Shown here: positions 1 to 61,952 of the stretch, piece after piece
How positions within the stretch are numbered: position 1 is the stretch's first letter
Layout: each line of letters starts with the position of its first letter
DNA from: an uncultured Oscillospiraceae bacterium
GTDB lineage: Bacteria > Bacillota > Clostridia > Oscillospirales > Oscillospiraceae
Length of the DNA: 61,952 nucleotides
Direction of reading: 5' to 3'
NCBI GenBank assembly: GCA_944386985.1
Contig: CALXDD010000013.1
Location: 1 to 61,952 of the forward strand
The notes under the pieces: model-generated
What the model was told of the DNA's origin: nothing
The model's database searches: none
What the model saw: the letters and a program-made list of their open reading frames with translations, nothing else
Program-made: the position numbers and the translations under genes

Positions 1-70
<70 letters not shown>

Positions 71-193
71 AAATAACGGGGCGCACCGGGTCGTTCTTAT
101 TTGGTTTTTCAACAAGACAGAAAATCCGCTCTCAGCCGGTTCCCAGCGGAGCAAACCCTTTGACTGTTTTGCAGCAGCGCTGCAACGTTGATT

Positions 194-222
194 ATCTTAT
201 CAGATTCTTGCCAGTTTGTCAA
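194..222 (-). promoter_or_regulatory. sigma-A promoter for tRNA-Ala
   Basis: Minus strand: TTGACA (217-222), 17-base spacer, TAAGAT (194-199). It points at the tRNA about 120 bases downstream. Confidence 0.75.
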
Positions 223-250
223 CCCCTGATTTTGACTTTTTTTATAGCCG

Positions 251-287
251 GACCTCCTGCCGCCGGACGCATGCCCGGCGGGGAGGC
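251..287 (-). terminator. GC-rich stem-loop after the exoribonuclease gene
   Basis: An interrupted stem (CCTCC..CCGCCGG paired with CCGGCGG..GGAGG) lies just past the stop at 296. It has no T-tract on the minus strand, so it may be a processing or stability hairpin rather than an intrinsic terminator. Confidence 0.4.
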
Positions 288-295
288 TTTCGCGC

Positions 296-1231
296 TCAGT
301 TGTGGCGGTAAACCGGGTGGTCGAGACTGAAGATCCGGCGGCTGAAAGTACCGGCAGGCAGTTCCTCCAGGGTTTCCCGGTAGATCTCCATCCGGCTGTC
401 TATGGTGTCGATGCAGGACAGCAGTTCACTCTCCGCGCAGATGGGCCGCACCGCCGCGCCGAACTCCGGCTCTCCGTGGTGGGAGAGCAGCAGATGCTGC
501 AGCAGCACCGCCTTCTCCTCCGGAGTCCCCAGCTGCTCCGCCGTCTTCGCCACCGCCTGGGCCCCCAGCACCAGATGGCCCATCAGCTGCCCCCGCAGGG
601 AATAGCTGGTCACAAGTCCCAGGGGAGAGGTGGTGAACTCCTCGCATTTGCATACATCGTGGAGAATGGTCCCCGCCAGCAGCAGGCTGCGGTCCACCAC
701 CGCGGCGTAGAGTCCCGCAAGGTAATCCGCTGTGCGGGCCATAAAAAGCGTGTGCATGAGAAGACCGTTGAGAAAGCCGTGGTGAACGCTCTTGGCGGCG
801 GGGATGGTCCGAAACCGCTCCTCATAGGTGTTCAGCACCTGCCGGCACAGGGCGCGGTAGTCCGGGTCGGCGATGCTGTCTGCCAGGGCAGAGAGCTCCT
901 GCCAGCCGGCTCCGGCGTCCATGGGCGCCGTGGGCACTAAATCTGACACATTGTACACGTCGTCATCCCCGGCCAGCCGGATGCGCTCAATGGACAGCTG
1001 CAGCGCGCCCCGGAACTCCGACACGCTGCCCCGAATCTTTACCACCGCACCGATATCGGCGGGGGAGACGGGGCCGCTGTAGTCCCATACCTTTCCCTCT
1101 ATGGAGCCGGTGGCATCCGCCAGCTCCACACTGAGGAAGGGCTTCCCGTTGGAGGCCTGCTTGCTGAGGGCGTTGCGCAGGAGGTAGAATCCCTCCACCC
1201 GGTTCCCTACGGTCATCGCTCTGATTTCCAT
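296..1231 (-). CDS. YhaM-type 3'-5' exoribonuclease (OB fold + HD domain)
   Basis: 311 residues from the ATG at 1231. The N-terminal ~90 residues resemble an OB-fold nucleic-acid-binding domain (GKVWDYSG, VVKIRGSVSEFRG). The C-terminal half is an HD phosphohydrolase domain: HHGFLNGLLMHT, then the HD pair in AGTILHDVCKCEEF and a later LSHHGE. This is the layout of Bacillus YhaM, a metal-dependent exonuclease that trims RNA and single-stranded DNA. An in-frame upstream ATG exists at 1297, but the family starts near the MEIRAM segment. The Shine-Dalgarno at the chosen start is weak. It is probably a single-gene unit beside the tRNA. Confidence 0.88.
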   Translation of the reverse strand: MEIRAMTVGNRVEGFYLLRNALSKQASNGKPFLSVELADATGSIEGKVWDYSGPVSPADIGAVVKIRGSVSEFRGALQLSIERIRLAGDDDVYNVSDLVPTAPMDAGAGWQELSALADSIADPDYRALCRQVLNTYEERFRTIPAAKSVHHGFLNGLLMHTLFMARTADYLAGLYAAVVDRSLLLAGTILHDVCKCEEFTTSPLGLVTSYSLRGQLMGHLVLGAQAVAKTAEQLGTPEEKAVLLQHLLLSHHGEPEFGAAVRPICAESELLSCIDTIDSRMEIYRETLEELPAGTFSRRIFSLDHPVYRHN

Positions 1232-1302
1232 ATTTGATACTCGCTTTCTTTTCTGAAATTCTTCCCTGATTATACGGCCTTCCGCAGCAGGACGCAAGAG
1301 GC

Positions 1303-1340
1303 AAAAGCGCCCCGCCCTGCCGCAAGGCAGAGCGGGGCGC
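1303..1340 (-). terminator. intrinsic terminator of the nucleosidase-SLH gene
   Basis: Minus strand: a 15-bp GC-rich stem (1307-1340) with a 4-base loop, followed by TTTT. It lies just past the stop of the gene ending at 1363. Confidence 0.85.
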
Positions 1341-1362
1341 GGGTGGTTTTCCGAAAAGGGAA

Positions 1363-3489
1363 TTACTTGGCGATACTGTCGCCAAAGCGCACCAGCATCA
1401 TAGCCACCTGGGCACGGCTGGCGCCGGTCTTGGGGCTGAGGGTGCCGTCGGTCATACCGCTCACGATGCCCTCGGCCACAGCCCAGGACATGGCGTCGGC
1501 GGCGTAGCCGCCCACAGAAGCGGCATCGGAGAACTGATCCAGCGCGGCAGCGGCGGTGGTGTCCTCCTTCATGAACTGGGCGTAGCGGTACAAAATCACC
1601 GCCAGCTGCTCACGGGTGATGGCCTGGTTGGGGGCGAAGGTGCCGTCCTCATAGCCGGTGACAACGCCGTTGGCGCTGGCCCAGGCCACTGCGTCGGAGT
1701 AATACTTGCCCTCGGCCACGTCGCTGAAGGAAGCGGCCGCAGTCCCCTCGGGCTCTCCGGCCATGCGGTAGAGCATGGTGACGATCATAGCCCGGGTGGT
1801 GGTGCCGTTGGGGGAGAAGGTGGTGTCGCTGGTGCCGGACATGAGTCCGCTGGTATAGACCTCGCTGACAGCGGTGTAGTACCAGCTGGTATTGGCCACA
1901 TCGGTGAAGGGCAGCTCAGTGCCCAGAGTCTTCAGCATCTCCATCACCACAGAAGCGGAGGTGTTGGAAGCCTCGGTGTAGTTGAAAGCATAGGTGTCGT
2001 GGGCCAGGCCGTCGGCCTTGTCAGACATGCAGCGGATCACGGTGCAGGGCACGCCGAACTGGTCGCACACCCGGGCTACGGAACCGCCCTCCATTTCGCA
2101 GGCCAGGGCGTTGAACTTGGTCTGGAGCTCCTTGACATAGCTCTCGCTGGCCACGAACTGGTCGCCGGTGGCGATGACGCCCTGGTGGACCTTCTCCGCG
2201 CCCAGCACGCTGCAGGCGGAGTCATAGGCCAGCTTGGACAGGGTGGGATCCACGGGGATCATGCCGGTCTCCTGGTCGGCGGCAGCCTCACCGTTCCAGA
2301 CGAAGCCGTCATTGGTCTCGGTGCCGTAGTCGTGCTGGACCAGGGCGGTGCCGATGACCATATCCATCACGTTGACCTCGTCGCCCACGCCGCCGGCAAT
2401 GCCGGTGAAGATCACGCCGGTGACAGTGAAGTTGTTCAGCAGAGCGGCGGTGCAGGAGGCGGCCAGCACCTTGCCGATACCAGCCTGGACCAGCACCACG
2501 TCCTCGCCGTTGAGGGTGCCCACATAGAAGGTGTTGCCGCCAATGACGGTCTCCTTCTCAATGTCAGCGGCCTTCACCAGAGCGTCCAGCTCCACAGCCA
2601 TGGCGCTGATGACGGCGGTGCGGGGAGTGGTGTCCTTCACAGCCTCGTCCTTGGCGGGGGTGAGAGTGGTGCCGGAGGCAGCCATGGTCTCCAGCATCTT
2701 CATCACCACGGAGGCGGAGGTGTTGGAGGCCTCGGTGTAGTTGAAAGCATAGGTGTCGTGGGCCAGGCCGTCAGCCTTGTCGGACATGCAGCGGATCACC
2801 GCGCAGGGTACGCCGAACTGGTCGGCCACCCGGGCTACGGAACCGCCCTCCATTTCGCAGGCCAGGGCGTTGAACTTGGTCTGCAGCTCCTTGACATAGC
2901 TCTCGCTGGCCACGAACTGGTCGCCGGTGGCGATGACGCCCTGATGGACCTTCTCAGTCCCCAGCACACTGCAGGCGGAGTCATAGGCCAGCTTGGACAG
3001 GGCGGGGTCCACGGGGATCATGCCGGTCTCCTGGTCGGCGGCAGCCTCGCCGTTCCAGACGAAGCCGTCATTGGTCTCGGTGCCGTAGTCGTGCTGAACC
3101 AGGGCGGTGCCGATGACCATGTCCATCACGTTGACCTCATCACCCACGCCGCCGGCAATACCGGTGAAGACGATGCCGCCCACATGGTAGGTGTCGATAA
3201 GAGTCTCCGCGCAGGAGGCGGCCAGCACCTTGCCGATGCCGCCCTTCACCAGCACCACGTCCACTCCGCTGAGAGTGCCCACATAGTAGGTGGTTCCGGC
3301 GATAGTGTCCTTACGGGAAACCTCGGCGGCCTTCACCAGAGCGTCCAGTTCCACGTCCATGGCACTGATGATGCCAAGGGGCGCGGATTCAGCCTTGGCG
3401 TCATCGGCCAGCGCCGTGGTGACGCTCAGCGACAGCACCATCGCCAGTGCAAGCACCAGCGCGGCTGCCTTCTTACAAAAATGTCCCAT
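1363..3489 (-). CDS. secreted double MTA/SAH nucleosidase with SLH domains
   Basis: 708 residues. A Sec signal peptide (residues ~1-29, cut near TALADD) precedes two tandem MTA/SAH-nucleosidase (PNP/UDP family) domains at ~37-268 and ~291-521. Three SLH repeats (~525-582, 585-645, 650-705) follow and should anchor the protein to cell-wall polymers. Each nucleosidase copy keeps the E. coli MTAN triad by motif: E47, E214, D237 and E300, E467, D490, with the same 23-residue gap between the last two as in E. coli. The two copies are almost identical over their central and C-terminal parts. Ordinary MTAN is cytosolic, has one domain of about 230 residues and cleaves MTA, SAH or 5'-deoxyadenosine. 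An extracellular double copy would act on exported or environmental nucleosides. Start: GGGAGG Shine-Dalgarno 6 bases upstream. Confidence 0.92.
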   Translation of the reverse strand: MGHFCKKAAALVLALAMVLSLSVTTALADDAKAESAPLGIISAMDVELDALVKAAEVSRKDTIAGTTYYVGTLSGVDVVLVKGGIGKVLAASCAETLIDTYHVGGIVFTGIAGGVGDEVNVMDMVIGTALVQHDYGTETNDGFVWNGEAAADQETGMIPVDPALSKLAYDSACSVLGTEKVHQGVIATGDQFVASESYVKELQTKFNALACEMEGGSVARVADQFGVPCAVIRCMSDKADGLAHDTYAFNYTEASNTSASVVMKMLETMAASGTTLTPAKDEAVKDTTPRTAVISAMAVELDALVKAADIEKETVIGGNTFYVGTLNGEDVVLVQAGIGKVLAASCTAALLNNFTVTGVIFTGIAGGVGDEVNVMDMVIGTALVQHDYGTETNDGFVWNGEAAADQETGMIPVDPTLSKLAYDSACSVLGAEKVHQGVIATGDQFVASESYVKELQTKFNALACEMEGGSVARVCDQFGVPCTVIRCMSDKADGLAHDTYAFNYTEASNTSASVVMEMLKTLGTELPFTDVANTSWYYTAVSEVYTSGLMSGTSDTTFSPNGTTTRAMIVTMLYRMAGEPEGTAAASFSDVAEGKYYSDAVAWASANGVVTGYEDGTFAPNQAITREQLAVILYRYAQFMKEDTTAAAALDQFSDAASVGGYAADAMSWAVAEGIVSGMTDGTLSPKTGASRAQVAMMLVRFGDSIAK
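1927..3381 (-). repeat. tandem duplication of the nucleosidase domain (period 759 bp)
   Basis: Two units, 2686-3381 and 1927-2619, encode the same domain with a 253-residue period. Long stretches match even at third codon positions (compare 2000-2390 with 2760-3150), while the first ~60 residues of each unit have diverged. This pattern suggests a duplication later homogenised by gene conversion. Confidence 0.88.
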
Positions 3490-3524
3490 TACAAAAACCT
3501 CCCTCGAAAGTATTGGGTCCTTTC

Positions 3525-3553
3525 ATTCTACACGGTTCGCCCTATTCTTGCAA
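3525..3553 (-). promoter_or_regulatory. promoter of the nucleosidase-SLH gene
   Basis: Minus strand: TTGCAA (3548-3553), 17-base spacer, TAGAAT (3525-3530), about 36 bases before the start codon. Confidence 0.65.
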
Positions 3554-3602
3554 GGATATTCCAGCATTTTCTAATTTTTCTCAGGGGCGGTCCACAGACA
3601 GC

Positions 3603-3632
3603 AAAAAGCCTGCGGCAAAGCCGCAGGCTTTT
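3603..3632 (-). terminator. secG terminator
   Basis: AAAAGCCTGCGGC-TTT-GCCGCAGGCTTTTT on the minus strand, immediately after the secG stop. A-rich and T-rich flanks make it usable in both directions. Confidence 0.88.
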
Positions 3633-3656
3633 CTCTCTATCATTGCGGGGCGCCTG

Positions 3657-3884
3657 TTACTGAAGGATGCTCAGCACCAGGGTCAAGACCAGGAACAGCG
3701 CACCCACCCACTTGGTCCAGCGGGCCAGCTTGGCGTCCAGGCTCTTGGCCTTGCTCTTGGCGAGAAATGTATCAGCCACACCGCCGATAGCGCCCAGGCC
3801 CTGGCTCTTGCCGCTCTGGAACAGAACCATCAGAATGATGACCAGGCCGACCAGCAGCTGGAGAATGGTGATAAACAGTGTCAT
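3657..3884 (-). CDS. secG: preprotein translocase subunit SecG
   Basis: 75 residues with two membrane helices (MTLFITILQLLVGLVIILMV and the C-terminal VGALFLVLTLVLSIL). Between them is the family loop with QSGKSQGLGAIGG. SecG sits beside SecYE and assists SecA-driven export. The start at 3884 is chosen because GGGAGG lies 8 bases upstream; a longer reading to 3941 lacks such a site and adds non-SecG sequence. It has its own promoter and terminator, so it is probably monocistronic. Confidence 0.93.
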   Translation of the reverse strand: MTLFITILQLLVGLVIILMVLFQSGKSQGLGAIGGVADTFLAKSKAKSLDAKLARWTKWVGALFLVLTLVLSILQ

Positions 3885-3949
3885 GACGAATAACCTCCCG
3901 TTGTTGTTGGAAACGTGAAAACACGCAATGATCCATTTCACAGGTAACC

Positions 3950-3978
3950 ATCATACCATAGAGCTTTCCCATTTTCAA
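3950..3978 (-). promoter_or_regulatory. secG promoter
   Basis: Minus strand: TTGAAA (3973-3978), 17-base spacer, TATGAT (3950-3955). Confidence 0.65.
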
Positions 3979-4047
3979 GAGGAATCTTTCCATTTTTCGG
4001 AGTTTTTCTGCCGTCCCGGAAATTTTCGGCGGAGAAGACTGCATCAT

Positions 4048-4061
4048 GGAACAATTGTTGC
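4048..4061 (+). promoter_or_regulatory. SOS (LexA/DinR) box, one half-site imperfect
   Basis: GGAACAATTGTTGC matches the Gram-positive GAAC-N4-GTTC core at seven of eight positions. It overlaps the lexA -35 element, which is the expected place for autorepression. Confidence 0.65.
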
Positions 4062-4086
4062 ATTTCCTGGGAATTTATGCTATACT
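4058..4086 (+). promoter_or_regulatory. lexA promoter
   Basis: TTGCAT (4058-4063), 17-base spacer, TATACT (4081-4086), 23 bases before the lexA start codon. Confidence 0.75.
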
Positions 4087-4109
4087 GACAAAAACGCAGG
4101 AGGTGCGGT

Positions 4110-4694
4110 ATGGGCAGAAAGAGCGATATGCAGGCGCGGATCTATGAGACCATCGTGCGGATGATCCAGGAGCAGGGGTATGCCCCCTCTGTGCGGGAGA
4201 TCGGAGAAGCGGTGGGCCTCAAGTCCCCCTCTACCGTCCACTTCCATTTGAAAAAGCTGGAGGAAGCGGGGCTCATTGAGAAGGGGGCCTGCAAGGGCCG
4301 GGCCATTGCCGTCAACGGCATTCAGGAGGACCGGATTCCCATTGTGGGCCATGTGGCGGCCGGCGCTCCCATTCTGGCCCAGGAGTGTATTGAGGACTAC
4401 ATCACCTTTGATACCCATGGCAGAGCGGGGGAGTTCTTTGCTCTGCGGGTCCGGGGCTACTCCATGAAGAATGCGGGCATTCTGCCCGGCGATCTGGTGG
4501 TGGTCCGCTGTCAGCCCACCGCCTCCTCCGGGGAGATCGTGGCGGCCCTTTTGGGGGAGGAGGCCACGGTCAAGCGCCTGAAGCTGGACCGGGGCCAGGT
4601 GTGGCTGATGCCGGAAAATGAGGACTTTGAGCCCATTGACGGTACGGAGGCCCGGATTTTAGGTAAGGTGACGGCGGTGATCCGCCAGTATTGA
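4110..4694 (+). CDS. lexA: LexA SOS repressor
   Basis: 194 residues. The N-terminal winged helix (residues ~1-65) carries the recognition segment APSVREIGEAVGLKSPSTVH. The C-terminal S24 self-cleavage domain has the Ala84-Gly85 scissile bond (HVAAGAP), Ser118 in GYSMKNAGI and Lys155 in EATVKRLK. It represses DNA-damage genes and cleaves itself when RecA* forms. A strong AGGAGGTG Shine-Dalgarno supports the ATG at 4110. The SOS box over its own -35 suggests autoregulation. A terminator follows the gene. Confidence 0.97.
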   Translation: MGRKSDMQARIYETIVRMIQEQGYAPSVREIGEAVGLKSPSTVHFHLKKLEEAGLIEKGACKGRAIAVNGIQEDRIPIVGHVAAGAPILAQECIEDYITFDTHGRAGEFFALRVRGYSMKNAGILPGDLVVVRCQPTASSGEIVAALLGEEATVKRLKLDRGQVWLMPENEDFEPIDGTEARILGKVTAVIRQY

Positions 4695-4709
4695 GCATGC
4701 GGCGGGAAG

Positions 4710-4743
4710 GCGTCCGATCCGAAGGAAGGTCGGGCGCTTTTTT
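4710..4743 (+). terminator. lexA terminator
   Basis: GCGTCCGA(T)CC pairs with GGTCGGGCGC, followed by TTTTTT. Confidence 0.85.
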
Positions 4744-4835
4744 CTGTCAGACCTTTTCGAAACGGCGGGATTTCAAAGGCAGGCAGGGAAAGGGTTCGCT
4801 TTGGCGGAGGAATATAAAAGGAGAGGTGGGGAAAG

Positions 4836-5228
4836 ATGCAGCAGTCGGAATACTATGAGGGGGATGTGCTGGCGTATTTCAGTGAGAGGCCCCAGGAGCT
4901 TGCGCTGTATGAGGAGTTCTCTGCCGCCTTGGATCGTATGCTGCCGGAGGCCTCCGTCAAGGTGCAGAAAAGCCAGATCAGCTTCTATGGCCGCCGCCTG
5001 TTTGCCGCGGTCTCCCTGCCATACCGCCGGAAGAAGGGATGGCCGGAGCACTGCCTCCTGGTGACCTTCGGGCTGCCTGAGCGGCTGGACGATTCCCGGA
5101 TCGCCGCGGCGGCGGAGCCCTATCCAAACCGCTGGACCCACCATGTGGTGGTCTCCCGGCCTGGGGAGATCGACGGACAGCTGATGGCATGGGTTCGGGC
5201 GGCCTACGAATTTTCCCAGAACAAATGA
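4836..5228 (+). CDS. DUF5655 domain protein
   Basis: 130 residues, soluble, no signal peptide. The C-terminal part (PNRWTHHVVVSRPGEIDGQL..WVRAAYEFS) matches what I know of DUF5655, a small domain of unknown activity. The N-terminal half reads as a helical substrate-binding-like segment with a conserved KVQKSQISFYGRR stretch. GGAGAGG lies upstream of the ATG. It lies 33 bases ahead of the YaiI-family gene on the same strand, so the two are probably co-transcribed. Confidence 0.75.
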   Translation: MQQSEYYEGDVLAYFSERPQELALYEEFSAALDRMLPEASVKVQKSQISFYGRRLFAAVSLPYRRKKGWPEHCLLVTFGLPERLDDSRIAAAAEPYPNRWTHHVVVSRPGEIDGQLMAWVRAAYEFSQNK

Positions 5229-5261
5229 GAGGAACCCAGCGGGGAGAGAGGAGGAGCGGCC

Positions 5262-5711
5262 ATGCGGGTGCTGATCGACGGCGACGGCTGTCCGGTGGTG
5301 GATCTCACTGTGCGGATTGCGGGGGAGTACGGTGTGGCCTGCCTGATCCTCTGCGACACCGCCCATGAGATATGGCGGCCCGGCGCGGAGACCATGGTGG
5401 TCTCCAAGGGGGCGGACAGCGTGGATTTTGTGCTGGTGAACCTGCTCAAACCGGGGGACGTGGTGATTACCCAGGACTACGGGCTGGCCGCCCTGTGCCT
5501 GGCCCGGGGCGCCCGGGTCCTCCGGCAGGACGGCATGGCGTATACCGATGAGAACATCGGCGGCCTTCTGCTGGCCCGCTGTACCGCCGGGAAGATCCGC
5601 CGGAGCGGCGGGCGGCTGAAAGGCCCAAAAAAGCGGACCCGGGATCAGGACGCCGCCTTTGCCTCTGCACTGCGGTGCATATTTGCGGAACAGAAGACAG
5701 GGCGGGAGTGA
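5262..5711 (+). CDS. YaiI/YqxD (UPF0178, DUF188) family protein
   Basis: 149 residues, the usual family length. Family hallmarks are the N-terminal DGDGCPV, the central SKGADSVDFVLVNLLKPGDVVITQDYGLAAL, and the C-terminal GPKKRTRDQDAAF. The acidic residues (D7, D9 and the QDYGLA aspartate) resemble a PIN-like metal site, so nuclease activity is often suspected but is not established here. It appears to be second in a two-gene unit ended by the hairpin at 5771. Confidence 0.9.
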   Translation: MRVLIDGDGCPVVDLTVRIAGEYGVACLILCDTAHEIWRPGAETMVVSKGADSVDFVLVNLLKPGDVVITQDYGLAALCLARGARVLRQDGMAYTDENIGGLLLARCTAGKIRRSGGRLKGPKKRTRDQDAAFASALRCIFAEQKTGRE

Positions 5712-5770
5712 GAGAGCGGCAAATTCCTTGTGCCTTCCTATATTTCATACAGCTTTGCGGATTGCGTGGA

Positions 5771-5802
5771 AAGAGCCGACCCAGACTTGGGCCGGCTCTT
5801 TG
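5771..5802 (+). terminator. terminator after the YaiI-family gene
   Basis: AAGAGCCG(a)CCCA pairs with TTGGGCCGGCTCTT, followed by TGCTG. It also falls near the end of the convergent gene at 5864. Confidence 0.7.
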
Positions 5803-5863
5803 CTGCATATGGGAAAATTACCACTGCTGTATATGGACGGGAGAAAAAATTGATTTCCGCGGA

Positions 5864-6931
5864 TCAATGCTCCAGATAGGCCTTTCTGCTGGCCTCGTAC
5901 AAAGCGGCACGGAACACGTCAGATTCGGCAAAGTTGCTGGTGAATACATATTTGCCGGGGGTATTGTACTTGGCTACCAGGTCCTTGGCTGCCTGAATCT
6001 GCACATCATCGGGGGTATCCGGCGGGAACATGGGAGCGCGTACGCCCAGTTTGATCTTATCACCATACTCCGCGTACATCTTTGCAATGTCGTTCATGGG
6101 CTGAGGACGCCACATATCAATGCCGATGGAGCTGATAACATCAATCATAGAATCGGTGCGGCCGCAGGAGTGGAGCTCGAAAATGACGCCGTTTTCATGG
6201 CAGTGGTCCACCAGGCGCTTGACATAGGGTGCGATCATCTCCAGCCAGGTCTGCTTGGAGAAGAAGGGGGAGCGCTGGGAGCCCCAGTCATCGTGGAAGA
6301 GATAGCCGGAGATGTGGAAGTACTGAATGCACTTGTCCAGAATTTGAATGTACAGGTCGGTCAGCGCACTGAACAGCTCCTTGACCGCGTCCATCTGCTC
6401 CTCATCAATCAGGGCTACCGCCGCATTTTCAAAGTCCATGAAAGAAATCAGACGCTCAAACATACCGGAGAACTGAACGGTCCAAATGGGGTCGTCACCG
6501 GCCAAATAGTCCTTATTCCGCTTGGCGGAGCCCGCCCAGTCCCAGCTGTCCACGTCGGGGAAGTGAATAACTTCCTTCCAGTCGTTGGCATCGTCCAGAA
6601 TGGGGTTGCCGGGGATGACCATGGAGCCGCCGGCGGAGTCCTCATAGACCCACTGCACACCAAACATGTCGGGGCCGCCCTTACGATCGGTGGGATCGGC
6701 CTCCTGAACGAAGGCGCGGGCCACATTGTCGGGAATGATCTCCGGCGTAATGGTGATGAGGTCGCCGTTCGGCATCCAGCAGGGGGTTTCATTGTTGAGG
6801 AAGGCGCGCATATTTTCCAGAGAGGAGATGGGTGTCTTGAACTTCGCCTTGCCGCCGTCAGTCCGGCCAGCCACATAATACCGGTCGATAATGGTCAGTT
6901 CATCTTTAGAAAAGGGATACTTTTTCATCAT
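5864..6931 (-). CDS. URO-D family (MtaA/CmuA-like) protein A
   Basis: 355 residues with a uroporphyrinogen-decarboxylase-type TIM barrel. It resembles the methylcobalamin:CoM methyltransferase (MtaA/CmuA) branch rather than HemE. Visible motifs are IPDNVARAF, PDMFGVQWVYED, a HDDWGSQRSPFFS segment, and ELHSCGRTD, whose His-x-Cys pair corresponds to two zinc ligands of MtaA. The third, distal Cys ligand of MtaA is not visible; the equivalent C-terminal region reads FTSNFAES. It is downstream of the GPH transporter with a 45-base gap, so it is probably in one operon. AAGGAG precedes two adjacent ATGs (6931 and 6928). The substrate is unknown; a methylated compound is plausible by family. Confidence 0.85.
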   Translation of the reverse strand: MMKKYPFSKDELTIIDRYYVAGRTDGGKAKFKTPISSLENMRAFLNNETPCWMPNGDLITITPEIIPDNVARAFVQEADPTDRKGGPDMFGVQWVYEDSAGGSMVIPGNPILDDANDWKEVIHFPDVDSWDWAGSAKRNKDYLAGDDPIWTVQFSGMFERLISFMDFENAAVALIDEEQMDAVKELFSALTDLYIQILDKCIQYFHISGYLFHDDWGSQRSPFFSKQTWLEMIAPYVKRLVDHCHENGVIFELHSCGRTDSMIDVISSIGIDMWRPQPMNDIAKMYAEYGDKIKLGVRAPMFPPDTPDDVQIQAAKDLVAKYNTPGKYVFTSNFAESDVFRAALYEASRKAYLEH

Positions 6932-6976
6932 ACTTCTCCTTATTTACATAGATGTTTGACGTGTACAGGTCGAAAA

Positions 6977-8362
6977 TCAATGCTGGGCTGCCTCTTTCCG
7001 CTTGGTCAGATCTTCCTGCATTTCCTGGATACGCTTATCGGTCAGGGGGAACAGGAACATGGCAACGACGGACAGAGCGGCCAGGGCTGCGGGCAGACCG
7101 GACAGCAGAATCCGGATGCCGTCGGCGGCCTGGGCGGTGACATTGGACTGATCAAAGCCGATGGCAACGAGACCAAAGCCCATGACAGCAGAACCTACAG
7201 TAGTGCCGATCTTGGGAGTCAGGGAGAACAGAGTCATCATGAAGGGCTTCAGATTGCGGTCATGCTTCCACTGAGTGTAATCCACCACAGCGGAGTAGAG
7301 AGCGACCTCAGAGGCGTGGGCGATGGCGTAGCCCACATAGCCGATGCTGAGGAAAACGGTAAAGCTAACAGCAGTTGTACCGAGGAAATAGGCCAGTCCC
7401 AGGCACAGGCCATAAATGGCGATGCCGGCGGCGAAGGTGTTTCGGGTGCCCCGGAAGAGCTTGTTGGCATAGGGGGTCAGGAAGGAGCCGCCGATCATCA
7501 GGAAGGTAGAGGCGGACATGTACCAGGTCAGCATGGATTTGTCGCCGACGACATAGCTGTAGAAATAGGGTGCCAGACCGGTAATGATGAAGAAGATGCT
7601 GCCCTTGCACACAGAGCCCAGAAGGTAGAGCAGGAAGGGTTTGGAAATGGTGAACTTGATCATTTCCCAGACAGAGGCGGAGTACTGGTCCTTCTTCCCC
7701 TTGCCGGCAGAGGTGCTGACATCCAGCACGTCGTAGTTCTTGGAGGCAAAGTACAGCTGGCCGAAACCGAAGACCACCAGCAGGGAAATCAGACCGGCCA
7801 GAGCACAATAGCCTCGGGCGTCGTTCCCCTGGCCGAACACCGACACCAGCGTCACAGAGGTGAGGGAGAAGAGAAACTTGCCGATGGAGTTGCAGGTGGT
7901 GCGGGCGGAAGCAAAGGCCACGCGGTCACCGGGGGTCTTGGCCATCAGCGGCAGGATACCGGTGAAAGCGGAGTAAGCCATATTGAAGACCACATAAGCC
8001 AAAATATAGGTACCGCCGAACCAGATCGCGGCGCCCATCCCGGTCAGCCCCAGGTCAGTAAAGCTGAGCCAGCGGAACAGGGCGGCCAGTACGCCGCCAA
8101 TCAGCAGCCAGGGGCGGAAGATACCAAATTTGCCGCCCTTGATCCGGGTTTTCTGCAAGACCACGCCGCAGATCGGAATGGAGATCAGATCCACGACGCT
8201 GCTGGCAGACATGATGACGGCCATGGCGGCCGTCTCCAGTCCGACGGCGCCGGTGAGGTAAATGGACCAATAGGTGGTTGCGACGGTTGTCAGCAGGGTG
8301 GAGAAGCCGTTGGTCATGCCGTAGCGGAATGCAAGACCGGAGTACGTGGAAGTTTTACCCAT
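6977..8362 (-). CDS. GPH-family (MFS) sugar/solute:cation symporter
   Basis: 461 residues with about 12 hydrophobic helices. The N-terminus (LAFRYGMTNGFSTLLTT.ATTYWSIYLT) and the conserved GKFGIFRPWLL loop are typical of the glycoside-pentoside-hexuronide:cation symporter family (MelB, GusB, XynB). It would import a small solute in symport with Na+ or H+. Next to a URO-D-family protein and under a divergent GntR regulator, it likely carries the substrate of this catabolic locus. AGGAGG is upstream of the ATG, and a consensus-like promoter lies at 8497-8526. Confidence 0.9.
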   Translation of the reverse strand: MGKTSTYSGLAFRYGMTNGFSTLLTTVATTYWSIYLTGAVGLETAAMAVIMSASSVVDLISIPICGVVLQKTRIKGGKFGIFRPWLLIGGVLAALFRWLSFTDLGLTGMGAAIWFGGTYILAYVVFNMAYSAFTGILPLMAKTPGDRVAFASARTTCNSIGKFLFSLTSVTLVSVFGQGNDARGYCALAGLISLLVVFGFGQLYFASKNYDVLDVSTSAGKGKKDQYSASVWEMIKFTISKPFLLYLLGSVCKGSIFFIITGLAPYFYSYVVGDKSMLTWYMSASTFLMIGGSFLTPYANKLFRGTRNTFAAGIAIYGLCLGLAYFLGTTAVSFTVFLSIGYVGYAIAHASEVALYSAVVDYTQWKHDRNLKPFMMTLFSLTPKIGTTVGSAVMGFGLVAIGFDQSNVTAQAADGIRILLSGLPAALAALSVVAMFLFPLTDKRIQEMQEDLTKRKEAAQH

Positions 8363-8496
8363 CTCTTTTCATACCTCCTGTTTTTTGAAACACGAAACAT
8401 ATGGTTCACACAGAGAAGAACCTGTCTGCCTGCATAGGAGTGAAGTGGATTGGATGGCTCGGTTCAGATGCTGCAGGCAAGCTCTTTCTTGTCGCT

Positions 8497-8526
8497 ATTA
8501 TAGGGCCGCGCTTTTGCTGCCGTCAA
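8497..8526 (-). promoter_or_regulatory. promoter of the transporter/URO-D operon
   Basis: Minus strand: TTGACG (8521-8526), 18-base spacer, perfect TATAAT (8497-8502). Confidence 0.75.
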
Positions 8527-8532
8527 CAAAAA

Positions 8533-8540
8533 TGTATACA
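8533..8540. promoter_or_regulatory. candidate GntR operator TGTATACA
   Basis: A perfect 8-bp palindrome just upstream of the -35 of the leftward operon, in the divergent region facing the GntR gene. FCD-type GntR proteins bind short A/T-rich palindromes, so this is a reasonable operator candidate. The same 8-mer also occurs inside the regulator gene near 9413, which lowers its specificity. Confidence 0.35.
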
Positions 8541-8664
8541 AAATTGATCGATTTTCTGTTTTTCACAAAAACAGCGCCTATGAGAAAAAATACATTTTTG
8601 CGGAGGCTGTGTTTGCGGCAGGGAAAATGTATTGCCAAATTTTATAAAAATTTAAAGGTTATAC

Positions 8665-8692
8665 TTGCATGTATCAGCATATTTGCTATAAT
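8665..8692 (+). promoter_or_regulatory. promoter of the GntR gene
   Basis: TTGCAT (8665-8670), 16-base spacer, TATAAT (8687-8692). Confidence 0.7.
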
Positions 8693-8730
8693 ATGAAAGG
8701 AACACTATGGGAAATAAAGGAGAACGAGCG

Positions 8731-9429
8731 ATGCTGGTAATTCCGGAAGAGTATATCAGTATGTATTCTGAGACAAAACCTACATATAAAAAAGTATACA
8801 ATATTCTGCGCGCGACGATTTTGAGCGGCCAGATCTCCTCCGCAGCCCATCTGACGGAGGTGTCGGTTTCCCAGGCGCTGCATGTCAGCCGGACGCCGGT
8901 GCGGGTGGCGCTGGAGCAGCTGAAAAGCGACGGAATCCTGAGCACGGTGAAGAAGAACCGGGTGGGGGTGAAGCAGCTGTCGAAAAGCGACAAAATCAAC
9001 CTCCTGTTTATGGACGAATTGCTGGAGAGTACCGCAGCCAGATTGGCGGCAATGGCCATATCGGAGGAGGATCTGGAGACGCTGATGGAGCTGAACGACA
9101 GCATGCGGGAGTTTTCTTACGGGGAGAAAAACATACCTGCCATCCGCGCCAACGGTATTCGGGATCTCCATATGCAGTTCCACCTCATGATCGCCAGGGC
9201 CTCCGGCAATCATTTCCTGTACAAATATGTAGTGGAGGTGCGGCATCTGATGCGGATGCACCAGGCCAACCAGTACGTCCACCAGAATACCTACTCCGAT
9301 GAGATCGCACCCTGCCACGACCACATTATCCGGGCGATCCGGGAGCGGGACCCCGAGGAGGCGGAGCTGTGGATGCGGGTGGATATTCGAAGCGCCCGCA
9401 ATGTATACATTCATAGCGAGATCCTCTGA
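8731..9429 (+). CDS. GntR-family regulator, FCD (FadR) subfamily
   Basis: 232 residues from the ATG at 8731. The N-terminal winged helix (KKVYNILRATILSGQIS, then LTEVSVSQALHVSRTPVRVALEQL) is followed by an all-helical FCD ligand-binding domain. That domain has the metal-site pattern D..FH..I (DLHMQFHLMI) and later histidines in HDHIIRAIRERD. Such proteins sense small carboxylates. The start is chosen because AAAGGAGAACGAGCG precedes it; a start at 8707 would add eight residues. It sits between two divergent transporter/URO-D gene pairs and probably controls both. Confidence 0.9.
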   Translation: MLVIPEEYISMYSETKPTYKKVYNILRATILSGQISSAAHLTEVSVSQALHVSRTPVRVALEQLKSDGILSTVKKNRVGVKQLSKSDKINLLFMDELLESTAARLAAMAISEEDLETLMELNDSMREFSYGEKNIPAIRANGIRDLHMQFHLMIARASGNHFLYKYVVEVRHLMRMHQANQYVHQNTYSDEIAPCHDHIIRAIRERDPEEAELWMRVDIRSARNVYIHSEIL

Positions 9430-9461
9430 AATGTTCGGGTGATATGGATACAATTGCATGG

Positions 9462-9513
9462 AAAATCCCCTGAATTCTCCAGAATGTACTTTTGGGAAAT
9501 TCGGGGGATTTTT
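9462..9513 (+). terminator. terminator after the GntR gene
   Basis: AAAATCCCC(t)GAATT pairs with AATTC(g)GGGGATTTTT across a 23-base loop, and the T-run completes it. Confidence 0.7.
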
Positions 9514-9527
9514 GCCAACTTTGTCAA

Positions 9528-9557
9528 TTGACCAAACGGCGGGAGATCGGGTACACT
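9528..9557 (+). promoter_or_regulatory. promoter of the MatC-like/URO-D operon
   Basis: TTGACC (9528-9533), 18-base spacer, TACACT (9552-9557), 66 bases before the start codon. Confidence 0.55.
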
Positions 9558-9622
9558 ATGGGCGGATGGATATTCGGACAGATGCTCACTCGACTGCGGA
9601 CATCATGCGGGGAGAGCATACT

Positions 9623-10927
9623 ATGAGCGACTCGGGAACGATTCTTCTGTGCCTGGTGGGAATTTTCGCCGCCATCGGCCTGAATATCAAAACAAAAATG
9701 AATACCGGCCTTTTTGCAATCGCATTTGCCTATCTGATCGGCTGCTTTGGAATGGGAATGTCGGTTTCTTCTCTGATTGAGCATTTTTCAGTGAAGATTC
9801 TGTTCCTGCTGCTGTCGGTGTGCGTGTTTTACGGCTATGCGGTGGAAAACGGCACCTTGATGGCATTGGCGAGCAGGATGATCTACCGGTTTCGGAATCG
9901 TGCGAAGCTGCTGCCATTTGTTTTATTTCTGGTGTGTTTTCTGCTGGCGGCGCTGGGCGCCTCCCCTCCGGCGGTGGCCTCTTTCATGGCGCCGATCTGC
10001 TATGCCATCGCGGCCCAGACCGGCATCCACGTGCTGATAATGACGGTGCTGATCACCACAGGGGCGGGGGCGGGAGCCTGCGTGCCCTGGAGTTCGGCGG
10101 GGGCGGTTATCTGCGGCGTGGTCAATGAGACCCAGTACGCGCCGGAGGCCTTCGGCCTCGCTCTGAAGATCTGTGCCAACTTCTTCCTGGCTGCGCTGGC
10201 GACTCTGATCCTGCTCTATATCGTTTTTAAAGGATATCGCGCGAAGGCATTTTCTCTGGAGCGGCCTGAGAAGCTGAATACGGTGCAGAAAAAGAATCTG
10301 GCGGTAATTGGGGTGGCCCTAGCGTGGCTGTTGATTCCTGCCATGATTCAGGCGCTGGCGCCCAATGAGGTCACAGCATTTCTGACCAAGTATTGTGACA
10401 CGCAGATGGTCTCCATTTTTGGTGCCATTGTCTGCGGACTGATGCGGCTGGGCGATGAGAGGAAGATTCTGCAGCACGCCGTTCCGTGGACAACCATTCT
10501 GGCAGTTTGTGGTATCAGTATGCTCCTTGGTGTCGCAACGGAGGCGGGAGCAGTGGAGATGGTCAGCCAGGTGCTCAGCAGCAATTTGTCCCCCGCAGTC
10601 ATTGTGGCGATCTTTCTTCTGGTGGGCGGTTTTATGAGCTTTTTCACCGGCGGCGTGACCGTGGTGACGCCTATGCTGCTTCCCATTGCACTGTTGATTG
10701 CGACGGAACGGAACATGAACCTGACGCTGGTGTGTTCTGCCGCCGTATTAGGGGCGCTGGCAACCGGCATGTCTCCTTTCTCCACCGGCGGCAGCCTTGT
10801 TGTGGCGGGAATGCCGGACGAGCAGGAGCGGGAGAAACTGGTGAACCGGCAGTTTGCCGTCACCTTTGTAGCGTGGGGTGTATTTCTTCTTTTCGGCGTG
10901 ACCGGCATCTTCGGACTGCTGAACTGA
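9623..10927 (+). CDS. MatC/SLC13-like dicarboxylate permease
   Basis: 434 residues with about 11-12 hydrophobic helices. The N-terminus (CLVGIFAAIGLNIKTKMNTGLFAIAFAYLIGCFGMG) resembles the MatC_N segment of malonate/dicarboxylate carriers. Two ion-transporter-like re-entrant regions are suggested by GAGAGACVPWSSAGAVICGV and GGVTVVTPMLLPIALL. The reading frame extends upstream to 9458, but GGGGAG 8 bases before the ATG at 9623 sets the start. It would bring a carboxylate into the cytoplasm. It is followed by the second URO-D-family gene, so this arm mirrors the leftward transporter/URO-D arm. Confidence 0.85.
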   Translation: MSDSGTILLCLVGIFAAIGLNIKTKMNTGLFAIAFAYLIGCFGMGMSVSSLIEHFSVKILFLLLSVCVFYGYAVENGTLMALASRMIYRFRNRAKLLPFVLFLVCFLLAALGASPPAVASFMAPICYAIAAQTGIHVLIMTVLITTGAGAGACVPWSSAGAVICGVVNETQYAPEAFGLALKICANFFLAALATLILLYIVFKGYRAKAFSLERPEKLNTVQKKNLAVIGVALAWLLIPAMIQALAPNEVTAFLTKYCDTQMVSIFGAIVCGLMRLGDERKILQHAVPWTTILAVCGISMLLGVATEAGAVEMVSQVLSSNLSPAVIVAIFLLVGGFMSFFTGGVTVVTPMLLPIALLIATERNMNLTLVCSAAVLGALATGMSPFSTGGSLVVAGMPDEQEREKLVNRQFAVTFVAWGVFLLFGVTGIFGLLN

Positions 10928-10980
10928 TACGGTGGACCGCTGTCAGAAGGAAAATCGGTATGCAAGAGAAAGGACAAAAA

Positions 10981-12012
10981 ATGCAGTATCCATTTGATTA
11001 TAATAAAGAAGTAGCTCAGGCAGAGGAGGGAAAGCGGGGGAAGGAGTTCTGCACCCCCATCACCCCCCGGGAGAATGATCTGCTGGTGGGCCGCCACCAG
11101 GACCCGGCCTGGCTGGGGCAGGAACTGAATCACGTATTTCCCCGGGAGATTCCAGACAATGTAGCGAGGGGCTTTGTCATAGACGGCAGACCCTTTGAAG
11201 GGGAGTTCGGCGGAACAGACATGTTTGGTGTCGAATGGGTCTATGTGCCTGTGGCCCGCGGGTCCATGGAGAAACCGGGAACCCGTCTGGTGGCCGACAT
11301 TGAGCGATGGGAGGAGGATGTGGTCTTTCCGGATGTGGAGAATCTGGATTGGGCCGCCATTGCAGAGGCCGCGAAAAGAGTGATTGTTCCGGATAAGATC
11401 ACTTCCACCATGGTCTATACCGGTTTTTTTGAACGCCTCATCTCCCTAATAGGGTTTGAGGATGCCGCTGTGGCAATGATTGACGAGGAACAGCAGGAGG
11501 CGGTTCACCGCTTGTTCGACCGTCTATGTGTACATTACGACAATCTGCTGCGTCATATGCGGGAAGATATGGGCCTGGAGTATGTGGTGTTTCACGATGA
11601 CTGGGGTGCTCAGCGGGGGCCGTTTTTCTCCGAAGCCACATGCCGGGAGATGCTGCTGCCCTATTTAAAGCGGGTGGTGGAATCCGCCCATAAGTACCAG
11701 ATCATTTTCAACTTCCACTGCTGCGGCAAGGTGGAGGCCTTTGTTCCGCTGATGATTGAGGCGGGGGTGGATGCTTGGGATGGTCAGCCTATCAATGATA
11801 TTTGGGGACTGTACCACACCTATGGCGACCGCCTGAATATTACACTGAATGAAAAGGTGCTGGAGATCTCCAAAGAGGACGCGGAAACATGGACGGACAA
11901 CATTGTGTCCCATCTGGAGCATGGCAAGCAGCTGATTGTGTCCCGCCGCTGCATGAATGAGACAGCGAGAGAGCTGCTGTATATTAAAAGCCGCCAGTTC
12001 TACGGCGAATAA
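10981..12012 (+). CDS. URO-D family (MtaA/CmuA-like) protein B
   Basis: 343 residues, a paralogue of the protein encoded at 5864-6931. Shared blocks include IPDNVARGF, TDMFGVEWVY, GFFERLISLIGFEDAAVAMIDEEQ and FHDDWGAQRGPFFS. The zinc pair is in NFHCCGKVE and, unlike paralogue A, a distal Cys is present (VSRRCMNE). The full Zn site of MtaA-type methyltransferases may therefore be intact here. AAAGGA precedes the ATG at 10981; another ATG at 10960 also has an upstream AAGG and is possible. It is co-transcribed with the permease 53 bases upstream. The corrinoid-protein partner expected for a methyl transfer is not nearby. Confidence 0.86.
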   Translation: MQYPFDYNKEVAQAEEGKRGKEFCTPITPRENDLLVGRHQDPAWLGQELNHVFPREIPDNVARGFVIDGRPFEGEFGGTDMFGVEWVYVPVARGSMEKPGTRLVADIERWEEDVVFPDVENLDWAAIAEAAKRVIVPDKITSTMVYTGFFERLISLIGFEDAAVAMIDEEQQEAVHRLFDRLCVHYDNLLRHMREDMGLEYVVFHDDWGAQRGPFFSEATCREMLLPYLKRVVESAHKYQIIFNFHCCGKVEAFVPLMIEAGVDAWDGQPINDIWGLYHTYGDRLNITLNEKVLEISKEDAETWTDNIVSHLEHGKQLIVSRRCMNETARELLYIKSRQFYGE

Positions 12013-12041
12013 AATAAGTGGCGCTTCTGTTGAGAGTTAAA

Positions 12042-12080
12042 CAGGCCCGGAAAGCGGTAAAAATTCGTTTTCCGGGCCTG
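12042..12080 (+). terminator. long hairpin after the URO-D B gene
   Basis: CAGGCCCGGAAA pairs perfectly with TTTCCGGGCCTG around a 15-base loop. No real T-tract follows on either strand, so termination here would be weak or factor-assisted. Confidence 0.5.
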
Positions 12081-12159
12081 CTCTCATCTGTTTTGGCATA
12101 CCTTACAGAATGACCGGGTAGGATAGAAGGGATGAAACTTGGAGTAGTGAGGTGAAAGG

Positions 12160-12600
12160 ATGACAAAATGTGGAAATACGGTTCTCTCCATGCTGCTGTG
12201 GACCTGGGGCGGGACCATGTATTTTCTGCTGGAGGTGGCCTACAAGACCCTCTCGGGAAGGGAGAGCGCCATCTCCTGGACCATGCTGGTGCTGGCGGTG
12301 TTCCTCTGCATCCCCATTGAGCGCTGCGGGGCGGAGCTCTCCTGGGACACCCCCCTCTGGCTCCAGGCTCTGGGCTGTGCCGTGGCCGTCACAGCGGCGG
12401 AGCTGGCGGCGGGATTGATCCTCAATGTGTGGCTGGGACTTGGGGTGTGGGATTACTCCCACATCCCCTTCAATCTGTGGGGGCAGATCTGTCTGGCCTA
12501 CTTCTGCCTGTGGTGGGTCCTCTGCCTGATCTTTATTCCGGTGTTCGACTGGCTGCGGTATGCCGTGGCCGGGGGAGAGAAACCGGTATACCGGCTGTGA
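12160..12600 (+). CDS. PF06541 (putative ABC transporter permease, CmpB-like) membrane protein
   Basis: 146 residues with four predicted helices. The family signature WDYSHIPFNLWGQICLAYFCLWW is present and recurs in the longer protein encoded at 60418-61410. Despite the Pfam name, no ABC ATPase is adjacent, and the role of these small membrane proteins is not established. Convincing terminators flank it on both sides, so it is probably monocistronic. The ATG at 12160 has GAGGTGAAAGG upstream. Confidence 0.75.
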   Translation: MTKCGNTVLSMLLWTWGGTMYFLLEVAYKTLSGRESAISWTMLVLAVFLCIPIERCGAELSWDTPLWLQALGCAVAVTAAELAAGLILNVWLGLGVWDYSHIPFNLWGQICLAYFCLWWVLCLIFIPVFDWLRYAVAGGEKPVYRL

Positions 12601-12605
12601 CGGAA

Positions 12606-12640
12606 GGCCGCCGGGAGTGGATGGTACACTCCCGGCGGCC
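12606..12640 (+). terminator. terminator after the PF06541 gene
   Basis: A perfect 14-bp stem (GGCCGCCGGGAGTG / CACTCCCGGCGGCC) followed by TGCTCTTTGTCTC. Confidence 0.75.
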
Positions 12641-12655
12641 TGCTCTTTGTCTCTA

Positions 12656-12671
12656 TTAACTATTTAGTTAA
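12656..12671 (+). promoter_or_regulatory. BlaI-type operator 1 (perfect dyad)
   Basis: TTAACTA-TT-TAGTTAA is a perfect 7+7 dyad 8 bases upstream of the -35 of the blaI-like gene. BlaI/MecI/CopY repressors bind dyads of this size and A/T-rich type. Confidence 0.65.
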
Positions 12672-12678
12672 TGCTTTC

Positions 12679-12707
12679 TTGACTTCCGTCTGGTGGGATG
12701 GTATACT
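12679..12707 (+). promoter_or_regulatory. promoter of the blaI-blaR1-like operon
   Basis: TTGACT (12679-12684), 17-base spacer, TATACT (12702-12707), bracketed by the two operator dyads. Confidence 0.82.
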
Positions 12708-12711
12708 TCTA

Positions 12712-12727
12712 TTAGACAAATAGTTAA
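12712..12727 (+). promoter_or_regulatory. BlaI-type operator 2 (imperfect dyad)
   Basis: TTAGACA-AA-TAGTTAA keeps one exact half-site of operator 1. It lies at the likely transcription start, with its centre 56 bases from the centre of operator 1. Confidence 0.55.
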
Positions 12728-12739
12728 TGGAGGCGCGAT

Positions 12740-13117
12740 ATGGAGCAGAATGTGACCCTCTCCCACAGCGAGTGGAGGATCATGCAGGAGATCTGGAAGC
12801 GCGGGACCGCCACCTTCCGGGAGATCTGCGACGGCGTGGCGGAGCAGAACTGGAGCAAGCCAGCGGTGGCGGCCTTTCTCAAGCGGATGGAGAACAAGGG
12901 AGCCATTGCCTGTGAGGAGGCGAAGCCGGTGAAACTCTACCGGCCTCTGATCCAGAAGGAGGCGGCGGTGCAGGAGGAGACCCGGCAGATCCTGGGGCGG
13001 GTGTACGGCGGGGACGTGGCGTTGCTGGCCCAGTCCCTGGTGCGCTCCCAGGCTTTGGACGACGGGGAGATGGCGGAACTGATCGCCCTTTTGCAGAAGG
13101 GGAGGGAGGAGCCGTGA
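12740..13117 (+). CDS. BlaI/MecI/CopY-family repressor
   Basis: 125 residues. The N-terminal winged helix (LSHSEWRIMQEIWKRGTATFREICDGV) includes the WSKPAVAAFLKRMENKG recognition segment. The C-terminal helix for dimerisation carries the LAQSLV..ALDDGEMAELIALL heptad pattern. Repressors of this family are cleaved when a partner M56 membrane peptidase senses an extracellular signal. That partner is the next gene, overlapping by 4 bases (GTGA). Two dyads flank the promoter and predict autoregulation of the whole operon. Confidence 0.92.
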   Translation: MEQNVTLSHSEWRIMQEIWKRGTATFREICDGVAEQNWSKPAVAAFLKRMENKGAIACEEAKPVKLYRPLIQKEAAVQEETRQILGRVYGGDVALLAQSLVRSQALDDGEMAELIALLQKGREEP

Positions 13118-14943
13118 CAGACTGGATGGAGACGCTCTTGCAGATGAGCATTCAGGGGGCGGCGCTCATTGCAGCGCTGCTGGTTCTGCGCAGGCTGTTT
13201 CAGAGGAGAGCCGCCCCCACGGTCCTCTACGCCTTGTGGCTTCTGCCCGCGGCGCGGCTGCTGATTCCCGGCAGCATTCCCAGTGTGTGGTCCCTCCAGA
13301 ATTTGTTCTCTCCGGCGGTAGAGCAGAGGGCGGCGGCTGTGCTGCGCCAGCCGGTGGTACAGGGGCCGCTGCCTGCAGCGACGGCCCCACCGGCGGCGGA
13401 GGTATCGGCTGCGGTAGTACAGACCGGGGCCTCCTTTTCGGTGGGGAGCCTTTTGGCGGTCCTCTGGGCGTTGGGAGCGGCGGCAGTTTTGCTGGCCGCA
13501 CTGTGGAAAAATCTTACGTTTCTTCGCCGGGTGCGCCGGGGTGCGGTGCGGGTGGAGACGGACTGCGCCCTTCCGGTGTATCTCAGCGAGCACCTGGCCT
13601 CCCCCTGCCTCTGCGGCCTTTTCCGCCCTGCCATCTACCTGGGGGACGAGGCACTGGAGAGCCAGACCCACTTGGGGCTGGTTCTCCGCCATGAGCTGGC
13701 CCACTACCGCTCCGGGGATCGGTTCTGGGCGCTGCTCCGGCTTTTGTGCTGTGCCGTCCACTGGTTCAATCCCCTGGTGTGGATAGGGACACGGGCCGCT
13801 GTGGAGGACTGCGAGCGGGCCTGTGACCACCGGGTCCTCCGCCGCTCCAGCCAACAGGAACGGGAGACCTACGGCCTGATGCTGCTCTCCTATTTGAAAA
13901 AGCCCCGGGAGCAAAGCGGAGTGCTGACGGTCAGTTCCACCATGGGCGGCCGGGCACTTCGAGGCCGCATCGCCTTGATCGGCCGGCGGCCCGCCGTGAA
14001 GAAGACCGCTGCCGCGGCGCTGGCCGCTCTGACGGCACTGGCGGTCCTGGTGGCCTGCACCGGGCGGATGGCGGAGGAGAAGGCGGAGGGACTCCAACGC
14101 CTGGCGCAGCTGGCGGAGGAGGGCACCACGGCGGAGGGGGTGGAGCTCCCAGGCGGCGGGTCGTACGGCACCGCCTCCGGCCAAACCTTTGGCGCGTACC
14201 TGGACTCCCTTAACTGGGCGGAGGCGGACCAGCTTCAGCCGGAGCAGCTGGAGCCCCAAATGGAGGTCCGGCTTACCGGCGCTGACGGGACCCTCCTGGG
14301 AACGCTGCAGTTCCTCACTGACCGGGAAACGGGGGCGTATTACGGCGCGGTGACGCTCTCCGGGGAGGATACGGCGGTGTATTACGCCGCCTCGGAGGAG
14401 GACGCCCAGACCGCCTGGGCCATGACCCAGCTCCAGGCGGAGGGGACCCTTCGCTCCGACCTGCCGGGCGGCGGGCAGATGGTTCTGGTCTCCTCCCCGC
14501 CCGCCCTTGGCAGCCAGCGGCACTGGCTGTTTTATACAGAGGACAGGGAGTGCTTTCTTCCCATCTCCAGTGACCTCAACGACGTCTACCCCCGGGTGGT
14601 GGAAAATATGCTGTTTCTCAGCGGTGAGGTGGGGTTTCTCTCCTTCCGGTTTGAGGAGATCAACGGCCTGCGGTCCCCCAATTTCTATCGCACCGAGGAC
14701 GGCGGGGCCACCTGGGAGCGGGTGGAGCTGCCCATGATGGACGTCACTACCGACAGCGGCTATACGGGGATGCATGTGACGGCCATGGAGTTTTCGGATG
14801 ACAGACGGGGCGTCGTCACCGTCAGCATGGCCCGGTGGGACGACAGCACGGCGGACACCCTGTCCTGCCTCTTCGTCACCGGGGATGGCGGCAGGACCTG
14901 GGGAACCGTCACCAGCGGCGGTCCGGCTGTTCAGGCGGACTGA
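13114..14943 (+). CDS. M56 (BlaR1/MecR1-like) membrane peptidase with Asp-box C-terminal domain
   Basis: 609 residues from a GTG start overlapping the repressor stop. Membrane helices lie around 15-30, 36-52, 108-130, 205-225 and 292-312. The zinc peptidase motif HELAH is at 193-197 with the downstream acidic ligand in EDCERACDH (~E234). After the last helix, about 290 residues face outside. There the penicillin-binding sensor of true BlaR1 is absent; instead two Asp-box/BNR-like motifs appear (RTEDGGATW ~530, VTGDGGRTW ~590), suggesting a beta-propeller-like or carbohydrate-contacting domain. It probably senses an envelope signal and inactivates the BlaI-type partner by proteolysis. Confidence 0.88.
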   Translation: MTDWMETLLQMSIQGAALIAALLVLRRLFQRRAAPTVLYALWLLPAARLLIPGSIPSVWSLQNLFSPAVEQRAAAVLRQPVVQGPLPAATAPPAAEVSAAVVQTGASFSVGSLLAVLWALGAAAVLLAALWKNLTFLRRVRRGAVRVETDCALPVYLSEHLASPCLCGLFRPAIYLGDEALESQTHLGLVLRHELAHYRSGDRFWALLRLLCCAVHWFNPLVWIGTRAAVEDCERACDHRVLRRSSQQERETYGLMLLSYLKKPREQSGVLTVSSTMGGRALRGRIALIGRRPAVKKTAAAALAALTALAVLVACTGRMAEEKAEGLQRLAQLAEEGTTAEGVELPGGGSYGTASGQTFGAYLDSLNWAEADQLQPEQLEPQMEVRLTGADGTLLGTLQFLTDRETGAYYGAVTLSGEDTAVYYAASEEDAQTAWAMTQLQAEGTLRSDLPGGGQMVLVSSPPALGSQRHWLFYTEDRECFLPISSDLNDVYPRVVENMLFLSGEVGFLSFRFEEINGLRSPNFYRTEDGGATWERVELPMMDVTTDSGYTGMHVTAMEFSDDRRGVVTVSMARWDDSTADTLSCLFVTGDGGRTWGTVTSGGPAVQAD

Positions 14944-15009
14944 CGGACCCTTCTTTTCAGGAGGAGAGGACAAAAAGAACGCTTTTGTCTGGACGGCGGC
15001 AAAGGCGCA

Positions 15010-15018
15010 TGCTATACT
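15010..15018 (+). promoter_or_regulatory. possible extended -10 promoter before the DUF3160 gene
   Basis: TGC-TATACT with the TG extension but no clear -35. It would allow separate transcription of the lipoprotein gene in addition to read-through from the BlaI operon. Confidence 0.4.
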
Positions 15019-15071
15019 GAAGCTGAAAGGGTGGAAGCCCAATCAACAGGTTCTGAAAGGAAGGGATTGAT

Positions 15072-17282
15072 ATGCGACATTGGCATGGAAAGAACCGTAG
15101 GGGAAGGCGGAGATGGGCCGCGCTACTGGCCTTTGTGATGGCGCTGTCCCTTATGGCGCCCCTGAGCGGCTGCGGCAAAGATGGCCAGGAGCCGGGACCG
15201 GATGTGGATCAGCCCGTAGACAGTGACGGGGCGGTGGCCGCCCTGACGCGTATGCTCCTGCTGGATTTCAGTGGTATCAAGGAGAGCAGTGTGACGCCCT
15301 CCGTACCGGCCTATCAGGTAAACCAGGACCTCTCCAATGTGGTCAATCAGGAGCAGTTTTATCTCTCCGACAGCCAGAAAGCGATGCTGGCGAAAAATAT
15401 GTTTGTGGTGAGCTCCAGCTACTACAACGAGTTTTTCGAGCAGTATGAGACCAATCGCTACGATCAGATCCCTAATTTCATCACGGTGGATTCCATGATG
15501 CACACCTACCACCTCTACTTCAGCCTGCTCCTGAACCGCACGGAGAAGAACTACCTGGCGGCGGATCTGGCAAAGCTGAGCGGCGCCATGCTGGAGGCTG
15601 CCGGGGCCCAGTATGAGGCGCTCAAGGGGACGGACTGGGAGGAGGCCGCCCGGCGAAGCGTGGCCTTCTTCGCCGTGGGCGCCAAGCTCCAGGATGAGGG
15701 CGCTGCCGTGCCCGACTATGCCGCCGATCTCGCGGACACGGAGCTGGAGCGGATCTATGCGGCCCAGGGCATCGAAGTCTCTCCTCTGGCGGAGGACAAC
15801 ATGGACTACACCCAGTACATCCCCCGGGGCTACTATGAGGGCGATCCGGTGCTGGAGGCATACTTCCGGGCCATGATGTGGTATGGACAGGTGAACTTTG
15901 TCCAGAAGAACGACGACCTCACCAGGGCTGCCCTGCTGATCACACTGACGCTGATGGATTCCAGCGAGGCCTGGGAAAATCTCTATGCGGTGACCTCCTT
16001 CTTTGCCGGCGCCAGCGATGATCTGGGATATTATGACTACGCCCCCGCTGTGGTGGCGGCCTACGGCCAGGTGCCCACCACCTCCCAGCTGACGGCGGAG
16101 GAGGAGAACTACAAGACTTTCAAATCTCTGGTGGAGAAGATGGACCCGCCGGCCATCAACTCCGTGCCGGTGTGGGACGATCCCAACGATCCCTCCGAGG
16201 TAGGGGATGTGCTGGAGTCCAAGAAGGGCTTCCGCTTCATGGGACAGCGCTTCACCATTGACGCTGCCATCATGCAGCAGCTGGTCTATCGGGCGGTGGA
16301 AGAAGCTGACAACGGGGACAAGCGGCTGCTGCCGGATACTTTGGACGTACCGGCGGCCTTGGGCTCTGAGGCGGCTCTCAACATCCTCAAGGACCAGGGG
16401 GTTACCCAATACCCCAACTACATGGAGCAGATGGAGACCCTCCGCGATCAGGTGGAGAAGGCCCCCGTCTCCAGCTGGACCTCCAGCCTCTACTCCAGCT
16501 GGCTCTATACCCTGACGCCGGTGCTGGAGGCCAAGGGGGAGGGCTGGCCCTCCTACATGACCAGCGAGGAGTGGCAGAAGAAGGCTCTGGAGACCTTTGC
16601 CGGCAGCTACACGGAGCTCAAGCATGACACCGTGCTCTACGCCAAACAGGTGATGGCGGAGATGGGCGGCGGTCCGGAGGACGTCGTGGACGACCGTGGT
16701 TATGTGGACCCGGAGGTGGACGTCTATGAGCGCTTCGCCCTGCTGGCCCAGCAGACAGCAGACGGCCTTGATAAGCTGGGCTATCTGGGCGACAGTGACC
16801 GGGAGAATCTGTCCCGTCTGGCGGAGCTGGCAAAGCAGCTGGTGACCATTTCTGAGAAGGAGCTGCAAAACGAAACGCTTACAGACGAGGAGTATGAGCT
16901 GATTCGCAGCTACGGCGGCACCCTGGAGCACTTCTGGACCGAGGCGGTCAAAGATAAGGCGGCTACAGACTATCTGGCTGCCCAGGAGATCCCCTCCTCT
17001 CTGGTCACGGACATCGCCACAGATCCCAACGGCACGGTACTGCAGGTGGCCACCGGCCGCCCGGCGGAAATCCTGGTGGTGGTGCCGGTGGACGGGACAT
17101 TGCGCATTGCCTCCGGCGTGGTCTATGACTTCTATCAGTTCACCCAGCCCATCAGCCAGCGCCTCACCGACACCCAGTGGCGGCAGATGATCGGCCAGTG
17201 GGCCAACGACGACGGCAGCTACAACTGGGATGCCAAGGTGGAGAAGCCCCAGTGGACCCAGAGCTACTGGAGTGAGGAATGA
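15072..17282 (+). CDS. DUF3160 lipoprotein
   Basis: 736 residues. An Arg-rich N-terminus, hydrophobic core and lipobox LSGC (Cys ~34) mark it as a membrane-anchored lipoprotein. The body matches DUF3160: NFITVDSMMHTYHLYFSLLL near residue 135, a RFMGQRFTIDAAIMQQLVYR block near 390 and a C-terminal DTQWRQMIGQWANDD. No enzymatic role is known for the family, and the mostly helical extracellular fold is unassigned. It lies 128 bases after the M56 peptidase gene and overlaps the next gene by 4 bases, so it may be an output or partner of the BlaI/M56 sensor. Confidence 0.85.
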   Translation: MRHWHGKNRRGRRRWAALLAFVMALSLMAPLSGCGKDGQEPGPDVDQPVDSDGAVAALTRMLLLDFSGIKESSVTPSVPAYQVNQDLSNVVNQEQFYLSDSQKAMLAKNMFVVSSSYYNEFFEQYETNRYDQIPNFITVDSMMHTYHLYFSLLLNRTEKNYLAADLAKLSGAMLEAAGAQYEALKGTDWEEAARRSVAFFAVGAKLQDEGAAVPDYAADLADTELERIYAAQGIEVSPLAEDNMDYTQYIPRGYYEGDPVLEAYFRAMMWYGQVNFVQKNDDLTRAALLITLTLMDSSEAWENLYAVTSFFAGASDDLGYYDYAPAVVAAYGQVPTTSQLTAEEENYKTFKSLVEKMDPPAINSVPVWDDPNDPSEVGDVLESKKGFRFMGQRFTIDAAIMQQLVYRAVEEADNGDKRLLPDTLDVPAALGSEAALNILKDQGVTQYPNYMEQMETLRDQVEKAPVSSWTSSLYSSWLYTLTPVLEAKGEGWPSYMTSEEWQKKALETFAGSYTELKHDTVLYAKQVMAEMGGGPEDVVDDRGYVDPEVDVYERFALLAQQTADGLDKLGYLGDSDRENLSRLAELAKQLVTISEKELQNETLTDEEYELIRSYGGTLEHFWTEAVKDKAATDYLAAQEIPSSLVTDIATDPNGTVLQVATGRPAEILVVVPVDGTLRIASGVVYDFYQFTQPISQRLTDTQWRQMIGQWANDDGSYNWDAKVEKPQWTQSYWSEE

Positions 17283-17848
17283 GGCGGAACTATCGAATAG
17301 GGATTCTGATCGCGGCGTGTCTGATCGCCGCGATCAGTCTCTTCGCCGCCGATCAGTCCGGGGCCTTCCTGCCCGGCTGGATTCGCTGGGAGGAGAGCCG
17401 GACAGAGGGCGCATCGCCGGGAGATCCGGAGGTCATGGTGCTGAAGGGAAAGACCCTGCAGGTCCTTTCGGGGAAGGAGACAGTGTGGCAGACGGATCGG
17501 GATGTGTTGGTGCAGAGCTCTTTGTGGTGCGATATCAATCATGACGGGGCGGGAGAGCTGGTGCTGCTGTGCTGGAAGCAGGGACGCTACGGCGGCAGCC
17601 GCCCCTTCTGGGTGGAGGAAGATGAGGACAGCTGGTCCCAGCACATCTTCATCTACCAGTGGACCGGAGAGGCCATGCGGCCTTTGTGGATGGCCTCGGA
17701 CCTGGGGATGGAGGTGGAGGAGTGGGCCTTTGATGAGACAAAGCGTTTGGTTCTCACCGACCGGACCGGGCGGGTCACCGCCTGGGACTGGAGGACCTGG
17801 GGGCTTACGAACATTCCGCTGACGGAGTCTCAGCCCGTTCAGAAGTGA
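17279..17848 (+). CDS. small membrane-anchored extracellular protein, unknown
   Basis: 189 residues. The N-terminal helix (IGILIAACLIAAISLFA) is a signal anchor or signal peptide. The exported part has a calcium-loop-like DINHDGAGELVLLCW, as in FG-GAP/VCBS repeat proteins, and a Trp-rich C-terminus. Its ATG overlaps the DUF3160 stop (ATGA), so translation is coupled and the products probably work together outside the cell. Its specific function is not recognisable. Confidence 0.78.
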   Translation: MRRNYRIGILIAACLIAAISLFAADQSGAFLPGWIRWEESRTEGASPGDPEVMVLKGKTLQVLSGKETVWQTDRDVLVQSSLWCDINHDGAGELVLLCWKQGRYGGSRPFWVEEDEDSWSQHIFIYQWTGEAMRPLWMASDLGMEVEEWAFDETKRLVLTDRTGRVTAWDWRTWGLTNIPLTESQPVQK

Positions 17849-17971
17849 TGGGACAGAAAATTTCTGCATATTTTGAAAGGTGCACATTGACCTGTTTTAC
17901 AAAATCCTTAGATAATAGGATTTGTGCGGTATCTCAGAAAGAAATGGTGGGAAAAATGCATTTTTTATCGA

Positions 17972-18001
17972 TTGACACTGCCAATAGCTGGCGTATATAA
18001 T
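17972..18001 (+). promoter_or_regulatory. strong sigma-A promoter of the zinc-ribbon gene
   Basis: Perfect TTGACA (17972-17977) and TATAAT (17996-18001) with an 18-base spacer. Confidence 0.82.
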
Positions 18002-18041
18002 GGAAATCGCTGAGAGGAATCACAGGAAATGAGGTTGGAGT

Positions 18042-18329
18042 ATGTCGAAAAGATGCCAGCGCTGTGGACATCAGAATGGAGATGAACACTTTTTCTGCCA
18101 GCAATGTGGGGAAGCTCTGGACGCAGATGTCAGAGTGATCATGAATTATGAGAAAATGAAAAAGATGAGTGAGAAATCCCGGCAGACAGCATCCCGGCAG
18201 GATCAGGATGACGACTATGTTCCTGCCAGGAGGCCGCAGAAAAAAGAGCCGAGTGCTGCACTGTGGGTGGTATTGGCGTGCCTCCTGGCGGCAGTCGGAG
18301 TTGCGGCCTGGGTTCTCCTGTCTCATTGA
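18042..18329 (+). CDS. zinc-ribbon membrane protein
   Basis: 95 residues. An N-terminal zinc ribbon (CQRCGHQNGDEHFFCQQCG, residues 5-23) is followed by a charged linker and one C-terminal helix (AALWVVLACLLAAVGVAAWVLL). The ribbon would be cytoplasmic and the helix a tail anchor. Many Firmicutes carry such short proteins of unknown function. It has its own consensus promoter and terminator. Confidence 0.8.
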   Translation: MSKRCQRCGHQNGDEHFFCQQCGEALDADVRVIMNYEKMKKMSEKSRQTASRQDQDDDYVPARRPQKKEPSAALWVVLACLLAAVGVAAWVLLSH

Positions 18330-18389
18330 GCAGTCCGGTCCGTAGTGGGGAGATAGGCGGTTTAAGGAAGAATATCCATAAAAATAAGA

Positions 18390-18424
18390 GAGAAGTCCAT
18401 CCGAAAGGGTGGACTTCTCCTTTT
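18390..18424 (+). terminator. terminator after the zinc-ribbon gene
   Basis: GAGAAGTCCA pairs with TGGACTTCTC, extended by CC/GG, then CTTTT. Confidence 0.85.
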
Positions 18425-18462
18425 GGGCAGTACCCTGCAGGAACGGTTCTTCGGTGGCCGGG

Positions 18463-18497
18463 AAAATAATAGCCGCACCAAGGGGTGCGGCTATTTT
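18463..18497 (-). terminator. bidirectional terminator
   Basis: ATAGCCGCACC pairs with GGTGCGGCTAT, with A-rich left and T-rich right flanks. It can stop the leftward yhcH-type transcript as well as rightward read-through. Confidence 0.75.
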
Positions 18498-18639
18498 CTG
18501 CACGGTGTGAGCCGCCTGCACGGCGTTTGTCCCGCTGTGCCGGGACGATGCTGTCGGCAATATTTTTCAATAGAGGTCTGGATCATCCCATCAGAACCTT
18601 TTGAATTTGCAGCAAACTGTATACAAGAAATGGGGGGAC

Positions 18640-19110
18640 TTATCGGAACAGCTCCATGCTGATCTTGATGACGCACTTCCGGCTTGTGGCGGGCGCATCG
18701 CCCAGCATCAGCGCGGGGCGGTGAGCGTCCCAGGGGAAGAACACGGCGAAGAAGCCCGCCTTCGCGGTCAGGAAGCTCTCATCCGCAGCGGAAGCCAGGA
18801 AGGAGATATCATCCTGAGGACGGGCCTCGCAGAGGGCTTCCGTTCCTGTATAAGCGGACACGCCGATCTTCTCACCGCCCTCCGGCCAATAGAAGAGGTC
18901 TGCATACTTTTGGTGGATCTCAGGGTGGGAACCTTCAAAGCCGTGGGTCGTCATATCCATTACGTTCAGAAAGATCCGGTCACCGTCAATTTCGTGGCGG
19001 CCCAGAGGCAGCTGCATGACGTCCGTTGATTTGAGATACGCCAGGGCCTTTTGGATTGCGGCAGGATATACTGCGTAGTTTCCCTCTCCGTTCAGCTTGG
19101 CAAAGATCAT
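18640..19110 (-). CDS. YhcH/YjgK/YiaL family protein
   Basis: 156 residues, full length for the family (DUF386). Hallmarks are AIQKALAYLKSTDVMQLPLGRHEIDGD, FEGSHPEIHQKYADL and the cupin-type FFAVFFPWDAHRP. Members are metal-binding beta-barrels linked to sialic acid and other sugar catabolism, where an anomerase or isomerase role has been proposed. No sugar gene adjoins it here. AAAGGAG precedes the ATG. Confidence 0.9.
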   Translation of the reverse strand: MIFAKLNGEGNYAVYPAAIQKALAYLKSTDVMQLPLGRHEIDGDRIFLNVMDMTTHGFEGSHPEIHQKYADLFYWPEGGEKIGVSAYTGTEALCEARPQDDISFLASAADESFLTAKAGFFAVFFPWDAHRPALMLGDAPATSRKCVIKISMELFR

Positions 19111-19167
19111 AAAGACACGCTCCTTTATGCAGAGTTTGAAAGCAGTTTTGGGAACTTTCAGGTATAA

Positions 19168-19195
19168 CTTATCCTATCGGTTCGGTGGATGTCAA
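19168..19195 (-). promoter_or_regulatory. probable promoter of the YhcH-family gene
   Basis: Minus strand: perfect TTGACA (19190-19195), 16-base spacer, weak GATAAG (19168-19173). Confidence 0.5.
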
Positions 19196-19513
19196 GCAAA
19201 ACCTTGAAATTTTTCTCCCTTCTTCACAGTGCGGCTGGAGGAGGCCTCCGTATCATTTTTCTGGACGTGGAGCGGCGGGGCTGTTTGAAGGAAAGCTGAG
19301 TGTTTTCCCATTTTACGGTGTACTATAGGTGACCGCAGGCTCAAGCCGTGTCTCCAGCGCTGAAAGTCTCCCTATCTCTCGGTAAGCAGCCGTTTTATAA
19401 AATGCACCGGCCCTTCCTTGCTGCGGGTGCCTGCGCCTGCTGTTCCCTCCGCAGACGCGGCACGGAAAAGGGAAAACAAATTGTGAACAATAGGCCCTTT
19501 CTCACTTTTATTC
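19196..19513. other. intergenic stretch with no gene seen
   Basis: About 320 bases between two divergent promoters. I see no start codon with a convincing Shine-Dalgarno, no strong hairpin and no known RNA motif. Confidence 0.5.
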
Positions 19514-19542
19514 TTGCAGTTTACGAAGTTTTGCTGTATACT
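19514..19542 (+). promoter_or_regulatory. promoter of the parvulin foldase gene
   Basis: TTGCAG (19514-19519), 17-base spacer, TATACT (19537-19542). Confidence 0.72.
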
Positions 19543-19618
19543 ATTGTGGTGTTTTGGGAATTTGGGGCTTTTTCCCTGCCCAAACGGTAAGAAGATAACG
19601 TGAAAGGATTTGAATGTC

Positions 19619-21142
19619 ATGAGTGCATCCCGAGAGCGCAAAAAGCGCCAAGAATATCTCGCTGGCGGCGGACTTGACCGGAAAGCTGCCCGTGAGGCGG
19701 AACAGAAAGCCGCAGAGCGCAGAAGCAATCTCTTCTATGGCGCCATTGCCATACTGTTTGTCATTGTGACCGTGGCGCTGCTGGTGATCAACAGCGGCAT
19801 CCTCAAGCGCAATGCCACGGCTGTGACCATTGGCGACGACACTTATACTGCCGCCGACCTCAGCTACTACTATATGCAGTCCTACAATCAGATTTATTCC
19901 ATGGCTTCCTATATCGGCCTGGATACCAACAGGCCTCTCAGCAGCCAGGCGGCCTGGGGGTCTACTGAGGAAGGGGCCCAGACCTGGGATGAGTACCTGA
20001 AGGAGCAGGCGGTGGAGACCATGCGGTTTGTCACGGCCGCCAACGCCGCCGCCAAAGAGGAAGGGTTCCAGCTCTCTGAGGAGGATGAGCAGGCCATTGC
20101 CGACAACATTCAGGAGTTAAAGGACACCGCTAAGACCAATGGTATGTCCTACAAGAGCTACCTCTCCGCTCTCTATGGCAATCTGATGACCACCAGCGTT
20201 TATGAGGAAAACCTGCGGGAGTACTACACCGCCCTCGCCTACGAATCTGCTTACAGCGACTCCCTCACCTACACCGCCGACGAAGTTCAGGCAGTCTACG
20301 ACGAGAATCCCGACGCTTATGACAAGGTGAGCTACCAGCTGGTGACGGTTGACGGCGCCGCTCCTTCCACTGAGGATGAGGAGGGCAACACCGTGGAACC
20401 CACCGAGGAGGAGAGTTCCGAGGCCTGGGAGGAGGCCCAGCGCACTGCCCAGACCATTCTGGATGCTTATGCCTCCGGTGAGAGCTTGGAGACGGTTGCA
20501 AGTGATTTTGAAACCGCTACCTTCTCCTCCTCTGACGGTGCGTCCAGCTCCTCTACCACCAAGTATGTGGAGTGGTGCTTCGAGGATGGCCGGAAGGCCG
20601 GCGACAGCGCCGTTTTGGAGGATGAGGACAACAGCAAGATCTATGTGGTGGTGTTTGAGGACCGCTATCTGGATCAGGAACCCACTGTCTCCGTCCGCCA
20701 TATTCTCATCGACAGCTCCAGTGTGACCGGCGATGACGAGACCGAGGCCTCCGATGAGGAGATCAAGGCCAAGGCCGAGGAGATCCTGGCCATGTGGGAC
20801 GGCACAGAGGACGGCTTTGCCTCTCTTGCTGAGGAGTACTCCAAGGACACCGGCTCCGCTGCCTCCGGCGGCCTTATCGGCAGCATCAGCTCCTCCTCCA
20901 GTTATGTGCAGGAGTTTAAGGACTGGGCCCTTGACAGCAGCCGTCAGACCGGCGATACCGGCATCATCCAGAGTGACTACGGCTACCATATCATGTACTA
21001 TGTGGGCGGCGGTCAGCCTGCCTGGTACATCAGTGCCGAGGATTCTCTGCGCAATGAGGATGTCACCGCATGGCAGGAGTCCCTGGTGGAGCCCTATGAG
21101 GCGGTCACCAACGAGAAGGGTATGAGCTACGTTACCCGGTAA
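19619..21142 (+). CDS. membrane-anchored parvulin-type peptidyl-prolyl isomerase (PrsA/SurA-like)
   Basis: 507 residues. A charged cytoplasmic N-terminus (RERKKRQEYL) and one membrane helix (~residues 38-58) are followed by a long extracellular part. This has a SurA-like helical region and a parvulin rotamase domain (VSVRHILIDSS, later YSKDTGSAASGGLIG and TGIIQSDYGYHIMYY). It should help exported proteins fold at the outer face of the membrane. It is rich in Asp/Glu/Ser, like other surface proteins here. AAAGGA lies 10 bases before the ATG at 19619; the in-frame TTG at 19610 is too close to it. Confidence 0.88.
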   Translation: MSASRERKKRQEYLAGGGLDRKAAREAEQKAAERRSNLFYGAIAILFVIVTVALLVINSGILKRNATAVTIGDDTYTAADLSYYYMQSYNQIYSMASYIGLDTNRPLSSQAAWGSTEEGAQTWDEYLKEQAVETMRFVTAANAAAKEEGFQLSEEDEQAIADNIQELKDTAKTNGMSYKSYLSALYGNLMTTSVYEENLREYYTALAYESAYSDSLTYTADEVQAVYDENPDAYDKVSYQLVTVDGAAPSTEDEEGNTVEPTEEESSEAWEEAQRTAQTILDAYASGESLETVASDFETATFSSSDGASSSSTTKYVEWCFEDGRKAGDSAVLEDEDNSKIYVVVFEDRYLDQEPTVSVRHILIDSSSVTGDDETEASDEEIKAKAEEILAMWDGTEDGFASLAEEYSKDTGSAASGGLIGSISSSSSYVQEFKDWALDSSRQTGDTGIIQSDYGYHIMYYVGGGQPAWYISAEDSLRNEDVTAWQESLVEPYEAVTNEKGMSYVTR

Positions 21143-21159
21143 CCCACCGACAATCGAGT

Positions 21160-21191
21160 CGGCCCTGCCATTTGGCAGGGCCGGCTTTTTT
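21160..21191 (+). terminator. terminator of the foldase gene
   Basis: GGCCCTGCC-ATTT-GGCAGGGCC followed by GGCTTTTTT, immediately before the tcdA Shine-Dalgarno. Confidence 0.85.
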
Positions 21192-21203
21192 AGGAGAGAG
21201 ACG

Positions 21204-21947
21204 ATGAATGAACGATTTTTACGCAGCGAAATGCTGCTGGGCGCCTCCGCCATGGAGCGCCTTGCCCAAAGCCACGTCTGCGTGGTGGGCCTTGGAGGCG
21301 TGGGCAGCTACGTCGTGGAGGCTCTGGCCCGGTCCGGCGTGGGAGAACTGACATTGGTGGACCAGGATGTCTACAGCCTCAGCAATTGCAACCGCCAGCT
21401 GGGAGCGCTCCAGTCCACCCTGGGCCAAAGCAAGGCGGAGGCCCTGGCCCGCCGGGCGCTGGACATCAACCCCAGCTGCGTTGTCCATCCCCTGGTGGGT
21501 ACCTACTGCGCCCAGAACCGGGACCGTTTTTTCGGCCCGTACGACTATCTGGTGGACGCGATTGATTTGGTGTCCTGCAAGGTGGATCTGATCTGTACCG
21601 CGCTGGAGCGCGGCGTCCCTATTGCCTCCGCTCTCGGCACCGGCAACAAGCTGGACCCCACCCGCCTGGAGATCACAGATCTCAGCAAGACCAAGGGATG
21701 TCCTCTGGCCCGGGTGATGCGCCGGGAGCTGGGCCGCCGGGGAGTCCGTCACCTGAAGGTGGTTTACAGCAGTGAGGAACCCTGTCCCTGTGATCAGCCG
21801 GAGACGCCGCCTCCAGGGCGGCGCAGCGTACCGGGCAGCGTGGCATGGGTGCCGGCAGCGGCGGGACTGATGCTGGGAGGAGCGGTAGTGATGGATCTTG
21901 CCGCCCCCAAAGAGAAGGAAAGCGGAGAAGGGGACCGGAATCTATGA
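21204..21947 (+). CDS. tcdA: tRNA threonylcarbamoyladenosine dehydratase TcdA
   Basis: 247 residues, ThiF/E1-like. The nucleotide-binding GLGGVGSYVVEALARSGVG follows a RFLRSEMLLG N-terminus. DQDVYSLSNCNRQLGAL and DAIDLVSCKVDLI are typical of the CsdL/TcdA branch, which uses ATP to cyclise t6A to ct6A at position 37 of ANN-decoding tRNAs. It overlaps the next gene by 4 bases (ATGA). No promoter is evident between the preceding terminator and its start, so it may depend on read-through. Confidence 0.92.
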   Translation: MNERFLRSEMLLGASAMERLAQSHVCVVGLGGVGSYVVEALARSGVGELTLVDQDVYSLSNCNRQLGALQSTLGQSKAEALARRALDINPSCVVHPLVGTYCAQNRDRFFGPYDYLVDAIDLVSCKVDLICTALERGVPIASALGTGNKLDPTRLEITDLSKTKGCPLARVMRRELGRRGVRHLKVVYSSEEPCPCDQPETPPPGRRSVPGSVAWVPAAAGLMLGGAVVMDLAAPKEKESGEGDRNL

Positions 21948-22642
21948 TGCTGTTTGGAACCATTGTCAATGTTGTGGGTGTGCTGCTGGGCGGCGGTGTG
22001 GGGCTTTTGCTCCACCGCCTCCTCCACAAGGGCATCCCGGAGCGGTTCAGCGACCGGATCATGAAGGGCATCGGTCTGTGTACCATATATATTGCCGCTT
22101 CCTCCCTGCTGGATGGCAGCAAGACCCTGGTGACCATCCTGTCCATGGTGCTGGGGGCTATCGTAGGGGAGCTTCTGGATCTGGACGGGAAGATCAAGAG
22201 AATCAGCCAGGCGGTGGAAAAGCGGTTTTCAGGCGGCGGCAGCGGGGACAATTTTTCCCGTGGTCTTCTCTCCGCTACGCTGCTGTTCTGCGTGGGTACT
22301 ATGGCCATTCAGGGCTCTCTGGACTCCGGTCTCACCGGAGACCACAGCATTCTTCTCTCCAAGTCCATGATGGACACCATTGCCGCTTTGATTTTCGCTT
22401 CCTCACTGGGGATCGGCGTGCTGTTCTCCACAGTGCCTCTTTTTCTCTACCAGGGCGGGATCACCCTGCTGGCGGTGGCTGCCCGGCCCTACCTCACTGC
22501 GGATGTCATTGCGGAGATGAATACGGTGGGATCGCTGTTGCTGCTTGGTTTGAGCCTGGATCTTTTGGATATCAAGCATCTGAAGCTGATGAACTATATC
22601 CCTGCCATGTTCTTTCCGATTCTTTTGACAAGATTTTTTTGA
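21944..22642 (+). CDS. DUF554 membrane protein
   Basis: 232 residues with about six or seven hydrophobic helices. Family features are GTIVNVVGVLLGGGVG at the N-terminus, KGIGLCTIYIAASSLLDG, and FCVGTMAIQGSLDSGLTGDHSILLSKSMMDTI in the middle. The function is not known; transport has been suggested for the family. Two adjacent ATGs (21944, 21947) are possible starts; the first overlaps the tcdA stop. Confidence 0.9.
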   Translation: MMLFGTIVNVVGVLLGGGVGLLLHRLLHKGIPERFSDRIMKGIGLCTIYIAASSLLDGSKTLVTILSMVLGAIVGELLDLDGKIKRISQAVEKRFSGGGSGDNFSRGLLSATLLFCVGTMAIQGSLDSGLTGDHSILLSKSMMDTIAALIFASSLGIGVLFSTVPLFLYQGGITLLAVAARPYLTADVIAEMNTVGSLLLLGLSLDLLDIKHLKLMNYIPAMFFPILLTRFF

Positions 22643-22695
22643 TTGTATTCCACTGTGTGGAGAACTCCGGCAAAGGTTTACCTCTGCCGGAAAAT

Positions 22696-22740
22696 TTTTG
22701 CCCTGCTGAAGAAGTAGGCCGCCGAAGGCATCACATCAAT
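22696..22740 (+). repeat. fragment of the palindromic repeat family (copy 3)
   Basis: Contains GAAGTAGGCCGCCGAAGGCA, matching the arm core of the element at 44699-45230 (AAAGTAGGCCGCCGGAGGCA) and of the half copy near 48630. No inverted partner is visible here. Confidence 0.6.
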
Positions 22741-22787
22741 CCGTATGCGTCAGGTACAGGAGCAAAATCCCCTCATCAAAGGGCAAA

Positions 22788-22826
22788 AAGCGCCTTCACA
22801 GAATATTCTGTGAAGGCGCTTTCTTT
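22788..22826 (+). terminator. bidirectional terminator between DUF554 and deacetylase genes
   Basis: A 17-bp perfect inverted repeat centred between 22804 and 22805 (AAAGCGCCTTCACAGAA and its complement), followed by TTTCTTTG rightward and GCTTTTTGCCC leftward. Confidence 0.88.
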
Positions 22827-22840
22827 GTGTGATCAGAATA

Positions 22841-24019
22841 CTATGCGGCTGACAGGTCTCCGCTCACCGGGGGAACGGCAGTGGGTTCCCCGTCGGAATT
22901 CTCCTGAGGAGAAGCGTTACCCGGTTGAGGAGAGGTTTCCGGCTGGACAGGCTGTTCCGGTTGGATGGGGACTTCCGGCTGAGAGGGAGCCTCCGGCTGG
23001 ATGGGCTCCTCCGGCTGAGAGGAAGCCTCCGGCTGGACGGGCTCCTCCGGCTGAGCAGGTGCTTCCGGCTTGGGCTGGTCCGGGGGAAGGATCACATCCT
23101 TGCCGTTTTTGAAGTAAGTGTAGCCGTAGGTGCCGTTGGGCAGAACCTGATCTCCGTAATATTGGGTAATGAGTTCCGTGATGGTCACCAACTGATAGCC
23201 CTGATCAATGAGCCAGGGCACCAGCTTCCGGGCTGCCTCCACGGAGGTTTTGTAAGAACTGTGCATCAAAATTACCTGGCCGGTGAGATTTCCGCCCTCC
23301 TGGACCTTGGCCAGGATCTTGTCCACATCCCGGCTCAGCCAGTCCTCCGTGTCGATAGACCAGGTGATGATGCTGCGGCCTGTGGTATATTTCACGGCCT
23401 TGTTCAAGGAGCCGTAGGGGGGACGGAGAAGGTTGGGCGTGTGGCCCAGCACCTCCTGAAAAATAGCGTCGGCCTTGCTGAGATCCGCTGCAATATCTTC
23501 GGCGCTCATTTTTCCCAGATCCGCATGGCGGTAGGAGTGACTGCCCACTTCGCAGCCCAGGGCCTCCTCCCTCCGCACGGCGTCAGGATCGTTGTAGAGG
23601 TTGCGTCCCACCTCGAAGAAGGTGGCCACCGCTCCGTTTTCCTCCAGAATGTCCAGAATCTGGTCGGTGTACTCAGCGTGGGGACCGTCGTCAAAGGTGA
23701 GGGCAACCATGCCCTTGGTCCCCTCAGAGTGAGCCTGGACAGGCTTGGGCTGGGAAGCGGACTCCTGCTCCTTCGGCGTCTCCTGCTGAACGGGAGCGGT
23801 CTCCTCCTCTTTCCCGGAGTCTTTCTCCGGTTCCTCCGGGGGTTCCTGTACCGGCAGAGATTCTTCTTCCTTGTTTTCCGAGTCTCCCCGCAAAGTAGGC
23901 TCGGTGATTTCTGCAAGTTCCTCCTCATCCTCCTCTATCAGGGGGACATGAGATCCACAGCCCGAAAAGGCGAGGGCGAATGCGAACAGAAGGGTAAATA
24001 AAAAAATGTATCGTTTCAT
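22841..24019 (-). CDS. polysaccharide deacetylase (NodB) lipoprotein
   Basis: 392 residues. A signal peptide with lipobox FSGC (Cys ~21) is followed by an acidic Pro/Glu-rich linker to ~100. The NodB domain (~100-290) has MT1 TFDDGP, MT2 HSYRH, MT3 RPPYG, DTEDW and the C-terminal LMHSS, so the metal and catalytic residues are present. A Pro/Gln/Glu tail follows. It probably removes acetyl groups from peptidoglycan or another wall glycan. AGGAAAC lies before the ATG. It converges on the DUF554 gene. Confidence 0.92.
   Translation of the reverse strand: MKRYIFLFTLLFAFALAFSGCGSHVPLIEEDEEELAEITEPTLRGDSENKEEESLPVQEPPEEPEKDSGKEEETAPVQQETPKEQESASQPKPVQAHSEGTKGMVALTFDDGPHAEYTDQILDILEENGAVATFFEVGRNLYNDPDAVRREEALGCEVGSHSYRHADLGKMSAEDIAADLSKADAIFQEVLGHTPNLLRPPYGSLNKAVKYTTGRSIITWSIDTEDWLSRDVDKILAKVQEGGNLTGQVILMHSSYKTSVEAARKLVPWLIDQGYQLVTITELITQYYGDQVLPNGTYGYTYFKNGKDVILPPDQPKPEAPAQPEEPVQPEASSQPEEPIQPEAPSQPEVPIQPEQPVQPETSPQPGNASPQENSDGEPTAVPPVSGDLSAA
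22921..23075 (-). repeat. Pro-Gln-Glu tandem repeat in the deacetylase tail
   Basis: Imperfect 21-24 base units encode runs such as SQPEEPIQPEAP and SQPEVPIQPEQP. Coding repeats of this kind make wall-spanning linkers and vary in length between strains. Confidence 0.75.
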
Positions 24020-24124
24020 AGTTTCCTCGCTTCAGACGGGTTGATTACTGTCTCCTATTATGCAGGATTTGGCGAAAAATGTCTGAACAAATTGGTAACA
24101 AATTACAAACAAATAATAACAGAC

Positions 24125-24463
24125 CTATTCCTCATGGGGCGGCTTGGCGGCGGCGAACCACATATTCCACTGAAAGCGGAATACTGCCAGCTCCTCCGGA
24201 GAAGCGCACAGGAGCGTCAGAGACCGGAGGGAGGGGTGGGCATATACCACCTCCATCACCGCACGCAGCACCGCCAGCGCCCCAGCGGCGGGGGAAAAGG
24301 GTCCCAGATCGGCCCAGCAGGGCAGACGGACCTCCTGCTCTCCTCTTTGCAGACACTGCAGCAGCGCCTCGGCCGTCCAGTCCCCCAATGCCTGGGGAGC
24401 GGCGAAGGCACAGCAGGGTCGGGGATGGCCTGACTCGCAGATCAAAGCCACTTTTTCCGTCAT
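24125..24463 (-). CDS. hypothetical protein, possibly a macro-domain-like fragment
   Basis: 112 residues from the ATG at 24463, set by AAGGAG 10 bases upstream; an in-frame start at 24502 lacks a site. There is no signal peptide. The segment PAAGALAVLRAVMEVVYAHPSLRSLTLLCASPEEL recalls the helix-strand near the end of macro domains, but the ADP-ribose-binding N-terminal motifs are missing, so this is only a resemblance. It is a single gene divergent from the TIM-barrel gene. Confidence 0.6.
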   Translation of the reverse strand: MTEKVALICESGHPRPCCAFAAPQALGDWTAEALLQCLQRGEQEVRLPCWADLGPFSPAAGALAVLRAVMEVVYAHPSLRSLTLLCASPEELAVFRFQWNMWFAAAKPPHEE

Positions 24464-24553
24464 ATTGCACAACTCCTTCCTCTTGAGACCATCAAAAACC
24501 ACGGACAGCCCGCAGAATTCACAATTTATTTACCACTTGTAACACAATTTGCC

Positions 24554-24583
24554 TTGTTTTCAGAAAACCAGCCGTGCTATACT
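24554..24583 (+). promoter_or_regulatory. promoter of the TIM-barrel gene
   Basis: TTGTTT (24554-24559), 18-base spacer, TATACT (24578-24583), giving a leader of roughly 130 bases. Confidence 0.6.
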
Positions 24584-24723
24584 TTTTTCAAAAGCTGGAA
24601 CTGGCTGTCTTTCCTCGCTGTATGCGCAGAAAATTCCGGCGGCTCTCCGCCGGGGATATTGTAACAGAAATTGTCGAAGATTTGCAAGGGGAGACGGCAA
24701 TCCACAAAAGAAAGGAGCGGCCT

Positions 24724-25392
24724 ATGAACAAGATCATCCCCACCTATGACGGGACCCTGCGCAGCCATCTACTGCTGGTACCTGCCTGTATCAGCGAATG
24801 TTCCGGAATCCGCATTTTTGGCCGGCGGATCAAGTCCCTGGTCTTCTCCACTGACGTGGCTATCATCAAAAACGTCAACAGCGACGCCATCATTGCGGTC
24901 TACCCCTTTACCCCCCAGCCCAGCATCGCCCAGGCCATTATCAGCGTCAGCGATGTCCCCACCTTTGTGGGAGTGGGCGGCGGCACCACCAACGGCAAGC
25001 GTTCCGTGCGTCTGGCGGCCTATGCCGAGCACCAGGGGGCCTACGGTGTGGTGGTCAACGCCCCGATTGCCGAGGAGACGATCACGGAGATCAAAAACGT
25101 GGTGGATATTCCCGTCATCGCCACTGTGGTGTCGGAGAACATGGACGTGGGCAAGCGGATCGAGGCGGGAGCGGATATTCTCAATGTGTCCGCCGCGGCC
25201 AAAACGCCGGAACTGGTGGCGGCCATCCGCCGGGATTTCCCCGATGTGGCTATCATTGCTACCGGCGGTCCCACGGAGGAATCCATTCTCCGTACCATCG
25301 AAGCGGGGGCCAATGCCATCACCTATACGCCGCCTACCAACGGTCAGCTGTTTTCTGAGATGATGCGGGCCTACCGGGCGCGCTATGAGTAA
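24724..25392 (+). CDS. TIM-barrel protein of unknown function (often labelled hydrolase)
   Basis: 222 residues. Repeated beta/alpha units end in phosphate-binding-like loops: VGVGGGTTNGKRSV, VVVNAPI, VIATVVSENMDVG, ADILNVSAAAKTP, and IIATGGPTEESI..ANAITYTPP. This resembles phosphate-binding TIM barrels such as ThiE, NanE and IMPDH-like proteins. I do not recognise a substrate. The longer in-frame extension to 24574 is rejected because AAAGGAG lies 6 bases before the ATG at 24724. It appears monocistronic. Confidence 0.8.
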   Translation: MNKIIPTYDGTLRSHLLLVPACISECSGIRIFGRRIKSLVFSTDVAIIKNVNSDAIIAVYPFTPQPSIAQAIISVSDVPTFVGVGGGTTNGKRSVRLAAYAEHQGAYGVVVNAPIAEETITEIKNVVDIPVIATVVSENMDVGKRIEAGADILNVSAAAKTPELVAAIRRDFPDVAIIATGGPTEESILRTIEAGANAITYTPPTNGQLFSEMMRAYRARYE

Positions 25393-25449
25393 GGACACTG
25401 AAAAAAGAGAACGGATCTTTATGTACTTTGTGATCCGAAAGCTTGTCGG

Positions 25450-25490
25450 AAACGGCAGGCGGGCAGCTTTCGCCGCCCGCCTGCCGTTTA
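25450..25490 (+). terminator. terminator of the TIM-barrel gene
   Basis: AACGGCAGGCGGGC pairs with GCCCGCCTGCCGTT, followed by TATTGTATTG. Confidence 0.78.
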
Positions 25491-25735
25491 TTGTATTGTA
25501 ATTGCGCTCTTTTCTGCCTGCAATTATTTTGAAATGGGGGGAGGAGCAGTGCTCTTGCGAAATAGGAATCTCCTGTTCGGCCCGCCGGGTGAAACGCACT
25601 CATATGGCGTTCCTTCATGTCAATTGCCCTGCCTCTTCAAAACGCAAAGGTCTGTTCATTTTCTGAGAGAGGGAGATTCTTTTGTTTCGCCGACCGTCTG
25701 CGGCGCGGATTTGGCTGGGTTCCATTCGGAGCAAT
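25491..25735. other. intergenic stretch with no gene seen
   Basis: About 245 bases between the terminator and the end of a convergent gene. A GGGGGGAGGAG run near 25537 precedes no start codon that opens a convincing frame. Confidence 0.45.
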
Positions 25736-26503
25736 TCAGGTGTGGGGGAGGTTGTCAAAAGGTACATTGTGCTCCAGCAGGTAAAGGACCAGCAGATTTG
25801 AGCCGCTCATGCTCCAGGCAAATTTGGCGAGTACCTGAAAGTTTTTGTCATAAAGTACGTTGCTCCCGCTGCTCCTGCCCAGAACCACACCGGCAATCTC
25901 ACTTACGGAAAATGTCCGGCCCTTTTTTATGCTGGGCGTAGTGCGCAGGGTTTCTCCGTCCACGGTCAGCTTACCGCCCACATAAAATTGCCGGGGGACC
26001 TCCAGGGCGGGGAGCTGCTGAGGGCACAGATTATACATGAGTCCGCCGGCATATTTGTTTGCCTCACGCCGGGGGCGCAGACTGGGCGGCGCCGCATAGA
26101 TCCACAGGCTTTCGCTGAACCCTAAGAGAAACAGCACAGACAGGCCGGATAAAAGCAAGTGGAACGGCCATGCCTTTGCCCAGTAGGCCGATGCAAGCAG
26201 CACAAAAAGATTGCGCGGCCCTCCTGCCATTACCAAAGTGACCAGTTGGCTGGCAAGTATTGTGAACAGAGTGGAGATTGTAAAGGCAAATTTTTGATTT
26301 TTCAGCCCCTTACTCCAGCGGTAACCCGCCATCACCATAGGTCCGGCCAGAACCAATACTACGGTGAAGAATTTCTCAGAAATCGCCCTGACGGCCCAGG
26401 CCAGCAGGAGACAGGCGAGCGCTCCCAAGAATGCGCCCCATATCCCGGCCAGTGCGCTGCCCGGATTCTTCCCGTTATCCTGATGTTGTGGGGGATGTAC
26501 CAT
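25736..26503 (-). CDS. membrane protein of unknown function
   Basis: 255 residues. About four hydrophobic helices fill the first 140 residues (IWGAFLGALACLLLAWAV, FFTVVLVLAGPMVMAGY, LFTILASQLVTLVM, LLLSGLSVLFLLGF). A soluble C-terminal part of ~110 residues follows (VGGKLTVDGETLRTTPSIKKGRTFSVSEIAGVVLG). I do not recognise the family; the C-terminal part may be a small beta-rich sensor-like domain. GAGGAG precedes the ATG. Confidence 0.75.
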   Translation of the reverse strand: MVHPPQHQDNGKNPGSALAGIWGAFLGALACLLLAWAVRAISEKFFTVVLVLAGPMVMAGYRWSKGLKNQKFAFTISTLFTILASQLVTLVMAGGPRNLFVLLASAYWAKAWPFHLLLSGLSVLFLLGFSESLWIYAAPPSLRPRREANKYAGGLMYNLCPQQLPALEVPRQFYVGGKLTVDGETLRTTPSIKKGRTFSVSEIAGVVLGRSSGSNVLYDKNFQVLAKFAWSMSGSNLLVLYLLEHNVPFDNLPHT

Positions 26504-26586
26504 GACGGCTCCTCTCTGTTCTTACAGCATCTCCGTGCTCTCATTGTTTTCTTGTGCTTATTTTGCACGGGTCCTTCTTATTGTCC

Positions 26587-26615
26587 AGTATATCGCTTGG
26601 ATTTCCTCTTTACAA
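26587..26615 (-). promoter_or_regulatory. promoter of the 25736-26503 gene
   Basis: Minus strand: TTGTAA (26610-26615), 17-base spacer, TATACT (26587-26592). Confidence 0.68.
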
Positions 26616-26731
26616 TCCTCGTTTTGCGTGGGGGAGGATTTTCGTTTCCGGGCAGGGCAGCCGTCCACAGGCAGACGGTCCGTCCTTTCCGGCAACACCG
26701 CTTTCAGGCCGCCGCTGCCTCTCCATACAGC

Positions 26732-26768
26732 AAAAGCCCCATAGGTGTAATACCTATGGGGCTTTTCC
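26732..26768 (-). terminator. bidirectional terminator
   Basis: AAAAGCCCCATAGGT pairs with ACCTATGGGGCTTTT around a 5-base loop. It lies just past the stop of the leftward gene ending at 26784. Confidence 0.85.
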
Positions 26769-26783
26769 CGCTGTGTCCGGCAG

Positions 26784-27113
26784 TTACTGCCAGAAGCGGC
26801 GGGACTGGCGGATGGTAATAACATAAAAGACGATCAGCAGAAGAAAGAGAAAGTAGAACCAGGCTGCCTCCACCAGTTGAAAAAGGGAGACAGCGCCGTA
26901 GAGAATGAGAAAGACAGAGAAGATCAAAAGCCGCGGGAGGATAAAGGCAGTAAAGGCCTCCGGCTGCTTGCAGCTTTTCATGGTCATGGTGGTGGGCATG
27001 AAGTTGGAGACGTTAAGGGGCTTGCCAAGAAACTTGGTCTGGAAGAAGATAAAAAAGAAATAAGCACCAAACCCGAGAACAAATATATCAAAAATGCCAA
27101 AAAAATCATTCAT
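26784..27113 (-). CDS. small membrane protein of unknown function
   Basis: 109 residues with three hydrophobic helices (FDIFVLGFGAYFFFIFF, FILPRLLIFSVFLILYGAV, AAWFYFLFLLLIVFYVITI) and a short basic tail. GGAGG lies 8 bases before the ATG. It starts 20 bases after the 8-oxoguanine deaminase-like gene stops, so it is probably in the same transcript. No family recognised. Confidence 0.7.
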   Translation of the reverse strand: MNDFFGIFDIFVLGFGAYFFFIFFQTKFLGKPLNVSNFMPTTMTMKSCKQPEAFTAFILPRLLIFSVFLILYGAVSLFQLVEAAWFYFLFLLLIVFYVITIRQSRRFWQ

Positions 27114-27133
27114 GTGAGATGCCTCCAGATAGA

Positions 27134-28492
27134 TTATTGAAACTTCAGATAGCGGCGGCAGCAGGCGTTGGCAGCGGCGGCCAGGGACTCCTCGTCCACT
27201 GCGGCCAGGCGGCCATGGCGGACGGTGACGCGGCCGTTTACCACCGTGTAGTCTACCGGCCCCCGAAGTCCCACAGTGGCAAGCATATTTTGGGGATCAA
27301 AGCAGCTGCCTACCAGCTCCAGGCGGCGGCTGTCCACCAAAAAGAGGTCGGCGCATTTTCCCACCTCTAAGCTGCCGATGTCCGTCCGGCCCAGCACGCT
27401 GGCGCCGCCCTGGGTGGCGATTTTCAGAAGCTGGTATCCGGAGGGTGCCTGATCACTGCTGTGGAGCCGGTGGAGAAGATAGGCGGTGCGAAGCTCCTCC
27501 AAAAGGCTGTTGCCGTCGTTGGAGGCGCTGCCGTCCAGAGCAAGGCCCACCGGTACCCCCAGGCGGAGCATCTCCGGCAGACGGCAGACACCGGAGGACA
27601 GCTTCATGTTGGAGGCGGGACAGTGGGCCACGCCGGTGCCGGTGTCCGCCAGCAGCTTCAGCTCCTGGTCGTTGAAATGGATGCCGTGGGCGTACCAAAC
27701 ATCCTTCCCCAGCCATCCCAGGCTCTCCATGTAGGCCAGCGGCCGCATCCCGAAGCGCTCTAAAGTGTACTGCTCCTCATCCTTGGTCTCACACAGGTGG
27801 GTGTGGAGCCGCACGCCGTACTGCCGGCCCAAAATGGCGCTCTGCCGCAGCAGCTCCCCGCTGACAGAGAAGGGAGAGCAGGGGGCCAGCACGATCTGGC
27901 GCATGGAGCCGGGGGAGGGGTCGTGATAGGTCTCAATGAGCCGGGTGCTGTCGGCAAGGATCTGGTCCACGGTCTGGACCACACTGTCCGGCGGGAGGCC
28001 GCCGTCCTTGACGCTGAGGTCCATGCTGCCCCGGGAGGACACCATTCGCATCCCCAGCTCCGCCGCTGCCTCCAGCTGGACGCTGATGAGGTCTCCGGCG
28101 TCTTTGGGGAAGACGTAGTGGTGGTCAAAGCAGGTGGTGCAGCCGTATTTCATCATCTCCCCCATGGCGGTGAGGGAGGACAGGCGCACCGTCTCCTCGT
28201 CTAAATTTTTCCAAATCTCATAGAGTGCCTTCAGCCAGTCGAACAGCTCCAGGTTCTGGACCTGGGGAAGATTCCGGGAGAAGCACTGATAGAGGTGGTG
28301 GTGGGTGTTCACAAGGCCGGGATAGCACAGCAGGTGCCGGCAGTCAACGGTCTCCTCTGCCTGACAGGGGAGGTCCCGGCCGATCTGGCGGATCATCCCA
28401 TCGGCACAGAGGAGATCCACATCCCGGAGCATCCGGTCCTCTCCGTCGCAGGTGATCAGCGCCTGAATTCCTTTCAGCAGTAAAGTGCCCAT
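27134..28492 (-). CDS. amidohydrolase, 8-oxoguanine deaminase-like
   Basis: 452 residues, AtzC/TrzN-type amidohydrolase barrel. Metal and catalytic motifs are NTHHHLYQ, LHTHLCETKDEE, WYAHGIHF, VAHCPASNMKLSSG and LALDGSASNDGNS. The segment HHLYQCFSRNLPQVQNLELFDWLKALYEIW is typical of the 8-oxoguanine deaminase group, which converts 8-oxoguanine to urate. Related deaminases act on cytosine, isocytosine or triazines, so the substrate is inferred. The start at 28492 is set by AGGAGG; an in-frame extension to 28624 runs back through the terminator. Confidence 0.85.
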   Translation of the reverse strand: MGTLLLKGIQALITCDGEDRMLRDVDLLCADGMIRQIGRDLPCQAEETVDCRHLLCYPGLVNTHHHLYQCFSRNLPQVQNLELFDWLKALYEIWKNLDEETVRLSSLTAMGEMMKYGCTTCFDHHYVFPKDAGDLISVQLEAAAELGMRMVSSRGSMDLSVKDGGLPPDSVVQTVDQILADSTRLIETYHDPSPGSMRQIVLAPCSPFSVSGELLRQSAILGRQYGVRLHTHLCETKDEEQYTLERFGMRPLAYMESLGWLGKDVWYAHGIHFNDQELKLLADTGTGVAHCPASNMKLSSGVCRLPEMLRLGVPVGLALDGSASNDGNSLLEELRTAYLLHRLHSSDQAPSGYQLLKIATQGGASVLGRTDIGSLEVGKCADLFLVDSRRLELVGSCFDPQNMLATVGLRGPVDYTVVNGRVTVRHGRLAAVDEESLAAAANACCRRYLKFQ

Positions 28493-28516
28493 AAGCGCCT
28501 CCTTTTCTTCTTGAAA

Positions 28517-28545
28517 ATTATATCGGATTTTTCCCTGGAAAGCAA
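28517..28545 (-). promoter_or_regulatory. promoter of the deaminase-like gene
   Basis: Minus strand: TTGCTT (28540-28545), 17-base spacer, perfect TATAAT (28517-28522). Confidence 0.72.
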
Positions 28546-28565
28546 GCGGGAGGCAGCAGAAGAGA

Positions 28566-28598
28566 AAAAGAGGGCTGCCGCAGATGCGGCAGCCCTCT
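28566..28598 (-). terminator. terminator of the S41 protease gene
   Basis: Minus strand: GAGGGCTGCCGCA-TC-TGCGGCAGCCCTC followed by TTTTTCTCTT. Confidence 0.88.
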
Positions 28599-28620
28599 CC
28601 GTTGGGGAGAAGCAGTGAAA

Positions 28621-30513
28621 TCAATAGACCAAAAAGCCGGTGTTGACCAGGACATTGCAGAGGGTGGCCGCCGCCTGCTCCCGCAGGATGGGGGCTTGGG
28701 GGTCGATAGCGGAGATGTCGTCGTAGAGCAGGCTGATGGGGGTTCCATTGATGTCGGTGATCATATCGGTCAGCATATCCACACTGGCTCTGGCCCAGTC
28801 GGAATAGGCCGCCAGAGCGGGGGAGGCGTCCAGCGCGGCCTGATCCTGGTTGTTGGCGTACTCATAGGCGCTGACGTTGAGAAAGGAGGCCAGACGGCCC
28901 ATGATGGTGAAAAACTCCTGGTTGGACATAGTGGCATAGGGGTCGAAGACGCCGCCCTCCTTGCCGGTGACCAGTTCCATGGCGGCCATGGCGTTGACGC
29001 TGCCGGCAAACCACTTCCCAGAGGGCACGTCGGAGAAAATATCCTCTCCGGAGTAAGTGATGCCGAAGGTCTGGGCCAGCAGGGCGCAGACCTCCGCCCG
29101 GGTGATGGTGCTCTGGGGGCGGAAGGAGCCGTCCTCATCCCCGTTGAGAATGCCGTAGGTGGCGAGGGTATTGATCTCCCCGGCATAGTCGCTGCCGGAA
29201 ACGTCGTCAAACCAGCGGCAGTAGTCCTGGGCGTCATAAAGCGTCAGGGCCATAGCGGTGGTGATGGGTACCCACGCGCCGTTGCTCCCCAGCCATATCG
29301 CTGCATCCGGGGCCAGCGCCCCCAGGATCACCTGGAGGGTATCCCCCTGGCAGGCGGCGGGATCAAGGTAGAAATCCCAGCCCGCCAGCGTTAGCTTCAG
29401 CTGGCCGTCGGGGCGCTGGGGCTCCTCGGTGCACAGGGCCAGAGCGATGGTCATGGCGTCGGCGTCGTTGACCAGCAATGTAGGGATCACGCCGATCTTG
29501 TCGGTGGTGTTGCCTGCCTCAGTGTAAAAACGGTAGGCGGTGATTTTCAGGCTGTCGCCGTCAAAGAGGTCCGGGTTGGTGCTCTCGTCCAGCACGATCT
29601 GGGCCACTCCCTTGCCGAAGGTGCGGGTGCCCACGGAGATGCCTGCCCGGGCGTCCCGGATATCCCCGGCGAAGACCTCGGAGGCGCTGGCGGAGTAGGG
29701 ATCGGTGAGGACGATCACCGGATCGGCGGTGAGATAGTCCTCAAAGTAGATAGAGTAGTAATATGTACCGGCCTGGTCCCGGAGGTACAGCAAAAAGCCG
29801 CTGCCGGTAAAGGCTCCGGTAGCCTCCACGGCGGAGTTGGTGGCGCCGCCCGGGTTGCTGCGGAGGTCCACAATCCAGATCCGGGCGTCGTCGTCATATT
29901 TTTGAATTCCCTCGGCAAAATAGGCGCCGGTCTGGGAGCCGAAGCTGTTGCAGTCGATATAGCCGACCCCGTTTTCCAGAAGCTCTGTTTCCGTGTTGTA
30001 GATGACGATGGTCTTGCGCAGAATGCGGTAGTCCTGTACCGTTCCGTCGGCGTGGCGGACAGTGACGTTGACATAGGTGCCCTCCTCGCCCACAATCATG
30101 GAGCGGTGGGCCTCCCCGGCGGGAACGCAGCTCTCCCCCTCAATCGCGATGATGAGGTCCCCGGACACAAGGCCCGCATCTTCCGCACCGGAGCCGGAGA
30201 GAATGTCCATCAGCAAAATGCCGTCATCTGTGTATTGGATGGAAGCGCCGATGCCGGTGACGGTCTCGGTGCCCTCCACGCTGCTTAGAAAGGCCTGATA
30301 TTCCTCAGCGGACATGTAGTAGGTATAGGGATCGCCCACGATGGCAAACAGCTCCTCCAGACTCTGGGCATCATAGGCCTCGGCGGGAATGGGGTTGACG
30401 TAGTTTTCCTCCAGCAGGTCCAGGGCCTGCTCCACCGTCAGGGCGGAGGCGGAGGCAGTCAGAAGGCCGATGACGCACAGTGCGGCCAGAAGCCGGCGGA
30501 TCAAGTGTTTCAT
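28621..30513 (-). CDS. secreted S41 (CtpA-type) protease with SLH domains
   Basis: 630 residues. Signal peptide (~1-24), PDZ-like domain (~80-165), then S41 protease core (~175-345) with the Ser/Lys dyad S276 (SASASE) and K301 (TFGKG) plus Q305. This is the same spacing as in CtpB. After a linker, SLH repeats run from ~440 to 630 (first: YAGEINTLATYGILNGDEDGSF; then KWFAGSVNAMAAMELVTG). It probably processes exported proteins while tethered to the wall. It has its own promoter and terminator. Confidence 0.92.
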   Translation of the reverse strand: MKHLIRRLLAALCVIGLLTASASALTVEQALDLLEENYVNPIPAEAYDAQSLEELFAIVGDPYTYYMSAEEYQAFLSSVEGTETVTGIGASIQYTDDGILLMDILSGSGAEDAGLVSGDLIIAIEGESCVPAGEAHRSMIVGEEGTYVNVTVRHADGTVQDYRILRKTIVIYNTETELLENGVGYIDCNSFGSQTGAYFAEGIQKYDDDARIWIVDLRSNPGGATNSAVEATGAFTGSGFLLYLRDQAGTYYYSIYFEDYLTADPVIVLTDPYSASASEVFAGDIRDARAGISVGTRTFGKGVAQIVLDESTNPDLFDGDSLKITAYRFYTEAGNTTDKIGVIPTLLVNDADAMTIALALCTEEPQRPDGQLKLTLAGWDFYLDPAACQGDTLQVILGALAPDAAIWLGSNGAWVPITTAMALTLYDAQDYCRWFDDVSGSDYAGEINTLATYGILNGDEDGSFRPQSTITRAEVCALLAQTFGITYSGEDIFSDVPSGKWFAGSVNAMAAMELVTGKEGGVFDPYATMSNQEFFTIMGRLASFLNVSAYEYANNQDQAALDASPALAAYSDWARASVDMLTDMITDINGTPISLLYDDISAIDPQAPILREQAAATLCNVLVNTGFLVY

Positions 30514-30572
30514 ACCGAATCTCCTTTGTACAGCAGGGGGCCGTGAAAAACGCGGCAGGAAATGATGTACCC

Positions 30573-30600
30573 ATTATATAGCACCCGCAAAAAAATGCAA
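30573..30600 (-). promoter_or_regulatory. promoter of the S41 protease gene
   Basis: Minus strand: TTGCAT (30595-30600), 16-base spacer, perfect TATAAT (30573-30578). Confidence 0.75.
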
Positions 30601-30617
30601 CGGGGGAATTTTTCGGA

Positions 30618-30651
30618 AAAAATACCCGCCGTCTTGAAAAAGACGGCGGGT
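30618..30651 (-). terminator. terminator of the degV-family gene
   Basis: Minus strand: ACCCGCCGTCTT-TTTC-AAGACGGCGGGT followed by ATTTTTTCC. Confidence 0.88.
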
Positions 30652-30661
30652 GGTTTCAGGA

Positions 30662-31507
30662 TCAGGTGTCCATCACATAGGCCATACCGAAGGCGCCGGG
30701 ACCCACATGGGTGCCGATAGTGGCGCCGATGCTGCAGTCGTGGAGACGGCTGGGGAGGGTGTTCTGCTGGCGCAGCAGGGGGATCAGCTCATCCTTCTTG
30801 CTGCTGTCGCCGCTGTAAAGGAAGTAGGAGGGGAAGGCGTCGTCCACCGGATTGTTGGCGATGAGCTTGAGAAAGCTCTTGGTGGCGGCGCCTGTACCGA
30901 AGGCTTTGGAGGCCACGGATACCTTGCCGTCTTTCACGGCGATGATGGGCTTGAGACGGGACACGGCGCCGAGGGCCGCCTGGGCCGCGGAGAGGCGGCC
31001 CCCCTTTCGGAGATATTCCAGGGTATCCACCACGGCATAGATGCGGATGCGGCCCTTCAGATCCTCCAGGGCGTCGGCAATATCCGCGCCCTCCAGCCCG
31101 CTGTCCCGCAGCTTGCAGGCGTAGTTGATCAGAATCTGCATTCCGGCGGTGGCGGTGGTGGAGTCTACCAGATAGACCTGATCGTAGGCACACATCTGCT
31201 TTGCGATGAAGGCGCTCTGGAAGGTGCCGCTGAGTGCGCTGGAGAGGAGAATGCACACCACGCTGTCCCCTGCCGCCTGGGCGGCCTCAAACTCCTGGAG
31301 GAAGGCCTCCGGGGAGGGTTGGGAGGTGGTGGGGTGGTATTCTCCGGCGGTGAGAAGCTTGTAGAAGAGGTCGTGGGAAAGATTCTTGCCGTCGTAGTAG
31401 GATGCGGGGCCGAAGTGGACGCTGATGGGAATAACGGTGACCCGGCGAATCCGGGCCTTCTCCGCAGGCATATCAGACGCGGAATCGGTGATGATGCGTA
31501 TCGCCAT
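30662..31507 (-). CDS. DegV family fatty-acid-binding protein
   Basis: 281 residues, full length. ITDSASDMP at the N-terminus, HPTTSQPSPEAF, CILLSSALSGTFQSA and VDTLEYLRKGGRLSAAQAALG are family hallmarks. The last lines the fatty-acid pocket. DegV/FakB proteins bind a fatty acid and present it to FakA kinase for phosphorylation; no FakA is in the window. Only the reading from the ATG at 31507, preceded by GGAGG, is supported. Confidence 0.93.
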   Translation of the reverse strand: MAIRIITDSASDMPAEKARIRRVTVIPISVHFGPASYYDGKNLSHDLFYKLLTAGEYHPTTSQPSPEAFLQEFEAAQAAGDSVVCILLSSALSGTFQSAFIAKQMCAYDQVYLVDSTTATAGMQILINYACKLRDSGLEGADIADALEDLKGRIRIYAVVDTLEYLRKGGRLSAAQAALGAVSRLKPIIAVKDGKVSVASKAFGTGAATKSFLKLIANNPVDDAFPSYFLYSGDSSKKDELIPLLRQQNTLPSRLHDCSIGATIGTHVGPGAFGMAYVMDT

Positions 31508-31606
31508 GGCACGGTACCTCCATAGAAGATTTGAGAAGCGGCATTCCGCTGCATGGAAAAGGAGCGGCGAGGGGATCCCGGCGCTCCTGCGGCTGTCTAT
31601 ATGGTG

Positions 31607-31635
31607 ACTATAGACGGAGAAGGGGAAAAAGTCAA
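31607..31635 (-). promoter_or_regulatory. promoter of the degV-family gene
   Basis: Minus strand: TTGACT (31630-31635), 17-base spacer, TATAGT (31607-31612). Confidence 0.75.
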
Positions 31636-31844
31636 GAATAACTTTGAAATCTTTTGATTTTTCAGCAAAACTATGGAATAAAGTCCGAAAAAATATGGCG
31701 GCTTGTGTAGATTGGCGGAAGAGACGGCTACGGAATCTTCCGGCAAGGGTCCGCAAAAGTAGCCGCGATTTTGCAAAAAAAGCGGGGAAGGGGCCGCAGC
31801 CGTTTGATATAATGGAGGTACAACAGGGAAACGGAGGGGTATTG

Positions 31845-33449
31845 ATGACACAGCGGGAAATAGATACATTTAACAAAAAGGCTCAGCGGTATCAGGCGAA
31901 ACAGCAGCGGGCCGAGAAGCGGGAGCAGGCGCTGCGGGAGCGGGCCAATCAGGCGGAGGGCCGGAAGCGGGCAAAGCTGCTGCGCCGGGCGGAGAAGCAG
32001 CAGGTCCAGGCCAACAGCCACAAGGTCCGGGGAAAGCAGTATGCCCAGCGGGCCGCCGGGGAGATCAACGACAAGGAGTGGAAGCGGATCGGCCGCAGCC
32101 GCCGCAATCACTGGTTCTATGACCGGATTTCCGCCGTCACCACACGCTTCCAGCCCCGCAATCCCCTGCGGGAGGAGGGGATGACCTTCCAGCGGGAGGG
32201 GGAGGAGTTCGAGAACCAGGGCCGCATTTTTCTGGGCGGCACCAAGGCGATGAATCTGTTCACCGATCTGGGGGGCAAGAAGTGGCTGTGCAAGGAGGCG
32301 GTGACCTGCGTGGGCACCTACAAGCCCATGGGCGCCCTGGTCACCGAGGCAGCCTCCAAACTGCAGGAGAAGATCAGCCCCCAGTCGGCCATACGGGCCT
32401 TCGCCCAGCGGGGGGAGAACGACCGGGTCCTGGGCTCCCTGCAGGAGTGCATCGACGTCAAGGCAGACGCCTTTGATCTGTTCAAGTGGCAGGCGGATAC
32501 CTCCAAGCCCCTGCCCGCCCATCTCCCCGACCAGATCCTCAGAGAGCACGTCACCGATTGGCTGCTGTGCAACTTTGACACCAAGGGGGAGAACTTCTTA
32601 GAGGACGCCAACGGCACCCTGCGGGGAATCGACAAGGAGCAGGCATTCTCCTTCCTGGACGACAAGAGAGCCCAGCACATGAGCTACACCTTCTCTCCCA
32701 ATCCTAACAAGACCCTCTACAACACGGTCTTCGAGCTCTATGCCCAAGGAAAGATGGACCTGAACCTGGGACAGGTGGACCAGTATATCCGCAAGGTGGA
32801 GTCCATGACCGACGCTGACTACCTGGGCCTTTTCAGCGACGTGGTGAAGGCCAAGTGTAAGGAAGACCCCACCAGAATGAAGCAGATGCAGGAGAAGATT
32901 CTGGCCCGTAAGACCGGGCTGCGGGAGGAGTACCGCAGCTTCTTCGGTGCGCTGGCCGCCCAGCGGGGGGAAAAGGAGTTGCTGGATGGGGAGGGAAAGT
33001 TCTCCTTCGAAGCCGCCCAGGCTGGGAAGGAGAAGAATTCAGACCGCTCCCGGTATGAAAAGCCCCTCACCCTGGAGGAGAGCCTCCAGGCCCAGCGGCT
33101 GCAGACCTATCTGCTCAAGACCCACAGAGACGCTGTCAAAGCGCTGGAGCGGGGCGATCTCACCGGGGAGCAGATGGCTGGTCAGATCGAGGTGAAGGCC
33201 ACCGCCCAGACGCTGATGGATCTGAACGCCAAGCGCCTTACTGCCCGGATCACCCCGGAGGAGAGGGAGGTTTTCCATCAGCTGATGGACCCGGTGCAGG
33301 CGGAGCGGGACATGGGTACGCCGGAACTTCTGCAATTTACCCGGAAACTTCAAGCGGTGATGGCCCCTGCCAAGCAGGAGCAGCCCCGGCAGCTGCGGCC
33401 CGCTGATCCGGTCAAACCTGCCCCCACCATCCAGCCCAGAGTCCGCTGA
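31845..33449 (+). CDS. atypical kinase-like protein (HipA/PI3K-like motifs), function unknown
   Basis: 534 residues, cytoplasmic, no signal peptide. Residues 1-80 form a very basic, Gln/Arg-rich coiled coil. The middle has features of an atypical kinase fold: a glycine-containing GGTKAMNLF and KKWLCKEAV (candidate ATP-binding Lys), VTEAASKL (candidate helix-C Glu), a catalytic-loop-like HVTDWLLCNFDTKGENFL (D..x..N) and GIDKEQAF (candidate metal Asp). A helical C-terminal region of ~200 residues ends in a Pro-rich tail. I cannot name a family with confidence. GGAGGGG precedes the ATG at 31845; a -10-like TATAAT is at 31808 without a matching -35. It is divergent from degV. Confidence 0.75.
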   Translation: MTQREIDTFNKKAQRYQAKQQRAEKREQALRERANQAEGRKRAKLLRRAEKQQVQANSHKVRGKQYAQRAAGEINDKEWKRIGRSRRNHWFYDRISAVTTRFQPRNPLREEGMTFQREGEEFENQGRIFLGGTKAMNLFTDLGGKKWLCKEAVTCVGTYKPMGALVTEAASKLQEKISPQSAIRAFAQRGENDRVLGSLQECIDVKADAFDLFKWQADTSKPLPAHLPDQILREHVTDWLLCNFDTKGENFLEDANGTLRGIDKEQAFSFLDDKRAQHMSYTFSPNPNKTLYNTVFELYAQGKMDLNLGQVDQYIRKVESMTDADYLGLFSDVVKAKCKEDPTRMKQMQEKILARKTGLREEYRSFFGALAAQRGEKELLDGEGKFSFEAAQAGKEKNSDRSRYEKPLTLEESLQAQRLQTYLLKTHRDAVKALERGDLTGEQMAGQIEVKATAQTLMDLNAKRLTARITPEEREVFHQLMDPVQAERDMGTPELLQFTRKLQAVMAPAKQEQPRQLRPADPVKPAPTIQPRVR

Positions 33450-33505
33450 ACTGCCGGAGTGTCGGCGGCCCTCCGGGTGTACCGAATGCTTTTCAGAAAA
33501 GACGG

Positions 33506-33541
33506 CAGAATGCCCGGCCCCTCAGGGAGCCGGGCATTCTG
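33506..33541 (+). terminator. hairpin after the kinase-like gene
   Basis: CAGAATGCCCGGC pairs with GCCGGGCATTCTG around a 10-base loop, without a T-tract. Confidence 0.5.
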
Positions 33542-33568
33542 CAGGGGCGGCATACAGCGCCCCGTGAT

Positions 33569-33673
33569 TCACTTCTGGTTGGTGGTCTGACCGCCACTCT
33601 TCTTGTCCTTGCACTGCTTGGACTGGTTGGCGTTCTGGTTGTTGGTCTGGTTGGTGGAACGCTCCTTCTCCAT
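33569..33673 (-). CDS. 34-residue Asn/Gln/Lys-rich small protein
   Basis: A short frame opening MEKERSTNQTNNQNANQSKQ, then a single Cys, Lys/Gly residues and the ending TTNQK. The reason to accept it is the near-perfect Shine-Dalgarno GGAGGAGGTGAG 4 bases before the ATG. It has no hydrophobic segment and should be unstructured and highly soluble. It lies past the hemL terminator, so it needs its own promoter or read-through; no good promoter is visible. Function unknown. Confidence 0.6.
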   Translation of the reverse strand: MEKERSTNQTNNQNANQSKQCKDKKSGGQTTNQK

Positions 33674-33739
33674 GGTTCTCACCTCCTCCTTCTGGCTGAG
33701 TACACCTGTATTCTGCCCAAGTGGGAGGGGGTTATACCA

Positions 33740-33777
33740 AAAAAAGGTGGAAAATCCATGAGATTTTCCACCTTTTT
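33740..33777 (-). terminator. terminator of the hem/cob operon
   Basis: AAAGGTGGAAAATC pairs with GATTTTCCACCTTT around a 5-base loop, with T/A runs on both sides, immediately past the hemL stop. Confidence 0.9.
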
Positions 33778-33785
33778 TGTCACAA

Positions 33786-35066
33786 TCAGAGGTTGGCGAA
33801 CACCTGGTCCACCGCTTGGGCGGTGGCCTCCAGTTCAGCTTGGGTGTGAGCCGCGGAGACGAACATGGCCTCGAACTGGGCCGGGGCCAGCGCCACGCCC
33901 CGCTCCAGCATTCCGGCGAAGTACCGGGCGTAGGACTTGAGGTCGCTGCCCTTGGCATCGGTGAAGGAGTTCACATCGGTAGGGACGAAGAAGGGGGAGA
34001 GGACGCTTTCCACCTGGTTCACCGCCACTTTCACGCCGTGCTTTTCCGCACTGCGGCGCATCTCCTCCGCCAGCCACTTGGCCTTCTCAGCGATGCTGGC
34101 GTATACCTCCTGGTGATCCCGAAGGTAAGTGAGCTGGGCAAGGCCAGCCGCCATAGCAACAGGGTTCCCCGAGAGGGTACCTGCCTGGTAGACGGGGCCG
34201 CAGGGGGCCACCTCCTCCATGAGAGCGCGGCTACCGCAATAAGCCCCCACAGGCATACCGCCGCCGATGATCTTGCCGAAGGTGACGAGATCTGCCTTCA
34301 TATTGTAATAAGCCTGGGCACCGCCCAAGGCAAGGCGGAAGCCGGTAATGACCTCATCGAAGATCAGCAGAGCCCCGGATTTGTCACAGAGCTTCCGAAG
34401 GCCCTCCAAAAAGCCGGGGGCGGGACCCACCACGCCCATATTGGCCGCCACCGGCTCCACAATGACGCAGGCCACCTGGCCGGGGAAGGCGCTGAGCAGA
34501 GCATCCACAGAGGCAAGGTCGTTGAACTGGGCAGTAAGGGTGTGCTTTACAATATCCTCCGGCACACCGGCGCTGCTGGGATGGCCTCCGGCAAGAGCCG
34601 AGGAGCCTGCGTTCACCAGCAGGCAGTCGCTGTGGCCGTGATAGCAGCCCTCGAACTTGATGATCTTGTCCCGGCCCGTGGCGCCCCGGGCCAGGCGGAT
34701 GGCGCTCATCACTGCCTCGGTGCCGGAGTTCACCATACGCACCATCTCCACATTGGGCACCATGGCGCAGATCAGCTCCGCGATCTCCACTTCACGGCGG
34801 GTGGGGGCGCCGAAGCTGAGGCCGTCCTGTACGGCCTTCTCCACCGCCTCCCGGATCACCGGGTGGTTGTGGCCCAGGATCATGGGGCCCCAGGAGCAGA
34901 CATAGTCGATGTACTTTCGTCCATCCTCGTCAAAGACGAAGGGACCGTCGGCCCGGGCAATAAACCGGGGGCACATGTTCACGGAGCGGTAGGCCCGCAC
35001 CGGGGAGTTCACCCCGCCGGGCATCACCTTGACGGCCCGGTCGAAGAGCAGCTGAGACTGGTCCAT
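33786..35066 (-). CDS. hemL: glutamate-1-semialdehyde 2,1-aminomutase
   Basis: 426 residues, PLP-dependent class III aminotransferase fold. YRSVNMCPRFIARADG, VNSGTEAVMSAIRLARGATGRDKIIKF and the PLP-lysine segment LVTFGKIIGGGMPVGAYCG identify it. It converts glutamate-1-semialdehyde to 5-aminolevulinate, the second step of the C5 route. It is the last gene of the riboswitch-led operon and starts 1 base after hemB stops. Confidence 0.97.
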   Translation of the reverse strand: MDQSQLLFDRAVKVMPGGVNSPVRAYRSVNMCPRFIARADGPFVFDEDGRKYIDYVCSWGPMILGHNHPVIREAVEKAVQDGLSFGAPTRREVEIAELICAMVPNVEMVRMVNSGTEAVMSAIRLARGATGRDKIIKFEGCYHGHSDCLLVNAGSSALAGGHPSSAGVPEDIVKHTLTAQFNDLASVDALLSAFPGQVACVIVEPVAANMGVVGPAPGFLEGLRKLCDKSGALLIFDEVITGFRLALGGAQAYYNMKADLVTFGKIIGGGMPVGAYCGSRALMEEVAPCGPVYQAGTLSGNPVAMAAGLAQLTYLRDHQEVYASIAEKAKWLAEEMRRSAEKHGVKVAVNQVESVLSPFFVPTDVNSFTDAKGSDLKSYARYFAGMLERGVALAPAQFEAMFVSAAHTQAELEATAQAVDQVFANL

Positions 35067-35067
35067 A

Positions 35068-36051
35068 TCAGCCGATGTCCCCCTTTCGGATGGCGTCCGC
35101 CAGTTCCTTGGCGTAGTAAGTAATCAGCATGTTGGCCCCGGCACGGAAGATGCTGAGGGCGCTCTCACACATGATGCGGTACTCGTCCACCAGACCGGCA
35201 GCCGCCGCTGCCTTGATCATGGCGTACTCTCCAGACACCTGGTAGGCGCACATAGGCAGCTCAAAGGCGTCGGAGCACTCCCGGATTACATCTAAGTAGC
35301 TGAGGGCGGGCTTTACCATGAGAATGTCGGCCCCCTCCTCTACATCGAGGGCGCACTCCTTCAGCGCCTCCTTCCGGTTGTGGGGGTCCATCTGGTAGCC
35401 CTTCCGGTCCCCGAAGGAGGGGGCGGATCCAGCGGCGGAGCGGAAAGGGCCGTAGAAGGCGGAGGCGTATTTGGCGGAGTAGGACATGATGGGGGTCATG
35501 GTGTAGCCGTGCTGGTCCAGAGTCTCCCGGATGGCGGCGATGCGGCCGTCCATCATGTCGCTGGGGGCAACCATGTCCGCTCCGGCCTCCACATGGCTGA
35601 GAGCGGTTTTACTGAGGACCTCCAAGGTCTTGTCGTTGTCCACCTCGTGGCCGCAGAGAATGCCGCAGTGGCCGTGGTCGGTATACTCGCACATGCACAC
35701 ATCGGTGATGACGTAGAAATCGGGGTAGGCGGCCTTGATGGAGCGAATAGCCTGCTGCACCACGCCGTTCTCGTCCCAGGCGGAGGAGCCCACGGCGTCC
35801 TTACTCTTGGGAAGGCCGAAGAGGATGCAGTGGGTGACGCCGTGCTGAAGGCAGTCCTCCACCGCCTTCGTCACGCTGTCCAGACCGTAGTGGTACTGGC
35901 CGCTGAGGCTTTCAATGGGGCGGGTGCCGGAGAGAGTCTCGTCCACAAAAATGGGGTAGATGAGGCTGTCGGGGCTGAGCCGGGTCTCCCGGCACATCCG
36001 CCGCACCGCGTCGGTGCGGCGCAGGCGGCGGGGACGATTGGTAAGTTCCAT
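35068..36051 (-). CDS. hemB: porphobilinogen synthase
   Basis: 327 residues. Condenses two 5-aminolevulinates to porphobilinogen. PRRLRRTDAVRRM N-terminus, metal-site Cys residues in DVCMCEYTDHGHCG, and the Schiff-base lysines in SYSAKYASAFYGPFRSA and ILMVKPALSYLD are all present. The Cys-rich site indicates the zinc-dependent type. GGAGGTG precedes the ATG. It lies between cobA/hemD and hemL. Confidence 0.97.
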   Translation of the reverse strand: MELTNRPRRLRRTDAVRRMCRETRLSPDSLIYPIFVDETLSGTRPIESLSGQYHYGLDSVTKAVEDCLQHGVTHCILFGLPKSKDAVGSSAWDENGVVQQAIRSIKAAYPDFYVITDVCMCEYTDHGHCGILCGHEVDNDKTLEVLSKTALSHVEAGADMVAPSDMMDGRIAAIRETLDQHGYTMTPIMSYSAKYASAFYGPFRSAAGSAPSFGDRKGYQMDPHNRKEALKECALDVEEGADILMVKPALSYLDVIRECSDAFELPMCAYQVSGEYAMIKAAAAAGLVDEYRIMCESALSIFRAGANMLITYYAKELADAIRKGDIG

Positions 36052-36084
36052 AATAAAGCACCTCCGGGTGAAAGAATATAAAAT

Positions 36085-37578
36085 TTATTGCTTGGCCGCA
36101 GTCTCCCGGGCCAGCTCCACCACTGCGTCGATGGTGGCCGCCCGGGCGATCTTCACAGCCATGCCGTGGCGTTTCGCCTCAGCGGCGGTCTGCTCCCCGA
36201 TGCACAGGGCAGTGAAGCGGGAAAAATCTGCGTCCGCCCCCACAGAGGACACCAGTCCCTTGACAGTGGAGGCGGAAGTGAAGGTGACAAAGGGCACCTC
36301 CCCTGCCTCCAGGGCGGTCCGCAGCTCCTCCGACCGGGGATTTTCATACACGGTCTTATACACCGGGATATCGTCATAGGCAATGGTACGCTCTTTGAAG
36401 GCCTCTGTCAAGGCGGGAGAGCCGATCTCCGCCCGGAGGATCAGCACCTTGCCGTCGGCGGGGAGGCCCGCCCCTAAATGGGCGGCGTCGTAGACCTCCG
36501 GAATGTAATCTGCCATAAGGCCCATGTCCCGGAGGGCCTGAGCGGTGCCGGCGCCGATGGCCGCCAGCTTCACAGAGGCGAGATACCGTCCATCCTTCCC
36601 CATGCGCTGGAGCTCCTTGCGGAAGGCGGCCACCCCGGCGGGACTGGTGAACACCAGCCACTGGTAGTCGCCAAGGTGCTCCAGCGCCACGGTCATGGAG
36701 GGGCAGGGGCGGATGGCCCTGGTCTCGATGCAGGGATATTCCCACACGTCGGCCCCCAGGGTCCGCAGCTTTTCCGAGAGGGTGCCCGCCCGGTCCTTCG
36801 GCCGGGTCACCAGCACCCGCTGTCCCTTCAGGGGCAGCTGATCGAACCAACAAAATTTCTCGCTGAGGGCGCATACCTTCCCTACAATGATGATGGCGGG
36901 GCTGTGGATGCCCATCTCCGCCGCACGCTGGGGGAGGGTACGGAGGGTGGCGTCGCACCGGCGCTGAGCGGGGGTGGTGCCGCTTTCCACCATGGCGGCG
37001 GGGGTGTCGCCGTCCATACCGGCGGAGAGGAGTCCCTCCACAATGGCGGGCATAGCGGTGACGCCCATGAGGAATACCAGAGTGCCCTTCGTCCGCACCA
37101 GAGCCTCAAAGTCAATGGTGAGAGGCTTGCCTGCCCGCTGGTGTCCGGTGATGATGTGGACAGAGGAGCAGTAGTCCCGGTGAGTCACCGGGATGCCAGC
37201 GTAGGCGGGGGCGGCAATGGCGGAGGTAATGCCGGGGATCTCCTCAAAGGGGACGCCGTGCTCCACCAGCAGCTCCAATTCCTCGCCGCCCCGGCCGAAG
37301 ACAAAGGGATCGCCCCCCTTGAGCCGTACCACATTGTGGCCCTTCAGAGCCTCGTCCAAGAGAATCTGGTTGATCTGCTCCTGGGGTACCTTGTGGTGGG
37401 CCGCCTCCTTGCCCACGTCGATGGCCTTGGCCCCCTGGGGGATCAACGCCAGAATGGCGGGGCTCACCAGCCGGTCGTACACCACCACCTCCGCTGCTTC
37501 AATGGCCTTCCGGCCTTTCTGGGTGAGAAGGCCCGGATCGCCGGGACCCGCGCCCACCAGGGTTACTTTACCGCCCAT
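36085..37578 (-). CDS. cobA-hemD: fused uroporphyrinogen-III C-methyltransferase / uroporphyrinogen-III synthase
   Basis: 497 residues. Residues 1-~245 are the SAM-dependent SUMT (VTLVGAGPGDPGLLT, LKGGDPFVFGRGGEE, PVTHRDY..HIITGH), which makes precorrin-2. Residues ~255-497 are HemD (RVLVTRPKDRAGTLSEKL, FTSPAGVAAF, FTSASTV), which closes and flips ring D. The fusion couples ring closure to methylation and sends flux to sirohydrochlorin and B12 rather than heme. It overlaps hemC by 16 bases. Confidence 0.96.
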   Translation of the reverse strand: MGGKVTLVGAGPGDPGLLTQKGRKAIEAAEVVVYDRLVSPAILALIPQGAKAIDVGKEAAHHKVPQEQINQILLDEALKGHNVVRLKGGDPFVFGRGGEELELLVEHGVPFEEIPGITSAIAAPAYAGIPVTHRDYCSSVHIITGHQRAGKPLTIDFEALVRTKGTLVFLMGVTAMPAIVEGLLSAGMDGDTPAAMVESGTTPAQRRCDATLRTLPQRAAEMGIHSPAIIIVGKVCALSEKFCWFDQLPLKGQRVLVTRPKDRAGTLSEKLRTLGADVWEYPCIETRAIRPCPSMTVALEHLGDYQWLVFTSPAGVAAFRKELQRMGKDGRYLASVKLAAIGAGTAQALRDMGLMADYIPEVYDAAHLGAGLPADGKVLILRAEIGSPALTEAFKERTIAYDDIPVYKTVYENPRSEELRTALEAGEVPFVTFTSASTVKGLVSSVGADADFSRFTALCIGEQTAAEAKRHGMAVKIARAATIDAVVELARETAAKQ

Positions 37579-38450
37579 TGTGCCTCCTCCTTCAGCTTCA
37601 AAGCCAGGGCCGCGGCCAGGGCCGGACCCTCCCGGCGGCTGCCGGAGGTCTTGCCCCGGTACAGCCGGTTTTCTTCGTCTACATAAATGCCCTCAATGGT
37701 GATGGAATCCCCCTCCACCGTGGCGTAGGCCGCCACCGGGGAGGAGCAGCCTCCGTCCAAAGTGCGGACGAAGGAGCGCTCGCTGAGGGCGCAGTCTCTG
37801 CCGTCGGCATCGTCCACGCAGGCAAGGCAGGCGGTGTCAAAATCTGCCCGGGCCTGCACCGCTAAGATGCCCTGCCCTGCGGCGGGGAGCATCTCCTCGG
37901 TGGAAAAGGTGCGGAAAATCCGCCCCTCCAATCCCAGACGGCGAAGGCCCGCACCCGCTAAAATAAGGGCGGAATACTGTCCCTCGTCCAGCTTCCGAAG
38001 ACGGGTCTGCACATTGCCCCGCACCGGGGCTACCTCCGCCTCCGGGTAGAGGGCCTTGAACTGGAGGCTCCGCCGGAGGCTTGCGCAGCCCACGGGCCTG
38101 GAGAAGTCGATCTCTGTGGCCCCCTCCGGCAGCACCAGCACGTCCCGGGGGTCCTCCCGCCGGGTGAAGGCCACTAAGGGCAGCTCAGGGTTCTCCTCCA
38201 TGGGGAGATCCTTGCAGCTGTGGACGGTGAGATCCGCCCGGCCATCCCGGAGAGCGGCGTCCAGCTCTTTGACAAAAAGCCCCTTGCCGCCGATTTTGTC
38301 CAATGTCCGGTCCAGAATTTTGTCGCCGGTGGTCTTCATGGTCACGAGGGACAACGTGATCTCCGGGTGGGCGGCCTGAATGGCCTCCATGACGAGCTCC
38401 GACTGAATGACCGCCAGCCGGCTCTCCCGGCTGCCGATGGTGATGGTCAT
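37563..38450 (-). CDS. hemC: hydroxymethylbilane synthase
   Basis: 295 residues. GSRESRLAVIQSELV, the catalytic-Asp region HSCKDLPME, and LDGGCSSPVAAYA, whose Cys holds the dipyrromethane cofactor, are intact. It polymerises four porphobilinogens. It overlaps the preceding sirC-like gene by 4 bases (ATGA) and cobA/hemD by 16. Confidence 0.97.
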   Translation of the reverse strand: MTITIGSRESRLAVIQSELVMEAIQAAHPEITLSLVTMKTTGDKILDRTLDKIGGKGLFVKELDAALRDGRADLTVHSCKDLPMEENPELPLVAFTRREDPRDVLVLPEGATEIDFSRPVGCASLRRSLQFKALYPEAEVAPVRGNVQTRLRKLDEGQYSALILAGAGLRRLGLEGRIFRTFSTEEMLPAAGQGILAVQARADFDTACLACVDDADGRDCALSERSFVRTLDGGCSSPVAAYATVEGDSITIEGIYVDEENRLYRGKTSGSRREGPALAAALALKLKEEAQWAVK

Positions 38451-38884
38451 GACAATTCCTCCAATGTCTTGCGGATGCGCCGCGCCGCCTCCGCGGTCTT
38501 GTGGTGGTCCCGGCCGTCGCCCACCACGCCTGCGATCAATCCCTCCCCCTCACAGACGGCAGGGAAGAAGAAATCGCAGCGGCGCTGGTCGTCGGCGCGG
38601 TTGAAGAGGATGCCGAGGCGTCGGGCCTCCGACTCCACAGCACTGTTGACGGCGGCGCTGTCCGCCGCGGCGATGGCCAGAAAGGCACCTTCCAGATCTC
38701 CGGCCTCATAGGGGCGGCTGCGGTGGATGATCCCCTCCAGGGGATGGTCCAGAGCGGGGGATACCACCGTCACTCTGGCCCCAAAGCGGAGAAGCACCTC
38801 CGCCCGCCTCAGGCCGATCTTTCCGCCGCCGACGATGGTGACGGGTTTCCCCGTCAAGTCTATGAACAGGGGAAAGCGGTTCAT
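38447..38884 (-). CDS. precorrin-2 dehydrogenase (SirC/Met8-like), short form
   Basis: 145 residues. A Rossmann fold with TIVGGGKIGLRRAEVLLRFGARVTVVSP binds NAD; FNRADDQRRCDFFFPAVCEGEGLIAGV follows. It oxidises precorrin-2 to sirohydrochlorin, the substrate of CbiK. The C-terminal helical part of CysG/Met8 is largely missing, as in other short forms, so it should lack chelatase activity. AAAGGAGGAAG sets the start at 38884. Confidence 0.9.
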   Translation of the reverse strand: MNRFPLFIDLTGKPVTIVGGGKIGLRRAEVLLRFGARVTVVSPALDHPLEGIIHRSRPYEAGDLEGAFLAIAAADSAAVNSAVESEARRLGILFNRADDQRRCDFFFPAVCEGEGLIAGVVGDGRDHHKTAEAARRIRKTLEELS

Positions 38885-38898
38885 GCCTCTTCCTCCTT

Positions 38899-40083
38899 TT
38901 ACCGGGTGTGGAGCCGGATCTTGGCGGTGCAGGAGCGGACGGCGTCGGAGGTGAAGCCGTCGGTCATGCCGCCGGCCAGCAGATCCACCACCTTGTCGAT
39001 GGCCAGCTCCGCCGCCTCCTCCGGGTCCATGGAGTCCTCCACATAGACGCCGATCCTTCGGCGGAGGGCCTCCTTCATCTCCTCTAAGGCGGGCAGGCTC
39101 TCCCGGTAGATGTACCACTGGCGAAACCGCTCCAAATACTCCTCCATGACGGCCTCCACCCGCTGAAGAGCCTTGGCGTCGGCCCTCAAACGGGATCCTA
39201 AGTTGTCCACATTGAGAAGGGTGATTCCCGGCAGCTCCCCAACCTCCGGCTGAATATCCCGGGGAATAGCCAGGTCAATAAGCAGGTCCGGGGGATTTTG
39301 GAGGGCCAGGAAGGGCTGGGTCAGCACAGTGTAGTGGGGGCTGGTGGTGGCGGAGAGGACCAGATCCATGCCGTCCATGGCGGCAAAGCGGTCGTCGTAG
39401 GACACCACGGCGCAGCCCGCGGGTACCACCGTCTCCCCGTGGCGGTAGGACCGGAGGGTCACCGTCACATCACACCCCTCCTCGTGGAGAAGGGAGGCGG
39501 AAAGCCGTCCCATCTCCCCGTTTCCGATGACCATGGCGCGAAGGCCCCTGAGGTCTCCCAGCAGCCGCTTGGCGGCCTCCACTGCCTGGTGGGCGGCGGA
39601 GGTGGCCACCCCGGTGAGGCGGCCCGCCGTCTTGGCGGCCTTGCCGCAGGAGGCGGCGGTGCGGAAGAGGGTCTCCAAGGGGGCGTCGATGGTTTTGGCC
39701 TCCCGGGCAATGGCGGCGGCTTTCTTCACCTGGGTAAGGATCTGATCCTCCCCCAGAATCTGGGACTGGAGGCCGCAGGCCACCGCCATCAGATGCCGCT
39801 GGCACTCCTCTCCCTGCCGGGTCACAAAGGCGGGGGCAAAGGGATCGTAGGCGAGACCCGCCGCGGCGCAGAGAAGCTGCCCGGGGTTCGCCTCGCAGCC
39901 GTCTGCACAGGAGAGGTACAGCTCGGTGCGGTTACAGGTGCTGAGAAGCACCGCTCCCACAACACCTTCCCGGCGGCAGATGGCTTCGTCCAGCTCCATC
40001 ACCGCGCTCTTGGTGAAGCTCAGCTGTTCCCGCAGGGCGATGGGGGCCAGGCCGTAGTCCAGGCCCGACATGCGGATGTTCAT
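38899..40083 (-). CDS. hemA: glutamyl-tRNA reductase
   Basis: 394 residues. The catalytic Cys is in LLSTCNRTELYLS; GEDQILTQVKKA and the NADPH domain VIGNGEMGRLSASLLHEEG follow; a C-terminal dimerisation helix ends the protein. It reduces Glu-tRNA to glutamate-1-semialdehyde, the committed step of the pathway. The ATG at 40083 overlaps the stop of the upstream cbiL (ATGA). Confidence 0.96.
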   Translation of the reverse strand: MNIRMSGLDYGLAPIALREQLSFTKSAVMELDEAICRREGVVGAVLLSTCNRTELYLSCADGCEANPGQLLCAAAGLAYDPFAPAFVTRQGEECQRHLMAVACGLQSQILGEDQILTQVKKAAAIAREAKTIDAPLETLFRTAASCGKAAKTAGRLTGVATSAAHQAVEAAKRLLGDLRGLRAMVIGNGEMGRLSASLLHEEGCDVTVTLRSYRHGETVVPAGCAVVSYDDRFAAMDGMDLVLSATTSPHYTVLTQPFLALQNPPDLLIDLAIPRDIQPEVGELPGITLLNVDNLGSRLRADAKALQRVEAVMEEYLERFRQWYIYRESLPALEEMKEALRRRIGVYVEDSMDPEEAAELAIDKVVDLLAGGMTDGFTSDAVRSCTAKIRLHTR

Positions 40084-40775
40084 GCGTCCTCCCCCTTTTT
40101 GACGATCACCACGGAGAAGTAGCCGGTGTCCTCCGGCATCTCCGCAAAGCGAGGCCACACCTGCTCGCTGTCCATGCCGCAGTTGGCCACCAAGCTGGCC
40201 CGGTCCAAAAGACCGTGGGCGCGGAGAGTTTCCTTCAGAGCGCCGATCTCCTTTCCGGCCTTCATGAACACCAGGTTGGCGTCCACGCCGAGACAATCTC
40301 CCACGTCCTTGTGGCTGGCGGGAACGATCAAAAGCCTGTCGCTCTGCTCACAGAGGCTGGTGTTGAGCCGGGCCGCCACGGCACAGAAGCTGGTAACGCC
40401 GGGCACCAGCACCGCCTCATAGCCCCGCTCCAGCACCCGCCGGTGGATGTACATGTAAGTGGAGTACACCGTGGGATCTCCCAGGGTAATAAAGGCCACA
40501 GTCTTTCCCTCCTCCAAAAGGGCGCAGATGCTGTCGGCGATCTGGTCATGGGACTGGTCCAGCACCTTCTGATCTCGTACCATGGGGGTCACGCAGGGCA
40601 GCAGCGTCTTACCCTCCACATATTCCTTTACAATATTGAGGGCGGTCTTCTCCCCGCTGCCCTTGTCGGGAACGGCGATCACATCCGCCTCCTTCAGAAG
40701 ACGCACGGCCTTCAGGGTCAAAAGCTCCGGGTCGCCGGGGCCCACGCCCAGGCCGTAGAGGATTCCTCGGTTCAT
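40080..40775 (-). CDS. cbiL: cobalt-factor II C20-methyltransferase
   Basis: 231 residues, a SAM-dependent tetrapyrrole methylase. GLGVGPGDPELLTLKAVRLL, the TLGDPTVYSTYMYI loop and LVPGVTSFCAVAARL identify the CobI/CbiL branch. It methylates C20 of cobalt-sirohydrochlorin. It is preceded by AAGGAG and by a GC-rich hairpin at 40841-40868 that separates it from cbiO. Confidence 0.94.
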   Translation of the reverse strand: MNRGILYGLGVGPGDPELLTLKAVRLLKEADVIAVPDKGSGEKTALNIVKEYVEGKTLLPCVTPMVRDQKVLDQSHDQIADSICALLEEGKTVAFITLGDPTVYSTYMYIHRRVLERGYEAVLVPGVTSFCAVAARLNTSLCEQSDRLLIVPASHKDVGDCLGVDANLVFMKAGKEIGALKETLRAHGLLDRASLVANCGMDSEQVWPRFAEMPEDTGYFSVVIVKKGEDA

Positions 40776-40840
40776 ATCGTTATCTCCTTTTGCAAGATCT
40801 ATGAGACGCCGGACCGGCCGGCGGAACATTCCCGGTTGGG

Positions 40841-40868
40841 GCCCGCCGGGGAAAACTCCCCGGCGGGC
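40841..40868 (-). other. intergenic hairpin between cbiO and cbiL
   Basis: GCCCGCCGGGGA pairs with TCCCCGGCGGGC around a 4-base loop, with no T-tract. It may tune the cbiMNQO to cbiL-hem ratio by pausing, processing or mRNA protection. Confidence 0.5.
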
Positions 40869-40887
40869 AGGGGGTTGGTGCAAGGCG

Positions 40888-41736
40888 CTACCGCCCCTCG
40901 TGGAGGAGGCGGAGGATCTCCTGCCGGGCAGCGGAGATGGTGGCGGCGCTTCGGCTTACGTCTACGCCGTCCCGGTCACTGAGGATCTCCATGAGATGGG
41001 CAATCCGGGGCAGCCGCAGGTGGTTTTCCCGCAGGATCTCCGGGTGGCTGAACACATCCTCCGGAGTGCCGTCACTGACCATCCGGCCGCCGCTGAGGAG
41101 GTAGACATGGTCGCAGTAGAGAGGGATGATGTCCATGTCGTGGGTGGCCAGGATGATGGTGATTCCAAGCTTGTCCCGAATCTCCTGGAGAAGGCCCATG
41201 ATGTCGCTGACCCCCTGGGGATCAAGGCCCGCCGTGGGTTCGTCTAAAATCATGACGCTGGGCTCCATTACCAGAACGCCCGCAATGGCCACACGCTTTT
41301 TCTGGCCGTAGCTGAGGGCGTGGGTGGGCTTGTCCCGGAGGGCGGTGATTCCCGTCCGCTCCATGGCGTCCTCCACCCGGCGGCGGACCTCCGATTCAGG
41401 AAGCCCCAGATTTACCGCGCCGAAGGACACGTCCCGGTACACGTCGGCGGAGAAGAGCTGGTCGTCCGGGTCCTGAAAGACCACACCCACCTTGCGGCGA
41501 AGCTCCGGCAGGTCCCGGCGGGCGTAGGAGACCGGCTGCCCGTCCAGAAGGACTTCACCCCCCTGAGGAGTGAGCACGCCGTTCATATTGAGAAAGAGGG
41601 TGGACTTTCCCGCCCCGTTGGAGCCGAGAATGCCCGTGACCTTCCCGGCCTCCGCCGCGAAGGAGATGCCGTTCAGGGCCTTTGTGCCGTCGGCATAGGT
41701 ATAGGTGAGGCTTCGCACTTCAATAGCATAGCTCAT
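40888..41736 (-). CDS. cbiO: cobalt ECF transporter ATPase
   Basis: 282 residues. Walker A GSNGAGKST, Q-loop VVFQDPDDQLFSADV, ABC signature ALSYGQKKRVAIAG and Walker B VMILDEPTAGLDP are intact. The C-terminal tail of ~55 residues is typical of CbiO. It powers cobalt import with CbiQ as the transmembrane coupling protein and CbiM/CbiN as the binding unit. Its ATG overlaps the cbiQ stop. Confidence 0.96.
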   Translation of the reverse strand: MSYAIEVRSLTYTYADGTKALNGISFAAEAGKVTGILGSNGAGKSTLFLNMNGVLTPQGGEVLLDGQPVSYARRDLPELRRKVGVVFQDPDDQLFSADVYRDVSFGAVNLGLPESEVRRRVEDAMERTGITALRDKPTHALSYGQKKRVAIAGVLVMEPSVMILDEPTAGLDPQGVSDIMGLLQEIRDKLGITIILATHDMDIIPLYCDHVYLLSGGRMVSDGTPEDVFSHPEILRENHLRLPRIAHLMEILSDRDGVDVSRSAATISAARQEILRLLHEGR

Positions 41737-42512
41737 GGCAAAAGCCTCCTTTCCGCAATGAGGATCAGAAGCTGGCAGGCGGCGGTGGCGGCAGCCAGGC
41801 CGTAGAGCCAGCGGCCCGGGGTATACTGCCCGGGCAGAGTGGTGAGGGAGCCGGTGTAGCCCCGGCTCTCCAGAGCGGAGAACACCCGGTTCCCCCGATG
41901 GAGGGAGCGGACGAACACCGTGGAGAGCAGTTCTCCCATGGAGTGCATGGACCGGCGGAAGCCCCGGTACCCAAGCCGGGACTCCTGAGCCACCTTGATG
42001 CGGCCCGCCTCCCCGGCCAGAAGGAAGATGAAACGGTAGATGAGCTCCATCAGTTCCACGAAGAGCTTGGGCACATGGAGCCGCTCCAGGGCCATGGTGA
42101 GGTCGGTCATGGGGGTGTTCAGGGAGAGAAAGTACATGGCGGACACGGCGCCCATGGCCTTGCAGAACACCAGCAGACCCAGACGGAGATTTTCCGCCGT
42201 GATCCCCCAGCGCCACCGCCCCAGCAGGCGGAAGGCCCACAGGGCCTCCGCCTGGCCGATGGGACGGATGGCGATGGTAAGGCAGCCGATGATGAGAAAG
42301 GCCAGCGGTACCTTCAGAAAATGGAGGAGGTCTCCGGTGCGCTGGCCTCCCACCACGATATTCAGAACCGACAACGCCGCCAGGGTGAAAAGTCCCACCA
42401 CGACGCTGTCCGCAAAGACGCAGATGAGCAGCACGGCCAGGGTGAACCACACCTTGGGGATGGGGTCCACATTCCTCAGCCGCGACAGATAGGCGCAGCG
42501 ATCCGTTCCCAT
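41733..42512 (-). CDS. cbiQ: cobalt ECF transporter T component
   Basis: 259 residues with about five to six helices. The long cytoplasmic coupling helices carry the LFVELMELIYRFIFLLAGEAGRIKVAQESR motif and SMGELLSTVFVRSLHRGNRVFSALESRGY. These contact the CbiO ATPase. Between cbiN (1-base gap) and cbiO (4-base overlap). Confidence 0.94.
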   Translation of the reverse strand: MGTDRCAYLSRLRNVDPIPKVWFTLAVLLICVFADSVVVGLFTLAALSVLNIVVGGQRTGDLLHFLKVPLAFLIIGCLTIAIRPIGQAEALWAFRLLGRWRWGITAENLRLGLLVFCKAMGAVSAMYFLSLNTPMTDLTMALERLHVPKLFVELMELIYRFIFLLAGEAGRIKVAQESRLGYRGFRRSMHSMGELLSTVFVRSLHRGNRVFSALESRGYTGSLTTLPGQYTPGRWLYGLAAATAACQLLILIAERRLLP

Positions 42513-42513
42513 A

Positions 42514-42801
42514 TTACTGCTTCTCCCCCGGTTTTTTGGCGGTCATCCGGCCCAGAACAAACCCGACAACGCCGGCTCCCAGGGCCGCCTGGAGGGCAAA
42601 GAGCAGGGACTCCACCTCGCCGCTGGCGGGCTCGAAGATGGGGGAGAACCAGGGCTCATAGTCCGGGTTGGTCTCTGTAATCAGTTCTTCGGCCATGCCG
42701 TCCGCTCCACCGAACTCCGCGTCCTTCAAAAGCCACAGAGGAACGGCAGCGATCAGCACCACCAGTAATACTAAGATCAAATTTTTCTGCCACAATTTCA
42801 T
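42514..42801 (-). CDS. cbiN: cobalt transporter accessory protein
   Basis: 95 residues with two helices flanking an extracellular loop. The loop motif ADGMAEELITE..PDYEPWFSPIFEPASGEVESLLFALQAALGAG is the CbiN signature. CbiN helps load Co2+ into CbiM. Confidence 0.94.
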   Translation of the reverse strand: MKLWQKNLILVLLVVLIAAVPLWLLKDAEFGGADGMAEELITETNPDYEPWFSPIFEPASGEVESLLFALQAALGAGVVGFVLGRMTAKKPGEKQ

Positions 42802-42815
42802 GATGTTGCCCTCCT

Positions 42816-43526
42816 TTACAGCACAGACAGGTCCCGCAGTTCCTCCTTGGCATACTTCTCCAGCACGTTGAACACCACCACCGTAAGGATGCCCTCGGCG
42901 ATGGCCAGGGGGATCTGGGTGAGGGCAAAGATGGAGAGGTACTCTAAGAAGTTGCCGTACACCACGCCCAACTGAATGGAGGTGGTGACGTAAGTAGCGA
43001 GATCGCCCATCGCCGCTGCCGCGAACACCGCTAAGGCGGGCTTACATCCGGTCTTCTTCAAAAGGACGTAGAGGCCATAGGATACAAAGGGACCTACAAT
43101 GGCCATGGAGAACACGTTGGCGCCTAAGGTGGTGAGGCCGCCATGGGCCAGCAGCAGGGCCTGAAAGAGGAGAACGATGAGGCCCAGCACCACGGTGGCG
43201 GCGGGCCCGAAGAGGATGGCGCCCAGGCCCACGCCGGTGGGGTGGGAACAGGAGCCGGTGACAGAGGGAATTTTCAATGCGCTGAGGACGAAAGCGAAAG
43301 CACCGCACATGGCCAGCAGCACCTTGGCCCGGGGGTTGAGGGCAACCTTCTTTTTGATGGACAGGAAGCCTGCCACCACAAAGGGGACGCAGACTGCCAT
43401 CCAGCCAAAAGCCCAGGGGACAGGCAGATAGCCCTCGGCGATGTGCATGGCATTGGCGGGGATGGTCAGAAGGGCCAGTACCGCCGCCAGCAGAGAAATG
43501 CGCTTGCAAACAGAACGTTTCATCAT
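42816..43526 (-). CDS. cbiM: cobalt ECF transporter S component
   Basis: 236 residues. A cleavable-looking leader ([17 protein letters not shown]) is followed by [16 protein letters not shown]; the mature N-terminal Met-His supplies the Co2+ ligand in this family. [18 protein letters not shown] and about six helices complete it. First gene after the cobalamin riboswitch. Two adjacent ATGs (43526, 43523) are possible starts. Confidence 0.95.
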
Positions 43527-43576
43527 GTAATTCCTTTCTTTTTTATGTAAGTGCCTGGCGGAAACGTTCCGCGCCC

Positions 43577-43606
43577 CTACCCGGTGCTTGCATTACGACA
43601 ATCCAT
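43577..43606 (-). CDS. possible 9-residue leader peptide
   Basis: ATG to TAG reads [18 protein letters not shown], nearly identical to the anti-Shine-Dalgarno complement, sits 6 bases before the ATG. It lies directly between the riboswitch and cbiM. It may be a real leader peptide or simply mark a ribosome-binding sequence used by the riboswitch. Confidence 0.3.
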
Positions 43607-43619
43607 TTTGTCTCACCTC

Positions 43620-43806
43620 CCTATCGCTCGTAGAGTTAGTGGGCGTGATCCGAGGCAGGTATTCCGACTTGGGTTCATCGTCTTGCCGCGTCTTCCCGGT
43701 TTCCCAGTGACATCTGTGCGGCAAAGCTCCTCCTTACGGCAGCGGGACTGTGTGGGAATTTCACCCAGCTTCCCTTTTCATCCCCCAAACGGGGGCAACC
43801 TCGGAC
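43620..43806 (-). promoter_or_regulatory. cobalamin riboswitch (cbiMNQO operon)
   Basis: Minus strand: P1 pairs TCCGAGG (43799-43805) with CCTCGGA (43649-43655). Inside are the B12-box elements GTGAAATTCCCACACAG, CCCGCTGCCGTAA, GTCACTGGGAAACCGGGAAG and GTCGGAATACCTGCC. A downstream stem (to ~43620) probably forms P13 and the loop contact. It lies between cbiK and cbiM. No clear intrinsic terminator follows, so control may act on translation. Confidence 0.93.
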
Positions 43807-43854
43807 CTTTGTATATGGAAACGGGACAGCGTCCCGGATTCCCTCTTTTTTATG

Positions 43855-44637
43855 TTACTCGCCTGCGGCCTCTTTGGCGTGGCGAACGAAAATGGCGCGG
43901 ATGGCGGGGTTCTCCCCCAGACCCTCCAGGACACAGCGGACAGCGTAGCCCCGCTTTACCAGCATGGAGCGCCAGGAGTCCTCCTCCTCACCGGCCAGGT
44001 CGTTGTTGGCGTGGTCGCCGGCCACCACCATCAAAGGCAGCAGCACCACATTCTTTACATTTTGGGTTTCCTCCAGTCGGCGGCAGACCTCCGCAAAACC
44101 GGGGTAGCCCTCCACGGTGCCGATGTGGATATCCCGCCGCCCAAGGTCATGGAGGACATACTCCAGCAGGGCATAGACGGCGTTGGCGTAGTGTTCGGTG
44201 CCGTGGCCCATATACACCAGGGCGGTGTCCTCCTGCTGCTGGGGCAGACGCTCCAGCAGGGCCTTTGCGGCGGCGAAGTAGTCCTCTGTCTCCGTCAGCA
44301 GGGGGGAGCCGATGGAAAGGCGGGTGAACCGGCTGGCAAAGGGCATGGCCTGGGCCATCATCTTATCCCGCTCATCGCCGTTCATCACATGGGTGGACTG
44401 AAGGACCACATCCTCAAAGCCCTCTGCTGCCAGGCGCTCCAACGCCTCGGCAACGTTGTCGATGGCGAGGCCGTCCCGCTCTTTGAGGCGGCGGATGATC
44501 ATGCCGCTGGTAAAGGCCCGTCGCAGGGTGCGGTCCGGAAAGGCGGCGGCTAAATCCGCCTCAATAGCGGCAATGGTCTTCTCCAATGTATTGTGGTAAG
44601 TGGTGCCAAAGGACACCGCTAAAATGGCTTTTTTCAT
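43855..44637 (-). CDS. cbiK: sirohydrochlorin cobaltochelatase
   Basis: 260 residues. AVSFGTTYHNTLEKTIAAIE, the metal-site histidines in YMGHGTEH and MVVAGDHANNDLAG, and the two-domain chelatase length match CbiK. It inserts Co2+ into sirohydrochlorin to start the anaerobic branch. The first residue is set at 44637 by AGGAG; the in-frame 44652 start lacks a site. The palindromic element separates it from cbiC upstream. Confidence 0.95.
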   Translation of the reverse strand: MKKAILAVSFGTTYHNTLEKTIAAIEADLAAAFPDRTLRRAFTSGMIIRRLKERDGLAIDNVAEALERLAAEGFEDVVLQSTHVMNGDERDKMMAQAMPFASRFTRLSIGSPLLTETEDYFAAAKALLERLPQQQEDTALVYMGHGTEHYANAVYALLEYVLHDLGRRDIHIGTVEGYPGFAEVCRRLEETQNVKNVVLLPLMVVAGDHANNDLAGEEEDSWRSMLVKRGYAVRCVLEGLGENPAIRAIFVRHAKEAAGE

Positions 44638-44698
44638 CGATTTTCTCCTCATGGGGGGATTTTTTCATCCTCTGACGAGGGTGTGCTTTTTCATCGGC

Positions 44699-45230
44699 GG
44701 CCGACGGTATTTCGCTACCTTGTCATGCCTCCGGCGGCCTGCTTTTCTCGTCAAAGAAAAGTAGGCAAAAGTTGACTTAGAACCAATGGTTCTAAGGACT
44801 CCTTTGGTTCCTATTATGGGGAGTCCTGTTCCATTTGTTTCGTAGTTGCTGCGGCTGACGCTGCAGCGGGGTGTCCGGGTTCCTCTATTTCCGCGCTTCG
44901 GCGCGCTCTCCTGGTGGTTGCAGAGGCCTCTGCTTCCAATGCTGGAAGATTTGCCAATGATGCTTGTACTCAGTTGCGGAAGAAACGGTAGACGAAAGTA
45001 CCAGCGTCTACCCAACAGATCAGCGCGCTGAAGCGCGGTAATAGTCTGTACCGGACACGTCAACGGAGCGTCAGAGGCAACAGGGGTAACAACAGTCAGG
45101 GGAGGACTGACAGTACACGTCAGGAGAGGAATTCTTAGAACCATAGGTTCTAAGCGGACTTTTGCCTACTTTTCTTCCGCGAGAAAAGTAGGCCGCCGGA
45201 GGCATAACACCAGACAGTACACCGTCGGCC
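44699..45230. repeat. 532-bp palindromic element with ~97-bp inverted ends
   Basis: Left arm 44699-44796 and right arm 45134-45230 are inverted copies of each other with scattered mismatches, both ending in GGCCGACGG. Each arm holds smaller palindromes: CTTAGAACC..GGTTCTAAG, and, best preserved on the right, GCCTACTTTTCT..AGAAAAGTAGGC. The ~337-base centre has further stem-loops (GTAGACG..CGTCTAC; CGCGCTTCGGCGCG) and no credible gene. No transposase. It fills the cbiC-cbiK gap. Confidence 0.88.
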
Positions 45231-45286
45231 AAAATAAGAGGAAAACTCCGTCAGCAGGACAACACAGCGCCGGACCAGTAAAATAC

Positions 45287-45934
45287 TTACTCTCTCTCGT
45301 TATTGGACGCCATATACAAAAGCGCATTGCAGATGGTGGCGGCAATGTTGCTGCCGCCCTTGCGGCCCATGGCTACAATATGCTCCCCATCCATGGAGCA
45401 GAGCAGCTCCTTGCTCTCCACCACATTGACGAAGCCCACCGGCGCACCGATGATGAGGGCGGGGGAGAACTTCCCCTCCTCCATCAGCTGGCAGGAGCGC
45501 ACCAGGGCGGTGGGGGCGTTGCCGATGGCCAGGATTACCGGGCCAGTGAGGGCCGCTGCCCGCTCCATGGACACCGTGGCCCGGGTCTCGCCCCGCTGCT
45601 TGGCCTCCGCCGCTACATCCGCATCCGCCATGTAGCACACCGCCTGTCCGCCGAACTTCTCCAATACCTTCTTGTTGATGCCGGACCAGGCCATCCGGGT
45701 GTCGGTGACGATGGTGCACCCCTGGCGAATGGCCGCAAGGCCCGCCTCCACCGCATGGGCGGTGAAGCGCAGATTCTTCACATAGTCAAAATCCGCGCTG
45801 GTGTGAATACACCGCTTCACAATGGGAAGCTGCTCCGCCGTAAACGTGTGGGGGCCCATTTCACTTTCGATGATCTCCATGCTCCGCGCCTCAATGTCGG
45901 CGGGGGCCACACGCTGCAGATGAATCTCTTTCAT
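45287..45934 (-). CDS. cbiC: cobalt-precorrin-8 methylmutase
   Basis: 215 residues. ARSMEIIESEMG, the catalytic-His region RCIHTSADFDYVKNLRF, VTDTRMAWSGINK and IIGAPVGFVNVVESKE are CobH/CbiC hallmarks. It shifts the C11 methyl to C12, giving cobyrinate. GGGAGG sets the start at 45934, 2 bases after the cbiP stop. Confidence 0.95.
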   Translation of the reverse strand: MKEIHLQRVAPADIEARSMEIIESEMGPHTFTAEQLPIVKRCIHTSADFDYVKNLRFTAHAVEAGLAAIRQGCTIVTDTRMAWSGINKKVLEKFGGQAVCYMADADVAAEAKQRGETRATVSMERAAALTGPVILAIGNAPTALVRSCQLMEEGKFSPALIIGAPVGFVNVVESKELLCSMDGEHIVAMGRKGGSNIAATICNALLYMASNNERE

Positions 45935-45936
45935 GG

Positions 45937-47433
45937 TCATTCCTCCCGGTTCAAAATGCGGTAGATCCGCTCCATATCCAAGGCGGAGCGGAGGCCGTCC
46001 GCCAGCTTGTCGTACTGCTGCTGTTGATACTCCGCCCAGTCCACGGTGGCGGCGTCGGGGCTGAGGCCCCGGGCGGCCATGAGGCAGTTTACCAGGGCGG
46101 CGGCGCACTCGCCGCAGTCAAAAATCCCGTGGATGTAGCTGCCCCACACATTTCCAGCGGCGTGGCCGCCGGTCTTTTCCTGTCCCCGCTGGTCCCGGAG
46201 GGTCAGAAGGGGAGTGCCGGAGACCTCCGTCTCTCCCATATGGATCTCATAGCCGGTGAAGGCCACTCCCGCCATGGGGGCGAAGATCCCTTCGCCCCGG
46301 AGGAAGGTTCCCTCCACCTGGGTCCGGGTCTTTTCCCCGAAAAACACCGTGTTCCCCGGCAGAAGGCCCAGTCCCCGAAGGGTGCCGCCGCCCTCCACGC
46401 CGTCGGGGTCGGAAACAGAGGCCCCCAACATCTGGTAGCCGCCGCAGATGCCAACCACCGCGCCGCCTTTTTCTGCGTGGCGGAGGATTTTGGTCTCCAT
46501 GCCGCTCTCACGGAGCCAGCGGAGGTCGTCCATAGTGTTTTTGGTGCCGGGCAGGATAATAAGGTCGGGATTTCCCGGTTCCCGGGGGTCCCGGACATAC
46601 CGGAGATTCACCTGCTCCATCCGCTCCAGGGGGTTGAAATCCGTGAAATTACTGAGCCGGGGGAGACGGACCACGGCGATGTCAATGAGGCCCACCTTTT
46701 TCTTCCCCTCCAGACGGGTGGAGAGGGAGTCCTCGTCATCCACATCCACATCCAGCATGGGGACCACCCCCAGCACCGGCTTATCGGTCAGTTCCTCCAG
46801 CATGGTGAGGCCCGGGCGGAGGATCTCCACATCCCCCCGGAATTTGTTGATGAGAAGGCCCTTAATGCGTGCCTGCTCGTCCTCCTCCAGCAGTTTCACT
46901 GTGCCGTAGAGAGAGGCAAACACACCGCCCCGGTCGATATCGCCGCAGAGGAGCACTGGGGCGTCCGCCAGCTTGGCCATGCCCATGTTTACGAAATCGT
47001 CTTCCTTCAGGTTGATCTCCGCCGGGGAACCGGCGCCCTCAATGACGATAATGTCGTATTCTTCGTCCAGACGGCGGTAGGATTCCATGATGTCGGGGAT
47101 CAGCTGACTTTTGTACTTGTAATAGTCCACCGCGCCCATGGTACCCCTGGGAACGCCCCGGACGATGACCTGGGAGCCCACGTTGCTGGTGGGCTTTAAA
47201 AGGATGGGGTTCATATCTGCGGTAGGCTCCACCCCGGCGGCCTGGGCCTGGACCACCTGGGCCCGGCCCATCTCCAGCCCCTCCTTGGTGATGGCAGAGT
47301 TGAGAGCCATGTTCTGGGACTTGAAGGGGGCCACCTTGTACCCGTCCTGGGCAAAGATGCGGCAGAGGCCCGCACAGAGAAGGCTCTTCCCCGCGTTGGA
47401 GGCGGTACCCTGGATCATAATGGATTTTGCCAT
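45937..47433 (-). CDS. cbiP: cobyric acid synthase
   Basis: 498 residues. An N-terminal ATP-binding domain ([19 protein letters not shown]) is followed by a class I glutamine amidotransferase-like domain with the Cys in [11 protein letters not shown] and a C-terminal His in SYIHGIFD. It amidates the b, d, e and g side chains of adenosylcobyrinate diamide. It follows cobD with a 1-base gap. Confidence 0.96.
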
Positions 47434-47434
47434 A

Positions 47435-48472
47435 TCACAAAACCTCCTTCAAAGCCCGGAGCAAAATGGCGTTGTCCGGTGCGGTCCGGACCGCGGTCCG
47501 GTAGTAGTCGGGCCCAAGGCCCGGATAGTTGGCGCAGGAGCGGATGAGAATATTCCGCCCCTCCAGCCGCTCCTTCAGCGTCGTATCTCCGGCGGCGCGG
47601 AAAAGAAGGTAGTTGACGCTGCCCTCCCACACAGTGAGTCCCAAAGCGCGAAGGCCCTTCAGCAGGGCGGGGCGCTCCACAGCCAGAACCTCCCGGCCCT
47701 TCCGGGGCCAGTCTCTGCAGCTGCAGGCGGCCACTCCGGCAGCCTGGGCCACAGTGGACACGCTCCAGGGCTGCCCGGCGGCGGCCACAGCCTCCAACAA
47801 AGCAGTGTTGGCGGTAAGGAGGTAGCCCAGCCGCAGGCCGGGAATGGCGTAGGTTTTGGTGAAGGCCCGCAGGAGAATGAGGGAGGGGTGGGCGGAGAGC
47901 AGGGGCGTCATGCCGGTCCCCTCTGTCAGCTCCAGAAAGCACTCGTCCACCACCAGGAGGGTGTCCGTTTCCTCGCAGCGGCGGAGGATGGTCTCCAGAA
48001 GGGCGGGGGCGATCAGCCGCCCGGTGGGGTTGTTGGGGGTGCAGAGAAATACCAGATCGGTGTCCGCTGTGATTTCCGGCAGGATGGCCTCGGTGAGGTC
48101 AAAGTTCTCCTCTGCCCGGAGAATGTGGTGGGCCACAGCGCAGCCGGTCAGGGAGAGGGACTGCTCATATTCAGAAAAGGTAGGGGCAGTGACCAAAGCC
48201 TTCTTGGGCCGGAGGGCCAGGCACAGACGGACGATCAGATCGGCGGCTCCTGCGCCGCAGAGAATCTGGTCCTCCGCCGCGCCGTCCCGGGCGGCGATGG
48301 CCCGGCGAAGGCCCCTGCACAGGGGGTCCGGGTAGTGGATGGCCATAGGCACAGAGGCCCGGGCCGCCTCCGCCACCGACGGGGGCATCCCCAGAGGATG
48401 AAGATTAGCGGAAAAATCCAGAATGGGGTGGGCGTAGGCCCACACATCGCCGCCGTGGGTATAGGTAGGCAT
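47435..48472 (-). CDS. cobD: threonine-phosphate decarboxylase
   Basis: 345 residues, PLP fold type I. The N-terminal [22 protein letters not shown], the [11 protein letters not shown] loop and the PLP lysine in [18 protein letters not shown] distinguish it from HisC, which it otherwise resembles. It makes the aminopropanol phosphate linker for the lower loop. Its upstream gap contains a half copy of the palindromic repeat. Confidence 0.9.
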
Positions 48473-48526
48473 GGCGTTTGTTGCTCCTTACTCTTTTGGT
48501 TTCCTGAACGCGGGGGATTATCGTTC

Positions 48527-48681
48527 CACGTCAGGACAAGGGAATTCTGAAAACCGTAGGGTTCAAGCTGATTTTCACCGAGCCGCAGCGAGGCTCTTGG
48601 CGCAAAGATGCGTATTTTTGTTCAGCGGCAAAAGTAGGCCGCCGAAGGAAGAATACCGGACGGTACAGCGTCTGCAGGACA
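48527..48681. repeat. degenerate half copy of the palindromic element
   Basis: CACGTCAGGA..GGAATTCT, a GAAAACCGTAGGGTTC palindrome remnant and CAAAAGTAGGCCGCCGAAGG follow the same order as the right end of 44699-45230. No left arm is present. It sits between cbiB and cobD. Confidence 0.68.
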
Positions 48682-48725
48682 GAACAGACAGCACTCCCTC
48701 AGAAGAAGAAAACGGGGGATGCGCC

Positions 48726-49694
48726 TCAGAGCAGTACCAGCGCCGCCAGAGGCACAGCACAAAAGAGGATCGCTCCCAGGGCGGAGGCCGCCAGCATCAG
48801 CCGGTTTACCCGGCGGATGTCCGCAGGCTCCACAGGCTGGAGGTCATCCCCGATGGTGGGCTTCTCCACCAGCTTGCCGAAGTAGTAGTTGGACCCCGCC
48901 AGCTGCACATGGAGGGCCCCCGCCGCAGCAGCCTCGGTGTGGGCGGAGTTGGGGGACTTGTGGTTCTTCCGGTCCCGGAGGAAAATCCGCCAGGCATCCT
49001 TCTCGTCCAGCCCCGCAAAGGGAGCGGCGAGACACATCAGCGCCCCGGCCAGCCTTGCGGGGATAAAATTCAATACATCGTCCAGCCGGGCGGCACAGCG
49101 GCCAAAGTAGAGGTACCGGTCGTTTTTATAGCCCACCATGGAGTCCATGGTGTTGGCCGCCTTATAGAGCATCCCCAGGGGTGCGCCGCCGATGGCAAGG
49201 AAGATCAGAGGCGCGATGACGCCGTCGCTGGCGTTTTCAGCCACCGTCTCCACTGCCGCCTTGGCCACGCCTGTCTCATCCAGACGGTCCGTGTCCCGGC
49301 CCACGATCATGCTTACCGCATGCCGCCCGCCGGGGAGATCCCCAGCCTCCAAACAGCGGCAGACCTTCATGCTCTCGTCCCGGAGAGCCCGGGCCGCCAG
49401 CAGCTGGTAGCTCAAAATCACCTCCACAGCGAAGGCCAGCCAGGGGCTGACCAGGGTGCACAGCCACAAGAGTAAGACCGTACACCCGGCAGAGAGGCCC
49501 AAAACCAGGATCACCAGAAAGACCCCGGCGGTGAGAAGGCCGTTTTTCGTGTCGGGAAAAATCTGCCGGAGAGCCTTCTCCAAAGCGGCGATCAGCCAGC
49601 CGATCAGCCGCACCGGGTGGGGGGCCCAGTGGGGATCACCCAAAAGCAAGTCCAGGCAGAATCCCAGGGCCAGAGCGGAGAGGTGTGGGATCAT
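48726..49694 (-). CDS. cbiB: adenosylcobinamide-phosphate synthase
   Basis: 322 residues with several helices. GFCLDLLLGDPHWAPHPVRLIGWLI, RDTDRLDETGVAKAAVETVAENASDGVIAPL and MDSMVGYKNDRYLYFG are CbiB signatures. It joins the aminopropanol linker to cobyric acid at the membrane. The ATG at 49694 overlaps the cobC stop. Confidence 0.95.
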   Translation of the reverse strand: MIPHLSALALGFCLDLLLGDPHWAPHPVRLIGWLIAALEKALRQIFPDTKNGLLTAGVFLVILVLGLSAGCTVLLLWLCTLVSPWLAFAVEVILSYQLLAARALRDESMKVCRCLEAGDLPGGRHAVSMIVGRDTDRLDETGVAKAAVETVAENASDGVIAPLIFLAIGGAPLGMLYKAANTMDSMVGYKNDRYLYFGRCAARLDDVLNFIPARLAGALMCLAAPFAGLDEKDAWRIFLRDRKNHKSPNSAHTEAAAAGALHVQLAGSNYYFGKLVEKPTIGDDLQPVEPADIRRVNRLMLAASALGAILFCAVPLAALVLL

Positions 49695-50284
49695 TTCCGC
49701 CCCTCCAGTTCTTCCAGCACGGTAAGGCGCAGAGGCTCCTTCTGAACCGCCACCCGCCAGCCGCCGCAGTTCCCGCACATCCAGTCGTAGTAATTGGGAC
49801 GGCGTGGGTAGCCGCAGGCGCACATGAGGGCCATGAGACATCCGCCATGGCTTACTACCCCCACCTGTTGAAAGCCCCGGGCCTCGGCGTCGTCAATGAC
49901 GGTACGGATCCCCCGGAGCATCCGGTCTACCACGTCCGCCGTGGATTCGCCTACCGGCAGGCGGGTCATATCCGCCGTGTCCAGCCACAGCTGATAGAGG
50001 GGATTGTCCTTCAGCTCCTCGTGATTCTTCCCCTCAAAGAGGCCGAAATCAGTCTCATGGAGATCATCCACTGCGGTCATGTCCATGCCGGGCCAGAGAA
50101 GGCGGGCGGTCTGCACACAGCGGATCAGGGGGCTGTGGTAGACGTGATCCACCGCCGGGAGAGTTTTGGATACCTCCCGGGCCAGTTCCTCCCCCTCCGG
50201 GAGGATGGGAATATCGGTCACACCGATGAAGCGCCGCTCCAGGTTGCCCTGGGTGGTGCCGTGACGGATCAAAATCAGTTCCAA
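49691..50284 (-). CDS. cobC: alpha-ribazole phosphatase (histidine phosphatase family)
   Basis: 197 residues from a TTG start, supported by AAGGAGAG. The phosphohistidine motif LIRHGTTQGNLERRF and the second catalytic His in VVSHGGCLMAL are present. In this cob context it should remove the phosphate from alpha-ribazole-5'-phosphate or adenosylcobalamin phosphate. The extended C-terminus with CGYPRRPNYYDWMCGNCGG is unusual and could bind metal. Confidence 0.85.
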   Translation of the reverse strand: MELILIRHGTTQGNLERRFIGVTDIPILPEGEELAREVSKTLPAVDHVYHSPLIRCVQTARLLWPGMDMTAVDDLHETDFGLFEGKNHEELKDNPLYQLWLDTADMTRLPVGESTADVVDRMLRGIRTVIDDAEARGFQQVGVVSHGGCLMALMCACGYPRRPNYYDWMCGNCGGWRVAVQKEPLRLTVLEELEGRK

Positions 50285-50288
50285 GGGT

Positions 50289-50645
50289 CTACTCTCCTTT
50301 TAATACCATGGGAATTCCGCAATATACCCGCACCACCCGGTCCGCCCGCTCCGCGAGGGTACAGCAGGTGCGGCCTACCCGCTCCCGCCATGCCCGGTCT
50401 TCCCGGTCCATGGGTACCACTCCGCAGCCCACCTCGTCGCAGAGAATCACCGCGTCGGGGCGCTTTGTGAGAAAATCCTCCAGAATAGGCAGGGGGTGCT
50501 CCGACCTTTTCAGCCAGGTTTCCAGGTGGTTGAGAATGGGCTTGTTTTCCTCCGGGGAATCGCATACCTGGGAGGCGTCCAGCCCCGAGAGCTCCAGAGC
50601 ATAGCGCAGCTTCCCCTGGCCGACGCCGCCGATGATCAGCGTCAT
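50289..50645 (-). CDS. short CobU-like P-loop protein
   Basis: 118 residues. The N-terminus LIIGGVGQGKLRYALELSG is a P-loop at the position of CobU's, but with QGKL in place of SGKS. ILEDFLTKRPDAVILCDEVGCGVVPMDREDRAWRERVGR and the ending RVYCGIPMVLKG parallel CobU beta-strands. The guanylated His/Arg segment of CobU (RHRKMR in the neighbour) is missing. ATGA overlap with cobS, and then cobC. It may be a shortened nucleotide-binding paralogue with a regulatory or different kinase role. Confidence 0.8.
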   Translation of the reverse strand: MTLIIGGVGQGKLRYALELSGLDASQVCDSPEENKPILNHLETWLKRSEHPLPILEDFLTKRPDAVILCDEVGCGVVPMDREDRAWRERVGRTCCTLAERADRVVRVYCGIPMVLKGE

Positions 50646-51421
50646 GCCGCCACCTCCCAAATCCGCTGGCCCAGCACCATGGCCAGCACCATGGCGCACT
50701 CACAGACCTGGACGAAAAATCCCGCTGTGTCCCCAGTGATGCCGCCGAACTGCTTCATGGCCATAAGGCGGTAGTAGAGAAAGGTGAGAAGGGCCGCCCC
50801 GGGAAGGGCCAGGGGGTAGTAGATCCCCGCGTCCGCCGCCAGGGCGATCATCGCCCCGATCAGGACCAGAATGGCGAGAATCAGGACGACCCGGGCCTTT
50901 TTGGCATCCATGGGCTGGGTAAAAGTGGCCAGAAGACCGCTGCCCCGGGCGTTGGGCCAGGACACGGCGGCCAGGCCGGAGAAGCACCGGGACAGAGCCG
51001 GGGCCAGACAGAGGAAAATGAGGTCGATGCCCTCCGCCTTCACCTCCCGCCAGACGGCGTAGAAGAGGAGAAGGTACAGGCAGCAGCAGATGATGGCGAA
51101 AGCGCCGGTGTGGCTGTCCTTCAGGATTTCCAGCTTCCGCTCCCGGCTTTGGTGACTGGAGAGGGCGTCGCAGGTGTCGCAAAAGCCGTCTAAGTGGATG
51201 GCCCCGGAGAGAAGCATGGGGATGGCCACGGCCCCGGCGGCCCGAAGGGCAGTGAGGTTCAGCATGTCCGCGATCCGCAGCCACAGGGCCAGCGCCGCGC
51301 CGATGACCACGCCCACCACAGGAAACCAGCACAGAGCCCAGCTGAGGGACTTTTTGTCCCACTCCACCTGTGGCACAGGAATTTTGGAGTACATGGCGAA
51401 GGCAATGAGAAGAGACTTCAC
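50642..51421 (-). CDS. cobS: adenosylcobinamide-GDP ribazoletransferase (cobalamin synthase)
   Basis: 259 residues from a GTG start at 51421 (AAAGGAGG upstream; GTGA overlap with cobU). About six helices. GAIHLDGFCDTCDALSSHQSRERKLEILKDSHTGAF carries the acidic metal-binding site, and QFGGITGDTAGF is the second signature. It joins adenosylcobinamide-GDP and alpha-ribazole at the membrane. Confidence 0.95.
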   Translation of the reverse strand: MKSLLIAFAMYSKIPVPQVEWDKKSLSWALCWFPVVGVVIGAALALWLRIADMLNLTALRAAGAVAIPMLLSGAIHLDGFCDTCDALSSHQSRERKLEILKDSHTGAFAIICCCLYLLLFYAVWREVKAEGIDLIFLCLAPALSRCFSGLAAVSWPNARGSGLLATFTQPMDAKKARVVLILAILVLIGAMIALAADAGIYYPLALPGAALLTFLYYRLMAMKQFGGITGDTAGFFVQVCECAMVLAMVLGQRIWEVAA

Positions 51422-51939
51422 AGCCCCGCCTCCTTTCTCAGACAAATGGGGATGCCGCATACCACCTCATAGACACCGTCAGCCATGGCGGCCACCTCCC
51501 GATGGAGGTCCGCCAGAGCATGGAGGTAGCAAAGAGTCTCAGCATCGTAATCCATGCCGTCGGCAAAGAGGTCGTTGCCCACCACCACAGTGAGAGCAGC
51601 GGTGTCTCGCAGATGGGCAAGGCCCCGGAGCACCCGCTCCGCCGCCCCTTTTTGGGAGGAGCCGAACCACTCATTGGCAAAAAGGTTGGTGAGATCCTCC
51701 AGCAGGGCGGCGCACCCGACGGGGACGGGGAGGTTCGCCAGATCCCGGGGACATTCCAGCGTTTCAAAGCCCTTTCCCGCCCGCATCTTCCGGTGCCGGG
51801 CGATCCGGGCCTGCCCCTCTGCCCCGAAGGGCTCCATGGTAGCGATATAGGCCCGGCAGGCAATGCCGGAGGCGGTGACGCGGTCCTCGGCATAGGCGGA
51901 CTTGCCGCTGCCGGAGCCGCCGGTAATGAAAAGGAGCAT
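51418..51939 (-). CDS. cobU: adenosylcobinamide kinase / guanylyltransferase
   Basis: 173 residues. Walker A ITGGSGSGKSAYAEDR, the ATMEPFG segment, the guanylated-His region RIARHRKMR and TLECPRDL are all present, so both activities look intact. It phosphorylates and then GMP-activates adenosylcobinamide. It follows cobT with a 1-base gap and a weak Shine-Dalgarno, suggesting translational coupling. Confidence 0.95.
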   Translation of the reverse strand: MLLFITGGSGSGKSAYAEDRVTASGIACRAYIATMEPFGAEGQARIARHRKMRAGKGFETLECPRDLANLPVPVGCAALLEDLTNLFANEWFGSSQKGAAERVLRGLAHLRDTAALTVVVGNDLFADGMDYDAETLCYLHALADLHREVAAMADGVYEVVCGIPICLRKEAGL

Positions 51940-51940
51940 A

Positions 51941-52999
51941 TCAGCTGAGGGGCACGTAGGCGTCGATCTGATACTCCTCAAAGGAGCACATGCTGTGGTA
52001 GAGGGACAATGCCATATCGAGAAGAGGAATCAGCGCTACGGCGCCGGTGCCCTCTCCCAGGGCCATCTTGGCGTGGATGGGGGCCTCCAGCCCCAAGGCC
52101 TCCAGCACCAGACGGCCGGCGGGCTCATTGGAGGCATGGCTTGCCAGCATATAGCCCTTCACGTCCGGGCACAGCCGCAGGGCCGACAAAGCCGCCACCG
52201 AGGAGATGAGACCGTCAATCACAATGGGCACATGGTAGAGCGCGCCGCCCAAAAACACCCCCACCAGACCGGCGATGTCCAAGCCGCCCACCTTGGCGAT
52301 CACGTCGATGGGGTCCTTGGGATCGGGCTTGTTGCAGGCGATGCCCCGGCGGATGGCGTCCACCTTCCGGCGGAGGCCTTCGGTGGAGAGACCGGCGCCC
52401 CGGCCGGTGACCTCCTCGGGGTCGCGGCCCAGCAGCACGGACACCAGGGCGGCGGAGGTGGTGGTGTTCCCGATCCCCATCTCGCCGGTGGCGATGAGGT
52501 CGTAGCCCTCCCGATGGAGAAGGCGGACCACATCCACCCCGTGGAGAATGGCGGCTTCGCACTCCTCACGGGTCATAGCGGGCTCTATTGCCAGGTCGCC
52601 GGTGCCACGGCGGACGTTCTTCTGGAGAATGTTGTGGCCGGAGACGACGGTGGCCATGCCGATGTCCACCGGCACCACCCGTACATCTGCCGTTTTGGCC
52701 ATGCAGCAGACGCTGGAGGTGCCCCGAGACATATTCTCCGCCACTACGGCGGTGACATCCTGTCCAGACTGGGTGACGCCCTCGGCCACCACGCCGTTGT
52801 CGGCGCACATGGCCACCACAGCCCGCTTGGCGATGCTGACGTCGGCGGTGCCCTGGGCCCCGGCCATGGTTACCACGGCGTCCTCCAAAAGCCCCAGGCT
52901 GTGGAGGGGGTGGGCCACATTGTCCCAGTGGACAGCGGCAGCGGCCTTGGCGGCCTCGTCGGCGGGATGGATCATGGACAGGACTTCAGCGATTGTCAT
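51941..52999 (-). CDS. cobT: nicotinate-nucleotide-dimethylbenzimidazole phosphoribosyltransferase
   Basis: 352 residues. MCADNGVVAEGVTQSGQDVT, GEMGIGNTTTSAALVSVLLGRDP and the catalytic Glu segment MALGEGTGAVALIPLLDMAL are CobT hallmarks. It makes alpha-ribazole phosphate from NaMN and the lower-ligand base. Start ATG 52999 follows AAGGAG with a somewhat long 11-base spacing; an in-frame GTG at 53011 is too close to it. Confidence 0.95.
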   Translation of the reverse strand: MTIAEVLSMIHPADEAAKAAAAVHWDNVAHPLHSLGLLEDAVVTMAGAQGTADVSIAKRAVVAMCADNGVVAEGVTQSGQDVTAVVAENMSRGTSSVCCMAKTADVRVVPVDIGMATVVSGHNILQKNVRRGTGDLAIEPAMTREECEAAILHGVDVVRLLHREGYDLIATGEMGIGNTTTSAALVSVLLGRDPEEVTGRGAGLSTEGLRRKVDAIRRGIACNKPDPKDPIDVIAKVGGLDIAGLVGVFLGGALYHVPIVIDGLISSVAALSALRLCPDVKGYMLASHASNEPAGRLVLEALGLEAPIHAKMALGEGTGAVALIPLLDMALSLYHSMCSFEEYQIDAYVPLS

Positions 53000-53029
53000 G
53001 GATACACACACTCCTTCACGATTTTTACG

Positions 53030-54397
53030 TCAATGTTGTTGAAAGACTTGACAGGCCTCCACAAATCTGCGGGCTGCCTCAGGGGCGGCCCAGAAGTGGA
53101 AGTGGGGGAACCCGGCGTACATGGTTTTAGTGTGGTAGGCGCAGTTCCAGCCCCGGCCGGACTGGGGCTTCTGGGCGTGGAAGGCGGCGCCGGGGGCGTC
53201 GCTGTCCCAATAGTGGAACTCGTGGGCAGGAAAGGAGAAGCCCTCCGGACCCAGGAGCCCCTCAGACTGAGCAGTCAGGGTGACGTAGCCGAAGCGGCTG
53301 AGACGGTGCGTGTTGGCAGCGGATGCGTCAAAGATCCCTGCCATAGGGTAGGAGACCTCATCCTCTCCGGCCAGCTCCCGGTGGAGATAGAGAAAGCCGC
53401 CGCACTCGGCAATGGTGGGAAGTCCCCTTGTGACTGCCCGGCGGATGGCCTCCCGCATGGAGTGGTTTTCCGACAGCTCCGGTGCGTACAGCTCCGGGTA
53501 TCCGCCGCCGAGGTACAGCCCGGAGACGTGCTCCGGCAGCTCCCGGTCCTTCAAGGGAGAGAAGGGCACCAGCTCCGCCCCCAGCTTCTCCAAAAGGGAG
53601 AGGCTGTCGGCGTAGTAGAAGCAGAAGGCCTTGTCCTTCGCCACGGCGATCCTCGGTCGTCCTGAGACGGCGGGGGACAGCGGCAGGGGCGGTACATCCA
53701 GAGCGGGGGCGGACCGGGCCAGGGCCAGAAGGCCGGGGAGATCCACATATTTGGCCGCCAGGGCAGAGAGCTCCGTGAGCTTCCGGTGGAGGTTCTCCAC
53801 CTCCGCCGCCGTCACCAGCCCCAGATGACGGCTCTCCAGCGCGCTCTGGGGGCAGGGGGGAAGAAAGCCATAGACGGTGATGCCGGTCTCCGCCTCAATG
53901 GCCTCCTTCAAGCGGGGGTAGAGCATGGGGGATACCCGGTTGAGGAGCACCCCCTGTACATTGCTGTCAGGGCGGAACTCCCTGATGCCCTTCACCGCCG
54001 CTGCGGCGGTGAGAGCACGGCCCCGGCCATCCAGCACCAGCACCGCCGGCGTCCCGGTGGCGCGGCTGAGGTGGTAAGCGCTGGCCTCGCTGCTCATGGC
54101 GATGCCGTCGTAATACCCCATGACTCCCTCAATGAGGGAGAGATCTCCATGGCGTCCATTCTCCCACAAAAGGGCGCGGGTCTTGTCCTCCCCCAAAAAG
54201 AAGAGGTCCAAGTTCCGGCTGGGTACGCCGATGATCTCACTATGGAACATGGGGTCGATGTAATCCGGGCCGCACTTGAAGGCTGTGGGACGGAGCCCGA
54301 GGTCCTTCAGGGCCTGGAGCAGGGCGCAGGTCATGGTGGTCTTTCCGCTGCCGCTGGCGGCGGCGCAGAGGAGGAGACGGGGCAGCTGCTTACCCAT
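53030..54397 (-). CDS. cbiA: cobyrinate a,c-diamide synthase
   Basis: 455 residues. An N-terminal ATP site (CAAASGSGKTTMTCALLQAL) and a KCGPDYIDPMFH block are followed by a glutamine amidotransferase-like domain with Cys in IAECGGFLYLHREL and ..PAHEFHYWDSD. It amidates the a and c side chains. The ATG overlaps the cbiET end by 8 bases. Confidence 0.96.
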   Translation of the reverse strand: MGKQLPRLLLCAAASGSGKTTMTCALLQALKDLGLRPTAFKCGPDYIDPMFHSEIIGVPSRNLDLFFLGEDKTRALLWENGRHGDLSLIEGVMGYYDGIAMSSEASAYHLSRATGTPAVLVLDGRGRALTAAAAVKGIREFRPDSNVQGVLLNRVSPMLYPRLKEAIEAETGITVYGFLPPCPQSALESRHLGLVTAAEVENLHRKLTELSALAAKYVDLPGLLALARSAPALDVPPLPLSPAVSGRPRIAVAKDKAFCFYYADSLSLLEKLGAELVPFSPLKDRELPEHVSGLYLGGGYPELYAPELSENHSMREAIRRAVTRGLPTIAECGGFLYLHRELAGEDEVSYPMAGIFDASAANTHRLSRFGYVTLTAQSEGLLGPEGFSFPAHEFHYWDSDAPGAAFHAQKPQSGRGWNCAYHTKTMYAGFPHFHFWAAPEAARRFVEACQVFQQH

Positions 54398-55589
54398 GGC
54401 GCGCCTCCCCGGAGACGATCCACACCGGGTTCTGGGCGTCCATTAAATGGTACCGCCCAGCCTTCCGGGTGCGGGTGGCCGCCACCTGGACCATGTCCGT
54501 GTCGGTAAGATCCAAAGCGGCAAAGCACCGCAGAATCTCCGCCGTAGTCTCCAGGGTCACCGCGTTCACCACGATCCGCACCGCAGGATTTTTCTCCAGA
54601 GCGCAGCGGAGGATGGCCTCCATATTGCCGCTGCTGCCGCCTAAAAACAACCGGTCGGGAGCGGGCAGATCCCGGAGAGCCTCCGGGGCCGCGCCGGGGA
54701 TGATGTGGAGATTGGTAAGGCCGAGAGCGGCCTTGTTCTTTTCCAAAAGCGCCACTGCCTCCGGCTTTTGCTCAATGGCAAAGACCCGGCCCTCTGGGAG
54801 TGCCAGGGCGCCCTCCGCCGACACTGAGCCGGTGCCAGCCCCCACGTCCCAGAGGGTGTGGTGGGGCTTCAGACGGAGCTTTGCGATGGAGAGACAGCGG
54901 ACCTCCTCCTTGGTCATGGGCACCTTGTCCCGGAGGAAAGCCTCGTCGGGGAGGCCGGGGGCGCTGAGACTGCGGTGGATGGGGGTGGGATTTTCCACCA
55001 ACACCACCGCAAGACTGTCAAATTCCCGGCCAGCCAGTTCACCGGCGGTGCCGGTGGTGACGGCCTCGTCGGCGTAGCTCAGCCGCTCACCCACATGGAC
55101 CGTTACATGGCCGAGACCCCACTCCGTAAGCTGCCGGCAGAGGTCCCCCGCCCGGTAGGTGCCGCCGGTGAGCACAAAGGTCTTCTCGTGGCTCTGCACC
55201 GCTCCGGGAGCGTTGTGGCTGCGGCCGTGGGCGGACACCAGAAAGGCGTCCTGCCAGGGGGTGCGAAGCCGGGCGCAGAAGTACACCAGGCTGCTGATGC
55301 CGGGGATGGTCACCACCTGGTGGCCGGTGAGCAGAGGATAGAGGCTCTTGGCCCCGGAGTAGAAGCCCACGTCTCCGCTGAGGAGCACTGCCGCAGGGCC
55401 CTCCCGGGCGCTGTCAATGGTGGCGGCGATGTCCTGGGCGGCAATGAGGGGCAGCAGAGTCTTGTCCACATACCCGTCCAGCAGCCGGGGCGCACCGATG
55501 AGCAGGGGGGAGGCGGCAATGGCCTCCCGGGCCGCCAGGGTCATGGTGGCGGGATTCCCAAGGCCCACGCCCACAAGGTATACTTTCAT
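54390..55589 (-). CDS. cbiET: fused cobalt-precorrin-7 C5-methyltransferase / precorrin-6B C15-methyltransferase (decarboxylating)
   Basis: 399 residues. Residues 1-~200 are the CbiE tetrapyrrole methylase (YLVGVGLGNPATMTLAAREAI, VTIPGISSLVYFCARL). Residues ~205-399 are the CbiT Rossmann methyltransferase (LWDVGAGTGSVSAEGALALP, DRLFLGGSSGN). The fusion corresponds to aerobic CobL. It adds the C5 and C15 methyls and removes the C12 acetate carboxyl. ATGA-type overlap with cbiJ. Confidence 0.96.
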   Translation of the reverse strand: MKVYLVGVGLGNPATMTLAAREAIAASPLLIGAPRLLDGYVDKTLLPLIAAQDIAATIDSAREGPAAVLLSGDVGFYSGAKSLYPLLTGHQVVTIPGISSLVYFCARLRTPWQDAFLVSAHGRSHNAPGAVQSHEKTFVLTGGTYRAGDLCRQLTEWGLGHVTVHVGERLSYADEAVTTGTAGELAGREFDSLAVVLVENPTPIHRSLSAPGLPDEAFLRDKVPMTKEEVRCLSIAKLRLKPHHTLWDVGAGTGSVSAEGALALPEGRVFAIEQKPEAVALLEKNKAALGLTNLHIIPGAAPEALRDLPAPDRLFLGGSSGNMEAILRCALEKNPAVRIVVNAVTLETTAEILRCFAALDLTDTDMVQVAATRTRKAGRYHLMDAQNPVWIVSGEARHG

Positions 55590-56329
55590 TTCCCCAGCCT
55601 CCTTGTTACTTCTCTTTGAATGTCCTCTATAGAGAGGCCCTCCTCCTGACGGGGGCGTTCCACTACCAGCAGCTGACAGCCCGCCTCCCGGGCGGCCTCC
55701 GCCTTCTCCCGGAATCCGCCGTAGCCGCCGGTGTCCTTGGTGACCAGAATATTAATGTGGTACTGCCGCAGGGTGGCCACGTTCATCTCCTTGGTGAAGG
55801 GGCCCTGCATGCAGATGATGTTTTTGGGTGGGAAGCCCAGGGCGTGACACCGCTCCAGGGAGTCTATCATGGGCAGCACCCGGGGATAGCACCGCTCCCG
55901 GAGGCCGGGGACGGCGAAGTGGTGGAGCTCCTTGCTGCCGGTGGTGAGGAGAACGTTGCCCTCCAGCCGCTGGAGCATCCGGGCGGCGGCGGCCATGTCC
56001 CCCGCTTTGTGGCAGAGGTCCTCTCCGTCGGAGGACCGGAGGAGCCGCAGGTAGGGGACCTTCTCCGCCCCGGCCGCGGCCCGGATGTTCTCCGTTACCG
56101 CCACAGCGTAGGGGTGAGTGGCGTCGATGACCAGGGTGTAGCCTCCTTTCCGGAGAAGGGCAGCCATGTCCTCCTCCGTAAGCCGTCCTACATGGACGTC
56201 CATGCCCTCCGGAAGCAGCGTTTCGCCGTACTCCGTGGCCACAGAGACGGTGAAGGGAATCTCCTCCCGCTGCAGCCACTCCGCCAGCGCATGGCCCTCG
56301 CCGGTGCCGCCGAACAGTAAGATCTTCAT
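55586..56329 (-). CDS. cbiJ: cobalt-precorrin-6A reductase
   Basis: 247 residues. ILLFGGTGEGHALAEWL nucleotide-binding start, VIDATHPYAVAVTENIRAA, and LVTKDTGGYGGFREKAEAAREAGCQLLVVERP at the end are CobK/CbiJ signatures. It uses NADH or NADPH to reduce the C18-C19 bond. It follows cbiH with a 1-base gap. Confidence 0.95.
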   Translation of the reverse strand: MKILLFGGTGEGHALAEWLQREEIPFTVSVATEYGETLLPEGMDVHVGRLTEEDMAALLRKGGYTLVIDATHPYAVAVTENIRAAAGAEKVPYLRLLRSSDGEDLCHKAGDMAAAARMLQRLEGNVLLTTGSKELHHFAVPGLRERCYPRVLPMIDSLERCHALGFPPKNIICMQGPFTKEMNVATLRQYHINILVTKDTGGYGGFREKAEAAREAGCQLLVVERPRQEEGLSIEDIQREVTRRLGK

Positions 56330-56330
56330 G

Positions 56331-57071
56331 TCACTTGTTCCCCCGCTGGAGATAGCCGCGGGGGGTCACCATTTTGCCGTCAATGAGGGTGGTCTCCTCG
56401 TTGCCGATGAAGACAGTGGTGAACATGTCCACCTCGGTGCTGTCCCGGAGCTCCTTCAGGGTCAGCGTCACCGCACGCTCCCCCTCCCGGCCGATGTTCT
56501 GCACAAAGCCGCAGACGGTGTCCGGGGACTTTTGCCGCAGCAGGATGTCGCAGGCACGCTGGAGGTAGTCGGCCCGGCTGTGGCTGCGGGGGTTATAAAG
56601 GCAGATGACGAAGTCCGCCGCCGCCGCGGCCTCCAGCCGCTTTTCGATCTTCTCCCAGGGGGTCAGAAGGTCGCTGAGGGAGATGACGGCAAAGTCGTGG
56701 GTCAAAGGAGCCCCCAGCACCGCGGCGCCGCCGCAGGCGGCGGTAATGCCTGGCACCACCTCAATGTCGATGGGGGGATACTCCCGGGCCACCTCATAGA
56801 TGAGGCCCGCCATGCCGTAGACCCCGGAATCGCCGGAGCACACCACGGCCACGTTCTTGCCGTTTGCGGCGGCCTCCACCGCCATACGGCAGCGGTCCAC
56901 CTCTTTTTTCATCCCCGTAGAGGTCATCTCCTTCTCGGGGAACTGGTCGCGGATCAAGGCGATGTAGGCGGTATAGCCCACCACAAGATCCGCGGCCTCA
57001 ATGGCGTCATATGCCCGGCCGGTGAGGTCACGGCCAGCCCCGGGCCCAAGGCCCACAACAGTCAGTTTCAT
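56331..57071 (-). CDS. cbiH: cobalt-precorrin-3 C17-methyltransferase
   Basis: 246 residues. TVVGLGPGAGRDLTGRAYDAIEAADLVVGY, VCSGDSGVYGMAGLIYEVA and VPGITAACGGAAVLGAPLTHDFAVISLSD identify CobJ/CbiH, which methylates C17 with ring contraction. Starts at 57077 (ATG) or 57083 (GTG, overlapping the cbiG stop) are also possible. Confidence 0.94.
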   Translation of the reverse strand: MKLTVVGLGPGAGRDLTGRAYDAIEAADLVVGYTAYIALIRDQFPEKEMTSTGMKKEVDRCRMAVEAAANGKNVAVVCSGDSGVYGMAGLIYEVAREYPPIDIEVVPGITAACGGAAVLGAPLTHDFAVISLSDLLTPWEKIEKRLEAAAAADFVICLYNPRSHSRADYLQRACDILLRQKSPDTVCGFVQNIGREGERAVTLTLKELRDSTEVDMFTTVFIGNEETTLIDGKMVTPRGYLQRGNK

Positions 57072-57079
57072 GGTCATTC

Positions 57080-58093
57080 TCACATTCTATCAAATTTCAG
57101 ATCCGGCGTCTGGAGGGCAATGGCCACAGTGACGCCGTTTCCGGCTTGCTTGGGTAACAGAAGGGTTCCACCGTTTTTCAGAGCGGCGCGCTCGCACACG
57201 TTGTCCACTCCGGTGACGGAGCGGACAAAGGTGGAAGGGGTGAAGTTCCCCGGTACCGCCGCCAGCTCCTCCGCCGTGTAGACTTGAAGGGGGAGGTCCC
57301 GGGCACGGCAGAAGGCCAACAGCCCCGGCTCCTCAGCTTTGAGGTCGATGGTGGCAACAGCCGCCACCGCCCGGGGATCCAGCCCCGCCTTCTGCAAAGC
57401 GGCGTCCACGGCAGAGGCGATGGCCTCCGCCGCTGTTCCCTTCCGGCATCCCACGCCCAGAGTAAGACGATTGGGGATCAGGCGCAGGGTCTCCGGCTCC
57501 TCCGATACCCGGCAGGTCACATGGACCGCCGGAAGGACCTTTTCCGACCTAAGGCCGGAGGGAAGGGGACCGGAGACGGGAAAGTCCGAGGCAAAGCCAA
57601 CTGGCTTTCCCTCCAAAAGGGCGGCGGATATGTTTTTCGCCAGAGAGCGGTCGGTGATCACAAGGCCCATGTCCCGAGCCCATACGTCCACTGCCCAGAG
57701 ACCATTGACGTCGGTGGCGGTGGAAATGGCCGCCTCTCCGCCGGTAAGCCGCGCCACCTGCCGGCAAAGGTCGTTGGCGCCGCCCACATGGCCGGAGAGG
57801 AGGGGAACCGCAAACCGGCCCGCCTCGTCCACCGCAACCACGGCAGGATCGGAGAACTTGTCCTTCACATGGGGGGCGACGGCCCGGACGGCAATGCCGC
57901 AGGCTCCGATAAAGAGGAGATCCTTCCCGGCATCCCAGTGGGCCGCCGTCCACGCCTCTAAGCTCTCATAACCGGGGAGATCCAACTCCTCCGAAAGCCG
58001 GGGCGGCACATGGAGGGTCCCCCCCAGGGCCGCCGCCAGCCGCCGTCCCAGCTCCGCCCCCCGGCGGGTAAAGGCGATGGCGGCGCAGCTCAT
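57080..58093 (-). CDS. cbiG: cobalt-precorrin-5A hydrolase CbiG
   Basis: 337 residues, full three-part CbiG. An N-terminal domain with KDLLFIGACGIAVRAVAPHVKDK, a central part with VPLLSGHVGGANDLCRQVA, and the C-terminal CobE-like domain (LGVGCRKGTAAEAIASAVDAAL, VTGVDNVCERAAL). It opens the delta-lactone and releases acetaldehyde in the anaerobic route. Overlaps cbiF by 4 bases. Confidence 0.95.
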   Translation of the reverse strand: MSCAAIAFTRRGAELGRRLAAALGGTLHVPPRLSEELDLPGYESLEAWTAAHWDAGKDLLFIGACGIAVRAVAPHVKDKFSDPAVVAVDEAGRFAVPLLSGHVGGANDLCRQVARLTGGEAAISTATDVNGLWAVDVWARDMGLVITDRSLAKNISAALLEGKPVGFASDFPVSGPLPSGLRSEKVLPAVHVTCRVSEEPETLRLIPNRLTLGVGCRKGTAAEAIASAVDAALQKAGLDPRAVAAVATIDLKAEEPGLLAFCRARDLPLQVYTAEELAAVPGNFTPSTFVRSVTGVDNVCERAALKNGGTLLLPKQAGNGVTVAIALQTPDLKFDRM

Positions 58094-58848
58094 CGGCTGG
58101 CCTCCCGGTAGCCGTGGGTGAAGGTGGGGTCGTAGAGCTTGGAGCGCTCATACTCCGTCCCCAAAAAGCCGCCGATTGTGATGAGGGCGGTCTTGGTGAT
58201 GTGGTTCTCCCTGGCGGTTTTGGCCAGGGTGCCCACGGTGCACCGGAACACCTTCTCGTCGGGCCAGGTGGCCTTGTATACGATGGCGGCGGGGGTATCC
58301 TTGGTGTAGGTGCCGCCGGCCAGCAGTTCCTTCTCCACATCTTCCAAAAGGCCAGTGGAGAGGAAGAGCACCATGGTGCAGCCGTGGCTGGCCATTTTCC
58401 GCAGCGCCTCTCCCTCAGGCACCGGGGTCCGCCCGGCCATACGGGTGATGATGACGCTCTGGCTCACCTCCGGCAGCGTGTACTCCGCCTGAAGGGCCGC
58501 CGCCGCGCCGCAGAAGGAGGACACGCCGGGGGTCACGTCGTAGGGAAGGCCCAGCTTGTCCAGCTCATCCATCTGCTCCCGGATGGCTCCGTAGAGGCTG
58601 GGGTCGCCGGTGTGGAGCCGGACGGTGGTTTTGCCCGCCTTCTCGTTTTCCGCCATAACGGCGATCACGTCCTCCATGGTCATGCCCGCGCTGTCGTAGA
58701 CGGCGCAGTGCTCGCTCTTATACTGCAAAACGTCGGGGTTCACCAGACTGCCGGCATAAATGATGCAGTCCGCCTCCCCCAAAAGCCGGGCGCCCCGGAC
58801 GGTGATCAGATCCGCGCCGCCGCTGCCGGCGCCAACAAAATGAATCAT
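58090..58848 (-). CDS. cbiF: cobalt-precorrin-4 C11-methyltransferase
   Basis: 252 residues. HFVGAGSGGADLITVRGARLL, IIYAGSLVNPDVL, RLHTGDPSLYGAIREQMDEL and VTPGVSSFCGAAAAL are CobM/CbiF signatures. The start at 58848 is supported by GGGAGG and overlaps the cbiD stop (ATGA). Confidence 0.96.
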   Translation of the reverse strand: MIHFVGAGSGGADLITVRGARLLGEADCIIYAGSLVNPDVLQYKSEHCAVYDSAGMTMEDVIAVMAENEKAGKTTVRLHTGDPSLYGAIREQMDELDKLGLPYDVTPGVSSFCGAAAALQAEYTLPEVSQSVIITRMAGRTPVPEGEALRKMASHGCTMVLFLSTGLLEDVEKELLAGGTYTKDTPAAIVYKATWPDEKVFRCTVGTLAKTARENHITKTALITIGGFLGTEYERSKLYDPTFTHGYREASR

Positions 58849-59996
58849 GGTTGTTCCTCCCAATGTTGATGGATGGCGAGAAGCTGGGATGCTCCCGCCG
58901 TTTGTCCCAAAATTCCGTATCGGTTGGAGAAAAAGAGGGCTTCAATGGCCATGCGTTCCCCGGCGCGGTGGCGAAGGTTCTCAGAGAGGGCCCTGGCGAT
59001 GGATTCCATTACCGCCGCCCGGAGGCCCGCTTCGTCTAAAAGGGGAATGGCCTCGTCGGTAGTGAGGCAGCCAAACAGCTTTTGCAGCAGTGGCTGGTCC
59101 GCCCCGCAGAGGGCGGCGTGGGCCGTCAGCGTCTCCCGCCGGCCGTCGGCGGTGTGGGAGTGGGTGTTCATGGCTCCGCCTGCCACCTTGATGAGCTTCC
59201 CCAGATGGCCTACCAGAAGAAAACTTTCAAAGCCCAGGGAGACGGCACGGTCGATGGCGTCCCCCACATAGTTGCTGCAGAGGGCCCAGCTGGTGAGATC
59301 GAGACCCAGCACGTCCCGGGAGAAGTCCTCCCCGTAGTTGCCGGGGGTCACCAGTACATGGCGCTTCCCGGCGGCGTAGAGGGTGGACAGCTCCGCGGCG
59401 GTGGTTGCGATGAGGGCCGCCTCGCTCATGGGACGGACGATCCCCCCGGTGCCCAGCACCGAGATGCCTCCCACGATCCCGAGGCGGGGATTGAAGGTCT
59501 TTTTGGCAAGGGCCTCTCCCGCGGGAATGGAGATCTCCACGGCAAAGCCGCCGGCGTAGCCGTGGACCGCCGCTACCGCCTGAAGCTCCTCGGCAATCAT
59601 CCGCCGGGGGGTGGAGTTGATGGCCGCCGCCCCAACCGGCTGGTCAAGGCCCGGCTTCGTCACACGGCCGACGCCGGGGCCGCCGTCGATTGCCACACCG
59701 GGGGTGTCCGCTAACGAGACTTTCGCAAAAACGAGTGTGCCGTTGGTTACGTCCGGGTCATCGCCGCCGTCCTTCTCCACAGCACAGCTGGCCCAGCTCT
59801 TTCCCAGCTCCTGTTCCAGCAGCTCCGCCGTCACGGCGATCCCGGCAGGGGTCTCCAGGGTGACGGCGGCGGGAAAAACGCCGGTGAGCAGGGCCTCCGC
59901 CGCCCCCCGGGCCGCCGCTGCCGCGCAGGTGCCGGTGGTGTAGCCGCAGCGGAGCTTTTTTTGCCCTACCGCGATATAATGTTCCAGTTTGGCCAT
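58845..59996 (-). CDS. cbiD: cobalt-precorrin-5B C1-methyltransferase
   Basis: 383 residues. KLRCGYTTGTCAAAAARGAAEAL, VEKDGGDDPDVTNG, GGISVLGTGGIVRPMSE, LVTPGNYGEDFSRDVLG and LVGHLGKLIKVAGGAMNTHS are the CbiD signatures. First structural gene of the large operon. AGGAGGGG sets the start at 59996; the upstream riboswitch attenuator governs its transcription. Confidence 0.97.
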   Translation of the reverse strand: MAKLEHYIAVGQKKLRCGYTTGTCAAAAARGAAEALLTGVFPAAVTLETPAGIAVTAELLEQELGKSWASCAVEKDGGDDPDVTNGTLVFAKVSLADTPGVAIDGGPGVGRVTKPGLDQPVGAAAINSTPRRMIAEELQAVAAVHGYAGGFAVEISIPAGEALAKKTFNPRLGIVGGISVLGTGGIVRPMSEAALIATTAAELSTLYAAGKRHVLVTPGNYGEDFSRDVLGLDLTSWALCSNYVGDAIDRAVSLGFESFLLVGHLGKLIKVAGGAMNTHSHTADGRRETLTAHAALCGADQPLLQKLFGCLTTDEAIPLLDEAGLRAAVMESIARALSENLRHRAGERMAIEALFFSNRYGILGQTAGASQLLAIHQHWEEQP

Positions 59997-60017
59997 AGGC
60001 GGCCCCTCCTGACAAAG

Positions 60018-60048
60018 AAAAAACGCTCTCTCCCGATGGGAAAGAGCG
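60018..60048 (-). terminator. riboswitch-linked intrinsic terminator before cbiD
   Basis: Minus strand: CGCTCTTTCCC-ATC-GGGAGAGAGCG followed by TTTTTTCTTTG, 20 bases before the cbiD start. It lies downstream of the cobalamin aptamer and is the likely expression platform. Confidence 0.85.
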
Positions 60049-60065
60049 CGCCTGCCCGCCGTGCG

Positions 60066-60205
60066 GGGCCGCCCAGTCTCTCCACCTAAGAGCACTGGTC
60101 CATTCTGCCGCAGCCAGGTATTCTGGCTTGCGCTCAAGAAGAGCGGATACAGTAGAGGTAAGACTGCGCCGGTTTCCCACCGGACTTCCCCCGCACTGCG
60201 GCATC
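60066..60205 (-). promoter_or_regulatory. cobalamin riboswitch (cbiD operon)
   Basis: Minus strand: P1 pairs TGCCGCAG (60196-60203) with CTGCGGCA (60106-60113). Core pieces are GGGGGAAGTCCGGTGGGAAACCGG, GCGCAGTC..CTACTGTA and AAGCCAGAATACCTGGC. A following hairpin CCAGT..ACTGG (60070-60097) suits the P13 kissing-loop partner. Confidence 0.92.
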
Positions 60206-60232
60206 ACTACTTATTACAATAAGACCGGTAGC

Positions 60233-60261
60233 AGTATACCAGTTTTTCCGACAGATGTAAA
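60233..60261 (-). promoter_or_regulatory. promoter of the cbiD operon
   Basis: Minus strand: TTTACA (60256-60261), 17-base spacer, TATACT (60233-60238). It puts the start about 25 bases before the riboswitch. Confidence 0.75.
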
Positions 60262-60417
60262 GGGAGTGGAGAGGAAAGAAATGAATTTTGGGAAGATTGA
60301 CAAGAGTTCTCTGCCGCTCTCTGTTTCCGCTGCCGCCTTTGGGGTAGATTTTTCTTATGAGGTGTGGTATGCTGAAAACTCCTTACAGAAACGAGAGACA
60401 AAAAGGAAGGACCCCCT

Positions 60418-61410
60418 ATGAAAATCAAGAAACAGCCGGAGGTACATATCCCCTCTGAGATGGATAACCCCATGGAGCAGCTGAGCCGGGAGGTTGCGGC
60501 GGCCCAGGAGGAGACGAAGAAAAAGTTGGAGGGGTGCTACCTCCGCCTGGCCCGGGAGGCGGAGGGAAGCCGGAAAATCTCCCAGAGCTTCCACCAGGAG
60601 ATGAGCCGGCAGGCGGCCTCCCTGAAGCGGGCGGCGCTCAGTCTGCGCAAAAGCTCCGCCGCCGCGGCGGCCATGGCGGATGAGCTGGAGGTGCGGATGC
60701 GGGAGACTGGCAAGAACCGCTGGGCAGCGGCGCCGGCCAACGCCGCCATTGACCTGGAGGAGCAGCAGAGCCGCCATTTCGCCCAGGGCATCAACTTTTA
60801 TAAATTGGCGCTGGTCTGCTTCATTGGCAGCTTTGCCGGCGTGGTGCTGGAGATGCTGTGGTGTCTCTTCCAGCGCGGCTATATCGAGAGCCGTGCGGGA
60901 CTGGTGTACGGCCCCTTCAATCTGCTCTACGGCGTGGGTGCCGTGGTACTTACTTTGGCCCTCTACCGCTATCGCAACCGCAGCGGCGCCCTCTCCTTCC
61001 TGGGAGGCATGCTGGTGGGCAGCGTGGTGGAGTATATCTGCTCCTGGGCACAGGAGGCGGCCTTTGGCTCTCGTTCCTGGGACTACTCCGGGATGCCCTT
61101 CAACCTCAATGGCCGCATCTGTTTGGAGTACTCCATTTTCTGGGGCGTGCTGGGGGTTTTGTGGATCAAGGATCTCTATCCCCGGATGGCCAAGCTGATT
61201 TTGCGGGTGCCCAACCGGGCAGGGAAGATCGCCGCCTGGGCGGTGGTGGTGTTCCTTGCGGTCAATTCCGTGGTGACCCTGGCGGCGGTAGGGCGCTGGG
61301 CCCAGCGGGTGGAGGGACAGCCCCCGGAAAACAGCATCGAGGAGCTTCTGGACCGGCGTTTTGACGACGAGCGCATGGAGCGGATTTTTGCCAATATGAG
61401 TTTCGACTGA
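60418..61410 (+). CDS. PF06541 membrane protein with N-terminal coiled coil
   Basis: 330 residues. Residues ~15-100 are charged and helical (coiled-coil-like). Then come about five helices with the family signature WDYSGMPFNLNGRICLEYSIFWG near 225, a last helix (AAWAVVVFLAVNSVVTLAAV) and an acidic tail. It is related to the shorter protein at 12160-12600. The long cytoplasmic coiled coil is an addition to the membrane core. AAGGAAGG precedes the ATG. No ABC ATPase adjoins it. Confidence 0.8.
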   Translation: MKIKKQPEVHIPSEMDNPMEQLSREVAAAQEETKKKLEGCYLRLAREAEGSRKISQSFHQEMSRQAASLKRAALSLRKSSAAAAAMADELEVRMRETGKNRWAAAPANAAIDLEEQQSRHFAQGINFYKLALVCFIGSFAGVVLEMLWCLFQRGYIESRAGLVYGPFNLLYGVGAVVLTLALYRYRNRSGALSFLGGMLVGSVVEYICSWAQEAAFGSRSWDYSGMPFNLNGRICLEYSIFWGVLGVLWIKDLYPRMAKLILRVPNRAGKIAAWAVVVFLAVNSVVTLAAVGRWAQRVEGQPPENSIEELLDRRFDDERMERIFANMSFD

Positions 61411-61416
61411 TTCAAA

Positions 61417-61448
61417 GCCGTCCCCGCTCCTTCTGAAGCGGGGACGGC
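61417..61448 (+). terminator. terminator of the PF06541 gene
   Basis: GCCGTCCCCGCT pairs with AGCGGGGACGGC, followed by AGAAAATTT. Confidence 0.75.
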
Positions 61449-61481
61449 AGAAAATTTGGCAGGAAGATTTAAAAATCACTC

Positions 61482-61510
61482 TTGACAAATGGAAAATCCC
61501 CTGATATAAT
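61482..61510 (+). promoter_or_regulatory. infC promoter
   Basis: Perfect TTGACA (61482-61487) and TATAAT (61505-61510) with a 17-base spacer. Confidence 0.9.
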
Positions 61511-61517
61511 CCTTCTG

Positions 61518-61655
61518 CAAAACAAAGTAGGCCGGTGCATCCGCCTCACCTCCAGCCAAGCGAAGAGGTTAAGATGGCTTTTTGACGCCCCAAGGTGGGC
61601 GTGTCTTGCTGTTGGACGGGTGCATTTGGCATCCGTCGTTTTGTTTTTATTCCCC
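61518..61655 (+). promoter_or_regulatory. infC/L20-type leader with attenuator
   Basis: A structured leader of about 180 bases. Its last hairpin, GGACGGGTGC-ATTTG-GCATCCGTC followed by GTTTTGTTTTTATT (61612-61651), is an intrinsic terminator ahead of infC. An upstream GACGCC..GGTGGGCGTGTC pairing may be the alternative fold. In Firmicutes this operon is controlled by ribosomal protein L20 binding its leader; L20 recognition here is inferred. Confidence 0.7.
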
Positions 61656-61695
61656 AAAACCGTGTGCAATTGTTTGATTAGGAGGTGCTTCGGTT

Positions 61696-61952
61696 ATTAG
61701 CAGTGTTATGCATCAGCTCAATGAGGAGATCCGCGACAAGGAAGTGAGACTCATCGGCACCGATGGCGAGCAGCTGGGGATCATGTCCTCTGCGGAGGCG
61801 CTGTCTATTGCTGACGAGAAGGGTCTTGATCTGGTGAAGATCTCTCCCCAGGCTACGCCCCCCGTCTGCAAGCTCATGGACTACGGCAAGTATCGCTTTG
61901 AGCAGGGAAAGCGGGAGAAGGAAGCCCGGAAAAACCAGCATGTGGTGGAGAT
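61696..61952 (+). CDS. infC: translation initiation factor IF-3 (5' part, AUU start)
   Basis: 85 codons before the window ends. After ISSV comes [19 protein letters not shown], then [16 protein letters not shown] and [18 protein letters not shown], the IF-3 N-terminal domain. GGAGG at 61681-61685 lies 10 bases before ATT at 61696 and 22 bases before the first ATG (61708). So the rare AUU start, used in infC for self-control by IF-3 discrimination, is the best choice. Confidence 0.93.

Follow-up and report, generated by a model that had tools for sequence, protein, structure and literature searches.

What might an MTA/SAH nucleosidase (MTAN) be doing on the outside of a bacterial cell? MTA and 5'-deoxyadenosine arise as by-products when SAM is used, and an earlier note on the DNA analysed here, which took known MTANs to act inside the cell, described a gene whose product it held to be secreted, anchored to the wall and equipped with two complete nucleosidase domains. 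The gene lies at 1363..3489 (minus strand) of the window, by which we mean the whole 61,952-nucleotide stretch, from an uncultured Oscillospiraceae bacterium; it starts with ATG and encodes 708 amino acids. The protein is laid out as a signal peptide (judged by eye), two complete MTAN domains and three SLH repeats, in this order, and both the tandem architecture and the SLH anchors were recovered with Pfam, which gives two PNP_UDP_1 stretches (E 3.1e-94) and three SLH stretches (E 5e-40) in the 708-residue frame. Domain 1 occupies residues 38-269 (2683..3378) and domain 2 residues 291-522 (1924..2619), followed by the SLH repeats at 1789..1911, 1600..1731 and 1402..1533, all on the minus strand. 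The N-terminus (residues 1-28; 3406..3489, minus strand) reads MGHFCKKAAALVLALAMVLSLSVTTALA, followed by DD; it has KK at positions 6-7 and hydropathy that peaks at 2.9 over 12 residues, cleavage is expected after its A-L-A site, and by eye it was judged a Sec-type signal peptide, so that the claim of secretion stands as a prediction. A plus-strand open reading frame (1999-3663) overlaps the gene. Pairwise dN/dS of the minus-strand frame is 0.07-0.33 in both domains, and by this measure both MTAN domains are under purifying selection.

Scored singly against the MTAN equivalog NF004079, each domain exceeds the cut-off of 169 (216.4 and 212.8 bits), in agreement with the view that both are complete; the whole protein reaches 415.3 bits with both domains summed, and TIGR01704 gives 212.6 bits, likewise summed (cut-off 73.8). 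The six residues named earlier as two intact catalytic triads, E47, E214 and D237 in domain 1 and E300, E467 and D490 in domain 2, were all found in the expected motifs, and the equivalents of the E. coli catalytic residues, which we take to be Glu12, Glu174 and Asp197, are present in both domains. An identity as purine or uridine phosphorylase was rejected, the models scoring far below their cut-offs (for example 73.6 against 230 and 23 against 262 bits). The futalosine hydrolase model TIGR03664 gave 174.5 bits (cut-off 124.7), a score reached only by summing the two domains; three single-domain members of the clade described below scored 84.6-100.4 bits, under the cut-off. A phage origin was rejected: 20 of 50,697 phage records matched, all at less than 60% identity, and in none of these records did a single place cover 80% of the query. 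From its sequence and predicted fold, we class the protein as a variant MTAN; its 5'-pocket loop is of a different kind (see below), but that loop differs among ordinary MTANs as well and does not enter the curated family definition.

MTANs are homodimers with a shared active site. AlphaFold2 predicted the tandem protein with a pTM of 0.89 and a defined packing of domain 1 against domain 2 (model 2, alignment A4). Model 1 (alignment A3) reached a pTM of 0.58, which we put down to its alignment, where single-domain rows had been divided between the two halves, and Foldseek returned an rmsd of ~13 for it in many rows; it was set aside for its split alignment, and model 2 was used. With VIA and Foldseek, each half matches single MTAN chains, and no solved tandem MTAN was among the best 50 structure matches listed, a statement that covers these 50 and implies no absence elsewhere. 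The two domains are predicted to pack against each other in a fixed way, and in the model the pair may mimic the geometry of the MTAN homodimer.

The gene is flanked by secG on one side and by a yhaM-like gene on the other (YhaM model 247 bits, cut-off 460). It is probably transcribed alone, since a promoter-like sequence (TTGCAA-17-TAGAAT; 3525..3553, minus strand) lies 5' of its start codon and an intrinsic-terminator-like hairpin (1307..1340, minus strand) lies 3' of it, both being consensus matches only, with two terminator-like hairpins observed in the region against 2.1 in shuffles. An RNA control element was set aside, as the Rfam scan returned no match near the gene. No purine or pentose transporter was found among the neighbours; an MFS_2 sugar-transporter-type gene (6977-8362) lies ~3.5 kb upstream, with no known tie to the tandem gene. 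Elsewhere, the window holds a gene for a 736-residue protein with a DUF3160 match over most of its length (15072-17282, plus strand; 683.4 bits), adjoined by an M56 BlaR1-type peptidase gene (13114-14943), as well as a cobalamin riboswitch (43637-43818, minus strand; Rfam RF00174, 109.1 bits) and cobalamin and tetrapyrrole genes (36085-37578, 45937-47433 and 53030-54397).

Could this be the housekeeping MTAN of its host? The window's genome (83 contigs, 95.5% complete) carries four further PF01048 genes, of which three appear by eye to be one uridine-phosphorylase-like and two DeoD-like genes, while the fourth encodes a cytosolic MTAN of 229 residues without a signal peptide and is followed by luxS (locus L057, 1694-2846, minus strand; Pfam LuxS 148.2 bits). 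With 147.7 bits, the cytosolic MTAN stays under the NF004079 cut-off of 169; with TIGR01704 it reaches 94.3 bits, above the cut-off of 73.8. With this separate enzyme in the same genome, the tandem protein is not the housekeeping copy. The earlier statement that known MTANs act inside the cell is countered by exported MTANs in Borrelia and Aeromonas, to which we return at the end.

The same genome contains 55 SLH matches in 25 open frames, and a second SLH protein in the window (28621-30513, minus strand) is an S41 peptidase with a PDZ match. CsaB-type pyruvyl transferases serve SLH anchoring, and a CsaB domain was found in the genome (TIGR03609, 241.3 bits, cut-off 213.1), as part of a 737-residue fusion protein with a glycosyltransferase at its N-terminus (L063, 1309-3522, minus strand). 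With a signal peptide (by eye), SLH repeats and CsaB in the genome, the tandem protein fits the type of an SLH-anchored wall protein, as far as sequence goes.

In a sister genome (G303), lexA, secG and yhaM occur in the same order with no MTAN match; its YhaM and LexA are ~90% and 91% identical to those of the window, and the empty site between the SecG match and yhaM measures 185 bases (L072, 3316-3500, plus strand). A search with domain 2 matched 2 of 11 genomes of the genus, the window's own included, and this count, together with the close sister that has no gene at the same site, leads us to regard the tandem gene as dispensable. Three further genomes (G304, G157 and G212) have a yhaM match and no secG match in the stretches examined, and their site is not judgeable. 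Another genome, G302, has the gene at the same site; its assembly is interrupted between a point in domain 1 and one in the SLH region, the kind of gap that a repeat would be expected to cause, and its gene presumably is a tandem as well.

A gene cut by contig ends in this way, in addition to the draft state of the window's genome in its 83 contigs and the ability of near-identical repeats to mislead assembly, speaks for taking the locus as an artefact of assembly or annotation, or the enzyme as cytosolic after all. However, the two copies differ at ~12.5% of bases and the tandem with SLH recurs in two named genomes (loci L007 and L008), on which grounds an assembly artefact is unlikely; moreover, domain 1 rows cluster in the trees below, likewise domain 2 rows in the larger one, and the signal peptide, judged by eye, stands against a cytosolic enzyme. 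We consider this whole reading very improbable. The divergence between the copies is uneven: DNA identity between domains 1 and 2 of the window is 75% over domain residues 1-78 and 95% over residues 79-218, dS dropping from 0.40 to 0.19, with a drop also seen in L007 (0.79 to 0.40) and L008 (1.01 to 0.35), whereas in a further tandem, L107, it barely falls (0.33 to 0.31). We take the likeness of the second stretch to reflect gene conversion spanning the loop and the latter half of the active site; stronger constraint may also contribute.

Relatives were looked for in a named collection and in genome samples of increasing breadth. Four of the 46 candidate stretches of the collection are relatives (L007, L008, L009 and L010): L007 (a Dysosmobacter MAG) and L008 (a Clostridia MAG) carry the same tandem with SLH, in three and two SLH stretches, respectively; L009 is a contig-end fragment, and the match of L010 lies solely in its SLH part. 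The domain 2 search matched 6 of 400 genomes of the family (own included; G012 falls outside the clade, and G004 is counted by its loop only) and 4 of 391 of the class (own included; G772 falls outside the clade). Among 151 genomes of the G613 family, a clade profile (E <= 1e-60) matched 3, one of them by a fragment; it also matched 1 of 3 genomes of the order of G484 and, in the phylum, 1 of 398, which is the window's own; the genus, family, order, class and phylum samples overlap. The family-wide search with the whole protein was dominated by SLH matches and was left out of these counts.

In a 69-row tree, 15 rows from 11 genomes form a clade with support 100/100, and in a 17-row tree, which carries a long-branch warning for the outside rows, 13 rows do so at 100/97. 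Domain 1 rows cluster together in both the smaller (95/91) and the larger tree (93/98). Domain 2 rows cluster at 80/90 in the 69-row tree; in the 17-row tree three of them group at 99/97, with the window's domain 2 unplaced relative to them, and the domains of L107 have no resolved placement against either group. As the domain 1 and domain 2 rows each cluster, the duplication probably predates the split of these SLH species. From these searches and trees, the MTAN clade in Clostridia is real but rare.

Its members are predicted from sequence to be exported with differing anchors: besides the SLH tandems, there are single-domain members with a lipobox judged by eye (L012/L056, L014/L051, L049/L053 and L059), and in L048/L052 a signal peptide (by eye) and a Cu_amine_oxidN1 domain (116.6 bits) precede a single MTAN. 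L107 (G1536) has a signal peptide (by eye), an N-terminal region that by eye resembles the Cu_amine_oxidN1 type and has no Pfam match, and two MTANs. An order-wide NF004079 search (E <= 1e-20) matched at least 174 of 325 genomes; 70 loci were inspected, namely the 30 best and 40 chosen mostly for a long open frame (2 of these 40 being duplicate genes of the 30), and the MTAN was located by pattern in 56 and by BLAST in the other 14. Export signals were seen by eye in 4 of the 70, a figure that favours long open frames and gives no order-wide rate: L106 (G1399, of the same order, treated with L008 as one locus) and L107 belong to the clade, and L076 (1498-2334, minus strand) and L105 (1402-2187, plus strand) are lipoprotein-type MTANs with an ordinary loop that fall outside it in the 69-row tree. 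Because of these two, MTAN export probably arose more than once.

Which features, then, set the clade apart from other MTANs? In the active site proper, the equivalents of E. coli A8, M9, E12, F151, E172, M173, E174, R193, S196 and D197 are invariant in the clade rows that cover them (one fragment is without those of A8, M9 and E12), and the same ten are conserved in 54 other MTAN rows, a conservation that is partly built in, as most of these rows were chosen by a pattern demanding some such residues, and that we therefore do not count as evidence; among the 14 loci not caught by the pattern, several differ in the first motif. The gene, its domains, the active-site residues, the clade and the constraint are established at the level of sequence. 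The mark of the clade is the loop after the HD motif: all 15 clade rows, and 0 of 54 other MTAN rows, have it as HDYGxx[TS][NA][DE]GFxW with an insertion, the motif having been worded after inspection of the very rows scored. The count leaves out L055 (which has no first Glu) and L060 (a fragment), both motif-bearing, and L057 and E. coli are not among its rows. In both window domains (3055..3093 and 2296..2334, minus strand; positions derived from the sequence), HDYGTETNDGFVW replaces the ordinary, insertion-free 5'-pocket loop of the other rows and of E. coli. A six-frame scan of 145 loci and the window found the motif confined to loci of clade genomes; within L076-L145 it occurs in L106 and L107 alone, and the 14 loci missed by the row pattern are all without it. 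A PDB search with the loop fragment gave only weak general MTAN matches, 5b7g not being among those listed. Clade members can be recognised by this loop from their sequence alone.

In MTAN structures the equivalent loop presumably comes from the partner subunit and forms part of the lining of the 5' pocket, and a replaced loop there could mean that the same extracellular chemistry acts on some nucleoside that is neither MTA nor SAH. The split of 15 of 15 against 0 of 54 with base- and ribose-site residues retained, the lack of the motif also in the 14 loci skipped by the row picker, the identical loop of the two window domains and its retention across three predicted anchor types all argue for such a change. 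However, the motif was defined after the rows had been viewed, the partner-subunit origin of the loop is a presumption, the positions of E. coli V102, F105 and P113 are not constant in ordinary MTANs either, and NCBIfam still ranks the protein as an MTAN. We consider a changed substrate a tentative reading, somewhat less likely than not. Of the earlier designation as an MTA/SAH nucleosidase, the family models and triads uphold the nucleosidase; the substrate is less sure, as the 5'-pocket loop is replaced throughout the clade.

One loop-bearing relative, in G004 (L055, 2011-6967, minus strand), is without the N-terminal stretch, the first catalytic Glu and the signal peptide. It lies 3 bases before a gene for a fused SBP_bac_3/BPD_transp_1 protein and one for an ABC ATPase, neighbours that hint weakly at a link to uptake, given that this copy has neither the first Glu nor the signal peptide. 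A STAS-like open reading frame (by eye) lies upstream of it. A relative that keeps the loop and not the first catalytic residue would suit a protein that is mainly a binding protein or adhesin retaining an enzyme fold, as would Borrelia Bgp, which, according to the accessible text of PMC7557402, combines glycosaminoglycan binding with nucleosidase activity. Yet each of the 15 clade rows retains the catalytic residues within the part that it covers, and both window domains are constrained, and we regard the adhesin reading as improbable.

Our best overall explanation, to which we assign a probability of about 0.6, is a wall-held, exported tandem MTAN that cleaves 5'-modified adenosines and frees adenine for uptake. 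In this scheme, the protein would leave the cell by Sec and be held on the cell wall by its three SLH repeats, and its two MTAN domains, joined covalently, would take the place of the usual homodimer, with the HDYG loop of either domain serving the active site of the opposite one. Outside the membrane, the N-glycosidic bond of a 5'-modified adenosine (MTA, 5'-deoxyadenosine, SAH or a relative) would be hydrolysed, and the freed adenine would be taken up. Export, fold and domain packing are predicted here, the pseudo-dimer geometry, activity and exact substrate are what we infer, and adenine scavenging, or else the removal of signals, is a putative role.

Mutants unable to break down MTA or 5'-deoxyadenosine excrete them (PMC8102628, in excerpt). 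The enzyme might, alternatively, serve clearance and not nutrition, destroying inhibitory or signal nucleosides, its own or a neighbour's. MTA and 5'-deoxyadenosine above 2 mM inhibited growth of two E. coli strains (PMC10986504, in excerpt), MTA has been raised as a possible signal with regard to the Aeromonas periplasmic enzyme (review PMC6302742, in excerpt), and the tandem MTAN is patchily present across genomes, all of which would suit clearance; against this, no recognised signalling gene adjoins the tandem MTAN gene, and the products are identical in either role, so that genomics cannot separate the two. We consider clearance rather unlikely, and prefer cleavage for adenine uptake. Still more broadly, it is conceivable, if doubtful, that Clostridia harbor a distinct exported MTAN branch with a loop refitted to some nucleoside that is neither MTA nor SAH, with host-dependent anchors and with some covalent dimers homogenised by gene conversion; if true, this branch would point to modified adenosines outside the cell as a pool that these bacteria use or compete for. 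A wall-bound clade with several anchors would mean that extracellular nucleosides are a resource or signal in Clostridia too, and the tandem protein is a defined candidate for testing that role, its interest resting on a 5' loop that has been rebuilt and on MTANs having probably reached the surface more than once.

How does the protein compare with known systems? With the cytosolic MtnN/Pfs enzymes (NF004079, TIGR01704) it shares the predicted fold, the catalytic Glu/Glu/Asp and the base- and ribose-site residues; unlike them, it is predicted to be exported, is a tandem fusion with a wall anchor and has a replaced 5'-pocket loop. Bgp and MtnN of Borrelia burgdorferi are, similarly, MTANs with signal peptides, Bgp residing on the surface (PMC7557402, in its accessible text, which mentions neither SLH nor a tandem); their sequences are not among the rows of our trees. 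A periplasmic MTAN is known from Aeromonas hydrophila (titles of PDB entries 5b7p/5b7q; PMC6302742, in excerpt), and its structures (5b7g/5b7n/5b7p/5b7q) have the lowest rmsd to our model among the best 50 listed (2.1-2.2). A kinship is not supported, however, as it scores 79.6 bits against the clade profile, compared to 164.8 bits for another A. hydrophila MTAN, 6if8, and with its sequence this distant from the clade, export in Aeromonas probably had a separate origin. Our literature search, outside which most subscription papers lay, found no MTAN paired with a signal peptide and SLH; a combination of S-layer homology and nucleosidase in PMC7549365 proved, in the text available, to concern an unrelated Ap4A enzyme. 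The signal peptide (by eye), three SLH repeats and CsaB in the genome liken the protein to SLH-anchored surface proteins, from the others of which it differs in that its cargo is a nucleoside-cleaving enzyme. MTAN export as such is thus already known, and the new part is the tandem with SLH repeats and a rebuilt loop.
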